The translations under genes were made by a program, and so were the position numbers. Under the pieces are notes generated by a model. It did not search any database. It saw only the letters and a list, made by a program, of their open reading frames with translations, and was not told where the DNA came from. Of a stretch of DNA of 64,000 nt, positions 1 to 64,000 are shown piece after piece. Every line of letters begins with the position of its first letter. The first letter of the stretch is position 1. Source of the DNA: Aurantiacibacter odishensis. GTDB taxonomy: Bacteria > Pseudomonadota > Alphaproteobacteria > Sphingomonadales > Sphingomonadaceae. Location: contig NZ_QYOS01000021.1 in assembly GCF_003605195.1 (NCBI RefSeq), positions 124,001 through 188,000 of the forward strand. Direction: 5' to 3'.

Positions 1-86
1 GCCCGCGACCCGCCTCGTCAACCCCTGCCACAAGGGGGCCGGGGCCAAGCGAGGCACAAAATTCGTTCGAGGGAGTTCCGGAGAGC

Positions 87-1289
87 ATGCGTAACAAAGT
101 CCTGACCGCCATCATATTCCCCACCGTCGCTCTCGCAAGCTGCAACAGCGCCGCAACCGGGGATACCGCTCCCTCCGCCAGTGCCACGGAAGAAACCGTT
201 ACCGCTGTTGCGGGTGGTGAGCCTGTGGAACTGCAATCCACCTCTCCTTTCGACGCAGCCAGCTACGGCGCTTTCAACGAGCCCTGGGCTCTGGCGTTCG
301 AACCCGGCACCGGCGTGATCTTCATCACCGAGAAGCCCGGCACGATGAAGTTCTACGATCCCGCAAGCGGCCGCATGGGCACGGTTACAGGAATGCCGTC
401 CGTCGCCTATCGAGGCCAGGGCGGGCTCGGCGCGCTTGCCTTCGCGCCGGACTACGCCACCAGCGACACGATCTATCTCTCGTGGGCGAAGGAATCGGGC
501 GAAGGCACAAAGGCCGCCGTCGGGCGCGGGACGCTGGTGTGCGACGCAGCGGATGCCTGCCGCGTCGACGGCCTTACCGAAATCTGGGAGCAGAGCCGCG
601 CGGGTGAGCGCCCGGGCCACTACTCCCACCGCCTCGCGTTCTCGCCCGATGGCCAATACCTGTTCGTCTCCAGCGGAGACCGGCAGGAGCAGGACCCCGC
701 GCAGAACCTGGAAAACAACCTTGGCACCGTGGTGCGCCTGAATCTCGACGGCACGCCCGCTGCTGGCAATCCCTTCGCCGACCGCGGCAGCCCGACCGAC
801 CAGATCTGGTCCTACGGCCAGCGCAACATGCTGGGGCTGGAGTTCGATTCCTCCGGCAACCTGTGGGCGCTGGAGCATGGTCCGGCCGGCGGGGACGAGC
901 TGAACCTTGTCGAGCCCGGTAACAACTACGGCTGGCCCACCCGCTCCAATGGCGACAACTACTCCGGCAGCGACATTCCCGATCACACTGCGGACGATCC
1001 CTTCGTGAAGCCCGCGATCAGCTGGAACCCGGTGATCGCGCCGGGCGGCATGACCTTCTACACCGGCGACATGTTCGCCGACTGGCAAGGCCAACTGCTA
1101 ATCGCCAACCTGCGCACCCAGTCGATCAGCCGCGTTACCGTGAACGCCGCCGCCAATTCGGCGGATGAAGCCTCTCGCTACGAGTTCCCGCGCCGCCTGC
1201 GCGACATTGCACAGGCACCGGACGGTGCCCTCTGGGTGATCGAGGATGGCGCGGAAGGTCGCCTGATCCGTCTGACGCCCAAGGGTTAA
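87..1289 (+). CDS. PQQ-dependent sugar dehydrogenase-type lipoprotein
   Basis: 400 residues. The N-terminus is a lipoprotein signal peptide ending in a lipobox-like LASC at about residues 16-19, so the mature protein is probably membrane-anchored outside the cytoplasm. The rest reads as a glucose/sorbosone dehydrogenase six-bladed propeller: HRLAFSPDG, SSGDRQEQDPAQ, YGQRNMLGLEF, EHGPAGGDELN and NNYGWP all match the soluble aldose dehydrogenase (YliI-like) pattern. The family oxidises sugars with PQQ; the substrate cannot be told from sequence. A purine-rich GGAGAGC sits just before the ATG. It stands alone, 64 bp before the acetyltransferase gene. Confidence 0.85.
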   Translation: MRNKVLTAIIFPTVALASCNSAATGDTAPSASATEETVTAVAGGEPVELQSTSPFDAASYGAFNEPWALAFEPGTGVIFITEKPGTMKFYDPASGRMGTVTGMPSVAYRGQGGLGALAFAPDYATSDTIYLSWAKESGEGTKAAVGRGTLVCDAADACRVDGLTEIWEQSRAGERPGHYSHRLAFSPDGQYLFVSSGDRQEQDPAQNLENNLGTVVRLNLDGTPAAGNPFADRGSPTDQIWSYGQRNMLGLEFDSSGNLWALEHGPAGGDELNLVEPGNNYGWPTRSNGDNYSGSDIPDHTADDPFVKPAISWNPVIAPGGMTFYTGDMFADWQGQLLIANLRTQSISRVTVNAAANSADEASRYEFPRRLRDIAQAPDGALWVIEDGAEGRLIRLTPKG

Positions 1290-1323
1290 GCGAAAAGGTA
1301 TCGCGCGAAACAGTTGCGCCTGT

Positions 1324-1349
1324 GGGCGCGCCGCCCTATCGGCGCGCCC
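1324..1349 (+). promoter_or_regulatory. GC-only stem-loop just before a start codon
   Basis: A perfect 9-bp inverted repeat, GGGCGCGCC (1324-1332) and GGCGCGCCC (1341-1349), with an 8-nt loop. It ends 3 nt before the ATG at 1353 and has no T-run. It may end transcription from the sugar dehydrogenase gene or mask the ribosome binding site of the acetyltransferase; the sequence does not decide. Confidence 0.5.
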
Positions 1350-1352
1350 CCT

Positions 1353-1871
1353 ATGACCGACGTTACCGCCACCCTGATTCCGCTCGCCGAAGTGGACCCC
1401 GCCATGGTCGAGGAATTGCTCGACCGTGCCTTTGGCGAGGATCGCCAGTCTCGCACGGCCTACAAGGTGCGCGAGGGGACGGACTGGCTACCCGCATTGA
1501 GCTTCGCCGTGGTGGACGACAACCGCTATCTCGTCGGCACCATACAGGTGTGGCCCGTCGCGCTGACGGACGATCAGGGCCGCCGCCACCCGATGCTGAT
1601 GGTCGGCCCCGTCGCCGTGGTGCCCGAACGGCATAACCAGGGGTTCGGGCAGGCGCTCTTCGCCGCCATGTTCGATGCGATGAATCCGTCCGCCGCGCTG
1701 CCGCAGGTGCTGATCGGCGACCCGGAATACTACGGCCGGTTCGGATTCCACGGCGCGCCGACGCAAGGATGGGACCTGCCCGGTCCCTTCGAGCGGCATC
1801 GTCTGCTGGTCCGCACGGACAATCCCGGCGTATTGCCCGACCACGGCACTTTGGGCCCTTGGCTTGGCTGA
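1353..1871 (+). CDS. GNAT family N-acetyltransferase
   Basis: 172 residues starting MTDVTATLIP. An upstream in-frame start would place the 1324-1349 stem-loop inside the coding region and add a low-complexity tail, so the ATG at 1353 is preferred. The fold is shown by MVGPVAVVPERHNQGFGQAL, where the V-x-P-x-x-x-x-Q-G-x-G part is the acetyl-CoA pyrophosphate loop, and by the later GDPEYYGRFGF typical of YhbS-like acetyltransferases. The substrate is unknown. It is followed 25 bp later by the DUF1285 gene on the same strand. Confidence 0.8.
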   Translation: MTDVTATLIPLAEVDPAMVEELLDRAFGEDRQSRTAYKVREGTDWLPALSFAVVDDNRYLVGTIQVWPVALTDDQGRRHPMLMVGPVAVVPERHNQGFGQALFAAMFDAMNPSAALPQVLIGDPEYYGRFGFHGAPTQGWDLPGPFERHRLLVRTDNPGVLPDHGTLGPWLG

Positions 1872-1896
1872 CATCAATGGCCATCTGGTATGAACC

Positions 1897-2454
1897 ATGG
1901 CCTACGATATCCCGCCCGACCTTGCCGGAATGAACCTGCTGGAAATTGCCGAGCAGGTCGAAGCGCGCAAGCTGCCTCCCGTCGATACCTGGAAGCCGGA
2001 GGCGACCAGCAACAGCAACATGCGCATCGCCGCCGATGGCACCTGGTATCACGACGGCAGCCCGATCACCCGCCCCGCGATGGTGCGCGCCTTTGCCAGC
2101 CTGCTGTGGCGCGATCCGGAGGACGGGCAGTACTACCTCGTCACCCCGCACTACCGGCAGACGATCGAGGTGGAGGACGCCGCCTTCATTGCCACCGACA
2201 TGCGCGAGGACGACGATGCCTTGGCCTTCCGCCTCAACACCGATGAACTGGTGATCGCCGGGCCGGACAATCCCCTGCGCGCTGCGGGCGATGCCGACGC
2301 GCCCACCATCTACCTCGCCGTGCGCCACGGGTGCGAAGCGAAGCTGGACCGTTCCACCTGGATGCAACTGGCGCAGTATGCGCTCGATCAGGGGCACGAG
2401 CCGCTTGCGGTCACCAGCAGAGGCGAAACCTTCTCCTTGGTGCCTGCCGAATGA
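1897..2454 (+). CDS. DUF1285 family protein
   Basis: 185 residues, no signal peptide. The region from MRIAADGTWYHDGSPITRP onward matches the DUF1285 family, a small cytoplasmic alpha/beta protein of unknown function common in proteobacteria. In this lineage it is usually found next to a NUDIX and a CCA-adding enzyme gene, as here. Its stop codon overlaps the start of the NUDIX gene (ATGA), which implies translational coupling. No catalytic residues are recognisable. Confidence 0.8.
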   Translation: MAYDIPPDLAGMNLLEIAEQVEARKLPPVDTWKPEATSNSNMRIAADGTWYHDGSPITRPAMVRAFASLLWRDPEDGQYYLVTPHYRQTIEVEDAAFIATDMREDDDALAFRLNTDELVIAGPDNPLRAAGDADAPTIYLAVRHGCEAKLDRSTWMQLAQYALDQGHEPLAVTSRGETFSLVPAE

Positions 2455-3053
2455 GCCTGCTGTTCGACCGCTTGCATCGCCATTTTGCCGACACGCAGCA
2501 TATTGGCATGGCGGGCATTCGGGACGACAGCGAATTCGTGGTGGGGCAGGAACTGCGCGATGCCGCCGTCCTGATCGCCGTGACGGAGCGGGCCGAACCC
2601 GGCGTGCTCCTCACCCACCGCCCCCTCACCATGCCCAGCCATCCCGGCCAGGTTTCATTTCCCGGCGGCAAGCTGGAAGCGGGGGAAACCGTGATCGAGG
2701 CCGCCCTTCGCGAAGCGGAGGAGGAACTGGCTATCGATCCCGCCCGGGTGCGCGTGGTGGGAGAGGCGACGACTTTCGCCACCGGCAGCGGATACCGCCT
2801 TACGCCTGTTCTGGGCGTCATCCCCTCCGATATCGAAATTCGCCCCGACCCGCGCGAGGTTGCCGACTGGTTCGAGGCGCCGCTGCGCCACCTGCTCGAC
2901 CAGTCGAACCACAAGCCCAAGATCGGCATGTTCAACGGCAACGAGCGGCCCTACGTCGAGATCGACTGGCAGGGTCATCGCATCTGGGGCATTACGGCGG
3001 GCATCATCGCCCACTTGTCGCACCGCTTGTCGGTGGACGATCTGGTTGAATAG
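2451..3053 (+). CDS. NUDIX hydrolase, CoA pyrophosphatase type
   Basis: 200 residues from the ATG that overlaps the DUF1285 stop. A complete Nudix box G-x5-E-x7-R-E-U-x-E-E-x-G-U is present with only the last glycine relaxed: GGKLEAGETVIEAALREAEE at about residues 67-86. The LLTHRPLTMPSHPGQVSFPG stretch just before it is the CoA-diphosphatase (UPF0035) signature, so hydrolysis of CoA or acyl-CoA to 3',5'-ADP and phosphopantetheine is the likely reaction. It lies inside a compact co-directional row with DUF1285 and cca. Confidence 0.85.
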   Translation: MSLLFDRLHRHFADTQHIGMAGIRDDSEFVVGQELRDAAVLIAVTERAEPGVLLTHRPLTMPSHPGQVSFPGGKLEAGETVIEAALREAEEELAIDPARVRVVGEATTFATGSGYRLTPVLGVIPSDIEIRPDPREVADWFEAPLRHLLDQSNHKPKIGMFNGNERPYVEIDWQGHRIWGITAGIIAHLSHRLSVDDLVE

Positions 3054-3080
3054 CGGGGCGCTTCGTGCTGAAGGCGAAGC

Positions 3081-4262
3081 GTGACGAAGGCCACTCTCTT
3101 CCAAGCCGAATGGACGCAGCGCGCAGACCTTGCGCAGCTTGTCGCCGCCATTGGCGCGGATAACCTGCGCTGGGTGGGCGGCGCGGTGCGCGATACGCTG
3201 CTAGGCCTCGCGGTAAAGGATATCGACGCGGCCACGCCGCTCCATCCCGAAGAGGTTATGGCGCGCCTGAAGGAGGCGGGTATCAAGGTCGTGCCGACGG
3301 GCCTCGATCACGGCACCGTCACCGCGGTTGTGGATGGCGGGCCGGTGGAAGTCACCACGCTGCGCAAGGACGTCGCCACCGACGGCAGGCGCGCGACCGT
3401 TGCCTTTGCCGACAACTGGCAGGACGATGCCGCCCGGCGCGATTTCACGATCAACGCGCTCTACGCCCATCCCGAAACGCTGAAAATCAGCGACTATTTC
3501 GGCGGGCTGGACGATCTGGAGGCACGACGCGTGCGCTTCATCGGCGATGCGCGCGAGCGTATCCGCGAGGATCACTTGCGCATCCTGCGCTATTACCGCT
3601 TCCAGGCACGGTTCGGCTCAACGCTGGATGACGAGGGCGAGAATGCCTGCGCCGAATTGGCGCCCATGCTGAAGGGTCTCAGCCGTGAACGCGTGGCAAT
3701 GGAACTGCTCGGCCTGCTGGACCTTGCAGACCCGGTACCCACCGTGCGCCGCATGTTCGATCGCGGCGTGCTGCCGGTGATCCTTCCTGAAGTTGGCGAG
3801 GACGGCCTTGCCCGCCTCTCCACCCTGACGCAGACCGAAGAGACGCAAGGTGCGGGGCCCAACGCCATACGCCGTCTTGCCGCCATGCTGCCCGCTGAGC
3901 CGAAAACCGCCGAACAGGTCGCGGCGCGCCTGCGCCTTTCGAACGCGCACAAGAAGCGCCTCTCCCGCCTTGCCGCCCGCGCCCGCCGTCCCGGCGACGC
4001 CCGCGTGCTCGCCTACCGCGAGGGAATGGACGTAGCGCGCGATCTGCTGCTGCTGGCTGAGCAATCGACGGCGGCGCTGAAGGGGTGGGAGATACCGAAT
4101 TTCCCGTTGAAAGGCGGCGAAATTGTCGAACGCGGAGTGGATGCCGGACCGGAAGTCGCACGTGTATTGCGAGCGGTCGAAAATCGCTGGCTGGAAGAAG
4201 GTTTCCCCGATCGGACCCGTGTCGATCAATTGCTGCGCGCAGAATTGCCTGGCGACAATTAG
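3081..4262 (+). CDS. cca: CCA tRNA nucleotidyltransferase
   Basis: 393 residues from a GTG start. The class II nucleotidyltransferase head is clear: RWVGGAVRDTLLG, the DID metal-binding motif in VKDIDAAT, RRDFTINALYA and RIREDHLRILRYYRFQARF. Length and lack of an HD domain fit alphaproteobacterial CCA-adding enzymes; a poly(A) polymerase of the same superfamily is less likely. The start codon directly follows a small hairpin (GCTTCG 3060-3065, CGAAGC 3075-3080) whose loop displays GAAGG as the only Shine-Dalgarno match. It is last in the GNAT-DUF1285-NUDIX row. Confidence 0.87.
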   Translation: MTKATLFQAEWTQRADLAQLVAAIGADNLRWVGGAVRDTLLGLAVKDIDAATPLHPEEVMARLKEAGIKVVPTGLDHGTVTAVVDGGPVEVTTLRKDVATDGRRATVAFADNWQDDAARRDFTINALYAHPETLKISDYFGGLDDLEARRVRFIGDARERIREDHLRILRYYRFQARFGSTLDDEGENACAELAPMLKGLSRERVAMELLGLLDLADPVPTVRRMFDRGVLPVILPEVGEDGLARLSTLTQTEETQGAGPNAIRRLAAMLPAEPKTAEQVAARLRLSNAHKKRLSRLAARARRPGDARVLAYREGMDVARDLLLLAEQSTAALKGWEIPNFPLKGGEIVERGVDAGPEVARVLRAVENRWLEEGFPDRTRVDQLLRAELPGDN

Positions 4263-4510
4263 TACGCATCGCTTACAGTTTCTCCTTGAAATTGGCTGCC
4301 GGGCTGGTGCAGGTAGTGTTCAGAAGCCGTCTGCTAGAAGGCTTTTTAACGGGATCGGCGCTGTGTTTGCGCCGTCTGTGTCTGCCCCGGCAATTGATCG
4401 GGTGCTTGCCGCCCGTGTGCCATTTCCGGCGCCTTTCAGGCCATGTCGGACGAATTTGAACTCCCGGACCCGCACCATGCGAAGGGTCTGGATGGAAGGG
4501 GATTACTTGC

Positions 4511-5014
4511 ATGAAAAAGATCGCACTCACCGCCGCCGCAGCCGTTGCTGCCCTCGCCGCCAACCCTGCCTTGGCGCAGGACGTGGGCGACACCGTGATG
4601 GGTAACGACGGCAATGCCATCGGCACCGTCGCGCAGACCAACGAACAGGCCGTGCTGCTGTCTGTCGACGATTACCAGATCGCCCTGCCCGCCAACCTGT
4701 TCGGCGAAGGCGAAACCGGCCCGACCCTGAACGTCACCAAGGCCCAGCTGGTACAGATGCACGAACAGCAGTTGGCCGAGGCCGAAGCCGCGCTTGCCGC
4801 CGCCCTCGTTGAAGGCGCAGCCGTCGTCACCGCCGATCCTCAGCCGCTGGGCACCGTCGACACCATCGATGAAGCCAACGTCGTGATCGTGCGCGAAGAC
4901 GAAAGCAAGGTCACGCTGCCGAAGGATATGTTCGCAGTCGACCAGAACGGTGCGCTCGTCGCCCGTATCATGATGGCCGACCTCGAAGCTGCTTTGGCCG
5001 CACAGGCCGGCTAA
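4511..5014 (+). CDS. secreted protein with an internal duplication, function unknown
   Basis: 167 residues. Residues 1-22 are a classical signal peptide ending ALA-Q. The mature part contains two similar units: VMGNDGNAIGTVAQTNEQ followed by LPANLF, and VTADPQPLGTVDTIDEAN followed by LPKDMF, separated by an alanine/glutamate-rich helix. The unit resembles the small beta-barrel of PRC-like domains, but I cannot assign a function. It is preceded by an AAGGGG ribosome binding site, has about 250 bp of its own upstream region, and is followed by a strong terminator, so it is a single-gene unit. Confidence 0.7.
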   Translation: MKKIALTAAAAVAALAANPALAQDVGDTVMGNDGNAIGTVAQTNEQAVLLSVDDYQIALPANLFGEGETGPTLNVTKAQLVQMHEQQLAEAEAALAAALVEGAAVVTADPQPLGTVDTIDEANVVIVREDESKVTLPKDMFAVDQNGALVARIMMADLEAALAAQAG

Positions 5015-5043
5015 GCTTCCCGCTTACCAAGATCACCAAGGAG

Positions 5044-5072
5044 CCCGGCAGGAGCGATCCTGCCGGGTTTTT
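5044..5072 (+). terminator. Rho-independent terminator
   Basis: Perfect 9-bp stem CCCGGCAGG / CCTGCCGGG with a 6-nt loop, followed by TTTTT. It ends the 4511-5014 transcript. Confidence 0.92.
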
Positions 5073-5107
5073 GTGTAGGAAAACGGCGTGCGATTGGCGC
5101 GCCGCAA

Positions 5108-5186
5108 GGCCGAACGGCCGCCCGCAGCGGGCGCGGAGCGTAGCGCAGCGCGTCTAGCGAGGACGAAGCCGCGCAAGGCGGCTTCG
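5108..5186. repeat. cluster of three GC-rich small palindromes
   Basis: Three inverted repeats lie between the preceding terminator and the end of parC: GGCCG/CGGCC (5108-5119), GCCCGC/GCGGGC (5120-5132) and CGAAGCCGC/GCGGCTTCG (5164-5186, 5-nt loop). None has a T-run on either strand. The cluster looks like a REP-type intergenic element or mRNA 3'-end stabiliser for parC. Confidence 0.45.
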
Positions 5187-5200
5187 CACAACAAACTACC

Positions 5201-7498
5201 TTAAAACTTGTTATCTTTCGGGAAGCCCTGCGGCGGCAATCGGCCAGCTGCGCCGCGTGCCACTTTCCACATGCCGATTTCGTTCTCGGTCCGGGTGCGG
5301 TCGCCCTTGCCGCCCATCTGCCAGCTCAGGCCCTCTTCCAGCGTGAAGGTGGTGGCATCGGAGAGGCCGCCGTCGCGGTAGCGTTGCAGAGTCACGCCCT
5401 GCCCGCGCGTCATGACTGGCATTTCCTCCAGCGCGAAAATCACCAGCTTGCGGTTCTCGCCCACCACGGCAACGTGATCGTGTGCGGGCGCCACTTCACG
5501 CGCCACGGTCAGCTTCGCATCGCCTTTCAGGTTGACCACCTGGCGGCCCTTGCGGGTCTCGGCCAGCAGCTCGTCGGTAATGGCGACGAAGCCCTTGCCG
5601 ATGGTGGAGGCGAGCAGCACCTGCTTGTCCTTCTCGTGCACCACCACGGCGATGATCTGGGTGGAGGCGTCGATATCCAGCGTGTTCCTCACCGGCTCGC
5701 CAAAGCCGCGCGCGCTGGGCAGCTTGTCCGCCCCCAGCGTGAAGAAGCGCCCGTCGGCCCCTGCCAGCAGCAGCTTGTCAGTCGTCTGGCAATGAACGGC
5801 GAAGGCCGGGCCATCGCCCTCCTTGTACTTGAAATCGCCGCAGCCGTCCTCGCCAAGGTCCACGTGGCCCTTCGCGGCGCGCACCCAGCCCTTGGCCGAG
5901 AGGATCACCGTTACCGGCTCCTTCTCGATCATGGCATCGGGATTGAATTCTACCGTCGGCGCAGCCTCGGCAATCGTCGTGCGGCGCGCGCCGATGGCGG
6001 TATCCTCGCCATATTCCTTGCGCAGGGCGGCCATGTCTCGCTTCAGCCGGGTGCGCTGGCGCGCCGGGCTTTCTAGCAGTTTCGTCAGCTCGTCCTGCTC
6101 TTTCAGCAGTTCGTCCTTCTCGGTGCGAAGCTGCATCTCCTCCAGCTTGCGCAAGCTGCGCAAACGCATGTTCAGGATGGCCTCGGTCTGCCTGTCGGTA
6201 AGGCCGAATTCCTCCATCATCACCGGCTTTGGCTCATCCTCTGTGCGGATGATCTCGATCACCCGGTCGAGGTTGAGGAAAGCGATGATGTAGCCTTCCA
6301 GCAGTTCCAGCCGGTCCGCGATCTTGGCCAGCCGGTGCGACGTGCGGCGTTGCAGAATCTCGATCTGGTGCGTGACCCAGTTCTGCAGCAGCTCCTTGAG
6401 CCCCATCACCATCGGCGTGCGGGTATGGTCCAGCACGTTGAGGTTGAGGCTGAAGCGCGTTTCAAGGTCCGTCAGCTTGTAGACGCTTTCCTTCAGCAGT
6501 TCGGGATCGACGTTGCGGCTGCGCGGCACCAGCACGATGCGTACCTGCTCGTCACTCTCGTCGCGCACGTCTTCCAGGATCGGCAGCTTCTTGTCACCGA
6601 TGGCGGCGGCGATCTGCTCGATCAGCTTGCTCTTGGGCACCTGGTAAGGGATTTCGGAAATGACGAGCTGGTATCCGCCGCCTTTCTGCCGTTCGATCCC
6701 GGCCTCGCGGTCGGCTGTGTTCTCCGCCTCCGCCGCAAAGAAACGCCCACGCACGCGGAAGGACCCACGGCCCGTTTCGTAGGCGTTGGAAATTGCCTCC
6801 GGGCTGTCGACCACAAGGCCGCCTGTGGCAAAGTCCGGCCCCTTGAACACGGTCATCAGCTCTTCGTGGGTAACGTCCTTGTTGAACATCACCATCTCGG
6901 CCGCATCCAGCACTTCGGCGACGTTGTGGCTGGGGATGCTGGTCGCCATGCCCACGGCGATGCCACTCGCCCCGTTCGCCAGCAGGTTGGGGAAGAGGCC
7001 GGGCATGATGACCGGTTCTTCTTCCTCGTTGTTGTAGGTGGGGATGAACTCGACCGTGCCCTCGTCCAGCCCGTCCATCAGCTGCATCGCGGTGCGCGTC
7101 AGCTTGCATTCGGTATAGCGGTAGGCGGCGGCGTTATCGCCGTCGATATTGCCGAAGTTGCCCTGCCCCTCCACCAGCGGATAGCGCAGCGTGAACGGCT
7201 GGGCGAGGCGCACCATCGCATCGTAGACCGCCACGTCGCCATGCGGGTGATACTTGCCGATCACGTCGCCCACGACGCGGGCAGACTTCTTGAACGTGCT
7301 GTCGGGCGAGAGGCGCAACTGCCGCATCGTCCACAACAGGCGGCGGTGGACCGGCTTCAGACCATCGCGCAGGTCCGGCAGCGAACGCGCTGTAATCGTT
7401 GACAGGGCGTAGACGAGATAACGCTCCGAAAGCGCGCTTTCGAAAGGTTCGCGGGTAATGCCCGCGCCGGAATCACTGGGTTCTTCAACGGTTGCCAT
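5201..7498 (-). CDS. parC: DNA topoisomerase IV subunit A
   Basis: 765 residues. The breakage-reunion domain is complete: [17 protein letters not shown] near residues 40-56, GKYHPHGD at 81-88, and the catalytic tyrosine in AAAYRYTE (R127-Y128). The C-terminal beta-propeller is short and lacks the GyrA box, which fits ParC rather than GyrA. The quinolone-contact position equivalent to E. coli Ser80 is Val89 and the Glu84 equivalent is Asp93. It is transcribed divergently from the pfpI-type gene across a 106-bp gap. The partner parE is not in the window. Confidence 0.92.
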
Positions 7499-7538
7499 GC
7501 GGTTTGCCCTATCACCGTCTCCATTCGGCGGACAGCGC

Positions 7539-7564
7539 GGAACGTGGGCCTTTCCCCACCCGTT
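7539..7564 (+). promoter_or_regulatory. EcfG-type general stress promoter
   Basis: GGAAC at 7539-7543, a 17-nt spacer, and CGTT at 7561-7564: an exact match to the established alphaproteobacterial EcfG consensus GGAAC-N16/17-CGTT. Transcription would start near 7572, leaving a 30-nt leader with CAGGAG at 7591-7596 before the ATG at 7605. The downstream gene is a stress-type PfpI/DJ-1 protein. Confidence 0.75.
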
Positions 7565-7604
7565 GCAGGGTCAAACACCAAATCACGAAACAGGAGCACA
7601 CATC

Positions 7605-8156
7605 ATGGCACAACGCGTAATGATCCTCGCCACCAACGGCTTCGAACAGTCGGAACTGGAAAAGCCCAAGGCGAACCTCGAAGACGCGGGTTACGAGACC
7701 GTCGTCGTCAGCCTGGAAGACGGTCAGATCAAGGGCTGGGACAAGGATGACTGGGGCAGCCCGGTCGATGTCGACCTCACGTTGGACGAGGCGACAGAAG
7801 CCGAATTCGATGCGCTCGTCCTGCCCGGCGGCCAGATCAATCCGGACCTGCTTCGCGTGGAAGACAAGGCCGTGCAGATGGTCAAGGATTTCAACACTGC
7901 CGGTAAGCCCATCGCCGCGATTTGCCACGCTCCGTGGCTGCTGATCGAAGCGGGCCTGCTGAAGGGTCGTGGCGCTACCAGTTACACCTCGATCCGTACC
8001 GACCTTGCCAATGCCGGCGCAAACGTGATGGACAAGGAAGTGGTGGTTGACGGCAACCTCATCACCAGCCGCAACCCGGACGATATCCCTGCATTCTCCA
8101 ATGCCATCATTGATGCGCTGAAGCGTCAGAGTGCGAAGTTTACGGAAGCCGCCTGA
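7605..8156 (+). CDS. PfpI/DJ-1 family stress protein
   Basis: 183 residues from the ATG behind CAGGAG. The class I glutamine amidotransferase-like fold of the PfpI/YhbO (general stress protein 18) group is shown by MILATNGFEQSELEKP at the N-terminus, the ALVLPGGQINPD loop and the nucleophile elbow AAICHAPWLL with a Cys-His pair. Relatives act as deglycases, chaperones or proteases; which one applies here cannot be read from sequence. It is a single-gene unit between an EcfG promoter and a strong terminator, so it probably belongs to the general stress regulon. Confidence 0.88.
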   Translation: MAQRVMILATNGFEQSELEKPKANLEDAGYETVVVSLEDGQIKGWDKDDWGSPVDVDLTLDEATEAEFDALVLPGGQINPDLLRVEDKAVQMVKDFNTAGKPIAAICHAPWLLIEAGLLKGRGATSYTSIRTDLANAGANVMDKEVVVDGNLITSRNPDDIPAFSNAIIDALKRQSAKFTEAA

Positions 8157-8208
8157 TCCCCGGAAACGACCCGACCTCCAACCTGGTCCGGGGATACCGG
8201 ACTTCGAC

Positions 8209-8249
8209 AAAGCCCCGCCGTGCTGAGCAAGCGCGGCGGGGCTTTCTTG
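8209..8249 (+). terminator. Rho-independent terminator
   Basis: 12-bp stem AAAGCCCCGCCG (8209-8220) with CGGCGGGGCTTT (8234-8245), followed by a T-rich tail (TTTCTT). It ends the pfpI-type transcript and argues against any start for the next gene before about 8290. Confidence 0.88.
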
Positions 8250-8303
8250 TGCGGGCCGGACCCTTCCCCGCCGCCGCGCATTGGAAATTCGATGGGGAAG
8301 ACA

Positions 8304-10013
8304 ATGCTTGATATCATCCGCCTGAAAACAGGCGCGCTGTTGCTCACGTTCTTGCTGGCCTTGGTATCTGCCGCACAGGCGCAGGACGGACGCACGGTCG
8401 CTGCCAGTTCGGAACCGTACGTCTACCAGGTCGAGCAGCTGCAGAACGGCGGTGGCTCCGGCACCCCGCTGGAACTCGATACGCCGATGGGCATGATCGA
8501 GACGTTCATGGCGGCAGGGGCGCAAGCAGACTGGCAGGCGGCCTCTGCAGCGATGGATTTTGCCAACGTCGATGCCGATGCGGGCGCGCGGCAGGAACTG
8601 GCGGCGCAGCTTTACGATCTGGTGCACCGATCCGTGTCGATAGAATGGGCGGACCTGCCCGACCGGCCCGACGCGGTCGATATCCTTGCCAGCGACAAGA
8701 ACCCCATGGCCGGCGTTGCGCGCCGTTCGATACGGCTGGCAACGCTGGACATGGACGGGCGGACTGTCCCCGTGCGCCTCGCCCGCGTGCAGGAACCGGG
8801 CGGAGAGCCGGTGTGGGTGTTCAGCCGCCAGACGGTCGCCAACGTGCCGCAGCTCTATGCCATTTACGGGCCCACGAAGTTCGAGCAATCGCTGCCGCCG
8901 ATGCTGCGCAAGCAGGCATTCTGGACGCTGGCCTGGTGGGAAGTGATCGCGCTGCCGCTGATACTGCTGCTGGGCGCGCTGGCCGCTGCGCTCACCTACC
9001 GCGCCATCGGGCATTTCCGTGACCGGATGGACGAGGACGGCAAGATTTTCGGTGTCTTGCAGGCCGTGCATCTTCCGGCAACGCTGCTGGCCTTCGCCGG
9101 GACATTCGCCCTCATCCGGGGCACTTTCTTCCGGCTGTCCGGTCCCGTCGCCGACCTGCTCAATCCCCTGCAGTTGCTCCTGATCATCGCAGCGGTGATC
9201 GGCATCATGCTTTCGGCGCTCGATTTCCTGTTCGATTTCGCCACAACGCGGCGCACCAGCAAGCTGGAAGCGCCGGAGAACAACGAGGACCGCAACTTCT
9301 ACACCAAGATGAGCGCGATCCGCCGCATCCTCACCGCCGTGCTGCTGCTGGCGGGCATCGGGTTCCTGCTGGTGGCCAGCAACATGTCAAACACGCTGGG
9401 CTTCTCGATAATCGCTTCTGCCGGGGTGCTGGGCCTGGTGCTGGTCTTCGCCGCGCGCAAGGTGCTGGGCGATATCATGGCCAGCGTGCAGATCGCCTTT
9501 GCCCGCAGCGCGCGGATTGGCGATGCCGTCTACTACGACGACCAGTGGTGCTACGTGGAGAAGATCGGCTTTACCCACCTGCGCCTGCGCAGCTGGGACG
9601 AGCGCCGCGTGATCGCACCTGTCAGCGCCTTCACCAGCGAGAGTTTCGAGAACTGGACCAAGCAGGACCCGAGCCTGATGGTGCATGTCGAGCTGGAGCT
9701 GGATCACCGCGCCGATGTGGATGCGCTACGCGGCCCGTTCCGCGAATTCGTCGAGAGCGACGAGGAGGTGATGGACCCCGACGATGCCGTTTGCGAGGTG
9801 GTGGGACACAAGGCCAATGCCATGATTGTGCGATTCATGGCGCGCGCGCAGGACCCCAAGGTCGGCTGGAAAATGCACTGCCGCCTGCGCGAACACATGC
9901 TCGCCGCCGCCGCCCGACTGGACGCCGGCGAAGGGAACGAACCCGGCCCCGCCTTCCTGCCCCGCGAACGCGAGGTGCGAATGGACCTGGCGGTGGAGGA
10001 GGAAGTGGGCTGA
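8304..10013 (+). CDS. MscS-family mechanosensitive ion channel
   Basis: 569 residues from the ATG preceded by GGGGAAG; an ATG at 8292 is possible. Residues 1-24 are a signal peptide. A periplasmic region of about 185 residues is followed by at least four membrane segments (for example VIALPLILLLGALAAALTY and LLIIAAVIGIMLSALDFLF), then the MscS pore and beta domain: GFSIIASAGVLGLVLVFAAR, KVLGDIMASVQIAF and GDAVYYDDQWCYVEKIG. The protein would open under membrane tension and release solutes. It is convergent with the next gene, with only 2 bp between stops. Confidence 0.85.
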   Translation: MLDIIRLKTGALLLTFLLALVSAAQAQDGRTVAASSEPYVYQVEQLQNGGGSGTPLELDTPMGMIETFMAAGAQADWQAASAAMDFANVDADAGARQELAAQLYDLVHRSVSIEWADLPDRPDAVDILASDKNPMAGVARRSIRLATLDMDGRTVPVRLARVQEPGGEPVWVFSRQTVANVPQLYAIYGPTKFEQSLPPMLRKQAFWTLAWWEVIALPLILLLGALAAALTYRAIGHFRDRMDEDGKIFGVLQAVHLPATLLAFAGTFALIRGTFFRLSGPVADLLNPLQLLLIIAAVIGIMLSALDFLFDFATTRRTSKLEAPENNEDRNFYTKMSAIRRILTAVLLLAGIGFLLVASNMSNTLGFSIIASAGVLGLVLVFAARKVLGDIMASVQIAFARSARIGDAVYYDDQWCYVEKIGFTHLRLRSWDERRVIAPVSAFTSESFENWTKQDPSLMVHVELELDHRADVDALRGPFREFVESDEEVMDPDDAVCEVVGHKANAMIVRFMARAQDPKVGWKMHCRLREHMLAAAARLDAGEGNEPGPAFLPREREVRMDLAVEEEVG

Positions 10014-10015
10014 AC

Positions 10016-11305
10016 CTAGCTTTCTGCTGCCAGGGCAGATGCGAGCGAGAGAACGCGGTCCGAACCGACTTCTCCTGCCAGCGCGTAGGCAAACGGTCCG
10101 CTTTCCCAGTAGGCCAGCGAACGGCCTTCGCGCGTCTCGAGCAAGGGCAGTTTCTCGGCCGGCGTTTCCGCCCGCGTCGCAAACATCGACACGCTCTCGC
10201 CAGCCGCCGTCTCCATCACCAGCGCCACGGCAGGGCCGTGATCGGACGGATAAACCTGCACATCTTTCAGCGCCCAGTCGGCAGGGATAGCAGGCAGATT
10301 TATACCCGTGGCGCTGGCGATCTCGCGCCGGTCCAGCAGCGGCGATTCGAGTTGCGAGGCCATGCGAAGGCGCGCCTGTGAGGCATGGTAGGAGGCGTCG
10401 GCTTCTTCGATGAAGGATGCAGCGCTTGCCGGTTGTTCGCCCACGGTGGCGTTGACGATCCAGCCCCCGGCGAAAGCCAGCGCCAGCATCGCCGCCCGCT
10501 GCCAGCCGACCGATCGAGCAGGCGCGGCCTTCTGCGGGAAGGCCACGACCTCGGCGCTGCGGCGCTTGCGGCCGACCAGCGTGCCCTTCGTGCTGCCCGC
10601 CACACGCTCGAAATCGATCTGCGGCCAGCGTTCGCGCCAGCGCCGCGCGACGATCCGCTCTCCCGGCCGCGCGCCGTCGTCCAGCAGGACGATGGCTCCG
10701 GGCGAAAGGCGCTCGAACAGGCAATCCGCCGCCCCGCGAACGAAAGGATGGACGGACCACGGCGGCCCGTCGATGATGAGCAGGTCAATGGTGTCAGGCA
10801 GGTTCGACAGGTCGTACCACCGGCCCGGCCAGCCCGGTACGCTGGCGGTCAGCGGAGCGTGAGCCATTCGCGCATTCGCACCTTCCTCGGCCAGCCATTC
10901 TCTCGTTGCCTGAACGAAGCCCGCGTGCTGGTCATAGCTGTGCAGTGTGCCGCCGCCGTTCTGTTCCAGCGCCTTCGCGCAGACGAGCGAGGTTGCCCCG
11001 GCCCCCAGCTCGACCACGTTGGCAGGACGCAGTTCTTCCACCGCGTCCACGATGCGATGCAGGAAGCCGGTGTCCGCCTTCCAGCTGCCGAGGTTCGGCA
11101 AGGCATCCTCGCGCAGGCCCACGCGTTCCAGCAGGCGGCGCTTCTCGGCCTTGCGCCCGCCCCACAGGCTGAACAGCAGCCACGGCCATCCGATTGCACC
11201 GAACGCCAGCCGATAGGCCATGTCGGAGGCTGGGGTGCTCGAAGCGGGCGCCTCGTCCTCGTCGCTGGCGAGGGAGAAAAGCGGCGTGGTGTTGCGAGAG
11301 GTCAT
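10016..11305 (-). CDS. SAM methyltransferase fused to an anti-sigma-like periplasmic domain
   Basis: 429 residues in one uninterrupted frame with two unlike halves. Residues about 75-245 are a class I methyltransferase: VVELGAGATSLVCAKAL (SAM motif I, 96-112), IDLLIIDGPPW (172-182) and IVLLDDGARPGER (204-216). A basic linker leads to one membrane segment at about 268-286 (AAMLALAFAGGWIVNATV). Residues 296-429 resemble the periplasmic part of sphingomonad anti-sigma factors: FIEEADASYHASQARLRM, then ATGINLPAIPADWALKDVQ, YPSDHGP and YWESGPFAYALAG. The usual cytoplasmic sigma-binding segment is absent and the methyltransferase stands in its place. No ECF sigma gene is adjacent. The domain calls are from recognition of pattern, not alignment. 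Confidence 0.65.
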   Translation of the reverse strand: MTSRNTTPLFSLASDEDEAPASSTPASDMAYRLAFGAIGWPWLLFSLWGGRKAEKRRLLERVGLREDALPNLGSWKADTGFLHRIVDAVEELRPANVVELGAGATSLVCAKALEQNGGGTLHSYDQHAGFVQATREWLAEEGANARMAHAPLTASVPGWPGRWYDLSNLPDTIDLLIIDGPPWSVHPFVRGAADCLFERLSPGAIVLLDDGARPGERIVARRWRERWPQIDFERVAGSTKGTLVGRKRRSAEVVAFPQKAAPARSVGWQRAAMLALAFAGGWIVNATVGEQPASAASFIEEADASYHASQARLRMASQLESPLLDRREIASATGINLPAIPADWALKDVQVYPSDHGPAVALVMETAAGESVSMFATRAETPAEKLPLLETREGRSLAYWESGPFAYALAGEVGSDRVLSLASALAAES

Positions 11306-11422
11306 GGAATTGGGTCCGGAGCAGCTATGCGCGCAGGGTGGGCCCGGCGCTGGTAGAATCGAACGCGCCTGTTAGCCAACGGATTCTCGCCCAGTCATGA
11401 ATGGCGGATATTGAACGGCCGG

Positions 11423-11752
11423 TCAGAACCCCTGCGCGTCGTTGCTGTCGCTGGGAATGCGCACTTCGAGGCCGTCCAACTCTTCGGTCAGCAGGATCTG
11501 GCAGGACAGGCGGCTGGTGGCGTGAACGTCGGCGGCAAGGTCGAGCATGTCCTCCTCGTCCTCCACCGCTTCGGGCAATTTGCCGAACCATTCGCGCGCC
11601 ACGATCACGTGGCAGGTGGAGCACGCCATCTGCCCCTCGCACGTGCCTTCCAGCGGCATACCCGCGGCCTGGCCGACTTCCAGCAGCCGGTCGCCGGGGG
11701 AAGCTTCTGCCTCAACCCTTTCGCCCTTGCGTGTAATGAAGGTGACTTTGAT
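11423..11752 (-). CDS. [2Fe-2S] ferredoxin, adrenodoxin/ISC type
   Basis: 109 residues if translation begins at an ATC codon (11752-11750). The cluster ligands follow C-x5-C-x2-C-x36-C: C38, C44, C47, C84, as in vertebrate-type/ISC ferredoxins. The reading frame contains no ATG, GTG or TTG between the upstream stop and an internal ATG at 11659, and starting there would delete the first beta-hairpin (KVTFITRKGERVEAE). AAGGA at 11765-11761 lies 8 nt before the ATC. It directly follows the cysteine desulfurase gene (stop 11760-11758), so it probably supplies electrons for Fe-S assembly. Confidence 0.8.
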   Translation of the reverse strand: MKVTFITRKGERVEAEASPGDRLLEVGQAAGMPLEGTCEGQMACSTCHVIVAREWFGKLPEAVEDEEDMLDLAADVHATSRLSCQILLTEELDGLEVRIPSDSNDAQGF

Positions 11753-11757
11753 GGCGT

Positions 11758-12831
11758 CTATCCTTGCTGCGATGCAGCATTGATAAGCTTTTCGGCGGCC
11801 AGTTCAAGCTGCTCCATGCTGGTGTAGCGCCCGAAGCCCAGCCGGATGGAGCTTTTTGCCTTCTTCGCGCTCAGCCCGATGGCCTGGAGCACGTGGCTGG
11901 GCCTGCCCGATCCGCTGGCGCAGGCCGAGCCTGCCGAGAACATCACGTCGCGGCAGTCCGACATCAGGCGCGCCACGTCCAATCCCTTGCGGCGGATATT
12001 GAGATTGCCGTGCCAGCGCGCTTCCGCGCTGCCGTTCAGCTCCCAGTCCGCGAACAGTTCGCGCGCGCGGTGCCACAGCGCCTCGACGTGGGCGGCATCG
12101 TCCTCCATCCGCTCCTTCGCCACCATGGCCGCCGCGCCGAAGCCTGCGCACAGAGCCGGGCTAAGCGTGCCTGAGCGAATATTCGCCTCCTGGCCGCCGC
12201 CGGTCTGTTGCGGTTCGAGTTCGATACCGTTCCTCACCCACAGCGCGCCGATGCCCTTGGGGCCGTGAATCTTGTGCGCGGAAACGGCGATCATGTCCGC
12301 GCCTGCCAGCGGCATCTTGCCATAGGCCTGCACCGCGTCGCACAGGTAAAGCGCGCCCGCTTCCTTCGCCTTGCGATGGAATTCCACCGTGGGCTGGATC
12401 ACGCCGATCTCGTTGTTCACCTGCATCACGCAGACGAGCTTGGTGTCGTTCGGAATGTCCTGCTTCACGTTGCACTGCCCGTCCTTGGCGACGTTCAGTT
12501 CGTGCGCCTTGCCAATGGCGTGGGCGGTATCGAGCACGGCGGCATGTTCGATGGCGGACACGCTGATCGCGCCCTTGCCGGGGCACCCGCGCATGGCGAG
12601 ATTGATCGCCTCGGTCGCGCCGCTGGTGAAGATCACCTGCCCGTTCGGCGGAAACAGCGCCGCCACCCTGTCCCGCGCGAGGTCTATCGCCGCGGCGGCT
12701 TGCCTGCCCATGCGGTGCGGAGAGTGCGGATTGCCGAACGCGGTGCCATCAGGCCCGTCGAGCCATTGCAGCATGGCATCGCGCGCTTCGGGCGCGAGGG
12801 GAGTGGTTGCCTGGTAGTCGAGGTAGATCAC
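11758..12831 (-). CDS. cysteine desulfurase (NifS/IscS family), second of a pair
   Basis: 357 residues. Class V aminotransferase fold: YLDYQATTPLAP at the N-terminus, the PLP lysine K187 in VSAHKIHGPKGIGALW, and the sulfur-accepting cysteine C304 in FSAGSACASGSGR. The S-x-S-A-C-x-S-G-x-G-x-P loop is close to the IscS type. It converts cysteine to alanine and passes persulfide sulfur to Fe-S or tRNA thiolation pathways. It lies between an upstream paralogue (100 bp away, with an inverted repeat between) and the ferredoxin gene. No scaffold (iscU) or chaperone gene is present nearby. Confidence 0.88.
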   Translation of the reverse strand: MIYLDYQATTPLAPEARDAMLQWLDGPDGTAFGNPHSPHRMGRQAAAAIDLARDRVAALFPPNGQVIFTSGATEAINLAMRGCPGKGAISVSAIEHAAVLDTAHAIGKAHELNVAKDGQCNVKQDIPNDTKLVCVMQVNNEIGVIQPTVEFHRKAKEAGALYLCDAVQAYGKMPLAGADMIAVSAHKIHGPKGIGALWVRNGIELEPQQTGGGQEANIRSGTLSPALCAGFGAAAMVAKERMEDDAAHVEALWHRARELFADWELNGSAEARWHGNLNIRRKGLDVARLMSDCRDVMFSAGSACASGSGRPSHVLQAIGLSAKKAKSSIRLGFGRYTSMEQLELAAEKLINAASQQG

Positions 12832-12847
12832 TACAAACCCTTTTAAA

Positions 12848-12929
12848 CCGAACGGGCTGAGCTTGTCGAAGCCCTGCTTTTCCCGTTCACTAAAGAAGGA
12901 CAGCCCTTCGACAGGCTCAGGGCGGTCGG
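12848..12929. repeat. sphingomonad-type intergenic inverted repeat
   Basis: Two arms of about 29 bp in opposite orientation, 12848-12876 and 12901-12929, share the core CTGAGC(T/C)TGTCGAAG. They are separated by 24 bp. I recall this core as a frequent intergenic repeat in Sphingomonadales genomes. It lies between the two cysteine desulfurase genes and could fold into a long hairpin in the transcript. Confidence 0.75.
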
Positions 12930-12930
12930 A

Positions 12931-14016
12931 TCAGAGAAGCGACTTCCAAGCCTGCGCAAAGGCATCAAGTTCCTCTGCCGTGGTGTTCCAGCCAAGCGAG
13001 ACGCGGATAGTGCGGCTGGCGACATCATCGGGCACACCAAAGGCATCGAGCACCCGGCTTTTCTTGAGCGTGCCGGACGAGCAAGCACTACCTGCCGAAA
13101 CGGCAAAACCCGTCGCATCCAGCCGGATCAGCAGCGCCTGCGCGCTCAAGCTGGGATGCGCTACCGAATAGATATGCGAGGCCTGCAAGCCCGGCATCAG
13201 AACCTCACCCCCGGAATAAAGCGCGTTCTTGAAATCGAATTGCTGCTCTACCGTGGTGGCCCAACGTTCGATCCCACCACATTCAAGCGCCGCAGCCATA
13301 CCCATGATTGCAGGGAGGTTCTCGGTTCCCCGGCGATATCCGCGTTCGTGGCCGCCGCTGGGTTTCAGCAGGGCATAGTCCCTGACCAGCAACGCGCCGA
13401 TCCCTATCGGCCCGCCGAACTTGTGCGCTGCCACGATGGCCATGTCCGCGCCGTCAGGGATGGGATACTTGCCGGCACTCTGCGCGCAATCGACCAGCAG
13501 CAGACCATTGGCATCGTGGACCGTCTGCGCCACCTTTGTTATATTCTGGATCGTCCCCGTCTCTGAATTGACGTGTTGGACCGCGACGAGCGTCCTGTTC
13601 TCTCCGCCAGTCTCGAGCACGGCAGACGGCTCGCAAGCCTGCGCCACAAAGGTGAGATCGACTTCACCATCCTCGCCAATCGGAATCTCGGTCTCGCCCT
13701 CACCAACGTAGCGGTGCAGGGCATCGTGTTCGACCGCGCTGATTGCGGTGTGAATTGTCTGCGCCTGTCCAAAGGCCAGCGCCGCCGCCTCGCTCGCGCC
13801 CGAGGTGAAGATCAGTTCGCCGTCCCAGCCAAGCGCCGCCTTGCACCGCGCCCGCGCATCTTCCAGCGCCGCCTTTGCCTTGCGCCCTTCGCCATGGGGT
13901 GAGGACGGGTTGGCCCAGATTGCAAAGCCCTCTTCCACCGCAGCTTTCGCTTCGGGGCGCAGCGGAGTCGTGGCGGCGTGATCGAGATAGATGCGCTGGT
14001 CTGGCACGGCGCTCAC
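12931..14016 (-). CDS. cysteine desulfurase (NifS/IscS family), first of a pair
   Basis: 361 residues. IYLDHAATTPLRPEA at the N-terminus, PLP lysine K199 in VAAHKFGGPIGIGALL, and active cysteine C312 in SAGSACSSGTLKKSRVL. The sequence is clearly divergent from its downstream neighbour: about the first 200 residues share only motifs, and the cysteine loop is SSG-T rather than ASGSG. The pair therefore is not a recent duplication. Likely role: sulfur mobilisation for Fe-S clusters or thio-cofactors, in one operon with the second desulfurase and the ferredoxin. Confidence 0.87.
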   Translation of the reverse strand: MSAVPDQRIYLDHAATTPLRPEAKAAVEEGFAIWANPSSPHGEGRKAKAALEDARARCKAALGWDGELIFTSGASEAAALAFGQAQTIHTAISAVEHDALHRYVGEGETEIPIGEDGEVDLTFVAQACEPSAVLETGGENRTLVAVQHVNSETGTIQNITKVAQTVHDANGLLLVDCAQSAGKYPIPDGADMAIVAAHKFGGPIGIGALLVRDYALLKPSGGHERGYRRGTENLPAIMGMAAALECGGIERWATTVEQQFDFKNALYSGGEVLMPGLQASHIYSVAHPSLSAQALLIRLDATGFAVSAGSACSSGTLKKSRVLDAFGVPDDVASRTIRVSLGWNTTAEELDAFAQAWKSLL

Positions 14017-14113
14017 GTAACAATTGCGAAAATCGGCATAATCCCTATATAGCCGCCACCTTGTGCCGCGCTACCCGCAGGCGCCCAACATTCCAGCAGA
14101 GCAACAAACGCCC

Positions 14114-14770
14114 ATGCCTCACGTTATCTTCCCCGGCCCAGAGGGTCGTCTCGAAGGCCGTTTCTCCCCCGCCCCGCGCCCCCGCGCACCTGTCGCCATG
14201 ATCCTGCACCCGCACAGCCAGGGCGGCGGCACGATGAACGACCGGATCGTGCAGCAGCTCTACAAGAACTTCGTCGGACGCGGCTTTGCCACCCTGAGGT
14301 TCAATTTCCGCGGTGTCGGCAAGAGCCAGGGCAGCTTCGACAACGGTATCGGTGAACTGTCCGATGCGGCGAGCGCGCTCGACTGGGTGCAGCAGATCCA
14401 TCCCGAAGCGCAGACCACCTGGGTCGCCGGCGTATCCTTCGGCGCGCTGATCGGGATGCAATTGCTGATGCGCCGCCCGGAAATCCGCGGCTTCATCTCC
14501 ATCGCGCCGCCTGCGAACATGTACGATTTCTCGTTCCTCGCGCCTTGCCCCGCATCGGGCATCTTCATCCAGGGCACGGCGGACACCGTGGTGCAGCCGC
14601 AATCGGTGCAGAAGCTGGTCGACAAGCTGCGCACGCAGAAGCACATCACGATCCACCACGACGAGATTCCGCGTGCCAACCACTTCTTCGAGAACGAGCA
14701 GGAAGAACTGATGAAGTCGGTCGACAACTACCTCGACTTCCGCCTCGATCCGAGCTGCCCGATCACCTGA
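14114..14770 (+). CDS. alpha/beta hydrolase of the short serine-hydrolase type
   Basis: 218 residues from ATG (MPHVIFPGPEG). The pattern HPHSQGGGTMNDRIVQQLY, then FATLRFNFRGVGKSQGSFD, then the nucleophile elbow AGVSFGALIGMQ (G-x-S-x-G) and the late HHDEIPRANHFF with the catalytic histidine defines a conserved alphaproteobacterial family of cytoplasmic hydrolases related to dienelactone hydrolases. The substrate is unknown. It is divergent from the cysteine desulfurase operon and ends in a strong terminator. Confidence 0.82.
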   Translation: MPHVIFPGPEGRLEGRFSPAPRPRAPVAMILHPHSQGGGTMNDRIVQQLYKNFVGRGFATLRFNFRGVGKSQGSFDNGIGELSDAASALDWVQQIHPEAQTTWVAGVSFGALIGMQLLMRRPEIRGFISIAPPANMYDFSFLAPCPASGIFIQGTADTVVQPQSVQKLVDKLRTQKHITIHHDEIPRANHFFENEQEELMKSVDNYLDFRLDPSCPIT

Positions 14771-14797
14771 TCTGGCACATCTTCAAAGGCTTGCAAT

Positions 14798-14832
14798 ACG
14801 CGCGTCGAAGCTTCGGTTCCGACGCGCGTTTT
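14798..14832 (+). terminator. Rho-independent terminator
   Basis: 10-bp stem ACGCGCGTCG (14798-14807) / CGACGCGCGT (14820-14829), 12-nt loop, T-run at 14829-14832. It ends the hydrolase transcript. Confidence 0.85.
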
Positions 14833-14879
14833 CGTTGGGTCTTGCAATTCCCCGCCAAATATGTGACAGTATAACATGA

Positions 14880-14899
14880 CTCACTCGCGAAAGAGTGAG
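14880..14899 (+). promoter_or_regulatory. leader hairpin before the TonB-type gene
   Basis: CTCACTC (14880-14886) and GAGTGAG (14893-14899) form a perfect 7-bp stem with loop GCGAAA. It ends just ahead of the AAGAGGAAG ribosome binding region of the gene at 14922. There is no T-run. It may stabilise the message or serve as an operator. Confidence 0.4.
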
Positions 14900-14921
14900 C
14901 ATCGGGAAGAGGAAGAGCAAT

Positions 14922-15605
14922 ATGTCCTACACCAACGCCACAGTCAGCCCTGCGGCCCGCCTGCGCGCGGCGACGGGGGTAATCGCCCTCCATGCCCTTG
15001 TCGGCGCTGGCGTGATCGCCGGTCTCAGCATCACCGGCGTGATCCCCACGGAAGATAAGGGCCTGATATCCTACTTCACGCCGGAAACCGTGCCACCCCC
15101 GCCCCCGCCGGAGCCGGTAGCACAACCGCAGGAACAGGCCTTTGCCCCCGTCACCGCGCCGCAGCCGCCGATCGAACTCGATCGCACCGCGCCTGTCGAG
15201 GCCGAGCCTGTCACACCCAATATCTCCGACCAGGTCGTGCTGAAGCCCACGCCCGAATTCGTCGAGATACCCGGTCCCGTGGTAACGCCCAGCGTCGCCC
15301 CCGCCATCGAACCGGTGCCCGCACGCCCGCGCAATGGCCCGGCAGGCTGGATCACCACCAACGACTATTCCCGCAGCGACCTGACCCGCGAACGCGAGGG
15401 CACGGCAAGCTATCGCCTTGTGATCGGCAGCGACGGGCGGGTGGATGCCTGCGAGATCACGCGCAGCAGCGGCCACTCCACGCTGGATCGCAACACCTGC
15501 CGTCTGCTGGAAAGCCGCGCCCGCTTCGATGCGGCGACGAACAACAAGGGTGAGCGGACGGTCGGCACCTATTCCGGCTCCGTCACCTGGCAGATACCGG
15601 ACTGA
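14922..15605 (+). CDS. TonB-family energy transducer protein
   Basis: 227 residues. A single N-terminal membrane anchor at about residues 18-40 (GVIALHALVGAGVIAGLSI) is followed by a proline-rich linker (PPPPPPEPVAQPQ) that would span the periplasm, and a C-terminal TonB domain with YRLVIGSDGRVDACEITRSS and a conserved Cys pair (C184, C200 approx.). TonB-type proteins pass ion-gradient energy to outer membrane receptors. No exbB, exbD or receptor gene is nearby. The start is supported by AGAGGAAG 10 nt before the ATG. Confidence 0.83.
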   Translation: MSYTNATVSPAARLRAATGVIALHALVGAGVIAGLSITGVIPTEDKGLISYFTPETVPPPPPPEPVAQPQEQAFAPVTAPQPPIELDRTAPVEAEPVTPNISDQVVLKPTPEFVEIPGPVVTPSVAPAIEPVPARPRNGPAGWITTNDYSRSDLTREREGTASYRLVIGSDGRVDACEITRSSGHSTLDRNTCRLLESRARFDAATNNKGERTVGTYSGSVTWQIPD

Positions 15606-15626
15606 TCGGCCCCGGGAGAGGCCGGA

Positions 15627-15860
15627 TTACTCCTGCCCGGCCTCTTCCTCGGCCACGGCGCTGTCCGCTGCCTCAATCGGCGTTTGTCCGCCGTCCATCG
15701 GCACCAGCCAGATTGCCACGTTGGCGAACATGACAAAGGCCAGCACCGCCATCAGCAGCGCCTGCTTCGTGATCCCCTTGCGCCACAGAACGAAAGCCCC
15801 TGCGGCAAGGGCAATGGCGGCCAGGAGGATGATCGAGATGACAAGGTCGAACATGATCAC
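15627..15860 (-). CDS. small two-helix membrane protein, function unknown
   Basis: 77 residues. Two hydrophobic segments, about 4-26 (FDLVISIILLAAIALAAGAF) and 33-53 (KQALLMAVLAFVMFANVAIW), are joined by a short basic turn (WRKGITK); the C-terminus is acidic (DSAVAEEEAGQE). The basic turn would place both ends outside the cytoplasm. It is convergent with the TonB-type gene and divergent from the DUF885 gene. No family recognised. Confidence 0.6.
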   Translation of the reverse strand: MIMFDLVISIILLAAIALAAGAFVLWRKGITKQALLMAVLAFVMFANVAIWLVPMDGGQTPIEAADSAVAEEEAGQE

Positions 15861-15937
15861 TCTCTAGCTTCCGTCCCTGTGTGTCGCCAGCGCTATCATG
15901 CTTGACTGATACGGTTGCATCGGCAACCACCTGTTCC

Positions 15938-17782
15938 ATGCAGAAAATCATCGACAGCTCGCTATCCCGCCGTTCCTTCATCGGGGCGCTGGGCGCTTCC
16001 ACCGCGCTTACCGTGCTGCCCGGCTGCGTCACCGCGCCTGCCGCCACCGGCAGCAATTCTGCGGCAGAGGCGCTGCTGGACGACGTCGCGTGGAACCTGC
16101 TGCGGCACGAGCCCACGCGTGCCACCTCGCTGGGGGTGGATACCGGCGCACATGCTGCGCTGCGCCGCCAGCTTGGCGCGGCGGGGCCTGAGGCACAGGA
16201 TGCCAAGGCCGCTACCCTGCGCGCCGATCTTGCACGGGTTCGCGCCTTCCCGACAGAAGGACTGGACCCCGCCACCCGCACCAGCTTTGAAGTGGTGGAA
16301 AGCGCCTACGCCACCGCGATCGAGGGGATGGAACTTCCCTACGGCGATATTCCCGTCGGCTCCTGGCGTACCGCGCCCTACGCCGTAATCCAGAACGTGG
16401 GCGCCTATATCGACCTGCCTCGCTTCCTCGATTCAGACCATCCGGTCACCAATGAAGGTGATGCCGAGGCCTACATCGCCCGGCTGGAAGAAATGCCCGG
16501 CGTGCTGGCAGGCGAACTGGAGAAGATCAGCGATGCCCGCGCTATGGGGGTCGTGCCGCCAGACTTCCTGCTCGACCGCGCCCTCGACCAGATGGAGCGT
16601 CAGGTGGCGGACGCGCGGCAGGGCGGAGCGCTGGTCGAATCGCTCGTTCGCCGCACCCGAGAGCAAGGCATTGCCGGCAGCTGGGAAGCGCGCGCGACCG
16701 AGATCGTCACCGGGCAGATCGCACCCGCTCTCGAAGCGCAACTGGCTGAATTGCAGCGCGAACGCGCCCTCGCAACCAGCGCGCCGGGAATGGATGCCCA
16801 GCCGCAGGGCGAGGAATGGTATCGCTGGTCGCTCAAGTCCAGCACCACCACGAACATGTCGCCTGCCGAGATTCACCAGCTTGGCCGCGATACCCTGGCC
16901 AGCATCGATGCGGAGATGGACCCGATCCTGCGTTCGCTCGGCTATACCGAAGGCACGCCCGGCCAGCGCATGACCCAGCTCTCGCAGGACGACCGCTTCA
17001 AGTTCGCCGAGGGCGATGCAGGCCGCGCGGAGATCATGACGTTCCTCAACGAACGGATCGACTGGATCCGCGGCCAGATGCCCCGCGCCTTTGCCCGCGT
17101 GGTCGATCCCGAGGTCGAAGTGCGCCGCATCCCGCCGAACGAGGAACTGGGCGCGCCCACGGCCTATGGCGGCGCGCCCGCCGTGGATGGTTCGCGCCCC
17201 GGCACCTTCTGGATCAACCTGCGCGATACGGACCTGCACCGAACCTACGATCTCGTCACCCTCGCCCATCACGAGGCCATTCCCGGCCACGTGTGGGAAG
17301 GCGAATATTCCAACCAGCTGCCGCTGATCCGAGCGATCCTCGCCTTCAACGCCTTCAGCGAAGGCTGGGCGCTTTATGCAGAACAGCTGGCAGACGAGCT
17401 TGGCGCATACGACGACAACCCGGCATGGCGGCTTGGATACCTGCAGGCAGCGGCCTACCGGGCGGTGCGGCTGGTGGTGGACACCGGCCTCCACGCTCAG
17501 GGGTGGCAGCGTCAGCAGGCGATCGACTACTTCCACACCAACACCGGCGTGGGCCTTGCCGAGACCACGAACGAGATCGACCGCTATTGCAGCTGGCCCG
17601 GACAGGCGACCGGCTACATGGTCGGCAAGCTGGAAATCCTGCGCCAGCGCGACCGCGCCCGGGCCGCGATGGGCAGCGGTTACGACCTTCGCACTTTTAA
17701 CCAAGCGGTGGTGGAAGGCGGCAACGCCCCGCTCGACGTGCTGGCCGGAAATATCGACCGCTACATCGGCACGAATGGATAG
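15938..17782 (+). CDS. DUF885 family Tat-type lipoprotein, putative metallopeptidase
   Basis: 614 residues. The N-terminus has a twin-arginine motif SRRSFIGALG and a lipobox ending LPGC, so it is probably a Tat-exported, lipid-anchored protein. The body is DUF885; near residues 444-451 it carries HHEAIPGH, an H-E-x4-H arrangement consistent with a zinc site, followed by FSEGWALYAEQLADELG, where the glutamate would be the third ligand. This pattern links DUF885 to gluzincin carboxypeptidases. The true substrate is unknown. A 6-bp hairpin GGTTGC/GCAACC lies at 15913-15928 just before the start. Confidence 0.82.
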   Translation: MQKIIDSSLSRRSFIGALGASTALTVLPGCVTAPAATGSNSAAEALLDDVAWNLLRHEPTRATSLGVDTGAHAALRRQLGAAGPEAQDAKAATLRADLARVRAFPTEGLDPATRTSFEVVESAYATAIEGMELPYGDIPVGSWRTAPYAVIQNVGAYIDLPRFLDSDHPVTNEGDAEAYIARLEEMPGVLAGELEKISDARAMGVVPPDFLLDRALDQMERQVADARQGGALVESLVRRTREQGIAGSWEARATEIVTGQIAPALEAQLAELQRERALATSAPGMDAQPQGEEWYRWSLKSSTTTNMSPAEIHQLGRDTLASIDAEMDPILRSLGYTEGTPGQRMTQLSQDDRFKFAEGDAGRAEIMTFLNERIDWIRGQMPRAFARVVDPEVEVRRIPPNEELGAPTAYGGAPAVDGSRPGTFWINLRDTDLHRTYDLVTLAHHEAIPGHVWEGEYSNQLPLIRAILAFNAFSEGWALYAEQLADELGAYDDNPAWRLGYLQAAAYRAVRLVVDTGLHAQGWQRQQAIDYFHTNTGVGLAETTNEIDRYCSWPGQATGYMVGKLEILRQRDRARAAMGSGYDLRTFNQAVVEGGNAPLDVLAGNIDRYIGTNG

Positions 17783-17899
17783 AGAACCACCGCGCGTGCT
17801 GAATACCTGCCCTTAACCTGCCTGCACTAAGCCTGCGAGATCAGGCCAGCCGCAGGGTGCGGCTCGTGCGTGTACGGAGATCGTCAGCAGGCGCTGGGC

Positions 17900-18970
17900 A
17901 TGGTTGCGCTCTACATAACCATCGATACCGAATACGAGTTCGGTTTCACACGGCGTCACGGGCCGGGTTCGCGTGCGGAAAACTTCCGCCGGTCGATCCG
18001 GTGTGCCACGCCCGACGGCGACGTGGGCATCTTTCACCAGATGGACGTGTTCGATAGGCACGGACTGAAAGGCGTGTTCTTCGTTGATCCGCTGCCCGCC
18101 CTGCTGTGGGGCACTGGACCGATAGCCGACATCGTGGAGCCGATTGTCGCACGCGGTCACGACGTGCAGCTGCACCTACATACGGAGTGGCTGGAACTGG
18201 CTGGCAAGGCCAACCCGCTGGGGACGCGCACCGGTGCGAACATCAAGGATTTCGCGCGAGACGAACAGGCTGTGCTGCTGGAGCTGGGCATCGACCTGCT
18301 GATGCAGGCAGGCGCGCCGCGTCCGGTGGCCTTTCGCGCGGGCAATTACGGAGCGAATGACGACACTCTGCGAGCGATGGTGCAGGTCGGCCTTTCCCAC
18401 GATACCAGCCACCCGCCCGGCCTGATGGACGGCGAATGCGAGATCGGCCTCGATGAACGGCACCGCCGCCCGCTGCGTCGCCATGGCGTGATCGAGGTGC
18501 CCATTGGCTGCATCGGCGATGCATTGGGCGGACTGCGCCATGCCCAGCTGACAGCGCTATCCTACCGCGAGATCGTGGCAGCCCTGCGCCACGCGCGGGC
18601 CAACGAACTGGGCTGCTTCACCGTCGTTTCCCACAGCTTCGAGCTGCTGTGCCGCCAGCGCACGCGGATCAACCGCATCGTAGAGCGTCGGTTTGAAAAG
18701 GTGTGCGCCCATGTCGCGGCGATGGAAGGCGTTACCACCGCCACCTATGCCGAGCGCCTTCCCAATGTTGCCAAACGCCCCGTCGGTGCACCGGTGCTCG
18801 CCCCTGCCCCGTTACTCAACGGTACGCGCATGGTGGAGCAGGCTGTCGCCAATGCACTCTATGGCCGCGAAACAGCCGCTCATGTGGAAGGCGACGGCGC
18901 GAAAGAGCCTAATGCCGTCGCAAAGGCGGTTCGCTACCTGGAAATAGCCAACCAGGCACGCGTTCGCTGA
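17900..18970 (+). CDS. polysaccharide deacetylase-like protein
   Basis: 356 residues from the ATG at 17900; a GTG at 17870 would add ten residues, and neither has a clear ribosome binding site. The NodB-like fold is suggested by YITIDTEYEFGF (first catalytic Asp), LKGVFFVDPLPALLW, GHDVQLHLHTEW (metal-binding histidines) and FRAGNYGAN. No signal peptide is seen, so the enzyme seems cytoplasmic, unlike secreted peptidoglycan deacetylases; it may act on a precursor of an exported polysaccharide. No glycosyltransferase cluster is adjacent. Confidence 0.72.
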   Translation: MVALYITIDTEYEFGFTRRHGPGSRAENFRRSIRCATPDGDVGIFHQMDVFDRHGLKGVFFVDPLPALLWGTGPIADIVEPIVARGHDVQLHLHTEWLELAGKANPLGTRTGANIKDFARDEQAVLLELGIDLLMQAGAPRPVAFRAGNYGANDDTLRAMVQVGLSHDTSHPPGLMDGECEIGLDERHRRPLRRHGVIEVPIGCIGDALGGLRHAQLTALSYREIVAALRHARANELGCFTVVSHSFELLCRQRTRINRIVERRFEKVCAHVAAMEGVTTATYAERLPNVAKRPVGAPVLAPAPLLNGTRMVEQAVANALYGRETAAHVEGDGAKEPNAVAKAVRYLEIANQARVR

Positions 18971-19110
18971 CAGCGCGGCAATCCCATCTCCGAAAGTTGC
19001 AGGGATATTGAGCGGCCAGGCAGGTTTAAATCCTGCTAACCATGTCCGACAAGCCCGGCTTAACCAGCGCGGTGCACTTTTCCTTCATTCGAGAAAGAAG
19101 GTTTGCCGCC

Positions 19111-19269
19111 ATGATGAACTACGTGGTCGTGGGAGCGACAGGACTGTTGCTCCTGATGCTCGTGCCGGACTCCAAGGTTCGATGGCAGCGCCTTTCCGCA
19201 CGCGGGGGCGCTGCCATGCTCTTCGGCCTCGGCCTGTTCGGCACGGTCTATTCGGTGATGGCGCCCTGA
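19111..19269 (+). CDS. small membrane protein, function unknown
   Basis: 52 residues from the ATG at 19111, which follows GAAAGAAGG. Two hydrophobic segments, YVVVGATGLLLLMLVP and GGAAMLFGLGLFGTVYSV, flank a basic loop (DSKVRWQRLSARG). An upstream ATG at 19042 would add 23 residues but no ribosome binding site precedes it. TTAA-N7-TAAC at 19026-19040 is one base from the CtrA consensus TTAA-N7-TTAA, a weak hint of cell-cycle control. Confidence 0.55.
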   Translation: MMNYVVVGATGLLLLMLVPDSKVRWQRLSARGGAAMLFGLGLFGTVYSVMAP

Positions 19270-19290
19270 CGACGGGCGCCGTCCACCCGC

Positions 19291-19611
19291 CTATCTCTTG
19301 CCGAACAGGTTGCCCGCCATGCCCGCGATATCGTTCAGCGGGTTACCATCGTGGTCCTGGTCGAGGATCTGCATGAACGAGGCGAGCGAGCCTTCGCCGC
19401 CGACATGTTCCATCACCTGCGTGAGAATGTTCGCGTCGATGCCGCTCTTCTGCTGCGCCACCTCCACCGTGTCGCCGCTGGCCTGATGGCCCTCGGTCAG
19501 CGCGGCAATCGCCTTCTCTGCGGTCGCCTGGTCGATGCCCAGCTTATCTGCCATGTTCTTGACAGTGGGGTGGTTGTGCGCTGCGCCCAGGATCTGGTCG
19601 AAAATGCTCAT
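19291..19611 (-). CDS. DUF937/YidB-like small protein
   Basis: 106 residues from the ATG at 19611, preceded by AGGAGG. It begins MSIFDQILGAAHNHPTVKN and contains a helical region with SGIDANILTQVMEHVGG, ending with an acidic DQDHDGNPLNDIAG segment and GNLFGKR. This arrangement of helices and a C-terminal D-x-D-G stretch is typical of DUF937 proteins. The acidic stretch resembles half an EF-hand, but calcium binding is speculation. It lies downstream of pckA on the same strand, after a terminator. Confidence 0.7.
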   Translation of the reverse strand: MSIFDQILGAAHNHPTVKNMADKLGIDQATAEKAIAALTEGHQASGDTVEVAQQKSGIDANILTQVMEHVGGEGSLASFMQILDQDHDGNPLNDIAGMAGNLFGKR

Positions 19612-19666
19612 GGCGAATCCTCCTAATTGTGGTTCCGCCGTCACGTTACGCCGCGCGACTCGCATG

Positions 19667-19704
19667 TAAAAGGCCCCGCACCGGTCTTGCGCCGGGCGGG
19701 GCCT
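19667..19704 (-). terminator. Rho-independent terminator of pckA
   Basis: On the minus strand AGGCCCCGC (19704-19696) pairs with GCGGGGCCT (19679-19671) and is followed by TTTT (19671-19668). It directly follows the pckA stop at 19731. Confidence 0.85.
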
Positions 19705-19730
19705 CTCCTCTCCAGCTCGGAAACTGGTTG

Positions 19731-21341
19731 TCAGGCCGCTTGCGGAGCCGCCTGCCGGACGCCTTCGTCCACGTGCTCGGCAAACTGGCGGAAGTTCTCC
19801 ACGAACAGTTCCACCAGCTTGTGCGCGGTGGCGTCGTATTCGTCCTTGTCGGCCCAGGTGCTGCGCGGATCGAGCACGGTCTGGTCGATACCGGCCTCGT
19901 CCAGCGCGGGCACGTGCACCGGCACATCGAAGCCGAAGTTCGGATCCTTGCGGAATTCCACGTTATCCATCTTGCCGTCGAGTACCGCGTTCAGCAGGCC
20001 GCGAGTGGCCTTGATCGGCATACGGCTGCCGACGCCGTACTTGCCGCCGGTCCAGCCGGTGTTGAACAGCCAGCACTGCACGTCGCCCTTGGCGATACGT
20101 TCCTTCAGCAGGTTGCCGTAGACCGACGGGTGGCGCGGCATGAAGGCAGCGCCGAAGCAGGTGCTGAAGGTGGCTTCCGGCTCGGTCACGCCGATCTCCG
20201 TCCCTGCCACCTTGGCGGTGTAGCCGGAAAGGAAATAGTACATTGCCTGATCTGCCGTAAGGCGCGCGATCGGAGGCAGGACGCCGAAGGCATCGGCCGT
20301 CAGCATGATGACGTTCGACGGTGCCGGACCGAGGTTCTTTTCCGAAGTGTTCGGAATGTACTCGATGGGATAGGCGCCGCGGGTATTCTCCGTCTTGCTG
20401 CCATCCGTGAAGTCCAGCTCGCGCGTGTCCTCGTCCATCGTCACGTTCTCGATGATCGTGCCGAACATCTTGGTCGTCGCGTAGATTTCCGGCTCACCCT
20501 CTGCCGAGAGGTTGATCATCTTGGCGTAGCAGCCGCCTTCGAAGTTGAAGACCGCATCGTCGGACCAGCCGTGCTCGTCATCGCCGATCAGCGTGCGGCT
20601 GGCATCGGCGGAAAGCGTGGTCTTGCCGGTGCCGGAAAGGCCGAAGAAGATCGCCGTCTTGCCATCCGGGCCAATGTTGGCGGAGCAGTGCATGGGCATC
20701 ACGCCCTGTTCCGGCAGCAGGTAGTTCAGAAGGCCGAACACGCCCTTTTTCATCTCGCCCGAGTATTCGGTGTTGCCGATCAGGATCAGCTTTTCCGTCA
20801 GGTTGACCGCAATCACCGTGTCGCTGCGGCAACCGTGGCGTTCGGGATCCGCCTTGAAGCTGGGCAGGTTGATGATGGTGTATTCGGGATCGAAGCTGGC
20901 CAGTTCTTGGGGGGTCGGGCGCACCAGCAGGGTGCGGGCGAACAGGTTATGCCACGCCATCTGCGTGATGACGCGCACGTTCACGCGGTATTCCGGCTGG
21001 CTGCCGCCGAACAGGTCCGCCACGTAAAGCTCGGTCTGATCCTTCGTCGCGGCGAGGAAATCGGCCTTCAGGTTGTCCCAGTGCTCCTGGTCCATCGGCT
21101 GGTTGATCTTTCCCCAGTCGATCGTGCTCTCGGTCGTCGCGTCGCGGACAATGAACTTGTCCTTCACGCTGCGACCAGTGAACTTGCCGGTATCGACCAG
21201 CAGCGCGCCGTGCTGCGTCAGCTGCCCCTCACCCTTGGCGATGGCATGTTCGACGAGGGCAGCGGTGCCCAGGTTCGGGTGAATAGTGGCGGTGGTCGCA
21301 ATGCCCTGGTCGGACAGCGACTTGGAAAGTTCGTATGACAC
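19731..21341 (-). CDS. pckA: phosphoenolpyruvate carboxykinase (ATP)
   Basis: 536 residues, normal length. The ATP-type signature is complete: [13 protein letters not shown] (P-loop), [23 protein letters not shown] (substrate and metal loop), and the early [11 protein letters not shown]. It decarboxylates and phosphorylates oxaloacetate to PEP in gluconeogenesis. It is divergent from chvI with 220 bp between. In rhizobia pckA transcription depends on the ChvI/ExoS system, and the conserved neighbourhood suggests the same here. Confidence 0.95.
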
Positions 21342-21427
21342 GTAGGCTCCTCGTTACGGTCAAGATGGCAACGGCGCATTCGTATGCACTCGATTGTGCG
21401 GCCCGCATAAGGTCGAAAGCTGGGCGC

Positions 21428-21539
21428 GTCAATTTACCGGGACCGGTTTGACTTAGTCCGGGATTACTTACCTTTGAGACCATTTTGGCGGGGCTATCGA
21501 GGGCCTGCCAGTTGTCACGTCGCCGGCAAGGGATTACCT
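21428..21539. promoter_or_regulatory. repeat elements in the pckA-chvI intergenic region
   Basis: GTCAA (21428-21432) and TTGAC (21448-21452) form an inverted repeat around CCGGGACCGG. Two copies of GGGATTAC(T/C)T start at 21460 and 21530, exactly 70 bp apart, the second 23 bp before chvI. Either set could be regulator-binding sites for the two divergent genes, for example for ChvI itself; the assignment is inference. Confidence 0.3.
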
Positions 21540-21561
21540 CGCTTGTGGGACAAGGAGAAGC

Positions 21562-22332
21562 ATGACGCAGGCATCCGACAATATCGCCACAGAAGCGCAG
21601 AATTTCGCGGCTGACGGCCAGCGAACAATCGCGCTGGTGGACGACGATCGCAACATCCTGACCACGCTTTCCATCGCCCTCCAGGCCGAAGGTTACGCCA
21701 CCCGCGTCTACTCCGACGGAGAAGCTGCGCTCGCAGCGCTGCAACAAAATCCTCCGGACCTGGCCGTGTTCGACATCAAGATGCCTCGCATGGACGGCAT
21801 GGAATTGCTGCAGAAGCTGCGCGAATCGTCGGACCTGCCGGTGATCTTCCTGACCAGCAAGGATCAGGAGGAGGACGAGGAAGCCGGTCTTGCCATGGGC
21901 GCGGACGATTACATCGCCAAACCGTTCAGCCAGCGCCTCCTGCTGGCCCGCATCCGCACCATACTGCGCCGTGCCGCCCCGTTGCCTGAAGGCCATGAGG
22001 ATACCACACCCGCGCCCAGTGCGCACAGCGAAGTGATCGCGCGCGGCCGCCTGGCGATGGACCCGGCGCGCCACCAGGTCACCTGGGATGGCAAGCCCGT
22101 CAGCCTTACGGTTACGGAGTTCCTCATCCTTGAGGCGCTGGCCGTGCGTCCCGGCGTTATCAAGAGCCGCAACCAATTGATGGATGCAGCCTACCCGGAC
22201 GACGTGTTCGTGGACGACCGCACCGTCGATTCGCACATCAAGCGCCTGCGCCGCAAGTTCCGCGCGGTAGACCCGGAGTTCGGCGCGATCGAAACGCTGT
22301 ACGGCGCGGGCTACAGCTTCTCCGATGGCTGA
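21562..22332 (+). CDS. chvI: response regulator ChvI (OmpR/PhoB family)
   Basis: 256 residues. Receiver domain: acidic pocket VDDD at 26-29, phospho-acceptor D71 in [13 protein letters not shown]120 in YIAKPF. C-terminal winged helix from about 155 with [12 protein letters not shown] and the recognition region [17 protein letters not shown], ending in [10 protein letters not shown]. The N-terminal extension and [14 protein letters not shown] match ChvI of alphaproteobacteria. The gene overlaps chvG by 8 bp. The ChvI/ChvG pair responds to envelope or acid stress and controls carbon and envelope genes. Start preceded by AAGGAGAAG. Confidence 0.9.
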
Positions 22333-23893
22333 CGACAGCGGCGACACGGGGTTGCAGGCGAGCCGCCTGGAGCGGCTGGCCTTTCCAGTTGGCCGTTCGC
22401 TCACCGCGCGCATCCTCGCCGTCAACCTGATCCCGCTGCTGGTGCTGGCGGGCAGCCTGTTCTTTCTCGATTCCTATCGTAGGCAGCTGCTCGACGAACG
22501 TTTCAAGCTGGCCCGGATCGAAGCGCAGATCACGGCCGAGGCACTGGCCGGGGCCACGCGCGAGCGGCAGGAGGCACTGCTCAGCCAGATCGGCCGCGAA
22601 CAGCGGATGCGGATGCGGCTCTACGATGCATCGGGCGCGCTGATTGCCGACAGTTTCGAATTGGACGCTCCCAGCTTTACCTTCGACGATCCCGTGGCGG
22701 AGCCATTCCTTGAAGACCTCGCCCGGTGGACGGATAGCGCGGTCAACATCGCCGTCGGTGCACCCTCCCCTCCGCGTTACGTCGAGCCTGAGGATACCGC
22801 CGCCGACAACTGGCCCGAACTCGCCCGCGTGCGCCAGCAGGGCCTGTCGCAGATCGAGCTTCGCCGCGCGCCGGACGGAACCCCGGTGATCAACGCGGCC
22901 GCGCCCGTCGGCGTCAACGGAGCCAGCCTGCTCACCACGCGCAACGCATCGGACATCACGCAGGCCGTGCGCAACGCGCGCAGCAGCCTGATGACGATCA
23001 TCATGCTGGCGCTCGCCGTTTCCATCGTACTCTCGCTCTATCTTGCCAGCACCATCATCCAGCCGCTGCGGCGCCTGGTAATCTCCACCCAGCGCGTGCG
23101 CCTGGGCCGCGACCGCGAAGTGGAAGTGCCCCGTATGGACGAGCGCGCCGACGAGATCGGCCTGCTCGCCCGCGCCGTTTCCGACATGACAGCCACGCTG
23201 CGCCACCGCATCGACGCGGTGGAAACCTTTGCCGCCGATGTCGCGCACGAGATCAAGAACCCACTGGCATCGCTACGCAGCGCGACGGAATCGCTGCCCC
23301 GCGTCAAGGAGCCGAAACTGCACGCTCAGCTGGTGGAAGTGGCCGCCCATGACGTGCGCCGGATCGACCGCCTCGTGACCGAAATTTCAGAGGCCAGCCG
23401 GATCGATGCCGAACTCAGCCGCGCCACTTTCGAACCGGTGGAACTGGGTCAGTTGTTCGCCAACGTGGTCTCCCGCAAGATGGAGCGGAGCGAAAACCGC
23501 GGATGCGTGATCACCATCGACATGGACACCACCCGCGACCTGGTAATGGGCGTGCCGCTGCGTCTGGAGCGGATCGCCGAGAACCTGATCGACAACGCGG
23601 TGTCCTTTTCGCCCGAAGGCGGGCGCATCACTGTCACCATTTCCCGCGCCGGCGGCCGGGTCTCCGCGACGGTCTGCGACGAAGGACCCGGCATTCCCGA
23701 AGCCGAGCGGGAAAAGGTCTTCCGCCGGTTCCACTCGCATCGCCCGGAAGGCGAAGAATATGGCAACCATTCGGGGCTAGGCCTCGCCATCGGCCGTACC
23801 ATTGCCGAAGCGCACGATGGCAGCCTGAGCGTGGCGGATCCCCCGGATTCGCTGGGCGGGGCCTGTCTCGTTCTCGAATTGCCAGCCGCGTAA
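22325..23893 (+). CDS. chvG: sensor histidine kinase ChvG
   Basis: 522 residues. Membrane segments at about 28-48 and 221-245 enclose a periplasmic sensor domain of about 170 residues. A HAMP linker follows, then the H-box [18 protein letters not shown] with H308, and a HATPase domain with [11 protein letters not shown] (N-box), CDEGPGIPE (G1) and HSGLGLAI (G2). Overlap with chvI and identical strand show a two-component operon that continues into hprK. Start: ATG that overlaps the chvI end. Confidence 0.9.
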
Positions 23894-23903
23894 GAGTTTT
23901 CGA

Positions 23904-24323
23904 ATGAGCGAAGTCCTGCCCAATGTCAGCTGCATTGCCCTGCGCGGGCGCGCCGTCCTGATCAGCGGGCCACCGGGAAGCGGCAAGTCCAGCCTCGCCC
24001 TGGCGCTGATGGACCGGGGCGGCGAACTGGTCGGCGATGACGGCGTGACCCTCTCGCAGGTCGGCGAACTGATCGTCGCGACCCCTCCGCCCAACACCGA
24101 GGGCCTGATCGAGATTCGCAATGTCGGCCTGCTGGAAGTGCCCACCGGCCGTGCACCGGTGGCCATTGTGATCAACCTGACCACCGATGCCGAACGCTTG
24201 CCGCTAGGCCACGGCTACAGGCTCCTGCTGGGTCGCCAGGTCCCGCAGGTCGACCTCTATCCCGGCACGCCATTCCTTGCCCTGCGAGCAGAGGCCGCGC
24301 TGGAAATGCACGGGCTGGACTGA
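23904..24323 (+). CDS. hprK: HPr kinase/phosphorylase, C-terminal-domain-only form
   Basis: 139 residues, less than half the Gram-positive length: only the kinase domain is present, as usual in alphaproteobacteria. Walker A is GPPGSGKSS (22-30), followed by LVGDDGVTL and RNVGLLEVP. It phosphorylates or dephosphorylates a serine on HPr, here Ser49 of the HPr encoded four genes on. It starts 10 bp after chvG, so kinase signalling and PTS-Ntr are encoded together. Confidence 0.88.
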   Translation: MSEVLPNVSCIALRGRAVLISGPPGSGKSSLALALMDRGGELVGDDGVTLSQVGELIVATPPPNTEGLIEIRNVGLLEVPTGRAPVAIVINLTTDAERLPLGHGYRLLLGRQVPQVDLYPGTPFLALRAEAALEMHGLD

Positions 24324-24391
24324 TTGCCATTTCGGGACTGCCCCCAAGTCCCTCTTCACATTTGCCCGGCAAGCGCGCAAACCGCGTCGCT

Positions 24392-25315
24392 ATGGGAGAA
24401 ACGGACCATTCGAACGAGCCCGCACGGCCGCAGAGCCGCATTCTGCTGGTGACTGGCATGCTGGGCGCAGGAAAAACCACCGCGCTGCGCGAACTGGAAG
24501 ACCTCGGCTGGGAATCCATCGACAATTTCCCGATCCGCCTGCTCGACAGGCTGGTGGGCGGCGATGGTAACGATCACCCGCTCGCCATCGGTTTCGATTG
24601 CCGCACGCGCGGCTTCGTTCCGGCCGAGATCATAGAGCAAGTGAAGCGCTGGGTGGAGGACGATGGCCTCGCCATCACCACCCTGTTTCTCGATTGCGCG
24701 GGGCACGAGCTGGAGCGGCGCTTCAACGAAACCCGCCGCCGCCATTTCCTGGCGGGCGACCTGCCCGTATCTTCCGGCATTTCGGCGGAGCGCGAACTGC
24801 TGTCCCCCCTGCGCCGCTGGGCCGACGTGCTGATCGACACGACGGATTTTTCCACCAACGACCTCAGGCAGACGATCCGCGAGCAGTTCAGCCAGACTGC
24901 GCCGCAACAGATGACGGTCACGGTATCCAGCTTCGGATTCGCCCGCGGCAAGCCGCCCACGGCGGACCTGGTGTTCGACATGCGTTATCTCGACAACCCG
25001 CACTGGGAAGAGGCCTTGCGCGAACAGACCGGGCTGGATGCGCCGGTGGGCGAGTTCATCGAACGCAGTGCGGTTTTCGCCTCTACCTTCGACAAGATTC
25101 GCGGCCTGTTGCTGGAACTGCTGCCGCGCTATGCCGAGCAGGGAAAGGCCTACGTCAACATCGCGTTTGGCTGTACCGGCGGGAGACACCGGTCGGTTTA
25201 CACGGCGGAGAAGATGGCGCAGGTCTTGCGCGAAGGCGGCTTTTCGCCCACCGTGCTGCACCGCAACCTGGGATCGCGCGCGGAAGACCTTGTCGAAGGG
25301 ACACAGCAACCGTGA
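24392..25315 (+). CDS. rapZ: RapZ, RNase adapter / nucleotide-binding protein
   Basis: 307 residues from the ATG at 24392; a TTG at 24362 would add ten. Walker A in VTGMLGAGKTTAL, the DNFP-containing ESIDNFP, and the C-terminal half with SFGFARGKPPTADLVFDMRYL, then NIAFGCTGGRHRSVYTAE (a conserved GCTGGxHRSV loop) are diagnostic. In enterobacteria RapZ directs RNase E to the sRNA GlmZ; in alphaproteobacteria its target is not established. It sits between hprK and the EIIA gene, the usual order in this group. Confidence 0.92.
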   Translation: MGETDHSNEPARPQSRILLVTGMLGAGKTTALRELEDLGWESIDNFPIRLLDRLVGGDGNDHPLAIGFDCRTRGFVPAEIIEQVKRWVEDDGLAITTLFLDCAGHELERRFNETRRRHFLAGDLPVSSGISAERELLSPLRRWADVLIDTTDFSTNDLRQTIREQFSQTAPQQMTVTVSSFGFARGKPPTADLVFDMRYLDNPHWEEALREQTGLDAPVGEFIERSAVFASTFDKIRGLLLELLPRYAEQGKAYVNIAFGCTGGRHRSVYTAEKMAQVLREGGFSPTVLHRNLGSRAEDLVEGTQQP

Positions 25316-25370
25316 CCGATCCCCTTGAATGCCTTGCGAAATTTGAGAGCCGGAAAAGCATCGCCCCCCA

Positions 25371-25775
25371 ATGATCGGACTGATTCTCGTTACCCACGGC
25401 CGTCTGGCCGAGGAATTCGTTTCCGCCATGGAGCACGTGGTCGGCCAGCAGGATGCGATCGCCACGATCTGCATCGGCCCCAATGACGACATGGAAGACC
25501 GCCGCCAGGAGATCGCGGATGCCATCGACAGGGTGGACAGCGGCTCCGGCGCGATCATGCTGACAGACCTGTTCGGCGGCACCCCGTCGAACCTTGCCAT
25601 CTCCCTGCTGCAACAGGGCCGCACCGAAGTAATTGCCGGAATCAACCTGCCCATGCTGATCCGCCTCGCGGGCGCGCGCAAGGAAATGAAGCTGGGCGCC
25701 GCTGCCGCCGCCGCGCGCGAAGCGGGCCGCAATTACATCACGCTGGCTTCCGAATTCCTCGGCCAGGATGCCTGA
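25371..25775 (+). CDS. PTS EIIA component, mannose/fructose type
   Basis: 134 residues. MIGLILVTHGRLAEEF carries the phosphorylatable H9, and LTDLFGGTPSNLA is the second family motif. No IIB, IIC or IID sugar-transport subunits are present, so this EIIA is presumably regulatory, part of the nitrogen-type PTS of alphaproteobacteria, where it accepts phosphate from HPr. Its end is 13 bp from the HPr start. Enzyme I is not encoded in the window. Confidence 0.9.
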   Translation: MIGLILVTHGRLAEEFVSAMEHVVGQQDAIATICIGPNDDMEDRRQEIADAIDRVDSGSGAIMLTDLFGGTPSNLAISLLQQGRTEVIAGINLPMLIRLAGARKEMKLGAAAAAAREAGRNYITLASEFLGQDA

Positions 25776-25788
25776 GGAGACGCGCGCA

Positions 25789-26064
25789 ATGAGTGAAGTG
25801 AGTCAGCAGGTCGTCATTCCCAACAAGCGCGGCCTGCACGCACGCGCCAGCGCCAAGTTCGTCGCCGCCGTCACCGAAATGCAGGGCCATCACGTGTTCG
25901 TGGAGAAGGACGGGCAGGAAGCCGCCGGTGGCTCCATCCTCGGCCTGATGATGCTGGGCGCGGCCAAGGGTGACACCGTGAATATCCGCGTTGCCGGAGA
26001 CGATGCCGAGGCGCGGCTGGCGGAGCTTGTCGCGCTGGTCGAAGGCAAGTTCGGCGAAGAGTAA
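25789..26064 (+). CDS. ptsH: HPr phosphocarrier protein
   Basis: 91 residues from the ATG at 25789, which has GAGGAG upstream; an ATG at 25768 is less likely. Both regulatory sites are intact: H17 in KRGLHARASAKF for phosphorelay, and S49 in GGSILGLMMLGA for HprK. It therefore can connect EI-EIIA phosphotransfer with HprK and, by context, ChvG. The stop overlaps the next gene start by one base (TAATG). Confidence 0.92.
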   Translation: MSEVSQQVVIPNKRGLHARASAKFVAAVTEMQGHHVFVEKDGQEAAGGSILGLMMLGAAKGDTVNIRVAGDDAEARLAELVALVEGKFGEE

Positions 26065-26876
26065 TGCCCTCACCCATCCGGCGTGAAATCACCGGCTTTT
26101 CCAATCCCACGGTAAAGTATCTGCGCAGCTTGCGGGAGAAAAAGCACCGCAAGCGCGAGGGCGTGTTCCTTGCCGAGGGGCTGCGGCTGCTGACCGACGC
26201 GCGCGAATGTGGGCACGTGCCGCAGATGCTGGTGATGGCCGCAGGGCGCGATCCGCACCCGCTGATCGACGCGCTGGAGGCTGCCGTTGCCGAAGCCGGC
26301 GGCGAAGTGATCGTCACTTCGCCCGATATCCTTTCCAAGATTACCGGCAAGGACAATCCGCAGAGCGTGGCGGGCGTGTTTGCCGAATTCGATACCTCGC
26401 TGGCCGGGGTGGACAGGTCTGCCGCGAAGATCTGGCTGGTGGCACAGGCGCTCCGCGATCCGGGCAACCTTGGCACCATGCTGCGCACTGGAGACGCAGT
26501 GGGCGCAGGCGGCCTGATCCTGATCGACGACTGCGCCGACCCCTTCAGCGTGGAAGCCGTGCGCGCCAGCATGGGCGCTGTCTTCACGCAGAAGATCGCA
26601 CGCGCCGGGTGGGACGAATTCCTGCCGTGGCTGCGGGGAGGAGAGGGCCAGCTTGTCGCCGCCAGCTTGCGCGACGCGGTGCCCTATCGCGGCGCACCCT
26701 ATGCAGCGCCGTGTTTCGTGATGGTGGGCAACGAATCGCAAGGCCTGCCCGAAACCTACGAAATGGCCTGCGACCTGCGCGTCACCATGCCCATGCGCGG
26801 CCGCGCGGACAGCCTGAACGCTGCGGTGGCAGCGGCGGTGCTGGCTTACGAGGTGCTGGACGCCTTAGAGGGGTGA
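26064..26876 (+). CDS. TrmH/SpoU-family RNA 2'-O-methyltransferase
   Basis: 270 residues. An N-terminal substrate-binding domain starts ITGFSNPTVKYLRSLREKKHR, the usual RlmB/TsnR-like opening. The SPOUT catalytic domain shows motif 1 RDPGNLGTMLRTGDAVGA, motif 2 FVMVGNESQGLP and motif 3 ITMPMRGRADSLNAAVA-like (VTMPMRGRADSLNAAVA here). It methylates a ribose 2'-OH in rRNA or tRNA; the site is not determinable. It is the last gene of the co-directional chvI-to-HPr row, after which a palindromic repeat begins one base before the stop ends. Confidence 0.88.
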   Translation: MPSPIRREITGFSNPTVKYLRSLREKKHRKREGVFLAEGLRLLTDARECGHVPQMLVMAAGRDPHPLIDALEAAVAEAGGEVIVTSPDILSKITGKDNPQSVAGVFAEFDTSLAGVDRSAAKIWLVAQALRDPGNLGTMLRTGDAVGAGGLILIDDCADPFSVEAVRASMGAVFTQKIARAGWDEFLPWLRGGEGQLVAASLRDAVPYRGAPYAAPCFVMVGNESQGLPETYEMACDLRVTMPMRGRADSLNAAVAAAVLAYEVLDALEG

Positions 26877-26905
26877 TGTCTGGAGTTGGGTGGTTAGCGG
26901 ACATC
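26875..26905. repeat. palindromic repeat, left copy
   Basis: An imperfect palindrome with arms GATGTCTG and CGGACATC. Its core (26877-26903) matches 27468-27494 in about 21 of 27 positions in direct orientation. The two copies flank the orphan gene 26905-27441, and this copy overlaps the stop codon region of both neighbours. Confidence 0.65.
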
Positions 26906-27441
26906 TAGTAGGTTTGGCAGTTGGGAGCTGGCAGATGCTCAATTTCTACCATTCGCTCAGGCCAAATCTCTCTTCCCCAAAGACCCAAATGCCCGCCGCC
27001 ACCAGGTCTCTCTCTTCCGACAAAGCGCACATGATACGCCGCTATTGGATAGCAGCCTAATTCTTCATCGTAGTCGAAAATGTCTATGCCACTTGGCTCT
27101 CTGACCGGATCGTACTGCAGCCACGCAGTCTCTTCGAACGGGGGGCGCTTCGTTGGAACTTCGTCGCCCCCTTCAATGAAAGTCGAGCCCTCGAATTGGT
27201 TTATCCAGATACCGCTATAATCACGCAATTCTGAAAAGCGGTAACAATCCGGTCCTATGTCGTGGAAGATCACACCGTCTTCACGCGTTTCGCAAGGCAA
27301 GCCAAACGCCAGTGCGATTGGGACCGAAGTCTTAAAGCGATCTTCCCACTTGACGAAGTCTCCGGGGTTTCCAAGCCAAGGCCAAAATACAATGGCGACG
27401 GATACTACGATTGCGAAACCAAAGATTTTTCTGCGACTCAT
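26905..27441 (-). CDS. orphan membrane-anchored protein, function unknown
   Basis: 178 residues. A basic start (MSRRK) and a hydrophobic segment at about 7-25 (FGFAIVVSVAIVFWPWL) suggest a signal anchor; the remainder is aromatic and acid-rich with four cysteines (C50, C66, C129 and C175 approx.) that could pair in the periplasm. No known domain recognised. Base composition differs from its neighbours: I count 29 G+C in 60 at 27061-27120 against 40 in 60 at 26581-26640. Together with the flanking repeats this points to acquired DNA. Confidence 0.6.
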   Translation of the reverse strand: MSRRKIFGFAIVVSVAIVFWPWLGNPGDFVKWEDRFKTSVPIALAFGLPCETREDGVIFHDIGPDCYRFSELRDYSGIWINQFEGSTFIEGGDEVPTKRPPFEETAWLQYDPVREPSGIDIFDYDEELGCYPIAAYHVRFVGRERPGGGGHLGLWGREIWPERMVEIEHLPAPNCQTY

Positions 27442-27467
27442 CCAAGCATTCTGTCCGCAAAGCCAAA

Positions 27468-27494
27468 TGTCCGCAATCGGGTCGTTAGCAGACG
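27468..27494. repeat. palindromic repeat, right copy
   Basis: Direct-orientation partner of 26877-26903, with TGTCCGC at one end and GTTAGCAGAC at the other. A further TGTCCGCAA lies at 27452-27460, so the unit is partly duplicated. It closes the orphan-gene segment, 5 bp before the stop of the next minus-strand gene. Confidence 0.6.
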
Positions 27495-27498
27495 CCCA

Positions 27499-28233
27499 TC
27501 AATCCCCCGCCACCAGAGCGGTAATCCGCCAGCGGTCGTTGCGGCGGCTGGCGATCAGGCGGTAGTCGATGATGGAGCGCAGGCTGGTCTTGGCGATGTA
27601 GCCTTCGACTTCCTGCCGGGTTGCCGGGTCTGTCCAGCGGACGTGGGCGAAGTCGCTCTCGCCGGTCTGCGGCAGGGTGACGACAGCTTCCCATGAAAGC
27701 TGCGCCTGCACCGGCGTGTCGCTGGCGGGCCCTTCATAGAGCGGGATGCCGTTCCCAGTGACGATAGCCCCCGCGTAGGGATCGACCGGTATTTCCTGCG
27801 CGAAATACCACGGGATGGTCATGCCCGCGGCGTCGTCTGCCGCGCAGCCCAGTTCCAGCATCCGGGCAAGTTCGCGCCAGAAGGTGCCGTTCTCGGCAGA
27901 AAGGCGTTCGCGCAGTTCGTTCTTGCCCGCGCCGCCGCCGAAATCGAGCTTTATGTCGTCCGCCGCCAGAGCGAGAAACGCGTCGGTATCGCGCGTGTCG
28001 ATGGCGGCCTGCACGCTGGCGAGGAAATCCACCCCGCCTGGCAGATCGCGGCATTCGTTGCGCGGGGCCCATGTGCCGACCGGCTCCGGCACGGCTGCGG
28101 CGGTGTTCTCCACCTCGGAAACCAGTTCCTCCGCCGCGCGCTCCAGCCGGTCCGACGGCGGATCGCTGCGATCGCAGGCGCTCAAGCTGGCCGCCAGGGC
28201 CACGGTGACGCCGATGGCGCGGGTGAATTTCAT
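27499..28233 (-). CDS. lipoprotein with a C-terminal SH3-like region
   Basis: 244 residues. Signal peptide with lipobox LSAC at about 17-20. The middle (residues 65-140) is helical and acidic. From about 160 the sequence GNGIPLYEGPASDTPVQAQLSWEAV, then VRWTDPATRQEVEGYIAKTSLRS resembles a bacterial SH3 domain, a fold that often binds peptidoglycan. It may be an envelope protein. The ATG overlaps the rmuC stop (TAATG), so the two are co-translated, although no functional link is known. Confidence 0.65.
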   Translation of the reverse strand: MKFTRAIGVTVALAASLSACDRSDPPSDRLERAAEELVSEVENTAAAVPEPVGTWAPRNECRDLPGGVDFLASVQAAIDTRDTDAFLALAADDIKLDFGGGAGKNELRERLSAENGTFWRELARMLELGCAADDAAGMTIPWYFAQEIPVDPYAGAIVTGNGIPLYEGPASDTPVQAQLSWEAVVTLPQTGESDFAHVRWTDPATRQEVEGYIAKTSLRSIIDYRLIASRRNDRWRITALVAGD

Positions 28234-29669
28234 TAGGTTTCCGAAGCCTCCTCGCTCTCCTTGCTATCAATAAGCAAGGCTTCGGCAGGTTCCGCAAGAT
28301 CGGACAAACCGTAGGTCGGCGTTCTCTCGATCGGCTCGATGTCCTCGATTTCCTTCTTCCCGATCTCAATGCCCTTCTCGGCAAGGCGGCGACCGGACGA
28401 CAGCACGTTGCGCTCGAAGCTGCCCACGAACTTGTTGTAGTTGTTCACCGCGCTTTCCAGCCCGCCGCCCATGCGCTTCAGGTGTTCCGAAGCGACACGC
28501 AGCCGGTCGTAAAGCTCGGCCCCCATGCGACCGATTTCCTGCGCTTCCTGCGCCAGCGCGTCCTGCCGCCATACTTGCGCCACGGTGCGCGCGATGGCGA
28601 CGAGGTTGGTGGGCGTTGCCAGCAGAACCTTGTTGTCGAAAGCGAAGTCCCAAAGCGTGGGGTCGGCCTCCAGAGCGGCCGCGACGAAGTGTTCTCCCGG
28701 CACGAACATTACGACATAATCGGGCGCCTCTTCGAACTGGCTCTGATAGCTTTTTGCCCCCAGCGTCTGGACGTGTCCTCGCATCGACTTCGCATGAAGC
28801 GCCAGTTGCCGCTTGCGCTCCTCGTCATCGTCCGCCTCGAATGCGGCCTGATAGGCGTTGAGCGAGACCTTGGAATCGATCACCAGCTTCTTCTGTCCCG
28901 GCACATTGACGATGGCATCGGGGCGCAGCCGCCCTTCGCTGGTATCCATCGACTGTTCGAGGTGGAAATCGGTGTGCTCGGCAAGGCCGCACTGTTCCAG
29001 CAGGTTCTGCAAGGCCCGTTCGCCCCAGCGCCCGCGCGCCTTGGGGGCATTGGTGAGCGAGTTGCCCAGCCGCTGCGCCTCGCGTCGCACCTCTTCCTGC
29101 CCCAGCCGCATCGCCTCGATCTGCTGGTGCAGGCGGGAGAAGGCGTCGCTGCGCTGCCGCTCCAGCGTGCCGACCTGCTCCTCGTACTTCTGCAACCGCT
29201 CGTTCACCGGGGCGAGCAGGTTCGCCACGGCTTCCTTGTTGGCCTTTTCTGCATTGCCCAGCCGCTCGGCGGCATCGGCGATGAATTTCTCCTGCGCCTT
29301 GCTGAGCACTTCGCTGCCTGCGGCGCGGAACTGGGTGAGCAATTCCTCGCGCGCTTCCTTCATCAGGATGATCTGCCGCTCGTGATTGGCGGCATCGGCT
29401 TCCAGCGTGGCAAGCCTGTTGCGCGCTACATCGCGCTCCTCGCGCACGGTGTTCAGCTGCTCTTCCAGCCCGTCCGCCCTCTGGGCGCGCACCGTGGCAT
29501 TCTCGAGATCGACCACGGCCTTGCGGAACTTCTCGTCCAGCTCCTTCGCCTCGGCATCGCGCGCCGCATGGCGTTCCCGCCACTCCGCCACGGGGCGCTG
29601 ACCCAGCCAGTAGCCCAGCCCTCCCAAGACGAGAGCCAGCACGATAAGGGCGAGAACGACAGGATCCAT
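28233..29669 (-). CDS. rmuC: RmuC-family DNA recombination protein
   Basis: 478 residues. One N-terminal membrane helix (about 3-22) precedes a long coiled coil (residues 30-190) and the RmuC nuclease-like core: NAPKARGRWGERALQNLLE, VIDSKVSLNAYQAAFEAD and YVVMFVPGEHFVAAAL. The family limits recombination at inverted repeats; a PD-(D/E)XK-type nuclease core is proposed. It is upstream of the lipoprotein gene in the same transcript and divergent from fhs. Confidence 0.9.
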   Translation of the reverse strand: MDPVVLALIVLALVLGGLGYWLGQRPVAEWRERHAARDAEAKELDEKFRKAVVDLENATVRAQRADGLEEQLNTVREERDVARNRLATLEADAANHERQIILMKEAREELLTQFRAAGSEVLSKAQEKFIADAAERLGNAEKANKEAVANLLAPVNERLQKYEEQVGTLERQRSDAFSRLHQQIEAMRLGQEEVRREAQRLGNSLTNAPKARGRWGERALQNLLEQCGLAEHTDFHLEQSMDTSEGRLRPDAIVNVPGQKKLVIDSKVSLNAYQAAFEADDDEERKRQLALHAKSMRGHVQTLGAKSYQSQFEEAPDYVVMFVPGEHFVAAALEADPTLWDFAFDNKVLLATPTNLVAIARTVAQVWRQDALAQEAQEIGRMGAELYDRLRVASEHLKRMGGGLESAVNNYNKFVGSFERNVLSSGRRLAEKGIEIGKKEIEDIEPIERTPTYGLSDLAEPAEALLIDSKESEEASET

Positions 29670-29791
29670 AAACAGCCTTCAAACGATAGGAACGAAACGC
29701 GAACCTAGACGAGCACGCAACGACCGACAAGCGCCGCGCTCGCCTCATCCCCAGCCGCTGGCAAAATTTGTATGCTTCACTTACAATTCGG

Positions 29792-29812
29792 AATTGCGAA
29801 ATTTTCGCAATT
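29792..29812. promoter_or_regulatory. near-perfect 21-bp palindrome upstream of fhs
   Basis: AATTGCGAAA (29792-29801) and TTTCGCAATT (29803-29812) are exact reverse complements around a single T. The site is AT-rich in a GC-rich region and lies 79 bp before the fhs ATG. Its form is that of a dimeric repressor or activator operator. The binding protein is not identifiable from the sequence. Confidence 0.7.
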
Positions 29813-29890
29813 GTGAAACAAGGCTGGCCGAACACGCGTGCGCAGCGAATCGCGCCTGCGCAAGAACATGACATCGAGAGAGGATCATCC

Positions 29891-31555
29891 ATGCCCACAG
29901 ATATCGAGATTGCCCGTCAGGCCAAGCTTATCCCGATCACCGAGGTTGCCGCCAATGCCGGCGTGCCGGACGATGCGCTGATCCCCTACGGCAAGTACAA
30001 GGCGAAGGTCGATACCGACCAGTTGCCCGATAACCCGAACGGCAAGCTAATCCTAGTTACCGCGATCAACCCCACCCCGGCTGGTGAAGGCAAGACCACG
30101 ACCTCTGTCGGCCTGTCGGACGCTCTGCACCGCATCGGCAAGAAAACGATGCTGTGCCTGCGCGAACCCTCTCTCGGCCCGTGCTTCGGCATGAAGGGCG
30201 GCGGTGCCGGTGGCGGCAAGAGCCAGGTGATGCCGATGGACGAGATCAACCTGCACTTCACGGGTGACTTCCACGCCATCACCAGCGCGCACAACCTGCT
30301 GTCCGCCATGATCGACAACTCGATCTACTGGGGCAACCCGAACGATATCGACGTGCGCCGCGTGACGTGGAAGCGCGTGCTGGACATGAACGACCGCGCG
30401 CTGCGCCAGATTGTCGGCCCGCTGGGCGGCGTTGCCAACGGCTTCCCGCGCGAAAGCGGCTTCGACATCACCGTGGCCTCAGAGATCATGGCCATCCTGT
30501 GCCTCGCCAGCGACCTGAAGGACCTTCAGAAGCGCCTGGGCGATATCATCATCGGCTACAAGCGCGACCGCAGCCCGGTCTACTGCCGAGACGTGAAGGC
30601 CGACAGCGCGATGACCGTGCTGCTGAAGGATGCCATCCTGCCCAACCTCGTGCAGACGCTGGAAAACCGCCCGGCCTTCCTGCACGGCGGCCCCTTCGCC
30701 AACATCGCTCACGGCTGTAACTCCGTGATCGCCACCAAGACCGCGCTGAAGATGGCCGACTATGTCGTGACCGAAGCCGGTTTCGGTGCCGACCTCGGGG
30801 CTGAGAAGTTCCTTGACATCAAGTGCCGTCTTGCCGGTCTGAAGCCCGACGCCATCGTGCTGGTCGCCACCGTCCGCTCGCTCAAGATGAACGGCGGGGT
30901 GCCCAAGAACCAGCTGACCGAGGGCGAGAACGTGGAAGCCGTTCGCGCCGGTGCCGTGAACCTGAAGCGCCACATCGAGAACCTGAAGAAGTTCGGCGTG
31001 ACCCCGACGATCGCCATCAACCACTTCTATCTCGACACCGACGCCGAAATCGCCGTGATCCAGGAAATGGCCAAGGAGTTCGGTGCCGAGGCCGTGATCT
31101 GCAAGCACTGGGCCGAAGGCGGCGCAGGGGCGGAAGAACTGGCGCGGATCGTTTCGGCCAAGGCCGATGCAGGGGCACCCGATTTCAACCAGCTCTACCC
31201 CAGCGACATGCCGCTGGCCGACAAGATCACTACGGTCGCTACCGAAATCTACCGTGCGGGCGAAGTCAGCATTTCGCCGGCCATTCGCAAGCAGCTGAAG
31301 CAGTGGGAAGAGATGGGCTACGGCAACTACCCCATCTGCATGGCGAAGACGCAGTACAGCTTCTCCACCGATCCCACGGCACTCGGCGCGCCGGAAGATC
31401 ACACCGTGGAGATCAACGAAGTGCGCCTCTCGGCAGGCGCTGGCTTCGTGGTCGCCATTGCCGGTGGCATCATGACCATGCCGGGCCTGCCCAAGGTGCC
31501 CAGCGCGGAAAACATCTACCTCGACGAGAACGGCCAGATCGAAGGCCTGTTCTGA
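29891..31555 (+). CDS. fhs: formate-tetrahydrofolate ligase
   Basis: 554 residues from the ATG behind GAGAGAGG. The ATP-binding P-loop is [19 protein letters not shown], followed by [19 protein letters not shown] and [15 protein letters not shown], all invariant in the family. The enzyme makes 10-formyl-THF from formate, THF and ATP, feeding purine synthesis and fMet-tRNA. It is a single gene between a candidate operator and a terminator, so it appears separately regulated. Confidence 0.95.
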
Positions 31556-31605
31556 GGAAACCTACCCCCCGTAGCGAACATACCCCCCAAACGTGTTCGC
31601 TCGAG

Positions 31606-31636
31606 AAAGGGCCGTCCAGCCGGGCGGCCCTTTTTT
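31606..31636 (+). terminator. Rho-independent terminator of fhs
   Basis: AAAGGGCCGTCC pairs with GGGCGGCCCTTT through one mismatch and is followed by a run of six T (31631-31636). Confidence 0.87.
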
Positions 31637-31650
31637 CGTGACCGGCTGTC

Positions 31651-31676
31651 GGAACCGGCACGCCTCCTCGCCCGTC
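31651..31676 (+). promoter_or_regulatory. EcfG-like promoter, one mismatch
   Basis: GGAAC (31651-31655), 17-nt spacer, CGTC (31673-31676), against the consensus GGAAC-N16/17-CGTT. It lies 24 bp before the copper storage gene. The leader would be very short, so this is a weaker case than the sites at 7539 and 58692. Confidence 0.35.
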
Positions 31677-31699
31677 GATAGGGCAGAAGGAGAAATGCC

Positions 31700-32104
31700 A
31701 TGTCGATCAAGGAAATGATCAAGGAACACCCGCAGGTAGGGTCCGACTACAACGAACAGCTGGGCGAAGCTGTGAAGCACGCAATGTACTGCGCAGCCAT
31801 CTGCAATTCGTGCGCCGATGCCTGCAACGCCGAAGAAGGCGACATGAGCGAATGCATTCGCAAGTGCCTCGATTGCTCGGAGATCTGCCAGGCCGTCAGC
31901 CGCGTCGCCGCCCGCCGCACGCATGGCAATACCGTGGTGATCAAGTCGCTGCTGGAAGCCTGCATCATCGCCTGCAAGGTCTGCGCGGAGGAATGTGCGA
32001 AGCACGACAACCCGCATTGCCGACGCTGCGAGAAGATGTGCCGCGAATGCATGGAAGACTGCGTGAAGGCGCTACAGGGAATGCAGGCAGAAGCCGCCGC
32101 GTAA
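31700..32104 (+). CDS. cysteine-rich copper storage protein (Csp3-like, DUF326)
   Basis: 134 residues with 17 cysteines (31, 35, 38, 42, 52, 56, 59, 63, 88, 92, 95, 99, 107, 110, 114, 117, 121), mostly in C-x3-C or C-x2-C spacing along predicted helices. This is the pattern of four-helix-bundle Csp proteins, which hold many Cu(I) ions inside the bundle. No signal or Tat peptide is present, so it fits the cytosolic Csp3 branch. AGAAGGAGAA precedes the ATG. No copper exporter or CueR-type gene is adjacent. Confidence 0.82.
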   Translation: MSIKEMIKEHPQVGSDYNEQLGEAVKHAMYCAAICNSCADACNAEEGDMSECIRKCLDCSEICQAVSRVAARRTHGNTVVIKSLLEACIIACKVCAEECAKHDNPHCRRCEKMCRECMEDCVKALQGMQAEAAA

Positions 32105-32201
32105 TTCCGGTTTCGTTCAGATAGACGGGGGCAGGGTTTCGGCCTAACGTTTACCCGTGGCGCGACACGCAACCGCGCCCGTTATCTGGATTGGAACGAC
32201 G

Positions 32202-32336
32202 ATGCGATTGAAGACCGCCCTTATCGGCCTGCTGCTGGGCAGCACCGTGCTGGGACTTTCCGCCTGCAACACCGTGCGCGGCATGGGGCAGGATCTGGAA
32301 TCCGTTGCCAACACCAGCGAGGAAGCCATCAACTGA
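32202..32336 (+). CDS. entericidin-like small lipoprotein
   Basis: 44 residues, too short for routine calling. MRLKTALIGLLLGSTVLGLS is a lipoprotein signal with lipobox LSAC; the mature part, CNTVRGMGQDLESVANTSEE, carries the entericidin A/B signature N-T-x-x-G-x-G-x-D-x-x. Entericidins are small envelope lipoproteins expressed in stress or stationary phase. It is bounded downstream by a bidirectional terminator shared with def. Confidence 0.85.
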   Translation: MRLKTALIGLLLGSTVLGLSACNTVRGMGQDLESVANTSEEAIN

Positions 32337-32340
32337 TACG

Positions 32341-32370
32341 AAAAAGGGCGCCGATCTGGCGCCCTTTTTT
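32341..32370. terminator. bidirectional terminator between the entericidin gene and def
   Basis: AAAAAGGGCGCC (32341-32352), loop GATCT, GGCGCCC (32358-32364), then six T. The A-run on the left gives a T-run on the minus strand as well, so it can end both convergent transcripts. Confidence 0.92.
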
Positions 32371-32394
32371 GGTCTAGAGAACTTTCGAAAGCTC

Positions 32395-32958
32395 TCAGGC
32401 CGCGCGCGCCTTTTGCAGCTTCTTCAGCGCCATGTTACGCTTCAGGCGGCTGAGGTGGTCGATGAAAAGAATGCCGTTCAGGTGGTCCATCTCGTGCTGG
32501 ATGCACACCGCCAGCATGCCGTCCATTTCCTCTTCGTGCGTGTTGCCCTCAAGGTCCTGCCAGCGCACGCGGCACTTGGCAGGGCGCTCCACGTCGGCAA
32601 AGATATCGGGCACCGAAAGGCAGCCTTCCTGGTAGCTCTTCGTGTCGTCCGACGGATCGAGGATTTCCGGGTTCACGAACACGCGCGGGTCGTTCTTCAC
32701 CGGCTGGTGCGTGTGGGCGTGGCCATCGTGGTTGCACTCCACCGGCTCCGCATCGGGGTCCTCTTCCTGAAGGTCGATCACCAGCAGGCGCAGCGGCTCA
32801 CCCACCTGAATTGCGGCGAGGCCGATGCCGTGGGCATCGTACATCGTCTCGAACATGTCCTCGACGAGGGTCTTCAGATTGTCGTCGAACGTCTCGACAG
32901 GAGACGACACGACTTTCAGCCGGGGGTCCGGCGCTTCCAGGATTTCACGAATAGCCAT
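32395..32958 (-). CDS. def: peptide deformylase
   Basis: 187 residues from the ATG at 32958. All three motifs are present: GIGLAAIQ (44-51), EGCLS (111-115, metal ligand C113) and HEMDH (155-159). It removes the formyl group from nascent proteins. Unusual is an insertion of about 25 residues between motifs 1 and 2 (65-90) containing C75, H77, H80, H82 and H84, like a small metal-binding loop. It lies 56 bp downstream of recR on the same strand, opposite to fmt, which makes the formyl-Met substrate. Confidence 0.93.
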   Translation of the reverse strand: MAIREILEAPDPRLKVVSSPVETFDDNLKTLVEDMFETMYDAHGIGLAAIQVGEPLRLLVIDLQEEDPDAEPVECNHDGHAHTHQPVKNDPRVFVNPEILDPSDDTKSYQEGCLSVPDIFADVERPAKCRVRWQDLEGNTHEEEMDGMLAVCIQHEMDHLNGILFIDHLSRLKRNMALKKLQKARAA

Positions 32959-33014
32959 GCAGGTAATATAGGCCCAACCGGCTGAACCTTCAATTGCTGT
33001 AAGCTGGCCGGTGT

Positions 33015-33611
33015 TCAGCCAAGAGGCCTGCGCGCCCTCAATGCCTGCGCCAGGGTGCCTTCGTCGAGGTAATCGAGTTCGCCGCCGACCGGCAGGCCGT
33101 GGGCGAGCTGGGTGATGCGAACGGCGTGGTCCTCCAGCCGTTCGGCGATGTAGTGTGCCGTGGTTTGCCCCTCCAACGTGGCGTTCATGGCGAGGACGAC
33201 TTCGTCTACCCCGCCCTGCTCCACGCGGCCCAGCAGGCTGTCGATGGCAAGATCCTCCGGCCTGATGCCGTCCAGCGCGGAAAGTCGACCGCCCAGAACG
33301 TGGAATGTGCCGGTGAACAGCCGCGCACGGTCCAGCGCCCACAGGTCCGCCACGTCCTCCACCACGCAGATGCTTTTCGCATCGCGTTTGGGATCGGCGC
33401 AGATGGTGCATGGGTTCTGGGTGTCGACATTGCCGCAGGTATCGCACTCCACCAGCTTGTCCTTCACCGCGCCCAGCGCGTCCAGCACCTGCTCCAGCGC
33501 GGTTTCGCGGTGTTTTACCAGCCACAGCACGGCGCGCCGCGCGGAGCGCGGGCCGAGGCCCGGCAGGCGCGCCAGGGCAGAGGCCAGGTTCTCGATCTCT
33601 TGCGATGCCAT
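33015..33611 (-). CDS. recR: recombination protein RecR
   Basis: 198 residues from the ATG at 33611. Helix-hairpin-helix [17 protein letters not shown], zinc finger cysteines C56, C59, C68 and C71 (CDTCG / CTICAD), and a Toprim domain with [14 protein letters not shown]. RecR acts with RecF and RecO in loading RecA on gaps. Divergent from fmt with 44 bp between the start codons. Confidence 0.93.
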
Positions 33612-33655
33612 GCACTGCCAGATAGGGCGGCGCGCAAGGAATAGAAAGGCTGGCA

Positions 33656-34561
33656 ATGCGCCTTGTTTTCATGGGAACGCCTGATTTCGCCGTGCCGACG
33701 CTGGATGCGCTGGTGGAGGCGGGGCACGACGTAGTGGCCGTGTACAGCCAGCCGCCCAGCCGTGCCGGGCGCGGCAAGAAGGAACGGCCCTCCCCCGTCC
33801 ATGCCCGCGCCGAGGAACTCGGCATCGAAGTGCGTCACCCCGTCAGCCTGAAAGGCGCGGACGAGCAGGCCGCCTTCGCTGCGCTGGAGGCCGACGCAGC
33901 GGTCGTCGCTGCCTACGGCTTGCTGCTGCCGCAGGCCGTGCTGGACGCGCCGAAACACGGTTGCCTCAACGTGCACGGTTCGCTGCTGCCGCGCTGGCGG
34001 GGCGCAGCGCCTATCCACCGGGCCATACAGGCGGGCGACGAGCAGACCGGCATCACCATCATGCGCATGGAGAAAGGGCTGGATACCGGCCCTATGCTGC
34101 TGAAAGGGTCAACGCCCGTCGATCACAAGACCACCGGCGAACTGCACGATGAACTGGCGGCGATGGGTGCCGCGCTGATGGTAGAGGCGCTCGCACAGAT
34201 CGAAACGCTGGAGTCCGAAGCGCAGGACGATGCCCTTGCCACCTATGCTCCCAAGATCAGCAAGGACGAGGCGAAATTGGATTTCACCAAGCGTGCCGAA
34301 GTGCTGGAGCGCGAAGTGCGCGCGTTCTCGCCCTTCCCCGGAAGCTGGTTCGAACTGGACGGCGCGCGCATCAAGCTGTTGCGAGCGGAACTGGTGGATG
34401 CCGATGGCGCACCCGGCACCGTGCTGGACGACCGGCTCACCATCGCCTGCGGCACGCGCGCTATCCGCCCGGTCACGCTGCAACGCGCCGGCAAGCCCGC
34501 CATGGCGCTGGACGACTTCCTGCGCGGCAACGCGATTGCGGCGGGCATGATTGCCGGATGA
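33656..34561 (+). CDS. fmt: methionyl-tRNA formyltransferase
   Basis: 301 residues. [19 protein letters not shown] opens the formyltransferase domain; the active site is in [21 protein letters not shown] (Asn-His...Asp type, SLLP loop), and a C-terminal OB-like domain follows after about 205. It formylates initiator Met-tRNA with 10-formyl-THF, which fhs elsewhere in this window can supply. It overlaps truA by ATGA. Confidence 0.94.
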
Positions 34562-35316
34562 CCCGCTTTGCCCTCACCATCGAATTCGACGGCGGCCCGT
34601 TCTTCGGCCTGCAACGGCAGGACAATGGCCCCAGCGTCCAGCAGAGCATCGAGGATGCGGCCCACGCCATCACCGGCGAGACGGTGACGCTGCACAGCGC
34701 CGGTCGCACCGACAGCGGCGTGCATGCCCTCGCCATGCGCAGCCACCTCGATATCGAGAAGGACATCGAGCCGTTCCGCCTGATGGAAGCCCTGAACGCG
34801 AAGCTGCGCCCCGATCCGGTCGCCGTCATCCACTGCGAGATTAAACCCGACGACTGGCACGCGCGGTTTTCGTGCATTGGTCGATCTTACGAATATCGCA
34901 TCCGCAATCGCCGCGCGCCGTTGACGCTGGAAAAGGGACGCGCATGGCACGTGGCGCGTCCGCTGGATGCAACTGCCATGCACGAAGCCGCGCAGGCACT
35001 GGTGGGGAACCATGACTTTACCACCTTCCGCAGCGCCCACTGTCAGGCGGCCAGCCCCGTCAAGACGCTCGACCGGCTGGATGTCAGCCGCGAAGGCGAT
35101 GCCGTGATCATCCGCGCTGCCGCGCGCAGTTTCCTTCACCATCAGGTCCGCTCGATGGTAGGCTGCCTCACCCTTGTTGGACATGGCACCTGGGGGATAG
35201 ATCAGATGGCTGAGGCGTTGGAAGCGAAAGACCGCTCCGCGCTGGGCCTGAATGCCCCGCCAGAGGGGTTGTACTTCGTCAAAGCCACCTACCCAGAAGA
35301 GGAACAAGCCGCATGA
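34558..35316 (+). CDS. truA: tRNA pseudouridine synthase A
   Basis: 252 residues. Catalytic aspartate in [14 protein letters not shown] (the XXRTDxGVHA motif), plus [13 protein letters not shown] at the N-terminus and [13 protein letters not shown] in the C-terminal half. It makes pseudouridine at tRNA positions 38-40. Start overlaps fmt and stop overlaps the next gene, so the three are coupled. Confidence 0.94.
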
Positions 35317-36425
35317 CCACCACTGGCCGCCAGCTCATCTCCACGCTCAATTCCGACAACACCATGGTCCTGTCGCTGGAGCAAAAGACCTTTCCGGAGC
35401 CCAAGGGCAACCAGGTGCTGGTGAAGATGGAAGCAGCGCCCATCAACCCCTCCGACCTGTTCCTGATGACAACCGGGGTGGACTTCAAAAACGCCACGTT
35501 CGAGGCGGGCAAGGTCACGATGCCGATCGCCCCGCAAGTCGCGGCCGGACAGGCCGCGCGCATGGGCAAACCGCAGACCGTCGGTAACGAAGGCGCGGGC
35601 GAAGTGATCGCGGCAGGCGACGGCGAAATGGCGCAGAGCCTGCTGGGCCAGCGGGTTGCCTGCGTGCCGGGCAGCGCCTTCGGCGAATATGCCCTTGCCG
35701 ATGCCATGATGTGCCTGCCGCTGGGCGATCACTCTTCGGAAGACGGCGCAAGTTCCTTCGTCAATCCCATGACCGCGCTGGGTTTTGCCGAGACGGCAAA
35801 GCGCGAGGGGCACAAGGCAATCATCCATGCGGCTGCCGCCTCGAACCTTGGCCAGATGCTCAACCGCATTTGCCAGGAAGACGGCCTCGGCCTCGTCAAC
35901 ATCGTGCGCAAGGACGAGCAGGCGCAGCTCCTGAAGGATCAGGGCGCGGCGCACGTGGTGAACAGTTCGGACGATGATTTCGAGGCAAAGCTTGCCGAAG
36001 CGGTGGGCGCGACCGGGGCCTTCCTGGGCTTCGATCCCATCGGCGGCGGGCGCACCACCGACACCTGCCTGCGCGCGATGGAGCGCGTGGCGGCGAAGGA
36101 AATGACCGAATACAGCCGCTACGGCTCCAACAAGCCGAAGAAGATGTACATCTACGGCCGCCTGGAACTGGCGCCCACGGTGCTCACGCCGAGTTATGGC
36201 TTCGCCTGGACGGTATCGGGCTGGCTGCTGATGCCGTTCCTGGAAAGCTGCGACCTGCAGACCCTGATGGGCCTGCGCCAGCGCGTTAAGGACGGGCTGA
36301 AGACGACTTTCGCCAGCTCCTACAAGACCCGGGTCGACCTGGAGGGGATGCTGACCAAGGACGCAATGATGGATTACGCGCAGATGGCGACGGGCGAGAA
36401 ATACCTCGTCACGCCGCACGGCTGA
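35313..36425 (+). CDS. MDR-superfamily zinc-type alcohol dehydrogenase / quinone reductase-like protein
   Basis: 370 residues. Medium-chain dehydrogenase fold: an N-terminal GroES-like domain with [25 protein letters not shown], and a Rossmann domain with [17 protein letters not shown] in place of the usual GGVG loop. The zinc-ligand cysteines of alcohol dehydrogenases are absent, so a quinone or enoyl reductase role with NAD(P)H is more likely. The Rossmann glycine motif is atypical (AAASNLGQ). It is translationally coupled to truA, with no evident functional link. Confidence 0.78.
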
Positions 36426-36435
36426 GCCGAGCCCG

Positions 36436-38610
36436 CTACTGCTGCGCCGCTTCTTCCACCCGCCGCTCCAGCTCGCGCTGGGCGGCGGCTTCATCGATAT
36501 CCAGCGAAAACTCGCCGTCGCGGATACGCATTTCCAGCGGCACCCCCTCGATGTCGGTCGACAGCACCGCCTCTTCATCGTTGATGATCAGGCGGCGACC
36601 GTCGCCCAGCGGAATATCCTGCAAGTCCGGCACGTCCTGCGGCTGCACAGGGCCGCTGGGATCGGGTGACGGCGTGGGACGCGGCGGGGCGGCGCTGGCG
36701 CCAAGGGCGGCCTGCATGAAATCGCGCCATATGCGCGCGGGCAGTCCGCCGCCGGAAATGTTGCCGAGCGGCGAATTGTCGTCGTTGCCGATCCACACAC
36801 CCACCACCAGCCGGTTATCCCCCTCGCCCGCGTAGCCGACGAACAGCGCGTCGCGGTTGTCCTGCGTGGTGCCGGTCTTTCCGAAATTGGCGATAGAGAG
36901 CGTTGCGGCACGGCCCGTGCCCGAATTGATCGCGCCGCGCAGCATGTCCTCCATCTCGCGCCGGTCGCTCGACGACAGGTTACCGCGCCCGTCCAGCAGC
37001 CAGTCGAACCATCCACCTTCCCCGGCGGGAAAGGCGTGCGGTTCCACCGGGAAGCTGTTGGCGGCAACGCCCGCATAGGCGGCAGTAAGTTCCAGCAGGC
37101 TCATAGTGGAGGTGCCCAGCGCCATGCTCGGGTCGCCCTCCGGCAGGGGCGAGGTCACGCCCAGTTCGCGCGCGGTTTCGATCACGGCCTTGCTGCCCAC
37201 CTCGTTCAGCAGTCGCACAGCCGCCACGTTGGAGGACTGGGCGAAGGCTTCGCGCAGGGTGATGCTTTCCGAATAGCGGCCGCTGGCATTGCTCGGCCGG
37301 TAGCTGCCTTCGGTGAAGGGCTGATTCGAAATCCGGTCGTCCGGGCTCCAGCCGTTACGCAGCGCGGCGAGGTAGACGAACAGCTTGAAGGTGGAGCCGG
37401 GCTGGCGGCGCGCCTGCGTGGCGCGGTTGAAGGGGCTTTGCGAGTAATCCTTGCCGCCCACCATCGCGACCACCTCGCCATTTGGCCGCATCGCCACCAG
37501 CGCCACCTGCGCCCCGCCCAGCGGCGCGCGCTGGATCACGCGATTGGCGGCCGCCTGTAGCTGGCTGTCCAGCGTGGTGGTGATGGTCTGGCGCGAGTAA
37601 CTCATCTCGCTATCGGCACGCGCGGCGGGCAGCGCCCAGTCCGCGAAATAGGTGCCGGTGGGCAGGTCGTTGCTGGTGCGCACGTCGGTTTGCGGCACGG
37701 CCATCGCATCGGCCTCGGCCTGCGTGATGTAACCTGCGGCCACCATCGCGCCTTTGACGAGGTTGTAGCGCTGCGCCGCAAGGTCCGGATTGCGCGTGGG
37801 GGCAAGGCGGCTGGGCGCTTGCAGCAGCCCGGCCAGCATCGCCGCCTGTTCGGGGCGCAGGTTCTCGGGCTGGCGGTAGAAATAGTGCAGCGATGCAGCG
37901 CGCAGGCCGTACATGTTGTCGCCGAAATAGGCGTTGGAAAGGTAGCGTTCGAGAATCTCGTCCTTCGTCAGCCATGCCTCCAGCCAGAAGGCGATCAGCG
38001 CCTCGCGCGCCTTGCGCGTCAGGGTCTGCTCTGGCGTGAGGAAGGTGAACTTGGCAAGCTGCTGGGTGATGGTGGAGCCGCCGCCCACCCCGGTAAACAG
38101 CGCCCGCGCCACGCCGCGCGGGTCGACGCCCCAGTGTCCGTAGAACCGCCTGTCTTCGATCGCGAGGAACGGCTGCGTCACGTGGGCTGGCAGTTCGGAA
38201 ACCTGCACGGGCTCGTCCACCACGGCCCCGTTGCGCGCGATGGGTGTGCCGTCGGCGGCCAGCAGAGTGATCTGCGGCGGAGCAATCGGCTCCAGGCTCT
38301 TTGAAAGCGGCGCAGTGACGGCCAGCCAGGCGACCAGAAGAATGAATATGCCTATGAGCGCCGCGACGATGCGGCTGCCCCACCAAAGCTTTCCGCGCCC
38401 CCTCGCCCTTTCGGGCAGGAAGCGACGCCAGCCGCTGCGATACCGTTCGCGGTCGTAATAGCGGGGCGGCGCGGCGCGCGGGCCGAAGTCATCGTCGTCT
38501 AGATCGGACAGCGGCGTCCACGGCGCAGACTCGAGCGCGAGGTCGCGCTCGGTCCAGCGAGCGTAGTCGGGCTTTCGCCGCCTGAAGGGATTGCGCCACA
38601 TCCGAGTCAC
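36436..38610 (-). CDS. bifunctional penicillin-binding protein (PBP1 class A)
   Basis: 724 residues from a GTG; an ATG nine bases later is possible. A 75-residue basic cytoplasmic tail precedes the membrane helix (81-100). The GT51 glycosyltransferase has catalytic E152 in AIEDRRFYGHWGVDPRG and GGSTITQQLAKF. The transpeptidase has SxxK at S405-K408 (GSTFK), SSN at 458-460 and KTG at 577-579. It polymerises and crosslinks peptidoglycan. The acidic C-terminus after 690 lacks a further domain. An AT-rich inverted repeat lies directly upstream. Confidence 0.9.
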   Translation of the reverse strand: MTRMWRNPFRRRKPDYARWTERDLALESAPWTPLSDLDDDDFGPRAAPPRYYDRERYRSGWRRFLPERARGRGKLWWGSRIVAALIGIFILLVAWLAVTAPLSKSLEPIAPPQITLLAADGTPIARNGAVVDEPVQVSELPAHVTQPFLAIEDRRFYGHWGVDPRGVARALFTGVGGGSTITQQLAKFTFLTPEQTLTRKAREALIAFWLEAWLTKDEILERYLSNAYFGDNMYGLRAASLHYFYRQPENLRPEQAAMLAGLLQAPSRLAPTRNPDLAAQRYNLVKGAMVAAGYITQAEADAMAVPQTDVRTSNDLPTGTYFADWALPAARADSEMSYSRQTITTTLDSQLQAAANRVIQRAPLGGAQVALVAMRPNGEVVAMVGGKDYSQSPFNRATQARRQPGSTFKLFVYLAALRNGWSPDDRISNQPFTEGSYRPSNASGRYSESITLREAFAQSSNVAAVRLLNEVGSKAVIETARELGVTSPLPEGDPSMALGTSTMSLLELTAAYAGVAANSFPVEPHAFPAGEGGWFDWLLDGRGNLSSSDRREMEDMLRGAINSGTGRAATLSIANFGKTGTTQDNRDALFVGYAGEGDNRLVVGVWIGNDDNSPLGNISGGGLPARIWRDFMQAALGASAAPPRPTPSPDPSGPVQPQDVPDLQDIPLGDGRRLIINDEEAVLSTDIEGVPLEMRIRDGEFSLDIDEAAAQRELERRVEEAAQQ

Positions 38611-38614
38611 AATG

Positions 38615-38636
38615 GTGTATTAACAGAACAATACAC
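38615..38636. promoter_or_regulatory. AT-rich inverted repeat upstream of the PBP gene
   Basis: GTGTATT (38615-38621) and AATACAC (38630-38636) with an 8-nt centre, 4 bp before the GTG of the PBP gene. It is conspicuous in this GC-rich window. It could be an operator or a leader hairpin that covers the initiation region; no T-run supports a terminator. Confidence 0.4.
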
Positions 38637-38675
38637 GTTATGCGAGGGTGGAGATGAAACTGCGATGAAGCAGCC

Positions 38676-40286
38676 TTACTCTTCCCCCGCGATCCTTCCC
38701 CCGAACGTCTCGCCGAAGAAATCGCCGGGCTGCCAAGCCGGCGTCTCCTCCATGTTGGCGACGTTGCGGGCGATGGCGTGGTTCACCGCCACGAACCGTT
38801 CGAGAGCGGCAAAGTCGATCAGGCTCACCTCGTCCGAAGGCTTGTGATAGTGGTTGTCGAACACCACGCCCTGCGCGTCCTCCCCACCATTGGCGAAACC
38901 AAGGTCGAGATAGACTGCGGGCACACCCTGCCGCACGTAGGAATACTGGTCCGAGCGGGTGAAGAAGCCCTGCTCGGGCTGCGGATCGGGGCTGAGCGTC
39001 AGACCATGGGCTTCGGTTGCCGCGACCACATGCGGGTAGAGGTTGGAGCGTTCCGCGCCGAAGGCCACCACGTCGGCAAAATCGTAGGTGATGACCGGCA
39101 TGTCCAGATTGACGTTCGCCACCACCTGCTCTGCGGGAACGGTGGGATGGGCAGCGTTGTAGCTGGAGCCGAGCAGGCCCTTCTCCTCCGCTGTCAGAGC
39201 GATCACCAGCACCGGGCGGCGCGGCGGCTCCTCGCCCAGCAGGCGGGCAACCTCGATCATGCTGGCAACCCCCACGGCATTGTCGAGCGCGCCGTTGTAG
39301 ATTTCGTCGTCGCCTTCTTCCTCGGTCGGCTGGATGCCCACGTGGTCGAGGTGCGCGGTCAGGACGACGTATTCGTCCGCAACCGTGGGGTCGTTTCCGG
39401 GAAGCATTCCGATCACGTTGGGCGTGTCGATCTCCTCGAAGGTGCTGGCGAATTCGATGGTCACGTCGCGGCCAAGGGCGAAGCTGGGAAGGCGCGCTTC
39501 GGGCGTGGCTTCGGCGGCGGCGAGATCGTCGTAATCGAACGCCAGGCCTTCCAGCAGTTGCCGCGAGACTTCCGGCGAGAGCGAGCCCGAGGCAAGGATA
39601 CCCGGACCGCTGGAATAGGCCACACCATCCGGCCCCACCCAGGTCATCGAACTGCCGTGGCTGGAGATATCGACAAGGCGATCCCAGTCGTAGATCTGCC
39701 CCAGCTTGGGCGTATGCATCAGCAGCACGCCGATGGCACCGCGATCAGAAAGGCGCTGGTTCAGGGTGGAGCGCAGATGGGCGTTCTCTTCCGTGTTCAG
39801 ACCTGCCGGGCCGCCATAGGTGCGGATGGCCACTGCCCCTTCGAGGTCCACCCCGGCAAAATCGTCCCGCCCCTCAATGTCGAGGCCGTAGCCGATGAAC
39901 ACCAGCGGCGCGGTGATCGTGCCGCTTTCCTGCTGGGCCGTACCGGAAACGATGTAGTCCTCGAACACCTCCAGCTCGCCCAGCCCTTCGATGGCAATGG
40001 TGTTTCCCACCTCCGCGCGCGTATAGCGGCGCATCGGCACGGACTGGAAATAGGTGCCGTTTTCGCCCGCAGGCTCCAGACCCATCGCAGCAAAGCGACC
40101 GGCAACGTAGCCCGCCGCCCGCTCGTGCCCGCGCGTGCCGGCCTCGCGTCCTTCCATGTCGTCGGCGGACAGGATCGTGGTGTCCCGCTCCAGCGCCTCG
40201 CGGTCGACGGTTTCGGCAGCGGCGGCGAGGGAGATCGCAAGCGAGGCGGCAATAGCCAGCCCGCCAGCGGAAAGTCGGTTTATCAA
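38676..40286 (-). CDS. secreted M28-family zinc peptidase
   Basis: 536 residues. Signal peptide at 1-23 (ending AAA-E). A PA-like insert covers about 120-270. The M28 metal-binding pattern is visible: VVLTAHLDHVGI (first His-x-Asp), GALDNAVGVASMIEVARLL (bridging Asp), ALTAEEKGLLGS (Glu pair) and NLDMPVITYDF (Asp). Aminopeptidase or carboxypeptidase activity outside the cytoplasm is expected. It is between cobS and the PBP gene, all on the minus strand. Confidence 0.9.
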   Translation of the reverse strand: MINRLSAGGLAIAASLAISLAAAAETVDREALERDTTILSADDMEGREAGTRGHERAAGYVAGRFAAMGLEPAGENGTYFQSVPMRRYTRAEVGNTIAIEGLGELEVFEDYIVSGTAQQESGTITAPLVFIGYGLDIEGRDDFAGVDLEGAVAIRTYGGPAGLNTEENAHLRSTLNQRLSDRGAIGVLLMHTPKLGQIYDWDRLVDISSHGSSMTWVGPDGVAYSSGPGILASGSLSPEVSRQLLEGLAFDYDDLAAAEATPEARLPSFALGRDVTIEFASTFEEIDTPNVIGMLPGNDPTVADEYVVLTAHLDHVGIQPTEEEGDDEIYNGALDNAVGVASMIEVARLLGEEPPRRPVLVIALTAEEKGLLGSSYNAAHPTVPAEQVVANVNLDMPVITYDFADVVAFGAERSNLYPHVVAATEAHGLTLSPDPQPEQGFFTRSDQYSYVRQGVPAVYLDLGFANGGEDAQGVVFDNHYHKPSDEVSLIDFAALERFVAVNHAIARNVANMEETPAWQPGDFFGETFGGRIAGEE

Positions 40287-40379
40287 GCAGAAAGTCCCCG
40301 TTTCAGGTGAAAGCGCCTTGCTACCGCCGTGCGCGTGGCTGGCAAGTGAACAATCGACGAAACGCGAACAGCCGTGGAT

Positions 40380-41363
40380 TTACGCCTTGCCGACAACGCT
40401 TTCGGGCAAGTCCTCGCCCATCACGCGCTGATAGTATTCCGCCACCAGCATCCGCTCCGCCTCGTCACACTTGTTGAGGAAGCTGAGACGGAACGCGTAG
40501 CCCGCGTTGCCGAAGATCTCGGTGTTCTGCGCCCAGGTGATGACGGTACGCGGGCTCATCACGGTGGAGATATCGCCGTTCATGAAGCCCTGCCGCGTCA
40601 GATCCGCCACGCGGATCATGTCGGCCACCATCTTCTCGTCCAGCTTCGTCTTGGCGCCCACGATGGCGCGTTCGGTCTCGGCGGGCAGGTAGTTCAGGCC
40701 GACGACGATGTTCCAGCGGTCCATCTGGCCCTGGTTGATCGCCTGCGTGCCGTGATACATGCCGCTGGTATCGCCCAGGCCCACGGTGTTGGCCGTGGCG
40801 AACAGGCGGAAGAACGGGTTCGGGCGGATCACGCGGTTCTGGTCCAGCAGGGTCAGCTTGCCCTGCTGTTCCAGCACGCGCTGGATCACGAACATCACGT
40901 CCGGACGGCCCGCGTCGTATTCGTCGAACACCAGGGCGACCGGGTGCTGCAACGCCCACGGCAGCAGACCCTCGCGGAATTCCGTCACCTGCAAGCCGTC
41001 GCGCAGCACGATGGCATCGCGCCCGACAAGGTCGATGCGGCTGATGTGCGCGTCGAGGTTGATGCGGATCAGCGGCCATTTCAGGCGCGCGGCAACCTGT
41101 TCGATATGGGTCGACTTGCCGGTGCCGTGATAACCCTGGATCATCACGCGGCGATTGTGAGCAAAGCCCGCCAAGATCGCCAGCGTGGTGTCCGGATCGA
41201 ACACGTAGCTGTCGTCGATATCGGGCACGCGGTCGTCCCGGACGGTGAAGGCCGGGACCTTCATGTCGACATCGATACCGAAGGTTTCGCGAACGTCGAC
41301 TTCGATGTCCGGCGCTTCCATTTCGGTGGTGCCGGTCTCGTGGGGATTGATAAGCTTGGTCAT
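40380..41363 (-). CDS. cobS: cobaltochelatase subunit CobS-like AAA+ ATPase
   Basis: 327 residues. Walker [10 protein letters not shown] (77-85), Walker [12 protein letters not shown] (142-152), and [13 protein letters not shown] sensor region fit CobS, the ATPase of the aerobic cobaltochelatase (CobN-CobS-CobT) in vitamin B12 synthesis. In many alphaproteobacteria the order is bolA, J-domain gene, cobS, cobT. Here the J-domain and bolA genes lie 2-3 kb upstream with three plus-strand genes in between, and cobT is not in the window, so the B12 role is probable but not shown by context. Confidence 0.88.
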
Positions 41364-41501
41364 GTCGCGTGCTGCCTATACGCGTGGCCCTTCGCCTGCA
41401 ACACAGATGTGCGGCGATACGGGCCAAGGTCTGCACGCGCTGTCTTGACCGTTTCACACAAAAGGCAGAGCGTGGCGCCACTACGGGGAAGGAGAGTGCC
41501 G

Positions 41502-41858
41502 ATGTATGTGCAGGGTTTCCTGATCGCCGTGCCCGAAGGCAACAAGGACGCCTACCGCGACCTTGCCGCGCGCGCTGCGGAAAAGTTCGCCGAATACGGT
41601 GTCACCGAAATCATGGAGGCATGGGAGGAAGATGTTTCCGATGGAAAGGTGACGGACTTTCGCAAGGCCACGCAGGCCGAGGACGGGGAACGGATCGTGT
41701 TCTCCTGGATGATCTGGCCCGACAAGCAGACCTGCGATGCCGCGCACCAGAAGATGCAGGACGACGAGTTCTGGACGCAGGGCATGGAGATGCCGTTCGA
41801 CGGGATGCGCATGATCTGGGGCGGTTTCTCTCCGCTTTTCACCATGGGCCGGGATTGA
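41502..41858 (+). CDS. DUF1428 family protein
   Basis: 118 residues from the ATG behind GGGGAAGGAGAG. MYVQGFLIAVPEGNKDAYRDL, WEEDVSDGKVTDFRKA and the final FDGMRMIWGGFSPL are characteristic of DUF1428, a ferredoxin-like alpha/beta barrel dimer family (YbaA-like) of unknown activity. It starts a co-directional three-gene block with GST and an MpaB-like gene. Confidence 0.85.
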   Translation: MYVQGFLIAVPEGNKDAYRDLAARAAEKFAEYGVTEIMEAWEEDVSDGKVTDFRKATQAEDGERIVFSWMIWPDKQTCDAAHQKMQDDEFWTQGMEMPFDGMRMIWGGFSPLFTMGRD

Positions 41859-41915
41859 CGGCATCGATCTCGTTCGTCAAATGTTCTCGCCCGAATCACC
41901 GGGACGGAGGCAACG

Positions 41916-42518
41916 ATGAGCTACACCCTCTTCTTCAACCCGATGAGCCGTGCGCTGATCGTGCAGTGGGCCTTTGCCGAAGCGGGGGTGGAGCCGGAGC
42001 TCGCCCTGGTTGAGTGGGAGAACAAGCCCGCTGCACTGCTCGAGGCGAACCCGATGGGCAAGATACCCACCATCGTTCACCACCATGAGACCGGCGAAAA
42101 GGTGGTGAGCGAAGGCGCGGCCATCTGCCACTACCTTGCCGAGATGGAAGCGCCCGACCTGCTGCCGCGCGACGAGGAAAAGGCAGCTTATTTCCGCTGG
42201 CTGTTCTTCGCCGCTGGTCCGATGGAAGCCGCCATCACCAACCGCGCGATGGGGTGGGAGCCGAAGGATGCGAAGCAGGAGATGACATCCGGCTTCGGCA
42301 GCTTCGACCGTGTGGTGGATGCGCTGGACACATGGTTCCAGAGCCATGACTTCACCTGCGGAGATCGTTTCACCATGGCTGACGTCTATGTCGGCAGCCA
42401 GGTCGACTGGGGCCTCAACTTCGGCACCCTTACGGACCGGCCCTCTTTCCGCGCCTACCAGTCGCGGTTGCAGGCGCGCGATGGCTACAAGGCGACGCTC
42501 GGCAGTCTGGGCAGCTAG
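41916..42518 (+). CDS. glutathione S-transferase family protein
   Basis: 200 residues. Thioredoxin-like N-terminal domain with SRALIVQWAFAEAG, ANPMGKIPTIV (cis-proline) and VSEGAAICHYLAE (the E-S/G glutathione contact, here EG), then an all-helical domain ending with FTMADVYVGSQVDWGL. The catalytic residue near position 10 would be Ser11. It is in the beta-like bacterial GST group; substrate unknown. Confidence 0.87.
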   Translation: MSYTLFFNPMSRALIVQWAFAEAGVEPELALVEWENKPAALLEANPMGKIPTIVHHHETGEKVVSEGAAICHYLAEMEAPDLLPRDEEKAAYFRWLFFAAGPMEAAITNRAMGWEPKDAKQEMTSGFGSFDRVVDALDTWFQSHDFTCGDRFTMADVYVGSQVDWGLNFGTLTDRPSFRAYQSRLQARDGYKATLGSLGS

Positions 42519-42557
42519 GCCCTCGCATTTCCCCGCGCCCTGCCCCACATTGGCGGG

Positions 42558-43418
42558 ATGACGCGTCCGGATCCAATCGAATTTGCACGGTTGAAGCTGG
42601 TGCAAGGCGTGCGCGCGGCTTTCAACGATACGGCAAGGGGCGAAACCCCGGTGCCTCCTTCGGACGACGCATTGTTCGAAAAGGATTCGCCGATCCGCAT
42701 GGTCCACGCCGACGTGGTGAGCATGATGGTGGGCGGCATGGCGGCGCTGTTGTTGCAGATGCTCCACCCCCACGCCTTGCGCGGCGTGCTGGATTTCTCC
42801 AACTTTCGCGCCGACATGCACGGCCGCCTGCGTCGCACCGCGCGCTTCATCGCCGTCACCACCTACGGCCACCGAGACGATGCCCATGCGGCGATTGCGC
42901 GGGTGAACGCCATTCACGCCAAGGTGCAAGGCACGCTGCCCGACGGAACGCCTTACTCCGCCACAAATCCGCGCACGCTCGCGTGGGTCCACGTCACCGA
43001 GTCGCTGATGTTCCTCGAAGCCTGGCTCACCCACGTGCGACCGGACATGCCGATGGCAGAACAGGACGAATACTTTCGCCAGTTCGCCGTCATCGCCCGC
43101 CGTCTGGGTGCGGACCCGGTGCCCGAAACGAAGGTAGAGGCGCAGGCGATCTTCCGCGAGATGCGCGGGGACCTGCGCACATCGCCCGAAGCGCGCGAGG
43201 TGGCACAACTGATCGTGAACAAGCGGATCGAGGGCGCGACCGGCGCGGTGCAACCGTTCCTCGCGAACGCGGCGGTGGACCTTGTGCCGCCGTTCGCCCG
43301 CACAATGCTGGCGCTGGATCGTCCCGGCTGGCAAGCAACGCCGTCGAAGCTCGTGACAAATGCGCTGGGCGGCACCCTGCGCTGGGCCTTCCGGCAGAAG
43401 CCCGGCGGCTCGCCCTAG
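42558..43418 (+). CDS. MpaB-like oxygenase family protein (DUF2236)
   Basis: 286 residues. The DUF2236/MpaB pattern is clear: LLLQMLHPHALRGVLDFS, then RTARFIAVTTYG and WVHVTESLMFLEAW, which include the conserved histidines proposed to bind heme or iron (family knowledge from rubber oxygenase Lcp and mycophenolic acid MpaB'). No membrane helix or signal is obvious. Its stop overlaps the convergent J-domain gene end by 4 bp. Confidence 0.82.
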   Translation: MTRPDPIEFARLKLVQGVRAAFNDTARGETPVPPSDDALFEKDSPIRMVHADVVSMMVGGMAALLLQMLHPHALRGVLDFSNFRADMHGRLRRTARFIAVTTYGHRDDAHAAIARVNAIHAKVQGTLPDGTPYSATNPRTLAWVHVTESLMFLEAWLTHVRPDMPMAEQDEYFRQFAVIARRLGADPVPETKVEAQAIFREMRGDLRTSPEAREVAQLIVNKRIEGATGAVQPFLANAAVDLVPPFARTMLALDRPGWQATPSKLVTNALGGTLRWAFRQKPGGSP

Positions 43419-44005
43419 CCGAATGCCTCCGCGCGGCGGAGAAGCTGGTAGGCCTCCACCACCCGCTGCAGGCGGTTCTCGTAGGCCCGGTCCCCGCCGT
43501 TGCGATCGGGGTGATAGCGGCGCACCAGTTCGGAATAGCGTCGCCGCAATTCCGGGCGGTCGGCCTTCGGGCCGAGGCCCATGACGTTCAGCGCCTCGCG
43601 CTCCTTCGGGGTGAAGCGGCTGTGCTCGGCATAGGTGCGCCCCTGCGCCGCCTTGCGGATATCCGCCGCACGTGCGCCGATGGCGTCCAGCGGATCGTGG
43701 AAGTCCGCCCAGCGCGGCATTCCGTCCATTCCCGCCGTCGGCCTGAACGCAGGGCTCTCGCTGTTCCACCCGGCACCCGGAGCCTGCGCAGCATAGATCT
43801 CGTCCGCGTTCATGCCTTCGAACCAGTCGTAGCCCGCGTTGAATTCGCGCACGTGTTCCAGGCAGAACCAGCGCCATTCGCCCGGCCCGTCGAAAGAGTT
43901 GCCGCGCGTGCCAGGTGCGCGGAATTCGCCCGGTTCGCGGCAGGTGGGGTGCTCGCACACTCTCCCTTCGCTCTCGTAGCGGCCGTGGAATCGCTGGTTA
44001 CGCAT
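43415..44005 (-). CDS. J-domain protein with an N-terminal cysteine-rich segment
   Basis: 196 residues from the ATG at 44005. The J domain is at the C-terminus, with the HPD motif at 165-167 (VRRYHPDRNGGD). The N-terminal part has C17, C22 and C48 (CEHPTC, WFCLEH), possibly a metal site. The family is typical of alphaproteobacteria and normally sits between bolA and cobS. It would stimulate a DnaK-type chaperone; a role in metal-centre or chelatase assembly is inference from gene order. Divergent from bolA, 54 bp apart. Confidence 0.85.
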   Translation of the reverse strand: MRNQRFHGRYESEGRVCEHPTCREPGEFRAPGTRGNSFDGPGEWRWFCLEHVREFNAGYDWFEGMNADEIYAAQAPGAGWNSESPAFRPTAGMDGMPRWADFHDPLDAIGARAADIRKAAQGRTYAEHSRFTPKEREALNVMGLGPKADRPELRRRYSELVRRYHPDRNGGDRAYENRLQRVVEAYQLLRRAEAFG

Positions 44006-44044
44006 GAACGCCCCTTGATGGGGATTGCACCGCGCGATTGGAAC

Positions 44045-44056
44045 CCCCAATTGGGG
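44045..44056. promoter_or_regulatory. 12-bp perfect palindrome at the bolA start
   Basis: CCCCAATTGGGG ends 3 nt before the bolA ATG and supplies the only purine-rich stretch (GGGG) that could be its ribosome binding site. It sits in the 54-bp gap between divergent bolA and the J-domain gene, so it could be an operator for both. Confidence 0.35.
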
Positions 44057-44059
44057 CGC

Positions 44060-44338
44060 ATGAGCGGACCTGTTGCACAAGAAATCGAAATGCTGCTGCG
44101 CGGCGCCCTTGCCCCCACGCGGCTGGAAGTCATCAACGATAGCGCGAAGCATTATGGCCATGCCGGGGACGACGGCAGCGGCGAATCGCACTTTACCGTG
44201 ATCGTCGAAAGCCCGCACTTCGAAGGGAAGAACCGCCTTGCCCGGCAGCGCATGGTGCTGGGCGCGCTGGGCGACATTCCGGGCGAACGCGTCCATGCCT
44301 TTGCCATGAAGTGCTATGCCCCCGGAGAAGCGTCTTGA
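44060..44338 (+). CDS. bolA: BolA family protein
   Basis: 92 residues. LEVINDSAKHYGH, then SHFTVIVESPHFEGKNRLARQR carries the class II KH-like BolA fold and the invariant RLARQRMV helix. BolA proteins bind monothiol glutaredoxins and a [2Fe-2S] cluster through a conserved histidine. The stop overlaps a TTG start of the following GST-fold gene (TTGA), so the two are coupled. Confidence 0.92.
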   Translation: MSGPVAQEIEMLLRGALAPTRLEVINDSAKHYGHAGDDGSGESHFTVIVESPHFEGKNRLARQRMVLGALGDIPGERVHAFAMKCYAPGEAS

Positions 44339-45042
44339 GCATCGAACTGTGGTACTGGCCGCAGATTCCCGGCCGCGGCGAATTCGTGCGCCTTTTCTGC
44401 GAGGCGTTCCAGCTCGAATACACCGACATGGCGCGAGAGCAGAACGCCGACGCGCTGGTGGAGCACATGCATTCGCTGGAAGGCATCCGGCCCTTCGCCC
44501 CGCCCTACATCGTCGATGACGAGGTGGTGATCGGCCAGACCGCACTGATCCTGCAATATCTCTCCGACAAGGAAGGGCTCGGCTCGGGCGAGATGGAAGT
44601 CGACCTCGGGCTGTTCCAGCTGCAACTCGACATTGCCGATTTCGTGGAGGAGATTCACTCCGTCCACCACCCCGTTGCGAGCGAGCTCTACTACGCCGAC
44701 CAGATGGAAGCCGCTTTCGAGAAGGCCGGCTATTTCCGCGGCCAGCGCATCCCGAAATACCTGATTCATTTCGACAACGCGCTCGCCGCCAACGGCGGGC
44801 CGTTCATGCTGGGGCAGCAGCCCACCCATGTCGACACCAGCCTGTTCCAGATCATGGAGGGGCTGGATTACATGTTCCCCAATTACATGAAGGAAATGCA
44901 GGGCACCTGGGCAAACCTGGAAGGGTTGCAGGGCGCGGTGCCGGAAATCGAGCCGCTGGCCGATTACCTCGCCAGCGAGCGGCGCATGGAATTCAACGAG
45001 GATGGCATCTTCCGCCATTACGAGGAACTTGACGAACAGTAG
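44335..45042 (+). CDS. glutathione S-transferase, coupled to bolA
   Basis: 235 residues from a TTG start preceded by CGGAGAAG. The N-terminal domain opens IELWYWPQIPGRGEFVRLF, with the catalytic tyrosine at about 6, as in Tyr-type (alpha/mu/pi/sigma-like) GSTs, which are uncommon in bacteria. IVDDEVVIGQTALILQYL holds the glutathione contact (QT/S region). A helical domain follows. Partnership with BolA is inference from the overlap. Confidence 0.83.
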   Translation: MSIELWYWPQIPGRGEFVRLFCEAFQLEYTDMAREQNADALVEHMHSLEGIRPFAPPYIVDDEVVIGQTALILQYLSDKEGLGSGEMEVDLGLFQLQLDIADFVEEIHSVHHPVASELYYADQMEAAFEKAGYFRGQRIPKYLIHFDNALAANGGPFMLGQQPTHVDTSLFQIMEGLDYMFPNYMKEMQGTWANLEGLQGAVPEIEPLADYLASERRMEFNEDGIFRHYEELDEQ

Positions 45043-45057
45043 GAGCGTCTTCCCACT

Positions 45058-45960
45058 ATGAGCACCGCATCGGACAACATCCTCAAGACCGTCACCCCCG
45101 TCAGCCACGACCTTGGCGATTTCACCGTCCGGCGCGCTGTACCGTCGAAGGAATGCCGCATGGTCGGCCCATTTGTGTTCGTGGACCAGTTCGGCCCTGC
45201 CCAGCTCGATCTTGGCAGCGGAATGGACGTGCGCCCGCACCCGCACATCAATCTCGCCACGGTCACATGGCTGTTCGACGGTGCGATTGACCATCGCGAT
45301 TCCATCGGCACCTTCTCCACCATCCATCCCGGCACGGTGAACCTGATGACGGCGGGCAGCGGCATCGTCCATTCGGAGCGCAGTCCGCAAGGGGAGCGCG
45401 CCAAGGGGCCGAGCCTTTACGGGATGCAGACCTGGCTCGCGCTGCCCGACGGCAAGGAAGAGATCGACCCGGCTTTCGAGGCGGTGAGCGACCTGCCGTG
45501 GATCGACGGCGACGGCGCGCGGGCGCAGGTGATCATGGGCAAGCTGTGGGGCGAACGCGCGCCCACCACGTGCCATGCAGAGACGATCTACGCCGAAATC
45601 CTGCTTCAGGAAGGCGGCTCCATCCCAATCGACGCCGAGGCAGACGAGCGCGCGGTGATGCTTGTAGGCGGCGATGCCACCATCGATGGCGTGCCCTTGC
45701 AGCTTTACGATCTCGTCGTTCTGAAGCCCGGCGCCGCAATGACGCTCGCCAGCCGCAGTGGCGGGCGTGTGATGCTTTTGGGCGGAGAGGCCTTTGCGAC
45801 CAAGCGCCACGTCTGGTGGAACTTCGTCAGCTCCGACAGGGAGCGCATCAATCAGGCCAAGGAAGACTGGCGCGAAGGCCGCTTCGCCAGGGTGCCGGGC
45901 GACGAGGCGGAGTGGATACCCCTCCCCGACGGCCAGCCCAAGACTGTCAGCTATCCCTGA
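45058..45960 (+). CDS. pirin family protein
   Basis: 300 residues. Bicupin with the pirin signature GPFVFVDQFGPAQLDL, then the metal ligands in DVRPHPHINLATVTWLFDG (His-x-His), SIGTFSTIHPG and GSGIVHSER (His, Glu). Pirins hold a single Fe or other metal; some are quercetinases or transcription cofactors. The C-terminal region continues with WWNFVSSDRERINQAKEDW, standard for the family. It is 15 bp downstream of the GST gene and probably in the same transcript. Confidence 0.9.
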   Translation: MSTASDNILKTVTPVSHDLGDFTVRRAVPSKECRMVGPFVFVDQFGPAQLDLGSGMDVRPHPHINLATVTWLFDGAIDHRDSIGTFSTIHPGTVNLMTAGSGIVHSERSPQGERAKGPSLYGMQTWLALPDGKEEIDPAFEAVSDLPWIDGDGARAQVIMGKLWGERAPTTCHAETIYAEILLQEGGSIPIDAEADERAVMLVGGDATIDGVPLQLYDLVVLKPGAAMTLASRSGGRVMLLGGEAFATKRHVWWNFVSSDRERINQAKEDWREGRFARVPGDEAEWIPLPDGQPKTVSYP

Positions 45961-45975
45961 CGGGCGCGATCAGCC

Positions 45976-46350
45976 TTACTGGCTGGATTGCGCCGCTTCG
46001 ATGTGCGCGTTGGCGGCAAGGTTCACCCTTTCTGCCAGGGCAGGATCGTTCTGCGTTGCACGGGCCAGCGTGTTGTAACGCTGCGGAGCGACGCCGATCT
46101 GTTCCACTGCTTGCTGGACAGTCGCCTGCTTCTCTTCCTGCGGAATGGCCTCGTCTGCGGCGATCTGCTGCACGATCAGGGCAGCAAGAGCGAACTGCGA
46201 GACTTCCTCATCCGAAATGTCCGCCGAAGTGGGGAGCGCCTGCTGCGGCGCCTGGGTGGCGGGCGGAGCCGTAGTGGCACTCTCCTGCGCTGCCACCCCG
46301 ACCGGCGCTGCCAAGGCGATTGCGGCAAGGCTCGAGCAAATAAAACGCAT
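45976..46350 (-). CDS. secreted DUF4168 protein
   Basis: 124 residues. Signal peptide about 1-21 (cleavage after GVA-A-Q), an Ala/Pro/Gln-rich spacer, and a DUF4168 domain with ISDEEVSQFALAALIVQQIA and VAPQRYNTLARATQNDPALAERVN. Function unknown; members are small helical periplasmic proteins. Convergent with the pirin gene. Confidence 0.82.
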   Translation of the reverse strand: MRFICSSLAAIALAAPVGVAAQESATTAPPATQAPQQALPTSADISDEEVSQFALAALIVQQIAADEAIPQEEKQATVQQAVEQIGVAPQRYNTLARATQNDPALAERVNLAANAHIEAAQSSQ

Positions 46351-46498
46351 AAATTATCTCCGTTTGCGTGGCGACAGACCTAATTCGGGTGAACTCCCAC
46401 GCAATTCGAGTTGGGCGGACCGTGGCACCATCAGGTTGGGCCGAGCAGTATCTGCAATTCATCTTCGCACTGCGGCCGAAAGTGATTAAGGCAGGCTG

Positions 46499-46999
46499 AT
46501 GCACAAGATTCCCCTGTTTCTCTCCGCCCTCTTCCTTGCCGCTCCCGCCATCGCGCAGGACGCCCCGCCGCAGCCCGAACCGGGCGCGCCGGGCTCTATC
46601 GAATGGCACAACGAACAGCAGGCGGCCCTGCATTCGCGCACTCGCGCCGATGGCTGGGCCACGCTGGAAGGCGCGATCAAGTTCCGCCGCATTGAAGGCG
46701 ACGGCAGCGGCCCCGCCCCGACCGTGCGCGACGAGATCACCATCCACTACACCGGCAGCTTCATCGACGGCGAAGTGTTCGACAGTTCGGTGGAGCGCGG
46801 CGAACCGGCCACTTTCCCGCTTTCGGGCCTGATCCGCGGCTGGCAGGTCGCCATCCCCTACATGGGCGTGGGCGACACGGTGGAAATCGCCATCCCCGCC
46901 ACCTCGGCCTACGGCCTTCAGGGTCGCGGCCCCATCCCCGGCGGGGCGACGCTGCTGTTCACCATCGAACTGCTCGGCATTCCCAGTAAGGACGTGTGA
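46499..46999 (+). CDS. FKBP-type peptidyl-prolyl isomerase, exported
   Basis: 166 residues. Signal peptide 1-20. The FKBP domain spans about 65-165: ITIHYTGSFIDGEVFDSSVE, FPLSGLIRGWQVAIPYMGVG, AYGLQGRGPIPGGATLLF, with the canonical Y-x-G-x4-G-x-x-F-D-S-S and P-x-x-x-x-L-x-F-x-I/V-E-L motifs. It helps fold exported proteins. GTG of the hydrolase gene overlaps its stop. Confidence 0.9.
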   Translation: MHKIPLFLSALFLAAPAIAQDAPPQPEPGAPGSIEWHNEQQAALHSRTRADGWATLEGAIKFRRIEGDGSGPAPTVRDEITIHYTGSFIDGEVFDSSVERGEPATFPLSGLIRGWQVAIPYMGVGDTVEIAIPATSAYGLQGRGPIPGGATLLFTIELLGIPSKDV

Positions 47000-47901
47000 G
47001 CGTGAGCGACCTCATCCGCGTGAAGCTGCCCACCGGCATCGAACTGGACGTGTGGGATAGCGGCCCGCGCGATGCGCCCGCGCTGGTATTCCTGCACGGC
47101 TTTCCCGAAAACCACCGCACCTGGCGCAACCAGATCGCGCACCTGAACGGCCGCTACCGCTGCATCGCGCCGGACCAGCGCGGATACGGCAATTCGTCGA
47201 AGCCCGAAGGGGCCGAGCATTACGAGACGATGGCGCTGGTGCAGGACATCTTCGGCCTGGCCAAGGCGCTAGAGGTCGAGACTTTCACCATCGTCGGCCA
47301 CGACTGGGGCGGCGCGCTGGCGTGGCTAGTTGCCGCGTTCGGGCAGTCGACCGGCACCGTTACCCGCGCTGTGATCGCCAATGCCCCGCACCCGGTGATC
47401 TTCCAGCGCCTGCTGCTGACCGATCCGGACCAGCGCAAGGCGAGCCAGTACATGCGCACGTTCCGCGATCCCGCGCACGACGCGGTGATTGCCGAGCACG
47501 GCCTTGCCGGGCTGCTCCAAACGGCGCTGACGTGGAGCGACCGCCCGCAGTACGATCCCAACGAGTTGCCTCTGCTGATGCAGCAATGGCGCGATCCGCA
47601 AACCAGCTTCGCCATGCTCAACTGGTATCGCGCCAGCGGCATCTCGGTGCCGTCGATGGACGATCCCTTCGGCCTGCCTCCGGAATATGCGCCGCCGCCT
47701 CTGCCGAAGATCGATATCCCCACGCTGGTTGTCTGGGGCACTGGGGACGAAGCGCTGCTGCCCGCCAATATCGACGGACTGAACGAGGTGGTGTCGGACC
47801 TGACTCTGGAAAAAATCCCCGGCGTCGGCCATTTCGTACCGTGGGAAGCCCCCGACGCCGTCAGTACGGCGATGGACGGGTTCCTCGAGAGGACTGCTTA
47901 A
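46996..47901 (+). CDS. alpha/beta hydrolase, epoxide hydrolase-like
   Basis: 301 residues from a GTG overlapping the FKBP stop (GTGA); a second GTG is six bases later. Oxyanion hole [11 protein letters not shown] and nucleophile elbow [11 protein letters not shown] (Asp nucleophile, the G-H-D-W-G-G of epoxide hydrolases and haloalkane dehalogenases), then RGYGNSSKP and a C-terminal [13 protein letters not shown] with the catalytic His. Epoxide hydrolase is the best guess. It overlaps the convergent DUF2332 gene end by 4 bp. Confidence 0.83.
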
Positions 47902-48983
47902 CCCTTCTCCTGCCACTCCACCCATGCCCCGTGCGGATGGGCCTCGGCCAGCTTCACTTCGTCCGCCCCGCCGGGCCAGTATCGCACGCGCAATTCGTGC
48001 TTGAAGGTCGCGCGGTTGGTCTCGACTTTGATCCATGCCAGCGGTTTTTCCGCCGTTGCCCGCTCGCCCGCAGCCTCCATCGCGGCGGTGATCCGCTCGC
48101 GCGTCGCCTGCGGCATGTATTGCCACATCACCGTGTGGAACAATACGCGGGTGACGCCTTCCTCCTGCGGCGCGGCGAGGCGTTCTTCCACGAAGTCACC
48201 TGCATCCATCTGCACGAGGTCGGGCGCGGCGCGCTCTGCCATCGCGATCGCTGCGTCCATCCGGGCAAGGCGCTCCATTGCTTCGGGCCAGATATAGCTC
48301 TTCAGCCGGATCGCCTGCCGCTCGTCCGTCAGGTCGATGGGCTTGATGTCGCAGCCCTTGATCCCGACGATCTCGACCGGATTGGCAGGCGGCGGATCGC
48401 CGCGCCACTCGGGCGCAATCGTGATCGAGGACAGGCTCGGCCCGGCCTTCACGCCGCCAAGATTGTAGAAATAGCGCGCCATCATCGTGTTCACGCCCGC
48501 GCTCGCGCCGATTTCGGTCAGCTCGAACTTCGGGCCCAGCTTGCCAGACAGCCACAAGAGCCCCGCCATAACGCTGGCGCTGCGCCCGGCCTCGTTGGTC
48601 TGCGGCGGGCCGTCCAGCCACGGCAGCAGGGTGTGATCGTGACGCTGGACGATCTCCACGACGAGGTCGTCCACCTGCCCCTGGTCGGTGATCGCGCCGC
48701 GGTACACATCGGCCAGCCGCTCCTCCTCGCCCTTCAGCAGCAGGTAGTGAAACCCGCCTGCTACGCGCAGCGGCATGGCGTCTTCCAGCGTCAGCCCCTG
48801 CCAGTTGGCGATGCGGCGTCCGGTGGCGGTCTGCGTCTCCATCACGGCGAGCAGCGAGCGCAGGATGCGCGCGTTGTTGGGAGAGCCCGCACGCTCCATG
48901 TGCTGCGCCTGCCACTCGATCGCCTCTGCCACGCTGGCGATCTCCATGACGTTGCCGGTTTCGTTTTCACTCGCCATTCGCAT
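47898..48983 (-). CDS. DUF2332 family protein
   Basis: 361 residues. Matches DUF2332: [38 protein letters not shown] (a motif-I-like loop of the methyltransferase fold), [14 protein letters not shown] and [17 protein letters not shown]. The fold suggests a SAM-dependent methyltransferase, but the family is uncharacterised. Divergent from hisG by 36 bp. Confidence 0.82.
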
Positions 48984-49019
48984 TGCCCTTTTTGCCTCGT
49001 GCCCCTAAATCGCGCGGCG

Positions 49020-49700
49020 ATGACCGACAGTTCCGACGAAAACCGCTATGGGCCGCTGATCTTTGCCGTGCCCAAGGGCCGCATCCTCGATGAAGCCCTG
49101 CCCGTGATGGCCGATGCCGGCGTCGTGCCGGAAAGCGCCTTTCACGACAAGATGGATCGCTCGCTCAGTTTCGCAGACGAGACGGGCACCATGCGCATCC
49201 TGCGCGTGCGCGCTTTCGACGTGGCGACTTTCGTGGCCTTCGGTGCGGCGCAGGTGGGCATCGTGGGGTCCGACGTGATCGAGGAGTTCGACTATTCGGA
49301 GCTTTACGCGCCTGTCGACCTCGGCATCGGTGCCTGCCGCCTTTCCGTGGCCGAGCCGAAGGAACCGGTGGAATACAAGTACGGCAAGGCCAGCCACCTG
49401 CGCGTTGCGACGAAGTATCCCAGTATCACCAGCCGCTATTTCGAGGCGAAGGGCATCCAGGCCGAGTGCATCAAGCTGAACGGCGCGATGGAACTGGCAC
49501 CTTCAACGGGTCTCGCGGGCCGGATCGTGGACCTTGTTTCCACGGGTGGCACGCTCAAGTCCAACGGCCTCGTCGAGAAGGACACAATCATGCAGGTCAG
49601 CGCCCGGCTGATCGTCAACCGCGCCGCGATGAAGACCGACCCGCGCGTTGCCGCGCTGGTGGAACGTTTTCGCGCGGGCGCCGAAAGGAAGGCCGCCTGA
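49020..49700 (+). CDS. hisG: ATP phosphoribosyltransferase, short form
   Basis: 226 residues: [57 protein letters not shown] (the PRPP-binding E-x-A-P-x-x-G-x-A-D/G-x-I motif). The short form lacks the regulatory C-terminal domain and needs HisZ for activity and feedback; no hisZ is in the window. First step of histidine synthesis. Stop and hisD start overlap (TGATG). Confidence 0.93.
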
Positions 49701-50992
49701 TGCGCCGCCTCGATGCCAAGGCCGAAGACTTTGCACCGCAGTTCGCCCGGATCGTGAACGACCGGCGCGAGAGCGACGAGAATGTCGCCACGGATGTGCG
49801 CGGCATTATCTCTGCTGTGCGCCAGAAGGGCGACGATGCGCTGGTCGATCTGACCATGCGCTACGACAAGCACGCGCTGACGGCTGACCTGAGCAGTTGG
49901 CGCATCGGCAAGGACCAGTGCAAGGCCGCGTTCGACATGCTGATGCCGGACGTGCGCAAGGCGCTCGTCATGGCGGCTGAGCGCATCCGCGCCTATCACG
50001 AGGGGCAGCTCCCCAAGGACCGCGACTACCGCGACGAGACGAACGTGCGCCTCGGCGCGCGGTGGAGCGCTGTCGAGGCCGCTGGCCTTTACGTTCCCGG
50101 TGGCCGCGCCGCCTATCCCTCCAGCCTGCTGATGAACGCCATTCCGGCCAAGGTCGCGGGCGTCGATCGCCTTGTCGTCACCACGCCCACTCCGCGCGGG
50201 CAGATGAACGACCTGGTGCTGGCCGCCGCGCACATCTGCGGCGTGGACGAGGTATGGCGCATTGGCGGGGCACAAGCCGTGGCCGCGCTGGCCTACGGCA
50301 CGCAGCGTATCCAGCCTGTCGACGTCATCACCGGCCCCGGCAACGCCTGGGTCGCCGAAGCCAAGCGCCAGCTTTACGGCGTGGTCGGTATCGACATGGT
50401 GGCAGGCCCCAGCGAAATCCTGGTGATCGCGGACGAGAAGAACGACCCCGACTGGGTCGCCGCCGACCTGTTGAGCCAGGCCGAGCACGATCCCTCCAGC
50501 CAGTCCATCCTCATCACCGATAGCGAAGGCTATGCCGCCGCCGTGGAAGACGCGGTGGACGTCCTGCTGGCGCAGCTCGATACGAAGGACGTGGCCCGGC
50601 AGAGCTGGGAGGCCCACGGCGTCGTGATCGTGGTAGACAGCCTGCTCGACGATGCGCCCGCGCTGGCGGACCGCCTCGCCGCCGAACACGTGCAGATCGC
50701 CACCGACGATCCCGAGGCCATCTTCGACCGCATCCGCCACGCGGGCAGCGTCTTCCTTGGCCGTCACACGCCGGAAGCCATCGGCGATTACGTTGCCGGG
50801 CCGAACCACGTTCTTCCCACGGGTCGCCGCGCTCGCTTTTCCAGCGGGCTATCGGTGCTCGATTTCATGAAACGCACCAGCTTCATCTCGCTGGACGAAA
50901 AGGCGCTGGGCGAAATCGGCCCCGCCGCCGTGGCACTGGCCGAGATCGAAGGCCTGCCTGCCCATGCCGCCAGCGTAAAGGTCAGACTGTAA
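49700..50992 (+). CDS. hisD: histidinol dehydrogenase
   Basis: 430 residues. [62 protein letters not shown] (zinc and catalytic His) and [20 protein letters not shown] cover the family. It performs the last two oxidations of histidine synthesis with NAD+. Coupled on both sides: TGATG with hisG and TAATG with nusB. Confidence 0.95.
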
Positions 50993-51444
50993 TGAACACC
51001 CCCGCCCGCTCACGCGCCCGCTCAGCGTCGCGCCTCGCCGCCGTGCAGGCGCTCTACCAGCGCCACATGGAAAAGACGCCGACGGCCCGCCTGCTGGACG
51101 AATTCCACCAGCATCGCCTCGGCAAGGAAATCGAGGACGAGCAGTACGAGGAAGCCGAAGTCGATTTCTTCGATGACATCGTATCGGGCGTGATCGCCCG
51201 CGACGAGGAGATCGACGCGGCATTGACGGCGAAGCTGGCCGAGGGGTGGACGCTGGCGCGGCTCGACAAGACCATGCTTCAGATCCTGCGCTGCGGCACC
51301 TACGAACTGATGGCCCGGCAGGACGTGCCAGTTGGCACCGCGATCAGCGAATATGTGGACGTTGCCCACGCCTTCTTTGACGAGCGCGAGGCGAAATTCG
51401 TGAACGGTGTTCTCGACGCCGTGGCGAAGGACGTGCGGAGCTGA
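50992..51444 (+). CDS. nusB: transcription antitermination factor NusB
   Basis: 150 residues. ARSASRLAAVQALYQ opens the helical NusB fold and YVDVAHAFFDEREAKFVNGVLD closes it. It partners with NusE (S10) at boxA of rRNA operons. The position after hisD and before thiL is a recurring order in Sphingomonadales. Confidence 0.93.
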   Translation: MNTPARSRARSASRLAAVQALYQRHMEKTPTARLLDEFHQHRLGKEIEDEQYEEAEVDFFDDIVSGVIARDEEIDAALTAKLAEGWTLARLDKTMLQILRCGTYELMARQDVPVGTAISEYVDVAHAFFDEREAKFVNGVLDAVAKDVRS

Positions 51445-51466
51445 GCCACGACAGGGGGGTAGTGGC

Positions 51467-52336
51467 GTGAACGAAACAGATTTCATCGCCGCCCTGCGTC
51501 GCCTGCCGCTCCATGTCGGGGCGCGCGGGCTGGAGGATGACGCCGCCGTCCTCGAAATTGGCGGTAAGACACTGGTTCTCACCCACGACACGATGGTGGA
51601 GGGCGTTCACTTCCTGTCCGCGCAGGACATGGCCGACGTCGCCTGGAAGCTGGTCGCCACCAACCTGTCCGACCTTGCCGCCAAGGGCGCAGCGCCTGTC
51701 GGCGTGTTGCTGAGCCACACTCTTGGCGACGGGGACGAAGCTTTCCTTGCCGGGCTGGACGATGTGCTGGCGCACTACGGCGTGGGCATCCTCGGCGGCG
51801 ATACCGTTCGCGGCAATGGCCCGCGCACGCTTGGCCTTACCGCCATTGGCGGCGCGACGCATACTCCCGTCCCCAGCCGCGCAAGTGCGCAGGTTAGCCA
51901 CGGCCTCTACGTCACCGGCACGCTGGGCGCAGCCATGCTGGGTTTCGAGGTGCTGCGCGACGGCACCGATGCAAACCACGCCGCCTACTCCCGCCCATTG
52001 GCCCGCGTGGCCGAGGGAGAGGCGCTCGCCCCGCATGTCAGCGCGATGATGGACGTATCGGACGGCCTGCTGCTCGATGCGTTTCGCATGGCCGAGGCAA
52101 GCGCGGTAAGCATTGCCATCGATACGGCAGCCTGCCCTGTCGCGGAGCCTGCGCGCATGATGGAATGCCTGACTTGGGGCGACGATTACGAACTCCTGTT
52201 CACCCTGCCCGAAGGCATCGCGCCCCCGGTGCAGGCCACCCGCATCGGCACGGTGGAGCCGCGCGGCTTCGCGCCGCTGTTCGTGGATGGAGAGCCCGTG
52301 ACCAACCGCGACGGCCTAGGCTACACGCACGAGTAG
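51467..52336 (+). CDS. thiL: thiamine-monophosphate kinase
   Basis: 289 residues from a GTG preceded by AGGGGGGT. GLEDDAAVL, THDTMVEGVHF, ATNLSDLAAKGAAPVG, GGDTVRG and MMDVSDGLLLDAFRMAEAS are the aligned PurM/ThiL motifs. It phosphorylates thiamine phosphate to thiamine diphosphate. Last gene of the hisG-hisD-nusB-thiL operon; a hairpin with a T-rich tail follows before hppA. Confidence 0.92.
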   Translation: MNETDFIAALRRLPLHVGARGLEDDAAVLEIGGKTLVLTHDTMVEGVHFLSAQDMADVAWKLVATNLSDLAAKGAAPVGVLLSHTLGDGDEAFLAGLDDVLAHYGVGILGGDTVRGNGPRTLGLTAIGGATHTPVPSRASAQVSHGLYVTGTLGAAMLGFEVLRDGTDANHAAYSRPLARVAEGEALAPHVSAMMDVSDGLLLDAFRMAEASAVSIAIDTAACPVAEPARMMECLTWGDDYELLFTLPEGIAPPVQATRIGTVEPRGFAPLFVDGEPVTNRDGLGYTHE

Positions 52337-52366
52337 GCCGTGTAACACCCCTAAGTGGATAACGTT

Positions 52367-52440
52367 CTTTCACGCTTGTGAAAGCCCGGCATTGTGTTAG
52401 CCCTATGCCTCTAGGCGGACCCGGCAAACCGGGCCGCTTT
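52367..52440 (+). terminator. two hairpins between thiL and hppA; second is terminator-like
   Basis: CTTTCAC/GTGAAAG (52367-52384, loop GCTT) and GCGG-A-CCCGG / CCGGG-CCGC (52415-52437, loop CAAA) followed by TTTCATTTT. The second can end the hisG-thiL transcript. Because it lies only 28 bp before hppA it could instead act as an attenuator in the hppA leader. Confidence 0.6.
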
Positions 52441-52468
52441 CATTTTGGGAAGAGGGGAATAGCAGGTC

Positions 52469-54628
52469 ATGGACCTAATCATCATCGCTATTGTCCTGGG
52501 ACTGCTGGCCGTCGTCTACGGCTTCATCACCAGTCGCCAGGTTCTCGGGGCCGATGCCGGTAACGAGAAAATGCAGGAAATCGCAGGCGCCATCCAGGAA
52601 GGCGCCAAGGCTTATCTCAACCGTCAGTACACCACCATCGGCATGGTTGGCGTGGTCGTCGCGATCCTCGTCGGGGTCTTCCTCGGCCTTTATCCGGCCA
52701 TCGGCTTCATTATTGGCGCGGTGCTTTCCGGCGTTGCGGGATTCATCGGAATGAATATTTCCGTGCGCTCCAACGTGCGTACGGCAGCCGCAGCGCAGAA
52801 GGGGTTGCAGCAGGGTCTTACCCTCGCTTTCCGCGCAGGCGCCATCACCGGCATGCTTGTTGCCGGCCTTGCCCTGCTCTCGATCGCCGTGTTTTTCTGG
52901 TTCCTGATCGGTCCGGCAGGCTTTGCCGTAGATAGCGATGAAGTTGTCTACGGCCTCGTCGGCCTCGCTTTCGGCGCCTCGCTGATCTCGATTTTCGCTC
53001 GCCTGGGAGGCGGTATCTTCACCAAGGCGGCCGACGTCGGTGCCGACCTTGTCGGCAAGGTGGAAGCGGGCATCCCGGAAGACGATCCCCGCAACCCCGC
53101 CGTGATTGCGGATAACGTGGGTGACAACGTGGGCGACTGCGCCGGCATGGCTGCCGACCTGTTCGAGACCTACGTGGTCACCGTCGGCGTGACCATGGTG
53201 CTCACCGCCCTGCTGTTCAGCGATGTTCTGGGTGACCTGTTGCTGCCGATGATGGCGCTTCCGCTGCTGATCGGCGGCGCGTGCATCGTCACCAGCATCA
53301 TAGGCACCTATTTCGTGAAGCTTTCCAGGGGCGGCACGAACGTGATGGGTGCGATGTACAAGGGCTTCATCGTCTCGGCCGTGCTCGCCATCCCGCTGAT
53401 CTATTTCGTCATCAGCTACGCGCTGGGCGGAATGGGCACTGAAATCGGCGGCGCTGTCGCAGGCGTCGATCCTGGCGCACCGCTGGCCGAGGAAGGCACC
53501 GCAGAGCAGGTGACCGGCTTTACCGGGATGGACCTGTTCTGGTGTTCGCTGATTGGCCTCGCCATCACCGGACTCATCATCTGGATCACCGAGTACTATA
53601 CCGGCACGAACTATCGTCCGGTCCGCTCGATTGCCAAGAGCTCGGAAACGGGCCACGGCACCAACGTGATTCAGGGGCTGGCCATCAGCCTTGAATCCAC
53701 CGCGCTGCCGACAATCGTCATCGTGGCGGGCATCATCGCCACCTTCCAGCTCGCTGGCCTCATGGGTATCGCCTATGCGGCAACGGCCATGCTGGCACTG
53801 GCAGGCATGGTCGTGGCGCTCGACGCCTACGGTCCGGTGACGGACAATGCCGGGGGCATTGCCGAAATGGCAGGTCTGGACGACTCCGTTCGTGAAAAGA
53901 CCGACGCGCTCGACGCTGTGGGCAACACCACCAAGGCCGTGACCAAGGGCTATGCCATCGGTTCTGCAGGTCTTGGCGCGCTGGTGCTTTTTGCGGCCTA
54001 CACCACCGACCTTGCAAAGCTGTTCCCCGATGCTGACGTCGATTTCAGCCTGGAGAACCCCTACGTCATCGTCGGGCTGCTGCTGGGTGCATTGCTGCCG
54101 TACCTGTTCGGGGCAATGGGCATGACAGCCGTTGGCCGCGCAGCGGGTGACGTCGTGGTCGATGTGCGCGAACAGTTCGCCGCCGATCCCGGCATCATGG
54201 CAGGCACCAGCAAGCCGAACTACGCCAAGACGGTGGACCTCGTCACCAAGGCGGCGATCAAGGAAATGATCCTTCCGTCGATGCTGCCGCTGCTGGCACC
54301 CCTCGTGGTCTATTTCGCCATCCTGCTCCTCGCCGGGCAGGAGAACGCCTTCGCAGCGGTCGGCGCGCTGCTGCTGGGCGTGATCATCGGCGGTATCTTT
54401 GTCGCGCTTTCCATGACTGCCGGCGGCGGTGCCTGGGACAACGCGAAGAAGTACATCGAGGACGGCAACCACGGCGGCAAGGGCTCCGAAGCCCACAAGG
54501 CCGCCGTCACCGGCGATACCGTGGGCGATCCCTACAAGGATACCGCGGGCCCGGCCGTGAACCCGATGATCAAGATCACCAACATCGTGGCGTTGCTGCT
54601 GCTCGCCGCACTGGCCGGAGGGGCGTAA
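52469..54628 (+). CDS. hppA: membrane-bound proton-pumping pyrophosphatase
   Basis: 719 residues, about 15-16 membrane segments. The PPi/Mg site is [21 protein letters not shown]-like (residues about 212-232) and a second acidic motif is [13 protein letters not shown]. It couples PPi hydrolysis to proton pumping. The potassium-determining position is lysine ([10 protein letters not shown]), where K+-dependent enzymes have alanine, so this is a K+-independent H+-PPase by established family rules. Preceded by GGGAAGAGGGG; ends in a strong terminator. Confidence 0.95.
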
Positions 54629-54660
54629 GACCCTCTCCAGCCTGCCCGAAAGGGTTAACG

Positions 54661-54698
54661 AAAACCCTGCCCGGTTCGCGCCGGGCAGGGTTTTCTTT
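54661..54698 (+). terminator. Rho-independent terminator of hppA
   Basis: 14-bp perfect stem AAAACCCTGCCCGG (54661-54674) / CCGGGCAGGGTTTT (54681-54694), 6-nt loop, followed by CTTT. Confidence 0.93.
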
Positions 54699-54789
54699 AC
54701 CTTTGCCATTAAACCTTCCTTGTCGCCCCGCCCCCTAGAAGGCGCAATGTCCTTCGACCGATTCCGCGACGAGAGGTTAACCTTTTTCC

Positions 54790-55974
54790 TTGGCTTATGA
54801 CGCACCTCTTCCCCGGCTAGGCGCTTTCGACGGCGGCACCATCGCTGCCGTCCGCGGCGTGGCCGCCCCGCGCGTGGCGGTGCAGCAGCGGGCCTGGCGT
54901 GAGTTCGACCGGCGGGACCGGATCGCGGCGTGGGATGCGCTGGCCGAGTGGGCGAGCGAGCCCAATCCGTTCTACGAGAGCTGGTATCTGCTCCCCTCCC
55001 TGCGCGCGCTGGACAAGGCCGGGGACGTCACCATCCTCACCTTCGAGGCCGATGGACAACTGGCGGGGCTGATGCCCGTGATCCGGTCCGGCGACTACTA
55101 CGGCCATCCCATTCCCCACCTCGCTAACTGGGTGCATCCCAACGTCTTCCTCGGCCAGCCGCTGGTGGCGCAGGGGTTCGAACACGAATTCTGGCGCGCG
55201 CTGCTGGCATGGTGCGATGGACATACGCGCCTGCCGCTTTTCCTTCACTTTGCCCACGTTCCGACGCAGGGCCGGATGCACGATGCCCTTGCCGCCGTGC
55301 TGCGCGAAGGGTCGCGCCCGGCAGCCACGGTGTTCGAAGAAGAGCGCGCCATGCTGCGCTCGGCCCAGGATTCCGAAAGCTACTTCGACGCCGCGCTCTC
55401 CGCCAAGAAGCGCAAGGAACTGCGCCGCCAGCATCGCCGCCTGTGCGAGGAAGGCGAGATCACTTTCGAGCGCCTGACCGACTACAGCCGCGTTGCCGAA
55501 TGGACAGCGGAATTCCTGGAGCTGGAGGCGCGCGGCTGGAAAGGCGAAGGGGGCTCCGCCATGCGCAGCCACGCCGCCACGCGGGAGCTGTTCCAGTTCG
55601 CAATAGCCGGTTCCGCCGCGCGCGGGCGGCTTGAGCGGCTGGCCCTGCGCCTCGACGGCAAGCCAATCGCCATGCTCGCGAACTTCCTCACGGCGCCTGG
55701 AGCCTATTCCTACAAGACCGCGTTCGACGAGGACTACGCCCGCTTCTCCCCCGGCGTCCTGCTGCAGCGCGAGAACCTCGCGCTGCTGGACCGCGACGAT
55801 ATCCAGTGGGCCGATAGCTGCGCCGCGCAGGATCACCCCATGATCGATCATCTGTGGCGCGAGCGCCGGGTGATCCAGCGCCGTTCCATCGGCATCGGAG
55901 GTGGCCTGCGCCGTGCCGCCTTCAGAGCACTGATCCGGCTCGAAACCGGACGCGGCGCAAGAGGACTGCAATGA
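54790..55974 (+). CDS. FemAB/BioF2-like N-acyltransferase
   Basis: 394 residues from a TTG; no ATG lies near the N-terminus in this frame. The region PNPFYESWYLLPSLRAL, the middle SAKKRKELRRQHRRLCEEGE and SYKTAFDEDYARFSPGVLLQ match the Acetyltransf_6 (CelD/BcsL) branch of the GNAT superfamily, enzymes that transfer acyl or aminoacyl groups to envelope polymers or amino acids. It overlaps the JmjC-like gene by ATGA, making a two-gene unit downstream of the hppA terminator. Substrate unknown. Confidence 0.78.
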   Translation: MAYDAPLPRLGAFDGGTIAAVRGVAAPRVAVQQRAWREFDRRDRIAAWDALAEWASEPNPFYESWYLLPSLRALDKAGDVTILTFEADGQLAGLMPVIRSGDYYGHPIPHLANWVHPNVFLGQPLVAQGFEHEFWRALLAWCDGHTRLPLFLHFAHVPTQGRMHDALAAVLREGSRPAATVFEEERAMLRSAQDSESYFDAALSAKKRKELRRQHRRLCEEGEITFERLTDYSRVAEWTAEFLELEARGWKGEGGSAMRSHAATRELFQFAIAGSAARGRLERLALRLDGKPIAMLANFLTAPGAYSYKTAFDEDYARFSPGVLLQRENLALLDRDDIQWADSCAAQDHPMIDHLWRERRVIQRRSIGIGGGLRRAAFRALIRLETGRGARGLQ

Positions 55975-56855
55975 GTCACTACGTCGGCAACCTTCACGGC
56001 CGTTCCATCGGCGGAAAGCAGATTTTCCCGGCGCGCAGCCGCGCCTATTTCGCCGCGTCCTATCCCGAGGGGCCGCACAAGCTGACGCACGACATGGTGG
56101 AACACCCGCTGCTGGAACTTGATGCGCTGGCCCTGCTGGGCGAAAGCCTGCCTGCCGCGAGCGTGGAATACAATCGCGGGGACCTGCCCATCGGGGTGAC
56201 CGGAAAACCCGCCGTGCCCGCTCGCAGTATCGGCGACACCATCCGCGAGATCGGCACCGCGAACAGTTGGGCCGTGCTCAAGAACATCGAGCAGGATCCC
56301 GCCTATGCCGGACTGCTGCACGAACTGCTGGACGAGCTGCGAGAAGAGATCGAACGAGCCACGGGCGAGCTGCTGACGCCGCAGGGCTTCATTTTCATCT
56401 CCAGTCCCGATGCCACGACGCCCTATCACTTCGATCCGGAGCACAACATCCTGCTGCAACTGCGCGGCACCAAGGCGATGACGGTGTTTCCCGCAGGGGA
56501 ACAGCGCTTTGCACCGGACGAAGTTCACGAAACCTATCACACCGGCGGCGGGCGCGAGCTTGGCTGGCGCGAAGATTTCATGGATTCCGGGCTTACGTTC
56601 CAGCTTCACCCTGGCGATGCGATCTACGTCCCCGTAATGGCGCCGCATTACGTGCGCAACGGCCCCGAACCGTCGATCTCGCTGTCGATCACATGGCGCT
56701 CTGCCTGGAGTTACGAGGAAGCCGATGCGCGGGCGTTCAATCACCTGCTGCGCCGCGCGGGGATGTCGCCATCATCGACCCGCCGCTGGCCCCGGCGCAA
56801 CATGGCGAAGGCGCTCGGCGCACGCATTGCCCGGCGGATACCCGGCTTGCTTTAG
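55971..56855 (+). CDS. JmjC/cupin-like 2-oxoglutarate oxygenase, putative
   Basis: 294 residues. The double-stranded beta-helix carries H153-x-D155 (TPYHFDPEHN) and distal H226 (VMAPHYVRNG), with K168 in LRGTKAMTVFPAG placed to bind 2-oxoglutarate, as in JmjC hydroxylases and cupin_8 proteins. A helical N-terminal part of about 100 residues (SWAVLKNIEQDPAYAGLLHE) precedes it and a basic tail (STRRWPRRNMAKALG) ends it. Predicted hydroxylase, substrate unknown. Coupled to the acyltransferase gene, so both may act on one molecule. Confidence 0.75.
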   Translation: MSHYVGNLHGRSIGGKQIFPARSRAYFAASYPEGPHKLTHDMVEHPLLELDALALLGESLPAASVEYNRGDLPIGVTGKPAVPARSIGDTIREIGTANSWAVLKNIEQDPAYAGLLHELLDELREEIERATGELLTPQGFIFISSPDATTPYHFDPEHNILLQLRGTKAMTVFPAGEQRFAPDEVHETYHTGGGRELGWREDFMDSGLTFQLHPGDAIYVPVMAPHYVRNGPEPSISLSITWRSAWSYEEADARAFNHLLRRAGMSPSSTRRWPRRNMAKALGARIARRIPGLL

Positions 56856-56890
56856 TCTGCCCGCGCTTGACGAAGGCAAGCGGAAGGGTA

Positions 56891-57790
56891 ATGGCGCACG
56901 CAATGGCATCGCAATCAGCCCACACTCCCGAACAACTCGTCGCAGACCTCGTCCTGCTGCTGGATCTGGAACCCAAGGGCGGAGACCGCTTCATCGGTCG
57001 CCGCCGCCCCGACGGAACGGGCCGCGTTTTCGGCGGGCAGGCCATTGCGCAGGCGCTGGGCGCAGCGCGGCGCACGGTGGATGACGCGCGCGAGGCGCAT
57101 TCGCTGCACGCCTATTTCCTGCGTCCCGGCAGCGACGACCTGCCGATCGAATACCGGGTGAAGCGCGACCTTGACGGGCGCAGCTTCTCCAACCGCCGGG
57201 TGGTGGCCAGCCAAGAAGGCAAGCCCATCCTGAACCTGACCGTGTCCTTCCAGTTGCCGGTGGACGGCCCTTCCCACCAGGCGCCGCAGATGCCCGACGT
57301 TCCGGGGCCGGAAGATCTCGTCTCCGACGCAGAAATTCGCCAAGAGATTGCGGCAGCGCTTCCCGAAGGGCAGTTGCGCACTCTCGCCATGCGCCCCTCA
57401 CCCGTCGATTTCCGCTCGGTAGAGCCGCGCGACTGGGCACGCCCGGAGCAACGTGACCCGATCAGCCACGTGTGGTTTCGTACGGTGGCAAACCTTCCGG
57501 TAGAGGCCGCCGTTCACCGCGCCGTTCTGGCCTACATCTCCGATTTCCAGCTGCTGGCGACAGCTCTCCAGCCGCACGGGAAGAACATTTTCAACCCCGC
57601 CGTCAAAGGTGCGAGCCTCGATCACGCGATCTGGTTTCACGAATCTTTCCGGGCGGACGAGTGGATGCTCTATGTCACCGAAAGCCCATGGTCCGGCCAC
57701 GCTCGCGGACTGGGGCGCGGACAGATTTTCACCCGCGACGGCAGGCTGGTGGCCAGCGTGGCGCAGGAAGGCATGCTGCGCCACACCTGA
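56891..57790 (+). CDS. tesB: acyl-CoA thioesterase II
   Basis: 299 residues from the ATG at 56891; an ATG at 56903 is also possible. Double hot-dog fold: RVFGGQAIAQALGAARRTV, HSLHAYFLRPGS, and late YISDFQLLATALQPHG with the catalytic Asp, and SLDHAIWFHESFRADEWMLY. TesB hydrolyses acyl-CoAs of medium to long chain. Placed 35 bp after the JmjC-like gene; convergent with the universal stress gene. Confidence 0.9.
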   Translation: MAHAMASQSAHTPEQLVADLVLLLDLEPKGGDRFIGRRRPDGTGRVFGGQAIAQALGAARRTVDDAREAHSLHAYFLRPGSDDLPIEYRVKRDLDGRSFSNRRVVASQEGKPILNLTVSFQLPVDGPSHQAPQMPDVPGPEDLVSDAEIRQEIAAALPEGQLRTLAMRPSPVDFRSVEPRDWARPEQRDPISHVWFRTVANLPVEAAVHRAVLAYISDFQLLATALQPHGKNIFNPAVKGASLDHAIWFHESFRADEWMLYVTESPWSGHARGLGRGQIFTRDGRLVASVAQEGMLRHT

Positions 57791-57806
57791 TGCCGTCGCT
57801 GGCGCG

Positions 57807-58622
57807 TTAGTGCGCCATCAACACCGGCATCGGCGGCTCCGCCAGCACGTTACGCGTCACCCCGCCGAACAGCGTTTCCACGATGCGCGGCTGGCCATAG
57901 GCGCCCATCACCATGAAGCCCGCCTCGCGCGCCTCAGCCGCCTTGCGCAGCGTTTCGTGAACCGGCTCCTTGCCCAGAGGCAGCTGCACGATCTCGCAAT
58001 CGATGTCGTGCCGTTCCAGGTAGTCGGCGGCGGAGATTGCCGGAAGCTTCTCGTCCCCCTCCTCCGCCGGGTCGCCCACGCACAGGATATGCACCGCACT
58101 CGCTGAGGCCAGCAGCGGCACGGCGGCGCGCATCGCGCGGGCGGCTTCCATCGAGCCGTTCCAGCAAAGGGCCGCTGCCGTGTCGGCGGGAAACCCGTTT
58201 GCCGTGTGTGGCACGGCCATGATCGGCGTGCGACAATGAATGGCGAGCGTGCCAGCAATCGAGAAGGAGCGGCGGCCTTCACTGCCGTCGGGAGCACCGC
58301 CCACCAGGACGAGATCGTTCAGGGCGGCATGACGGATCAGGCATTGCACCTGGTATCCGGCCTCGACGTGCCAATCCCAGCGCACGTCCTCCTGCTTCAG
58401 CTTGCCCTCGATCTTCTCGCGAAACTCCTCGGCCAGTTTCATGCTCGCCTGGGAAACCTCGACCGCCGAAACCCCGAAAGGATCGGTCGGCACGACGAGG
58501 TCGAATGTGATCGTCTGCAACACGGTAAGGTGGCCGTTAAAGCGGCGGCACAGGTCGAGCCCCACCTGCAGGCGGGCATCGAAACCGGCATCGTTCATCG
58601 CATGGACCAGAATAGAGCGCAT
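57807..58622 (-). CDS. universal stress protein, tandem UspA domains
   Basis: 271 residues in two Usp domains (about 1-140 and 145-271). The second keeps an ATP-binding-type loop, GAYGQPRIVETLFGGVTRNVL (G-x2-x-G-x9-(T/S)), while the first is degenerate. GGAGGA precedes the ATG. Upstream lies a perfect FNR-type box at the class II distance from a TATAAG -10, so expression is probably raised when oxygen is low. Confidence 0.88.
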   Translation of the reverse strand: MRSILVHAMNDAGFDARLQVGLDLCRRFNGHLTVLQTITFDLVVPTDPFGVSAVEVSQASMKLAEEFREKIEGKLKQEDVRWDWHVEAGYQVQCLIRHAALNDLVLVGGAPDGSEGRRSFSIAGTLAIHCRTPIMAVPHTANGFPADTAAALCWNGSMEAARAMRAAVPLLASASAVHILCVGDPAEEGDEKLPAISAADYLERHDIDCEIVQLPLGKEPVHETLRKAAEAREAGFMVMGAYGQPRIVETLFGGVTRNVLAEPPMPVLMAH

Positions 58623-58645
58623 GGTGTCTTCCTCCTCGATGCGTC

Positions 58646-58686
58646 CTTATACCAGACTGGCGGGCCCGATCATTGATGCGCGTCAA
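58646..58686 (-). promoter_or_regulatory. FNR/CRP-type class II promoter for the universal stress gene
   Basis: TTGAC-GCGC-ATCAA on the minus strand (58686-58673) fits the FNR consensus TTGAY-N4-RTCAA on both strands. TATAAG at 58651-58646 would be the -10; the box centre is 31 bp from the centre of the -10, the spacing of a class II site at about -41.5. GGAGGA follows before the ATG at 58622. Confidence 0.72.
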
Positions 58687-58691
58687 CAAGG

Positions 58692-58716
58692 GGAACGCGC
58701 TTCGTCCACCCTCGTT
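58692..58716 (+). promoter_or_regulatory. EcfG-type promoter for the ecsC operon, probably leaderless
   Basis: GGAAC (58692-58696), 16-nt spacer, CGTT (58713-58716): an exact consensus match. The -10 ends 8 bp before the ecsC ATG at 58725, so the message would begin at or within a base or two of the start codon. The -35 lies 5 bp from the FNR-type box of the divergent gene. Confidence 0.62.
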
Positions 58717-58724
58717 ATTTCGCC

Positions 58725-59468
58725 ATGGATTTCGCAAAAGAGCAGGCGCGCTTCCGCCGCAGCAAGCCCTCCCGCCTCGGCCGGGGGATCGAGCGGCTGA
58801 CCCATCCCTTCGGCAAGGCGATTGCCAGCGTGGTGCCCAAGTGGCTGGTGGAGTCGGTGCTGAAAGGTCTCGACACCGCCGTGGCCATGCCGCCGCTGGT
58901 GAAATTCACCCACGATCCGGCAGACCTCGAAGCAGCACGCAGGGCCGCGAAAGGCGTTGCTCGCGCGGCCAGCGGCATCAGCGGTGCCAGCGGCGCGGCG
59001 GCGGGTTTCGGAGGCGTGGTGACGGCGGGACTGGATATCCCCGCCACCATCGCCATCGCGCTGCGCGTCATCCGCGATACCGGCAAGGCCTATGGCTACC
59101 CCGGCGACGGCCCGCGCGAGAAGCTGTTCCGCCTGCAGGTGCTTGAACTTGCCGCACTCAACGAAACCGACGAACGCGACAGGCGCATCGCCGCGCTGGT
59201 GGCTGCCATCGGCCCCGACGGCGAACTGATCGAGGCGGACCACGAGGAGATCACCCCGGTGATCGATCAGGCGGTGGAGCGCGTCTCGCGCGCCATCGCG
59301 CTCACCTCCTTCCGCAGCCGCGCGGGCATGATCGTGCCCGTCGTCGGCTCGGCCATCGGCGGCATCGTGAACTCGTCGTTCCAGAGCGACGTGGGCAAGG
59401 CCGCCCGCTTCGCCTTCCAGGAGCGGCGACTGCAAGCACAGGCCGGCACCACAGGGAGCGCGACATGA
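58725..59468 (+). CDS. EcsC family protein
   Basis: 247 residues. LGRGIERLTHPFGKAIASVVP, then a long hydrophobic, alanine/glycine-rich region (GISGASGAAAGFGGVVTAGL, IPATIAIALRVIRDTGKAYGY) and the final GMIVPVVGSAIGGIVNSSF are typical of EcsC. The family is named from a Bacillus ABC-transport locus, but its role is unknown; membrane association is likely. The ATG has no Shine-Dalgarno match, in keeping with a leaderless message. It overlaps the CDGSH gene by ATGA. Confidence 0.83.
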   Translation: MDFAKEQARFRRSKPSRLGRGIERLTHPFGKAIASVVPKWLVESVLKGLDTAVAMPPLVKFTHDPADLEAARRAAKGVARAASGISGASGAAAGFGGVVTAGLDIPATIAIALRVIRDTGKAYGYPGDGPREKLFRLQVLELAALNETDERDRRIAALVAAIGPDGELIEADHEEITPVIDQAVERVSRAIALTSFRSRAGMIVPVVGSAIGGIVNSSFQSDVGKAARFAFQERRLQAQAGTTGSAT

Positions 59469-60148
59469 GCGACGACATCAAGATCACCGTCACCGAAGAT
59501 GGCCCCTACAAGGTAGAAGGTCGTGTGCCGCTGGGCGAGCAGAGCATCGCCGTGAACGAACGCGGCGAATCCATCGAATGGCAACCCACCGGCGATTTCG
59601 AGCAGAAGAAGACCTACTTCCTCTGCCGCTGCGGCAAAAGCGGCAACAAGCCGTTCTGCGACAACAGTCATGCCGAGGGCTTCGACGGCACCGAAGTGGC
59701 GGACCGCGCGCCTTATGCGAAGCAGGCCAAGCGATTGGAAGGCCCGCGTTTTACCCTGCTGGACCAGGAAGACCTCTGCGCCCTCGCCCGCTTCTGCGAC
59801 ACGCACCAGACGGTGTGGGACGAGGTGGAGAAGACCGACGACCCCGAAGTCGCGGCCATTTTCCTCGATCAGGTATCGAACTGCGTGTCCGGTCGCCTGG
59901 TGGCAATCGACAATGCCACCGGAGAACCCGTTCACCCGCAGCGCGATCCGCGCATCTCCACCACGCAGGACCCGGCGGAGGAATGCTCCGGCCCGCTATA
60001 CGTCGAAGGCGGCGTGCGCATGGTTTCCGCCCACGGCGAGAACTACGAACGGCGCAACCGCATGGCCCTGTGCCGCTGCGGGCAGAGCGGCAACAAGCCA
60101 TTCTGCGATGGCACCCACGTGAAAATCGGCTGGTCCGACAAGGATTGA
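59465..60148 (+). CDS. double CDGSH iron-sulfur domain protein
   Basis: 227 residues with two CDGSH motifs: CRCGKSGNKPFCDNSH (about 54-69) and CRCGQSGNKPFCDGTH (about 202-217). Each C-x-C...C-x3-H set binds a [2Fe-2S] cluster with a single histidine, as in mitoNEET-like proteins, which are redox sensors or cluster donors. Between them is a helical region with a conserved ALARFCDTHQTVWDEVE. Translationally coupled to ecsC and thus under the same stress promoter. Confidence 0.9.
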   Translation: MSDDIKITVTEDGPYKVEGRVPLGEQSIAVNERGESIEWQPTGDFEQKKTYFLCRCGKSGNKPFCDNSHAEGFDGTEVADRAPYAKQAKRLEGPRFTLLDQEDLCALARFCDTHQTVWDEVEKTDDPEVAAIFLDQVSNCVSGRLVAIDNATGEPVHPQRDPRISTTQDPAEECSGPLYVEGGVRMVSAHGENYERRNRMALCRCGQSGNKPFCDGTHVKIGWSDKD

Positions 60149-60167
60149 TCGGCGCTAACCGCCGCTT

Positions 60168-62111
60168 CTAACCACCCGCGTGGTAGAAATCGTAAATCGT
60201 CTGCGCCACGCTTTCGCTGACGCCGGGGACGCGCTTCAGATCGTCCAGCGCGGCGGCACGCACCTTGCTGGCCGTGCCGAAATGCAAGAGCAGCGCGCGC
60301 TTGCGGCTTGGGCCGATACCCGGAATCTCGTCCAGCGGTGAGGCGGAGATTGCGCGGCTGCGCTTGGCGCGGTGCGCGCCGATGGCGAAGCGGTGCACTT
60401 CGTCACGCAGGCGTTGCAGGTAGAACAGCACCGGCGAATTGGTGGGCAGCATCTTCTCGCGCCCATCGGGGAAGTGGAACACCTCGCGCCCCTCGCGCCC
60501 GTGGTGCGGCCCCTTGGCAATGCCGATCAGCGGCACGTCCTCGATGCCCAGTTCCTCCAGCGTATCGCGCACGGAGGACATCTGGCCCTTGCCGCCGTCG
60601 ATCAGCACGAGGTCGGGCCACATGCCCCCTTCGCGGTCCGGGTCTTCCTTCATCGCGCGGTTGAAGCGGCGGGACATGACCTCGCGCATCATGGCAAAGT
60701 CGTCGTTCGTCTGCGCTTCGCGGATATTGAACTTGCGATACTGGTTTTTCAGGAAGCCTTCCGGCCCCGCCACCACCATTGCGCCCACGGCCTTGCTGCC
60801 TTGGATGTGCGAGTTGTCGTAGATCTCGATGCGCGCCGGAATATCGGGCAGTTCGAGAAAATCCGCCATTTCGCGCATGATCTTCGCCTGCGTGCCGCTT
60901 TCCGCCAGCCGCCGGTCGAGCGCCTCCACCGCGTTGCGGCTGGCCTGCTGCATCAGCTTGCGCCGGTCACCGCGCTGGGGGACGCTGATCTCCACCTTGC
61001 GGCCCGCAAGTTCGCCAAAGGCTTCTTCCAGCAAGGCTTGTTCCGGCAATTCGCGGTCCACCAGGATGGTGCGCGGGGGCGGCACTTCCTCGTAGAATTG
61101 CGCCAGCACGCGGGCCAGCACCTCGTCGAGGTCCGTCTCCTGCGTGTGGGTGGGGAAGAAGGCCTTGTGCCCCCAGTTCTGCCCGCCGCGCACGAAGAAT
61201 CCCTGGATGCCGATCTGGCCTCCCTTTGCCGCCAGCGCGAACACGTCCGCATCGCCCACGCCATCGGCGTTGACGGCCTGCGAGCCCTGGATGAACGTCG
61301 CCGCGCGCAAACGGTCGCGCAGCAGGGCGGCGGTCTCGAAGTCGAGGTCCTCCGCCGCCTTCTGCATCTGCTGCTCGATCCGCGCCTGCACCGCACCGGA
61401 CTTGCCACCGAGGAAGTCCTTCGCCTCGCGCAGCAGCTCGTCATAGCCTTCCTTGTCAATTCGCCCGACGCATGGCGCGCTGCACCGCTTGATCTGGTAG
61501 AGCAGGCAGGGCCGATCCCTGCGGGAGAAAAAGCTGTCCGTGCAGGACCTTAGCAGGAACAGCTTCTGAAGCGCGTTAATCGTCGTGTTCACCGAACCGG
61601 CGCTGGCGAAGGGGCCGTAATAGCTGCCCTTGGCCTTGCGCGCGCCGCGGTGCTTCATGATGCGCGGGAAGTCGTGCCCCTCGCGCAGCAGGATGAAGGG
61701 GAAGCTCTTGTCGTCGCGCAGCAGCACGTTGTAGGGCGGGCGGAAGCGCTTGATAAACTGCGCTTCCAGCAGCAGGGCCTCTGCCTCGGAATTGGTGGTG
61801 ACGATCTCCATGCCGCGGCACTGGCTGACCATGCGTTGGAGCCGGTTCGTCAGGTTCTTCACCTGCGTGTAATTCGCCACCCGCGCCTTCAGGCTGCGCG
61901 CCTTGCCCACATAAAGCACGTCGCCGCGCGCATCCAGCATTCGGTAGACGCCTGGCTTGGGCTTCAGTGTCTTCACAACTTCGCGGATCGCGGTGACGCC
62001 CGCCTCGATATCGGGCTGCGTGCTGCCCTTCACGGTGTAGGTGGCGCGTTCCTCGTTGAAACGCTCTGCACCACGGGGGTCTGAAGGGGATCCGGCTTCG
62101 GTTCGCGACAT
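60168..62111 (-). CDS. uvrC: excinuclease ABC subunit C
   Basis: 647 residues from the ATG at 62111; a longer open frame upstream is not supported. GIY-YIG domain at about 45-130 (PGVYRMLDARGDVLYVGKA), UvrB-interaction coiled coil in the middle, endonuclease domain with RIEIYDNSHIQGSKAVGAMV and LVLIDGGKGQMS, and C-terminal helix-hairpin-helix (IPGIGPSRKRALLLHFG). It makes both incisions in nucleotide excision repair. Confidence 0.95.
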   Translation of the reverse strand: MSRTEAGSPSDPRGAERFNEERATYTVKGSTQPDIEAGVTAIREVVKTLKPKPGVYRMLDARGDVLYVGKARSLKARVANYTQVKNLTNRLQRMVSQCRGMEIVTTNSEAEALLLEAQFIKRFRPPYNVLLRDDKSFPFILLREGHDFPRIMKHRGARKAKGSYYGPFASAGSVNTTINALQKLFLLRSCTDSFFSRRDRPCLLYQIKRCSAPCVGRIDKEGYDELLREAKDFLGGKSGAVQARIEQQMQKAAEDLDFETAALLRDRLRAATFIQGSQAVNADGVGDADVFALAAKGGQIGIQGFFVRGGQNWGHKAFFPTHTQETDLDEVLARVLAQFYEEVPPPRTILVDRELPEQALLEEAFGELAGRKVEISVPQRGDRRKLMQQASRNAVEALDRRLAESGTQAKIMREMADFLELPDIPARIEIYDNSHIQGSKAVGAMVVAGPEGFLKNQYRKFNIREAQTNDDFAMMREVMSRRFNRAMKEDPDREGGMWPDLVLIDGGKGQMSSVRDTLEELGIEDVPLIGIAKGPHHGREGREVFHFPDGREKMLPTNSPVLFYLQRLRDEVHRFAIGAHRAKRSRAISASPLDEIPGIGPSRKRALLLHFGTASKVRAAALDDLKRVPGVSESVAQTIYDFYHAGG

Positions 62112-62209
62112 GGTGCCTGAGATAGGTTGTGATGTGGCGCTTGGCAAAGCTTGCGCTCGCCCTCCCCACAGGGCAGCGTGCGTTTTTCCAAGGACAACGG
62201 GGCCAGCGC

Positions 62210-63499
62210 ATGAACGAGAAGACTGCCACCCTGCCGCGCACGGTAGGTTTCTGGGGCACGGCGCTGTTCCCGGTGAACGGGATGATCGGATCGGGCATTT
62301 TCGCAATGCCTGCCATCCTCGTTGCCGCCGTGGGCAATTTCGCGCCGTGGATGATGCTGCTGGGCGCGCTGCTGATCCTGCCGCTGGCCTGGGTCTTCGC
62401 GGCGCTGGCCATGCGGTTCGACGGGCACGGCGGGCCGGTGCTCTATGCCAACGCCGCGTTCGGGAAGTTCCTCGGCTTCCAGTCCGGCTGGATGCGATAT
62501 GCCAGTGCGGTGGTGGCCGTGGCGGCGAATACGCACGTCGCCATCGCCTATCTCGCGGTGCTGTTTCCGGTGCTGGAAGACCCGCTGATCGGCTCTGCGG
62601 CGGTAATCGCTTTCATCGCCTTCGTCACCATCATCAACCTCGTGGGGATGCGCGCGTCGGTGGGGACCCTGGGCGTGATGACCGTGGTAAAGCTGGCCCC
62701 ACTGGCAGTGCTCGTCGTGTGGGGCCTCGCGACGCGTGACCCGGCGATCGGGTTCACCCTGCCCGAGTTCAGCGATTTCGAAAGCGTCGTGCTGCTGACG
62801 TTCTACGCCTACATGGCCTTCGAGAACGGCAACTTCCCAGCAGGTGAACTGAAGAACCCGCGCCGCACGATCCCGCTGGCGCTGATGACCACGCTGGCGG
62901 CGGTCGCGCTGTTCTACATGGCGGTAATCTGGGCCTATCTCGCCATCGCGCCCGATGCGGGCGGCGGGGAGAGCGCGCTGGCGGCCGCTGCGAACGAGGT
63001 GGCCGGACAGGCAGGTGTTATCGTCATTTCACTGGCGGCGGCGTTCTCCATTTCCGCCAACACCCTGAGCGGCGGCATCGTGGTGCCCCGCATGACTTTC
63101 GGCATGGCTGAGCAGGGCACCCTGCCCGCTGCTTTCGCGCACGTTTCGCCCCGCTTCCTGACGCCCGATGTCTCGGTGCTGTTCTACGGCGGCGCGGCTA
63201 TCTTTTTCAGCTTCTGGGGTGGCTTCGCAGCGCTGGCCGTGGCGAGCACGCTTTCGCGGCTGGTGATGTACCTGCTGTCCGCCCTCGCCCTGCCGGTGCT
63301 GGAACGCCGCGATGGTGACAAGGCACCGTGGTGGCACCTGCCCGCCGCCGGGTTGGCCGTGATTGCCACCATCTGGGTCTCCACCCACGCCAGCGTGGAG
63401 GCCTACCAGATGCTGGGCCTGATCTTCGTGGTGGGCACAGGGCTTTATTTCGTCGCGGCACGGCAGGACAGAACGGTCGACGCCTCAACACAGGCCTAG
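62210..63499 (+). CDS. APC-family amino acid permease
   Basis: 429 residues from the ATG at 62210 with GGGG upstream. About 12 membrane segments; the APC signature begins GFWGTALFPVNGMIGSGIFAMP (TM1 with the G-x-G-I-F-A helix break) and continues with FYAYMAFENGNFPAGELKNPRRTIP (TM6 region). The transported substrate is not evident. Divergent from uvrC with about 98 bp between starts. Confidence 0.88.
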   Translation: MNEKTATLPRTVGFWGTALFPVNGMIGSGIFAMPAILVAAVGNFAPWMMLLGALLILPLAWVFAALAMRFDGHGGPVLYANAAFGKFLGFQSGWMRYASAVVAVAANTHVAIAYLAVLFPVLEDPLIGSAAVIAFIAFVTIINLVGMRASVGTLGVMTVVKLAPLAVLVVWGLATRDPAIGFTLPEFSDFESVVLLTFYAYMAFENGNFPAGELKNPRRTIPLALMTTLAAVALFYMAVIWAYLAIAPDAGGGESALAAAANEVAGQAGVIVISLAAAFSISANTLSGGIVVPRMTFGMAEQGTLPAAFAHVSPRFLTPDVSVLFYGGAAIFFSFWGGFAALAVASTLSRLVMYLLSALALPVLERRDGDKAPWWHLPAAGLAVIATIWVSTHASVEAYQMLGLIFVVGTGLYFVAARQDRTVDASTQA

Positions 63500-63548
63500 G
63501 TGCTGGCCCCTAGCTGAAGAGGGCGTGTGCGCTGCCGTCCTCAGCCGC

Positions 63549-64000
63549 ATGAGACACCACAGCAAATCCACTTCCCCCGGTGCCGGCAATGGCTTGCTCG
63601 GATGGCTGGGCCTTGGCCGCTACGATCACGGCGAGGACGAACGGCAATCGCGCGAGGACCTGGCAAGGCAGGCCCGCGCCCGCCTGCTGAAGAAGATCGG
63701 CGCCTTCCTGCTTGATCACGACCTGGAGATCACGCAGGCCAACCTCGCCGCCGCGCATGGCGCGTTCGCGGGCCTAAACCCGGGGTTGGAACGGCGCATC
63801 CGACGACGGCTGGAACGCGGTGAGAGCATCAGCCAGTCATGGCTGGACCGCGCGACTGCCGCAGAAGAGCCGCTTCCGGACGACGCCGTGGACCAGCTGG
63901 CGCAGCAACTCGAGGCCGGGATAGACCAGTTCTCCCGCAGCACGCGGACCGCGCGCGATGCCACCAGCGACTATGGCAACGCGCTGGCCGAACACGTCGA
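63549..64000 (+). CDS. N-terminal part of a probable diguanylate cyclase, cut by the window end
   Basis: 150 residues are visible, then the window ends in frame. After a short flexible start, residues 27-150 are helical and polar: SREDLARQARARLLKKIGAF, LLDHDLEITQANLAAAHGAF, then ERGESISQSWLDRA. This matches my memory of the N-terminal coiled-coil region of GGDEF proteins in Erythrobacteraceae, but the GGDEF domain itself is beyond the window. No signal or membrane segment is seen, so it would be cytoplasmic. Confidence 0.45.
   Translation, partial: MRHHSKSTSPGAGNGLLGWLGLGRYDHGEDERQSREDLARQARARLLKKIGAFLLDHDLEITQANLAAAHGAFAGLNPGLERRIRRRLERGESISQSWLDRATAAEEPLPDDAVDQLAQQLEAGIDQFSRSTRTARDATSDYGNALAEHV

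Follow-up and report, generated by a model that had tools for sequence, protein, structure and literature searches.

An O-methyltransferase-like protein of Aurantiacibacter odishensis carries the putative sensor tail of ECF anti-sigma factors

Why would an enzyme carry the periplasmic part of an anti-sigma factor? The question is raised by one gene in the stretch of 64,000 nucleotides from Aurantiacibacter odishensis that was analysed here (the window), in which an earlier note had read a methyltransferase joined through one membrane helix to an anti-sigma-like domain, and had suggested that an envelope signal might regulate methylation directly. The titles and abstract openings of the open-licence literature searched yielded no description of a fusion between an enzyme and the periplasmic domain of an anti-sigma factor, the link to RseB lying outside that search.

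The fused gene and its surroundings

The gene occupies positions 10016-11305 of the minus strand, with its ATG at 11305 and its stop at 10016-10018, and encodes 429 amino acids in one intact frame without internal stop, as had been noted before. Directly upstream lie two cysteine-desulfurase-like genes and then a 2Fe-2S ferredoxin gene (11423-14016, minus strand), the last immediately before the fusion, on the same strand and with a Pfam match to Fer2, while a convergent MscS-like channel gene is found on the 3' side; the desulfurase and MscS names come from sequence reading. Genes of the ferredoxin cluster and of one desulfurase cluster are found again in five other fusion loci. An ABC-transporter-like gene (again named by sequence reading) is a conserved neighbour in 32 fusion loci, and in one of them (L107:7396-9183) it lies some 100 bases behind the fusion in the same orientation. 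Among the loci compared neither a glycan cluster nor a neighbourhood conserved across clades was found around the fusion, some neighbours being kept within clades (up to 32 loci).

The catalytic half

The N-terminal half is indeed a methyltransferase, with a class I SAM-dependent O-methyltransferase domain of the COMT-like Methyltransf_24 type at residues 63-250 (10556..11119, minus strand) according to Pfam and the predicted structure. Methyltransf_24 (PF13578, residues 98-210, E 5e-11) is the sole Pfam family in the protein, and its score of 43.9 bits exceeds the curated cut-off of 26.3. The SAM-binding and catalytic Asp positions, aligned to structure 8c9s, are invariant in 39/39 fusions: D179 of the IDGPPW motif (10769..10771) aligns with an Asp of COMT-like enzymes and is what we take to be a metal ligand, and D209-D210 (10676..10681) align with the Asp-Asn pair of these enzymes and are presumably catalytic. 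Judged from its sequence, the segment from about residue 63 to 250 is most likely an intact COMT-like enzyme, with predicted methyl transfer to a hydroxyl. A moderately hydrophobic stretch at residues 29-47 (11165..11221) may make a first membrane contact; it has mostly low pLDDT in the predicted model and is kept in the stand-alone relatives too.

The linker, the helix and the A-x-A site

The enzyme is followed by a variable basic linker at residues 251-268 (10502..10555), presumed to lie on the cytoplasmic side, and by the single hydrophobic segment that had been noticed earlier (residues 268-286), which on hydropathy, conservation and the predicted model is a membrane-like helix at residues 269-287 (10445..10501) with an invariant G281-W282. 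In 39 fusions the mean number of lysines and arginines falls from 6.5 ahead of the helix (residues 244-270) to 0.8 behind it, a step that fits a crossing from cytoplasm to periplasm and hence a periplasmic tail. The helix is less hydrophobic in the fusions than in anti-sigma factors (median hydropathy 1.27 vs 1.72).

Just behind the helix, and conserved inside a variable stretch, stands a signal-peptidase-like A-x-A at residues 293-295 (10421..10429), which conforms to the -3/-1 rule for cleavage by signal peptidase I. Position 293 is alanine in 37 fusions and valine in two, position 295 is alanine in 39/39, and most of the neighbouring positions vary; [AVT]-x-A was present in all 39 fusions, against a mean of 3.0 and a maximum of 8 of 39 after shuffling. 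In none of the 39 did the stretch behind the A-x-A have an amphipathic moment above that of shuffles at p < 0.1. In a looser scan, from which L115 and L065 were left out, the site was found in 62/62 Methyltransf_24 tails, in 2/2 and 3/3 for two other enzyme kinds, in 2/3 FkbM tails and in 27/46 anti-sigma tails, a number that includes three in which the region could not be read in the denominator. In the window genome M50 is matched at two loci and Peptidase_S26 twice.

The tail and its kinship to RseB

The similarity of the C-terminal half to anti-sigma factors, on which the earlier note depended, proved significant: residues 295-429 (10019..10423) form a module of the anti-sigma periplasmic type, recognised by this similarity and by predicted structure, and the window tail is 27-41% identical to 13 anti-sigma rows of the alignment. 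Predicted alone, residues 287-429 reach a pLDDT of 87.1 and a pTM of 0.83, and residues 323-429 (10019..10339) take a fold like that of the RseB/MucB C-terminal domain (PF17188), to which the tail is related both by fold comparison and by profile-profile similarity over about 100 columns. Up to E 10 the C-terminal half alone matched nothing in Pfam or NCBIfam, a range in which the filters discard most weak matches, PF17188 itself matched no protein of the window genome at E <= 0.01, and the search of solved structures by sequence gave no convincing relative and one match at E 1.8. Some tails match DUF4245 in Pfam weakly (E 0.018-0.41, all below cut-off). The comparison thus ties a periplasmic domain of alphaproteobacterial anti-sigma factors, which reached no Pfam cut-off in these scans, to RseB/MucB, a well studied envelope-stress sensor.

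Distribution and age of the fusion

Among 37 Aurantiacibacter genomes (the window's included, several of them incomplete) eight have the fused gene and two a stand-alone methyltransferase, while the tail is found once on a sulfotransferase and once on an anti-sigma-like protein. A scan of named genomes gave 211 relatives, the best 80 of which comprised 52 fusion loci, 50 of them intact, and 28 loci with a stand-alone methyltransferase, a ratio which is not a frequency because the best matches were kept; the nearest carrier bearing a species name among these 80 is Aurantiacibacter zhengii (87%). The tail profile had no match in the 28 stand-alone loci (among L118-L146). Two separate genes joined by an indel had been named as an alternative, and this was rejected: the homologues are single genes and not pairs, and the fused frame is intact in 8/8 carriers of the genus and in 50/52 named fusion loci. 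Fusion copies with a broken frame were seen in two Sphingobium records (L115, L121), and Croceicoccus bisphenolivorans H4 has two differing fusion copies (L075 and L077).

Tails of any kind were found in at least 61/397 genomes of the family (E <= 1e-3) and, at E <= 1e-5, in at least 20/396 genomes of the order and at least 48/385 of the class, all of which are lower bounds because as a rule nine candidates were scored per genome (G026, for example, was matched in the family scan and is absent from the order scan). At E <= 1e-5 they were also present in 64/94 genomes of genus code g97, which includes Sphingobium. On a methyltransferase tree of 51 fused and 30 stand-alone rows, the distribution of the two forms needs two changes, and the fusion is therefore old and has been kept. 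Other proteins with both halves, which the earlier note had proposed to look for, do exist, and the layout, of which it knew no described system, is not isolated but belongs to an old family in the Sphingomonadales.

Sigma factors and the anti-sigma relatives

A sigma profile was seeded with three sigma genes of the window genome and widened with matches from the fetched loci. With it, a sigma-like open reading frame was found in the fetched stretch of 44/46 anti-sigma loci, either overlapping the stop-to-stop frame of the tail gene or 4 bases off, and in the fetched stretches of 0/63 Methyltransf_24, 0/3 FkbM, 0/3 GPT-like and 0/2 sulfotransferase loci; nor was there one in the 6-19 kb around the FkbM, GPT-like and sulfotransferase fusions. 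Residues 1-250 of the window protein align with tail-less stand-alone methyltransferases, and no anti-sigma domain was matched in it up to E 10, although Pfam gave none for the anti-sigma-like L011 either. By sequence criteria the window protein is not an anti-sigma factor, since a sigma-binding domain and a sigma gene were both looked for and neither was found. The idea that an ECF sigma gene might be missing from such genomes found no support, as the window genome has six sigma-region-2 matches, three of them of ECF type, and each of these three genes has a regulator-like gene either next to it or no more than about 500 bases away (one NepR-like, one anti-sigma-like and one FecR-like, names from sequence reading).

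Around the anti-sigma relatives, the order ECF sigma, anti-sigma, Bax inhibitor-1/YccA is found in the three annotated plasmids examined (L237, L238, L239) and, as read from the sequence, also in L235 and L236. In some loci with this order DUF2076 comes next. An ECF sigma factor, an anti-sigma factor with an RseB-C-like tail and Bax inhibitor-1/YccA are thus likely to make up an envelope-stress operon in Alphaproteobacteria. Peroxiredoxin-like or AhpC-like genes, named by sequence reading, are neighbours in L229, L230, L232 and L233, and a glycosyltransferase gene adjoins the ECF gene in L231 (Pfam) and L232 (sequence reading); such neighbours hint at envelope or oxidative stress without naming the signal.

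The tail on other enzymes

The tail is not limited to this methyltransferase but also sits on FkbM methyltransferases, on sulfotransferases and on a third, weakly assigned enzyme kind. We classified 118 distinct tails, of which 63 were on Methyltransf_24, 46 on anti-sigma factors, three on FkbM methyltransferases, three on GPT-like enzymes, two on sulfotransferases and one without an assigned partner; the pattern had missed eight of the anti-sigma rows and two of the methyltransferase rows (L056, L115), which were classed by eye. A further 40 loci (34 Methyltransf_24, five FkbM and one anti-sigma) may repeat strains already counted and were kept apart from these numbers. Three FkbM fusions (L223, L224 and L225) match PF05050 above its cut-off, five more were found later (L271-L275), and L224 adjoins sulfotransferase-like and glycan-type genes (named by sequence reading). 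The two sulfotransferases with the tail (L034:9228-10727 and L226:6986-8389) come from two genera and match PF00685 at E 1.7e-24 and 3.5e-22. The assignment of the third kind is weak: the tail-bearing enzymes of about 580 residues in L221, L222 and L227 are perhaps glycosyl- or glycerophosphotransferase-like, the GPT-like label going back to one match of L054 to PF04464 below the cut-off (16.6 vs 22.1 bits), with no PF04464 match for L059 and L060 in the Pfam scan and nothing useful from a sequence search of the structure library with L054. In L065 (G214) the N-terminal partner of the tail was unreadable, as it was in L228 (tail at about 6898-7383), which possibly has a further kind of partner or a frame problem.

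The tail tree used for clade tests had 64 rows, left from 112 once 22 rows with long branches or no clear place and 26 near-copies had been removed. The sulfotransferase tails nest among the Methyltransf_24 tails (support 99/97 for the set of six), the tail of a Qipengyuania huizhouensis methyltransferase fusion (L116:6001-7296) groups with the two sulfotransferase tails (support 100/99), and the FkbM tails group with anti-sigma tails. A single clade of Methyltransf_24 tails was rejected (p 0.00044), and the tail has therefore moved between enzyme kinds; putting every enzyme tail into one clade was not rejected (p 0.104). A larger quick tree of 112 rows, without L056, L115 and tails shorter than 120 aa, agrees with the tree used for these tests and has long branches among the distant anti-sigma rows.

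Proposed function

We propose, with as much doubt as confidence, that the window protein is a membrane-anchored O-methyltransferase whose tail, the sensor of ECF anti-sigma factors, determines how active the enzyme is, where it sits or how long it lasts. The most likely acceptor for the COMT-like half would be a hydroxyl of an envelope glycan or of a lipid-linked precursor at the inner membrane, and the helix at residues 269-287 would carry the chain to the periplasm and expose the RseB/MucB-C-like domain there. In anti-sigma factors an envelope signal presumably switches the sigma factor by way of the homologous tail; in the window protein it most likely governs the enzyme itself. A plausible switch would be a cut by signal peptidase at the A-x-A (293-295), followed by a site-2 protease, which would release or destroy the enzyme as in RsiV and RsiP.

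The main rival, which we consider rather unlikely, is that the helix and the RseB-C-like domain switch nothing and serve only to keep the enzyme at the inner membrane or to dock it to a complex of envelope assembly. The tail-bearing enzyme kinds match families in which action on membrane-located glycans is common, an ABC-transporter-like gene is a conserved neighbour in 32 fusion loci, and stand-alone relatives exist (28 of the best 80 loci among the 211 relatives in named genomes), so that catalysis does not require the tail. RseB attaches to RseA at the periplasmic domain of the latter (PMC8103513), and a docking role therefore fits. A conserved and folded domain of 130 residues in common with anti-sigma factors is, however, more than an anchor needs, and the A-x-A is conserved within a variable linker.

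That same site, together with the basic region and the short, moderately hydrophobic stretch before it, could also mean that the helix is an internal signal peptide which is always cut after A295, leaving the methyltransferase in the cytoplasm and an RseB-C-like protein free in the periplasm, and [AV]-x-A is indeed present in 39/39 fusions. We hold this to be improbable, as both halves remain fused across genera, and as constant cutting would defeat control in the anti-sigma factors with this tail, in which the looser scan found the site in only 27/46. That the tail is a decoy, competing with true anti-sigma factors for a periplasmic ligand or protease and so tuning an ECF response, is hardly credible: a fusion and a tail-bearing anti-sigma factor coexist in some genomes (for example L053 and L192 in G385), but the window genome has no second copy of the tail, the next match being at E 0.4 over 18 positions. 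The window protein most likely works like a sensor and enzyme in one protein, built with an anti-sigma tail.

Tails of anti-sigma factors are usually regarded as inputs to transcription. If the sensor-enzyme reading is right, a broader one may be advanced, tentatively and with more reserve: the sphingomonads would own a transferable envelope-sensing cassette of helix, signal-peptidase-like site and RseB-C-like domain, placed either on anti-sigma domains, where it alters transcription, or on surface-glycan enzymes (methyltransferases of two kinds, a sulfotransferase, and a transferase that is perhaps of glycosyl or glycerophosphotransferase type). Envelope-stress input would then be wired straight to enzymes that modify the surface, bypassing gene expression. 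Since several enzymes and several sigma regulons have the tail in common, one can look for a ligand or protease that they share, and so approach the question of what the tail senses.

Comparison with known systems

With the alphaproteobacterial ECF anti-sigma factors the window protein has the tail in common, as well as the order of cytoplasmic domain, helix and periplasmic domain, but an enzyme replaces their zf-HC2-like, sigma-binding N-terminus and no sigma gene adjoins. Its catalytic half is that of the Methyltransf_24 or COMT-like O-methyltransferases, the stand-alone relatives being 52-66% identical, yet these end at about residue 244-252 and lack the tail. RsiV and RsiP of Bacillus are anti-sigma factors for which signal peptidase acts as the site-1 protease, with the site just outside the helix (shown for RsiV); the window protein resembles them in the anti-sigma type and in the place of its putative site, but the periplasmic domain of RsiV is DUF4179, unlike that of the window tail, and the window protein has no detectable amphipathic helix and an enzyme as its output. 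RseB, finally, is a periplasmic protein in its own right and has a further, lipid-binding-like domain at its N-terminus, whereas the window protein, which resembles RseB and MucB in the fold and profile of their C-terminal domain (PF17188), has the C-terminal type of domain alone, fused to a membrane protein.
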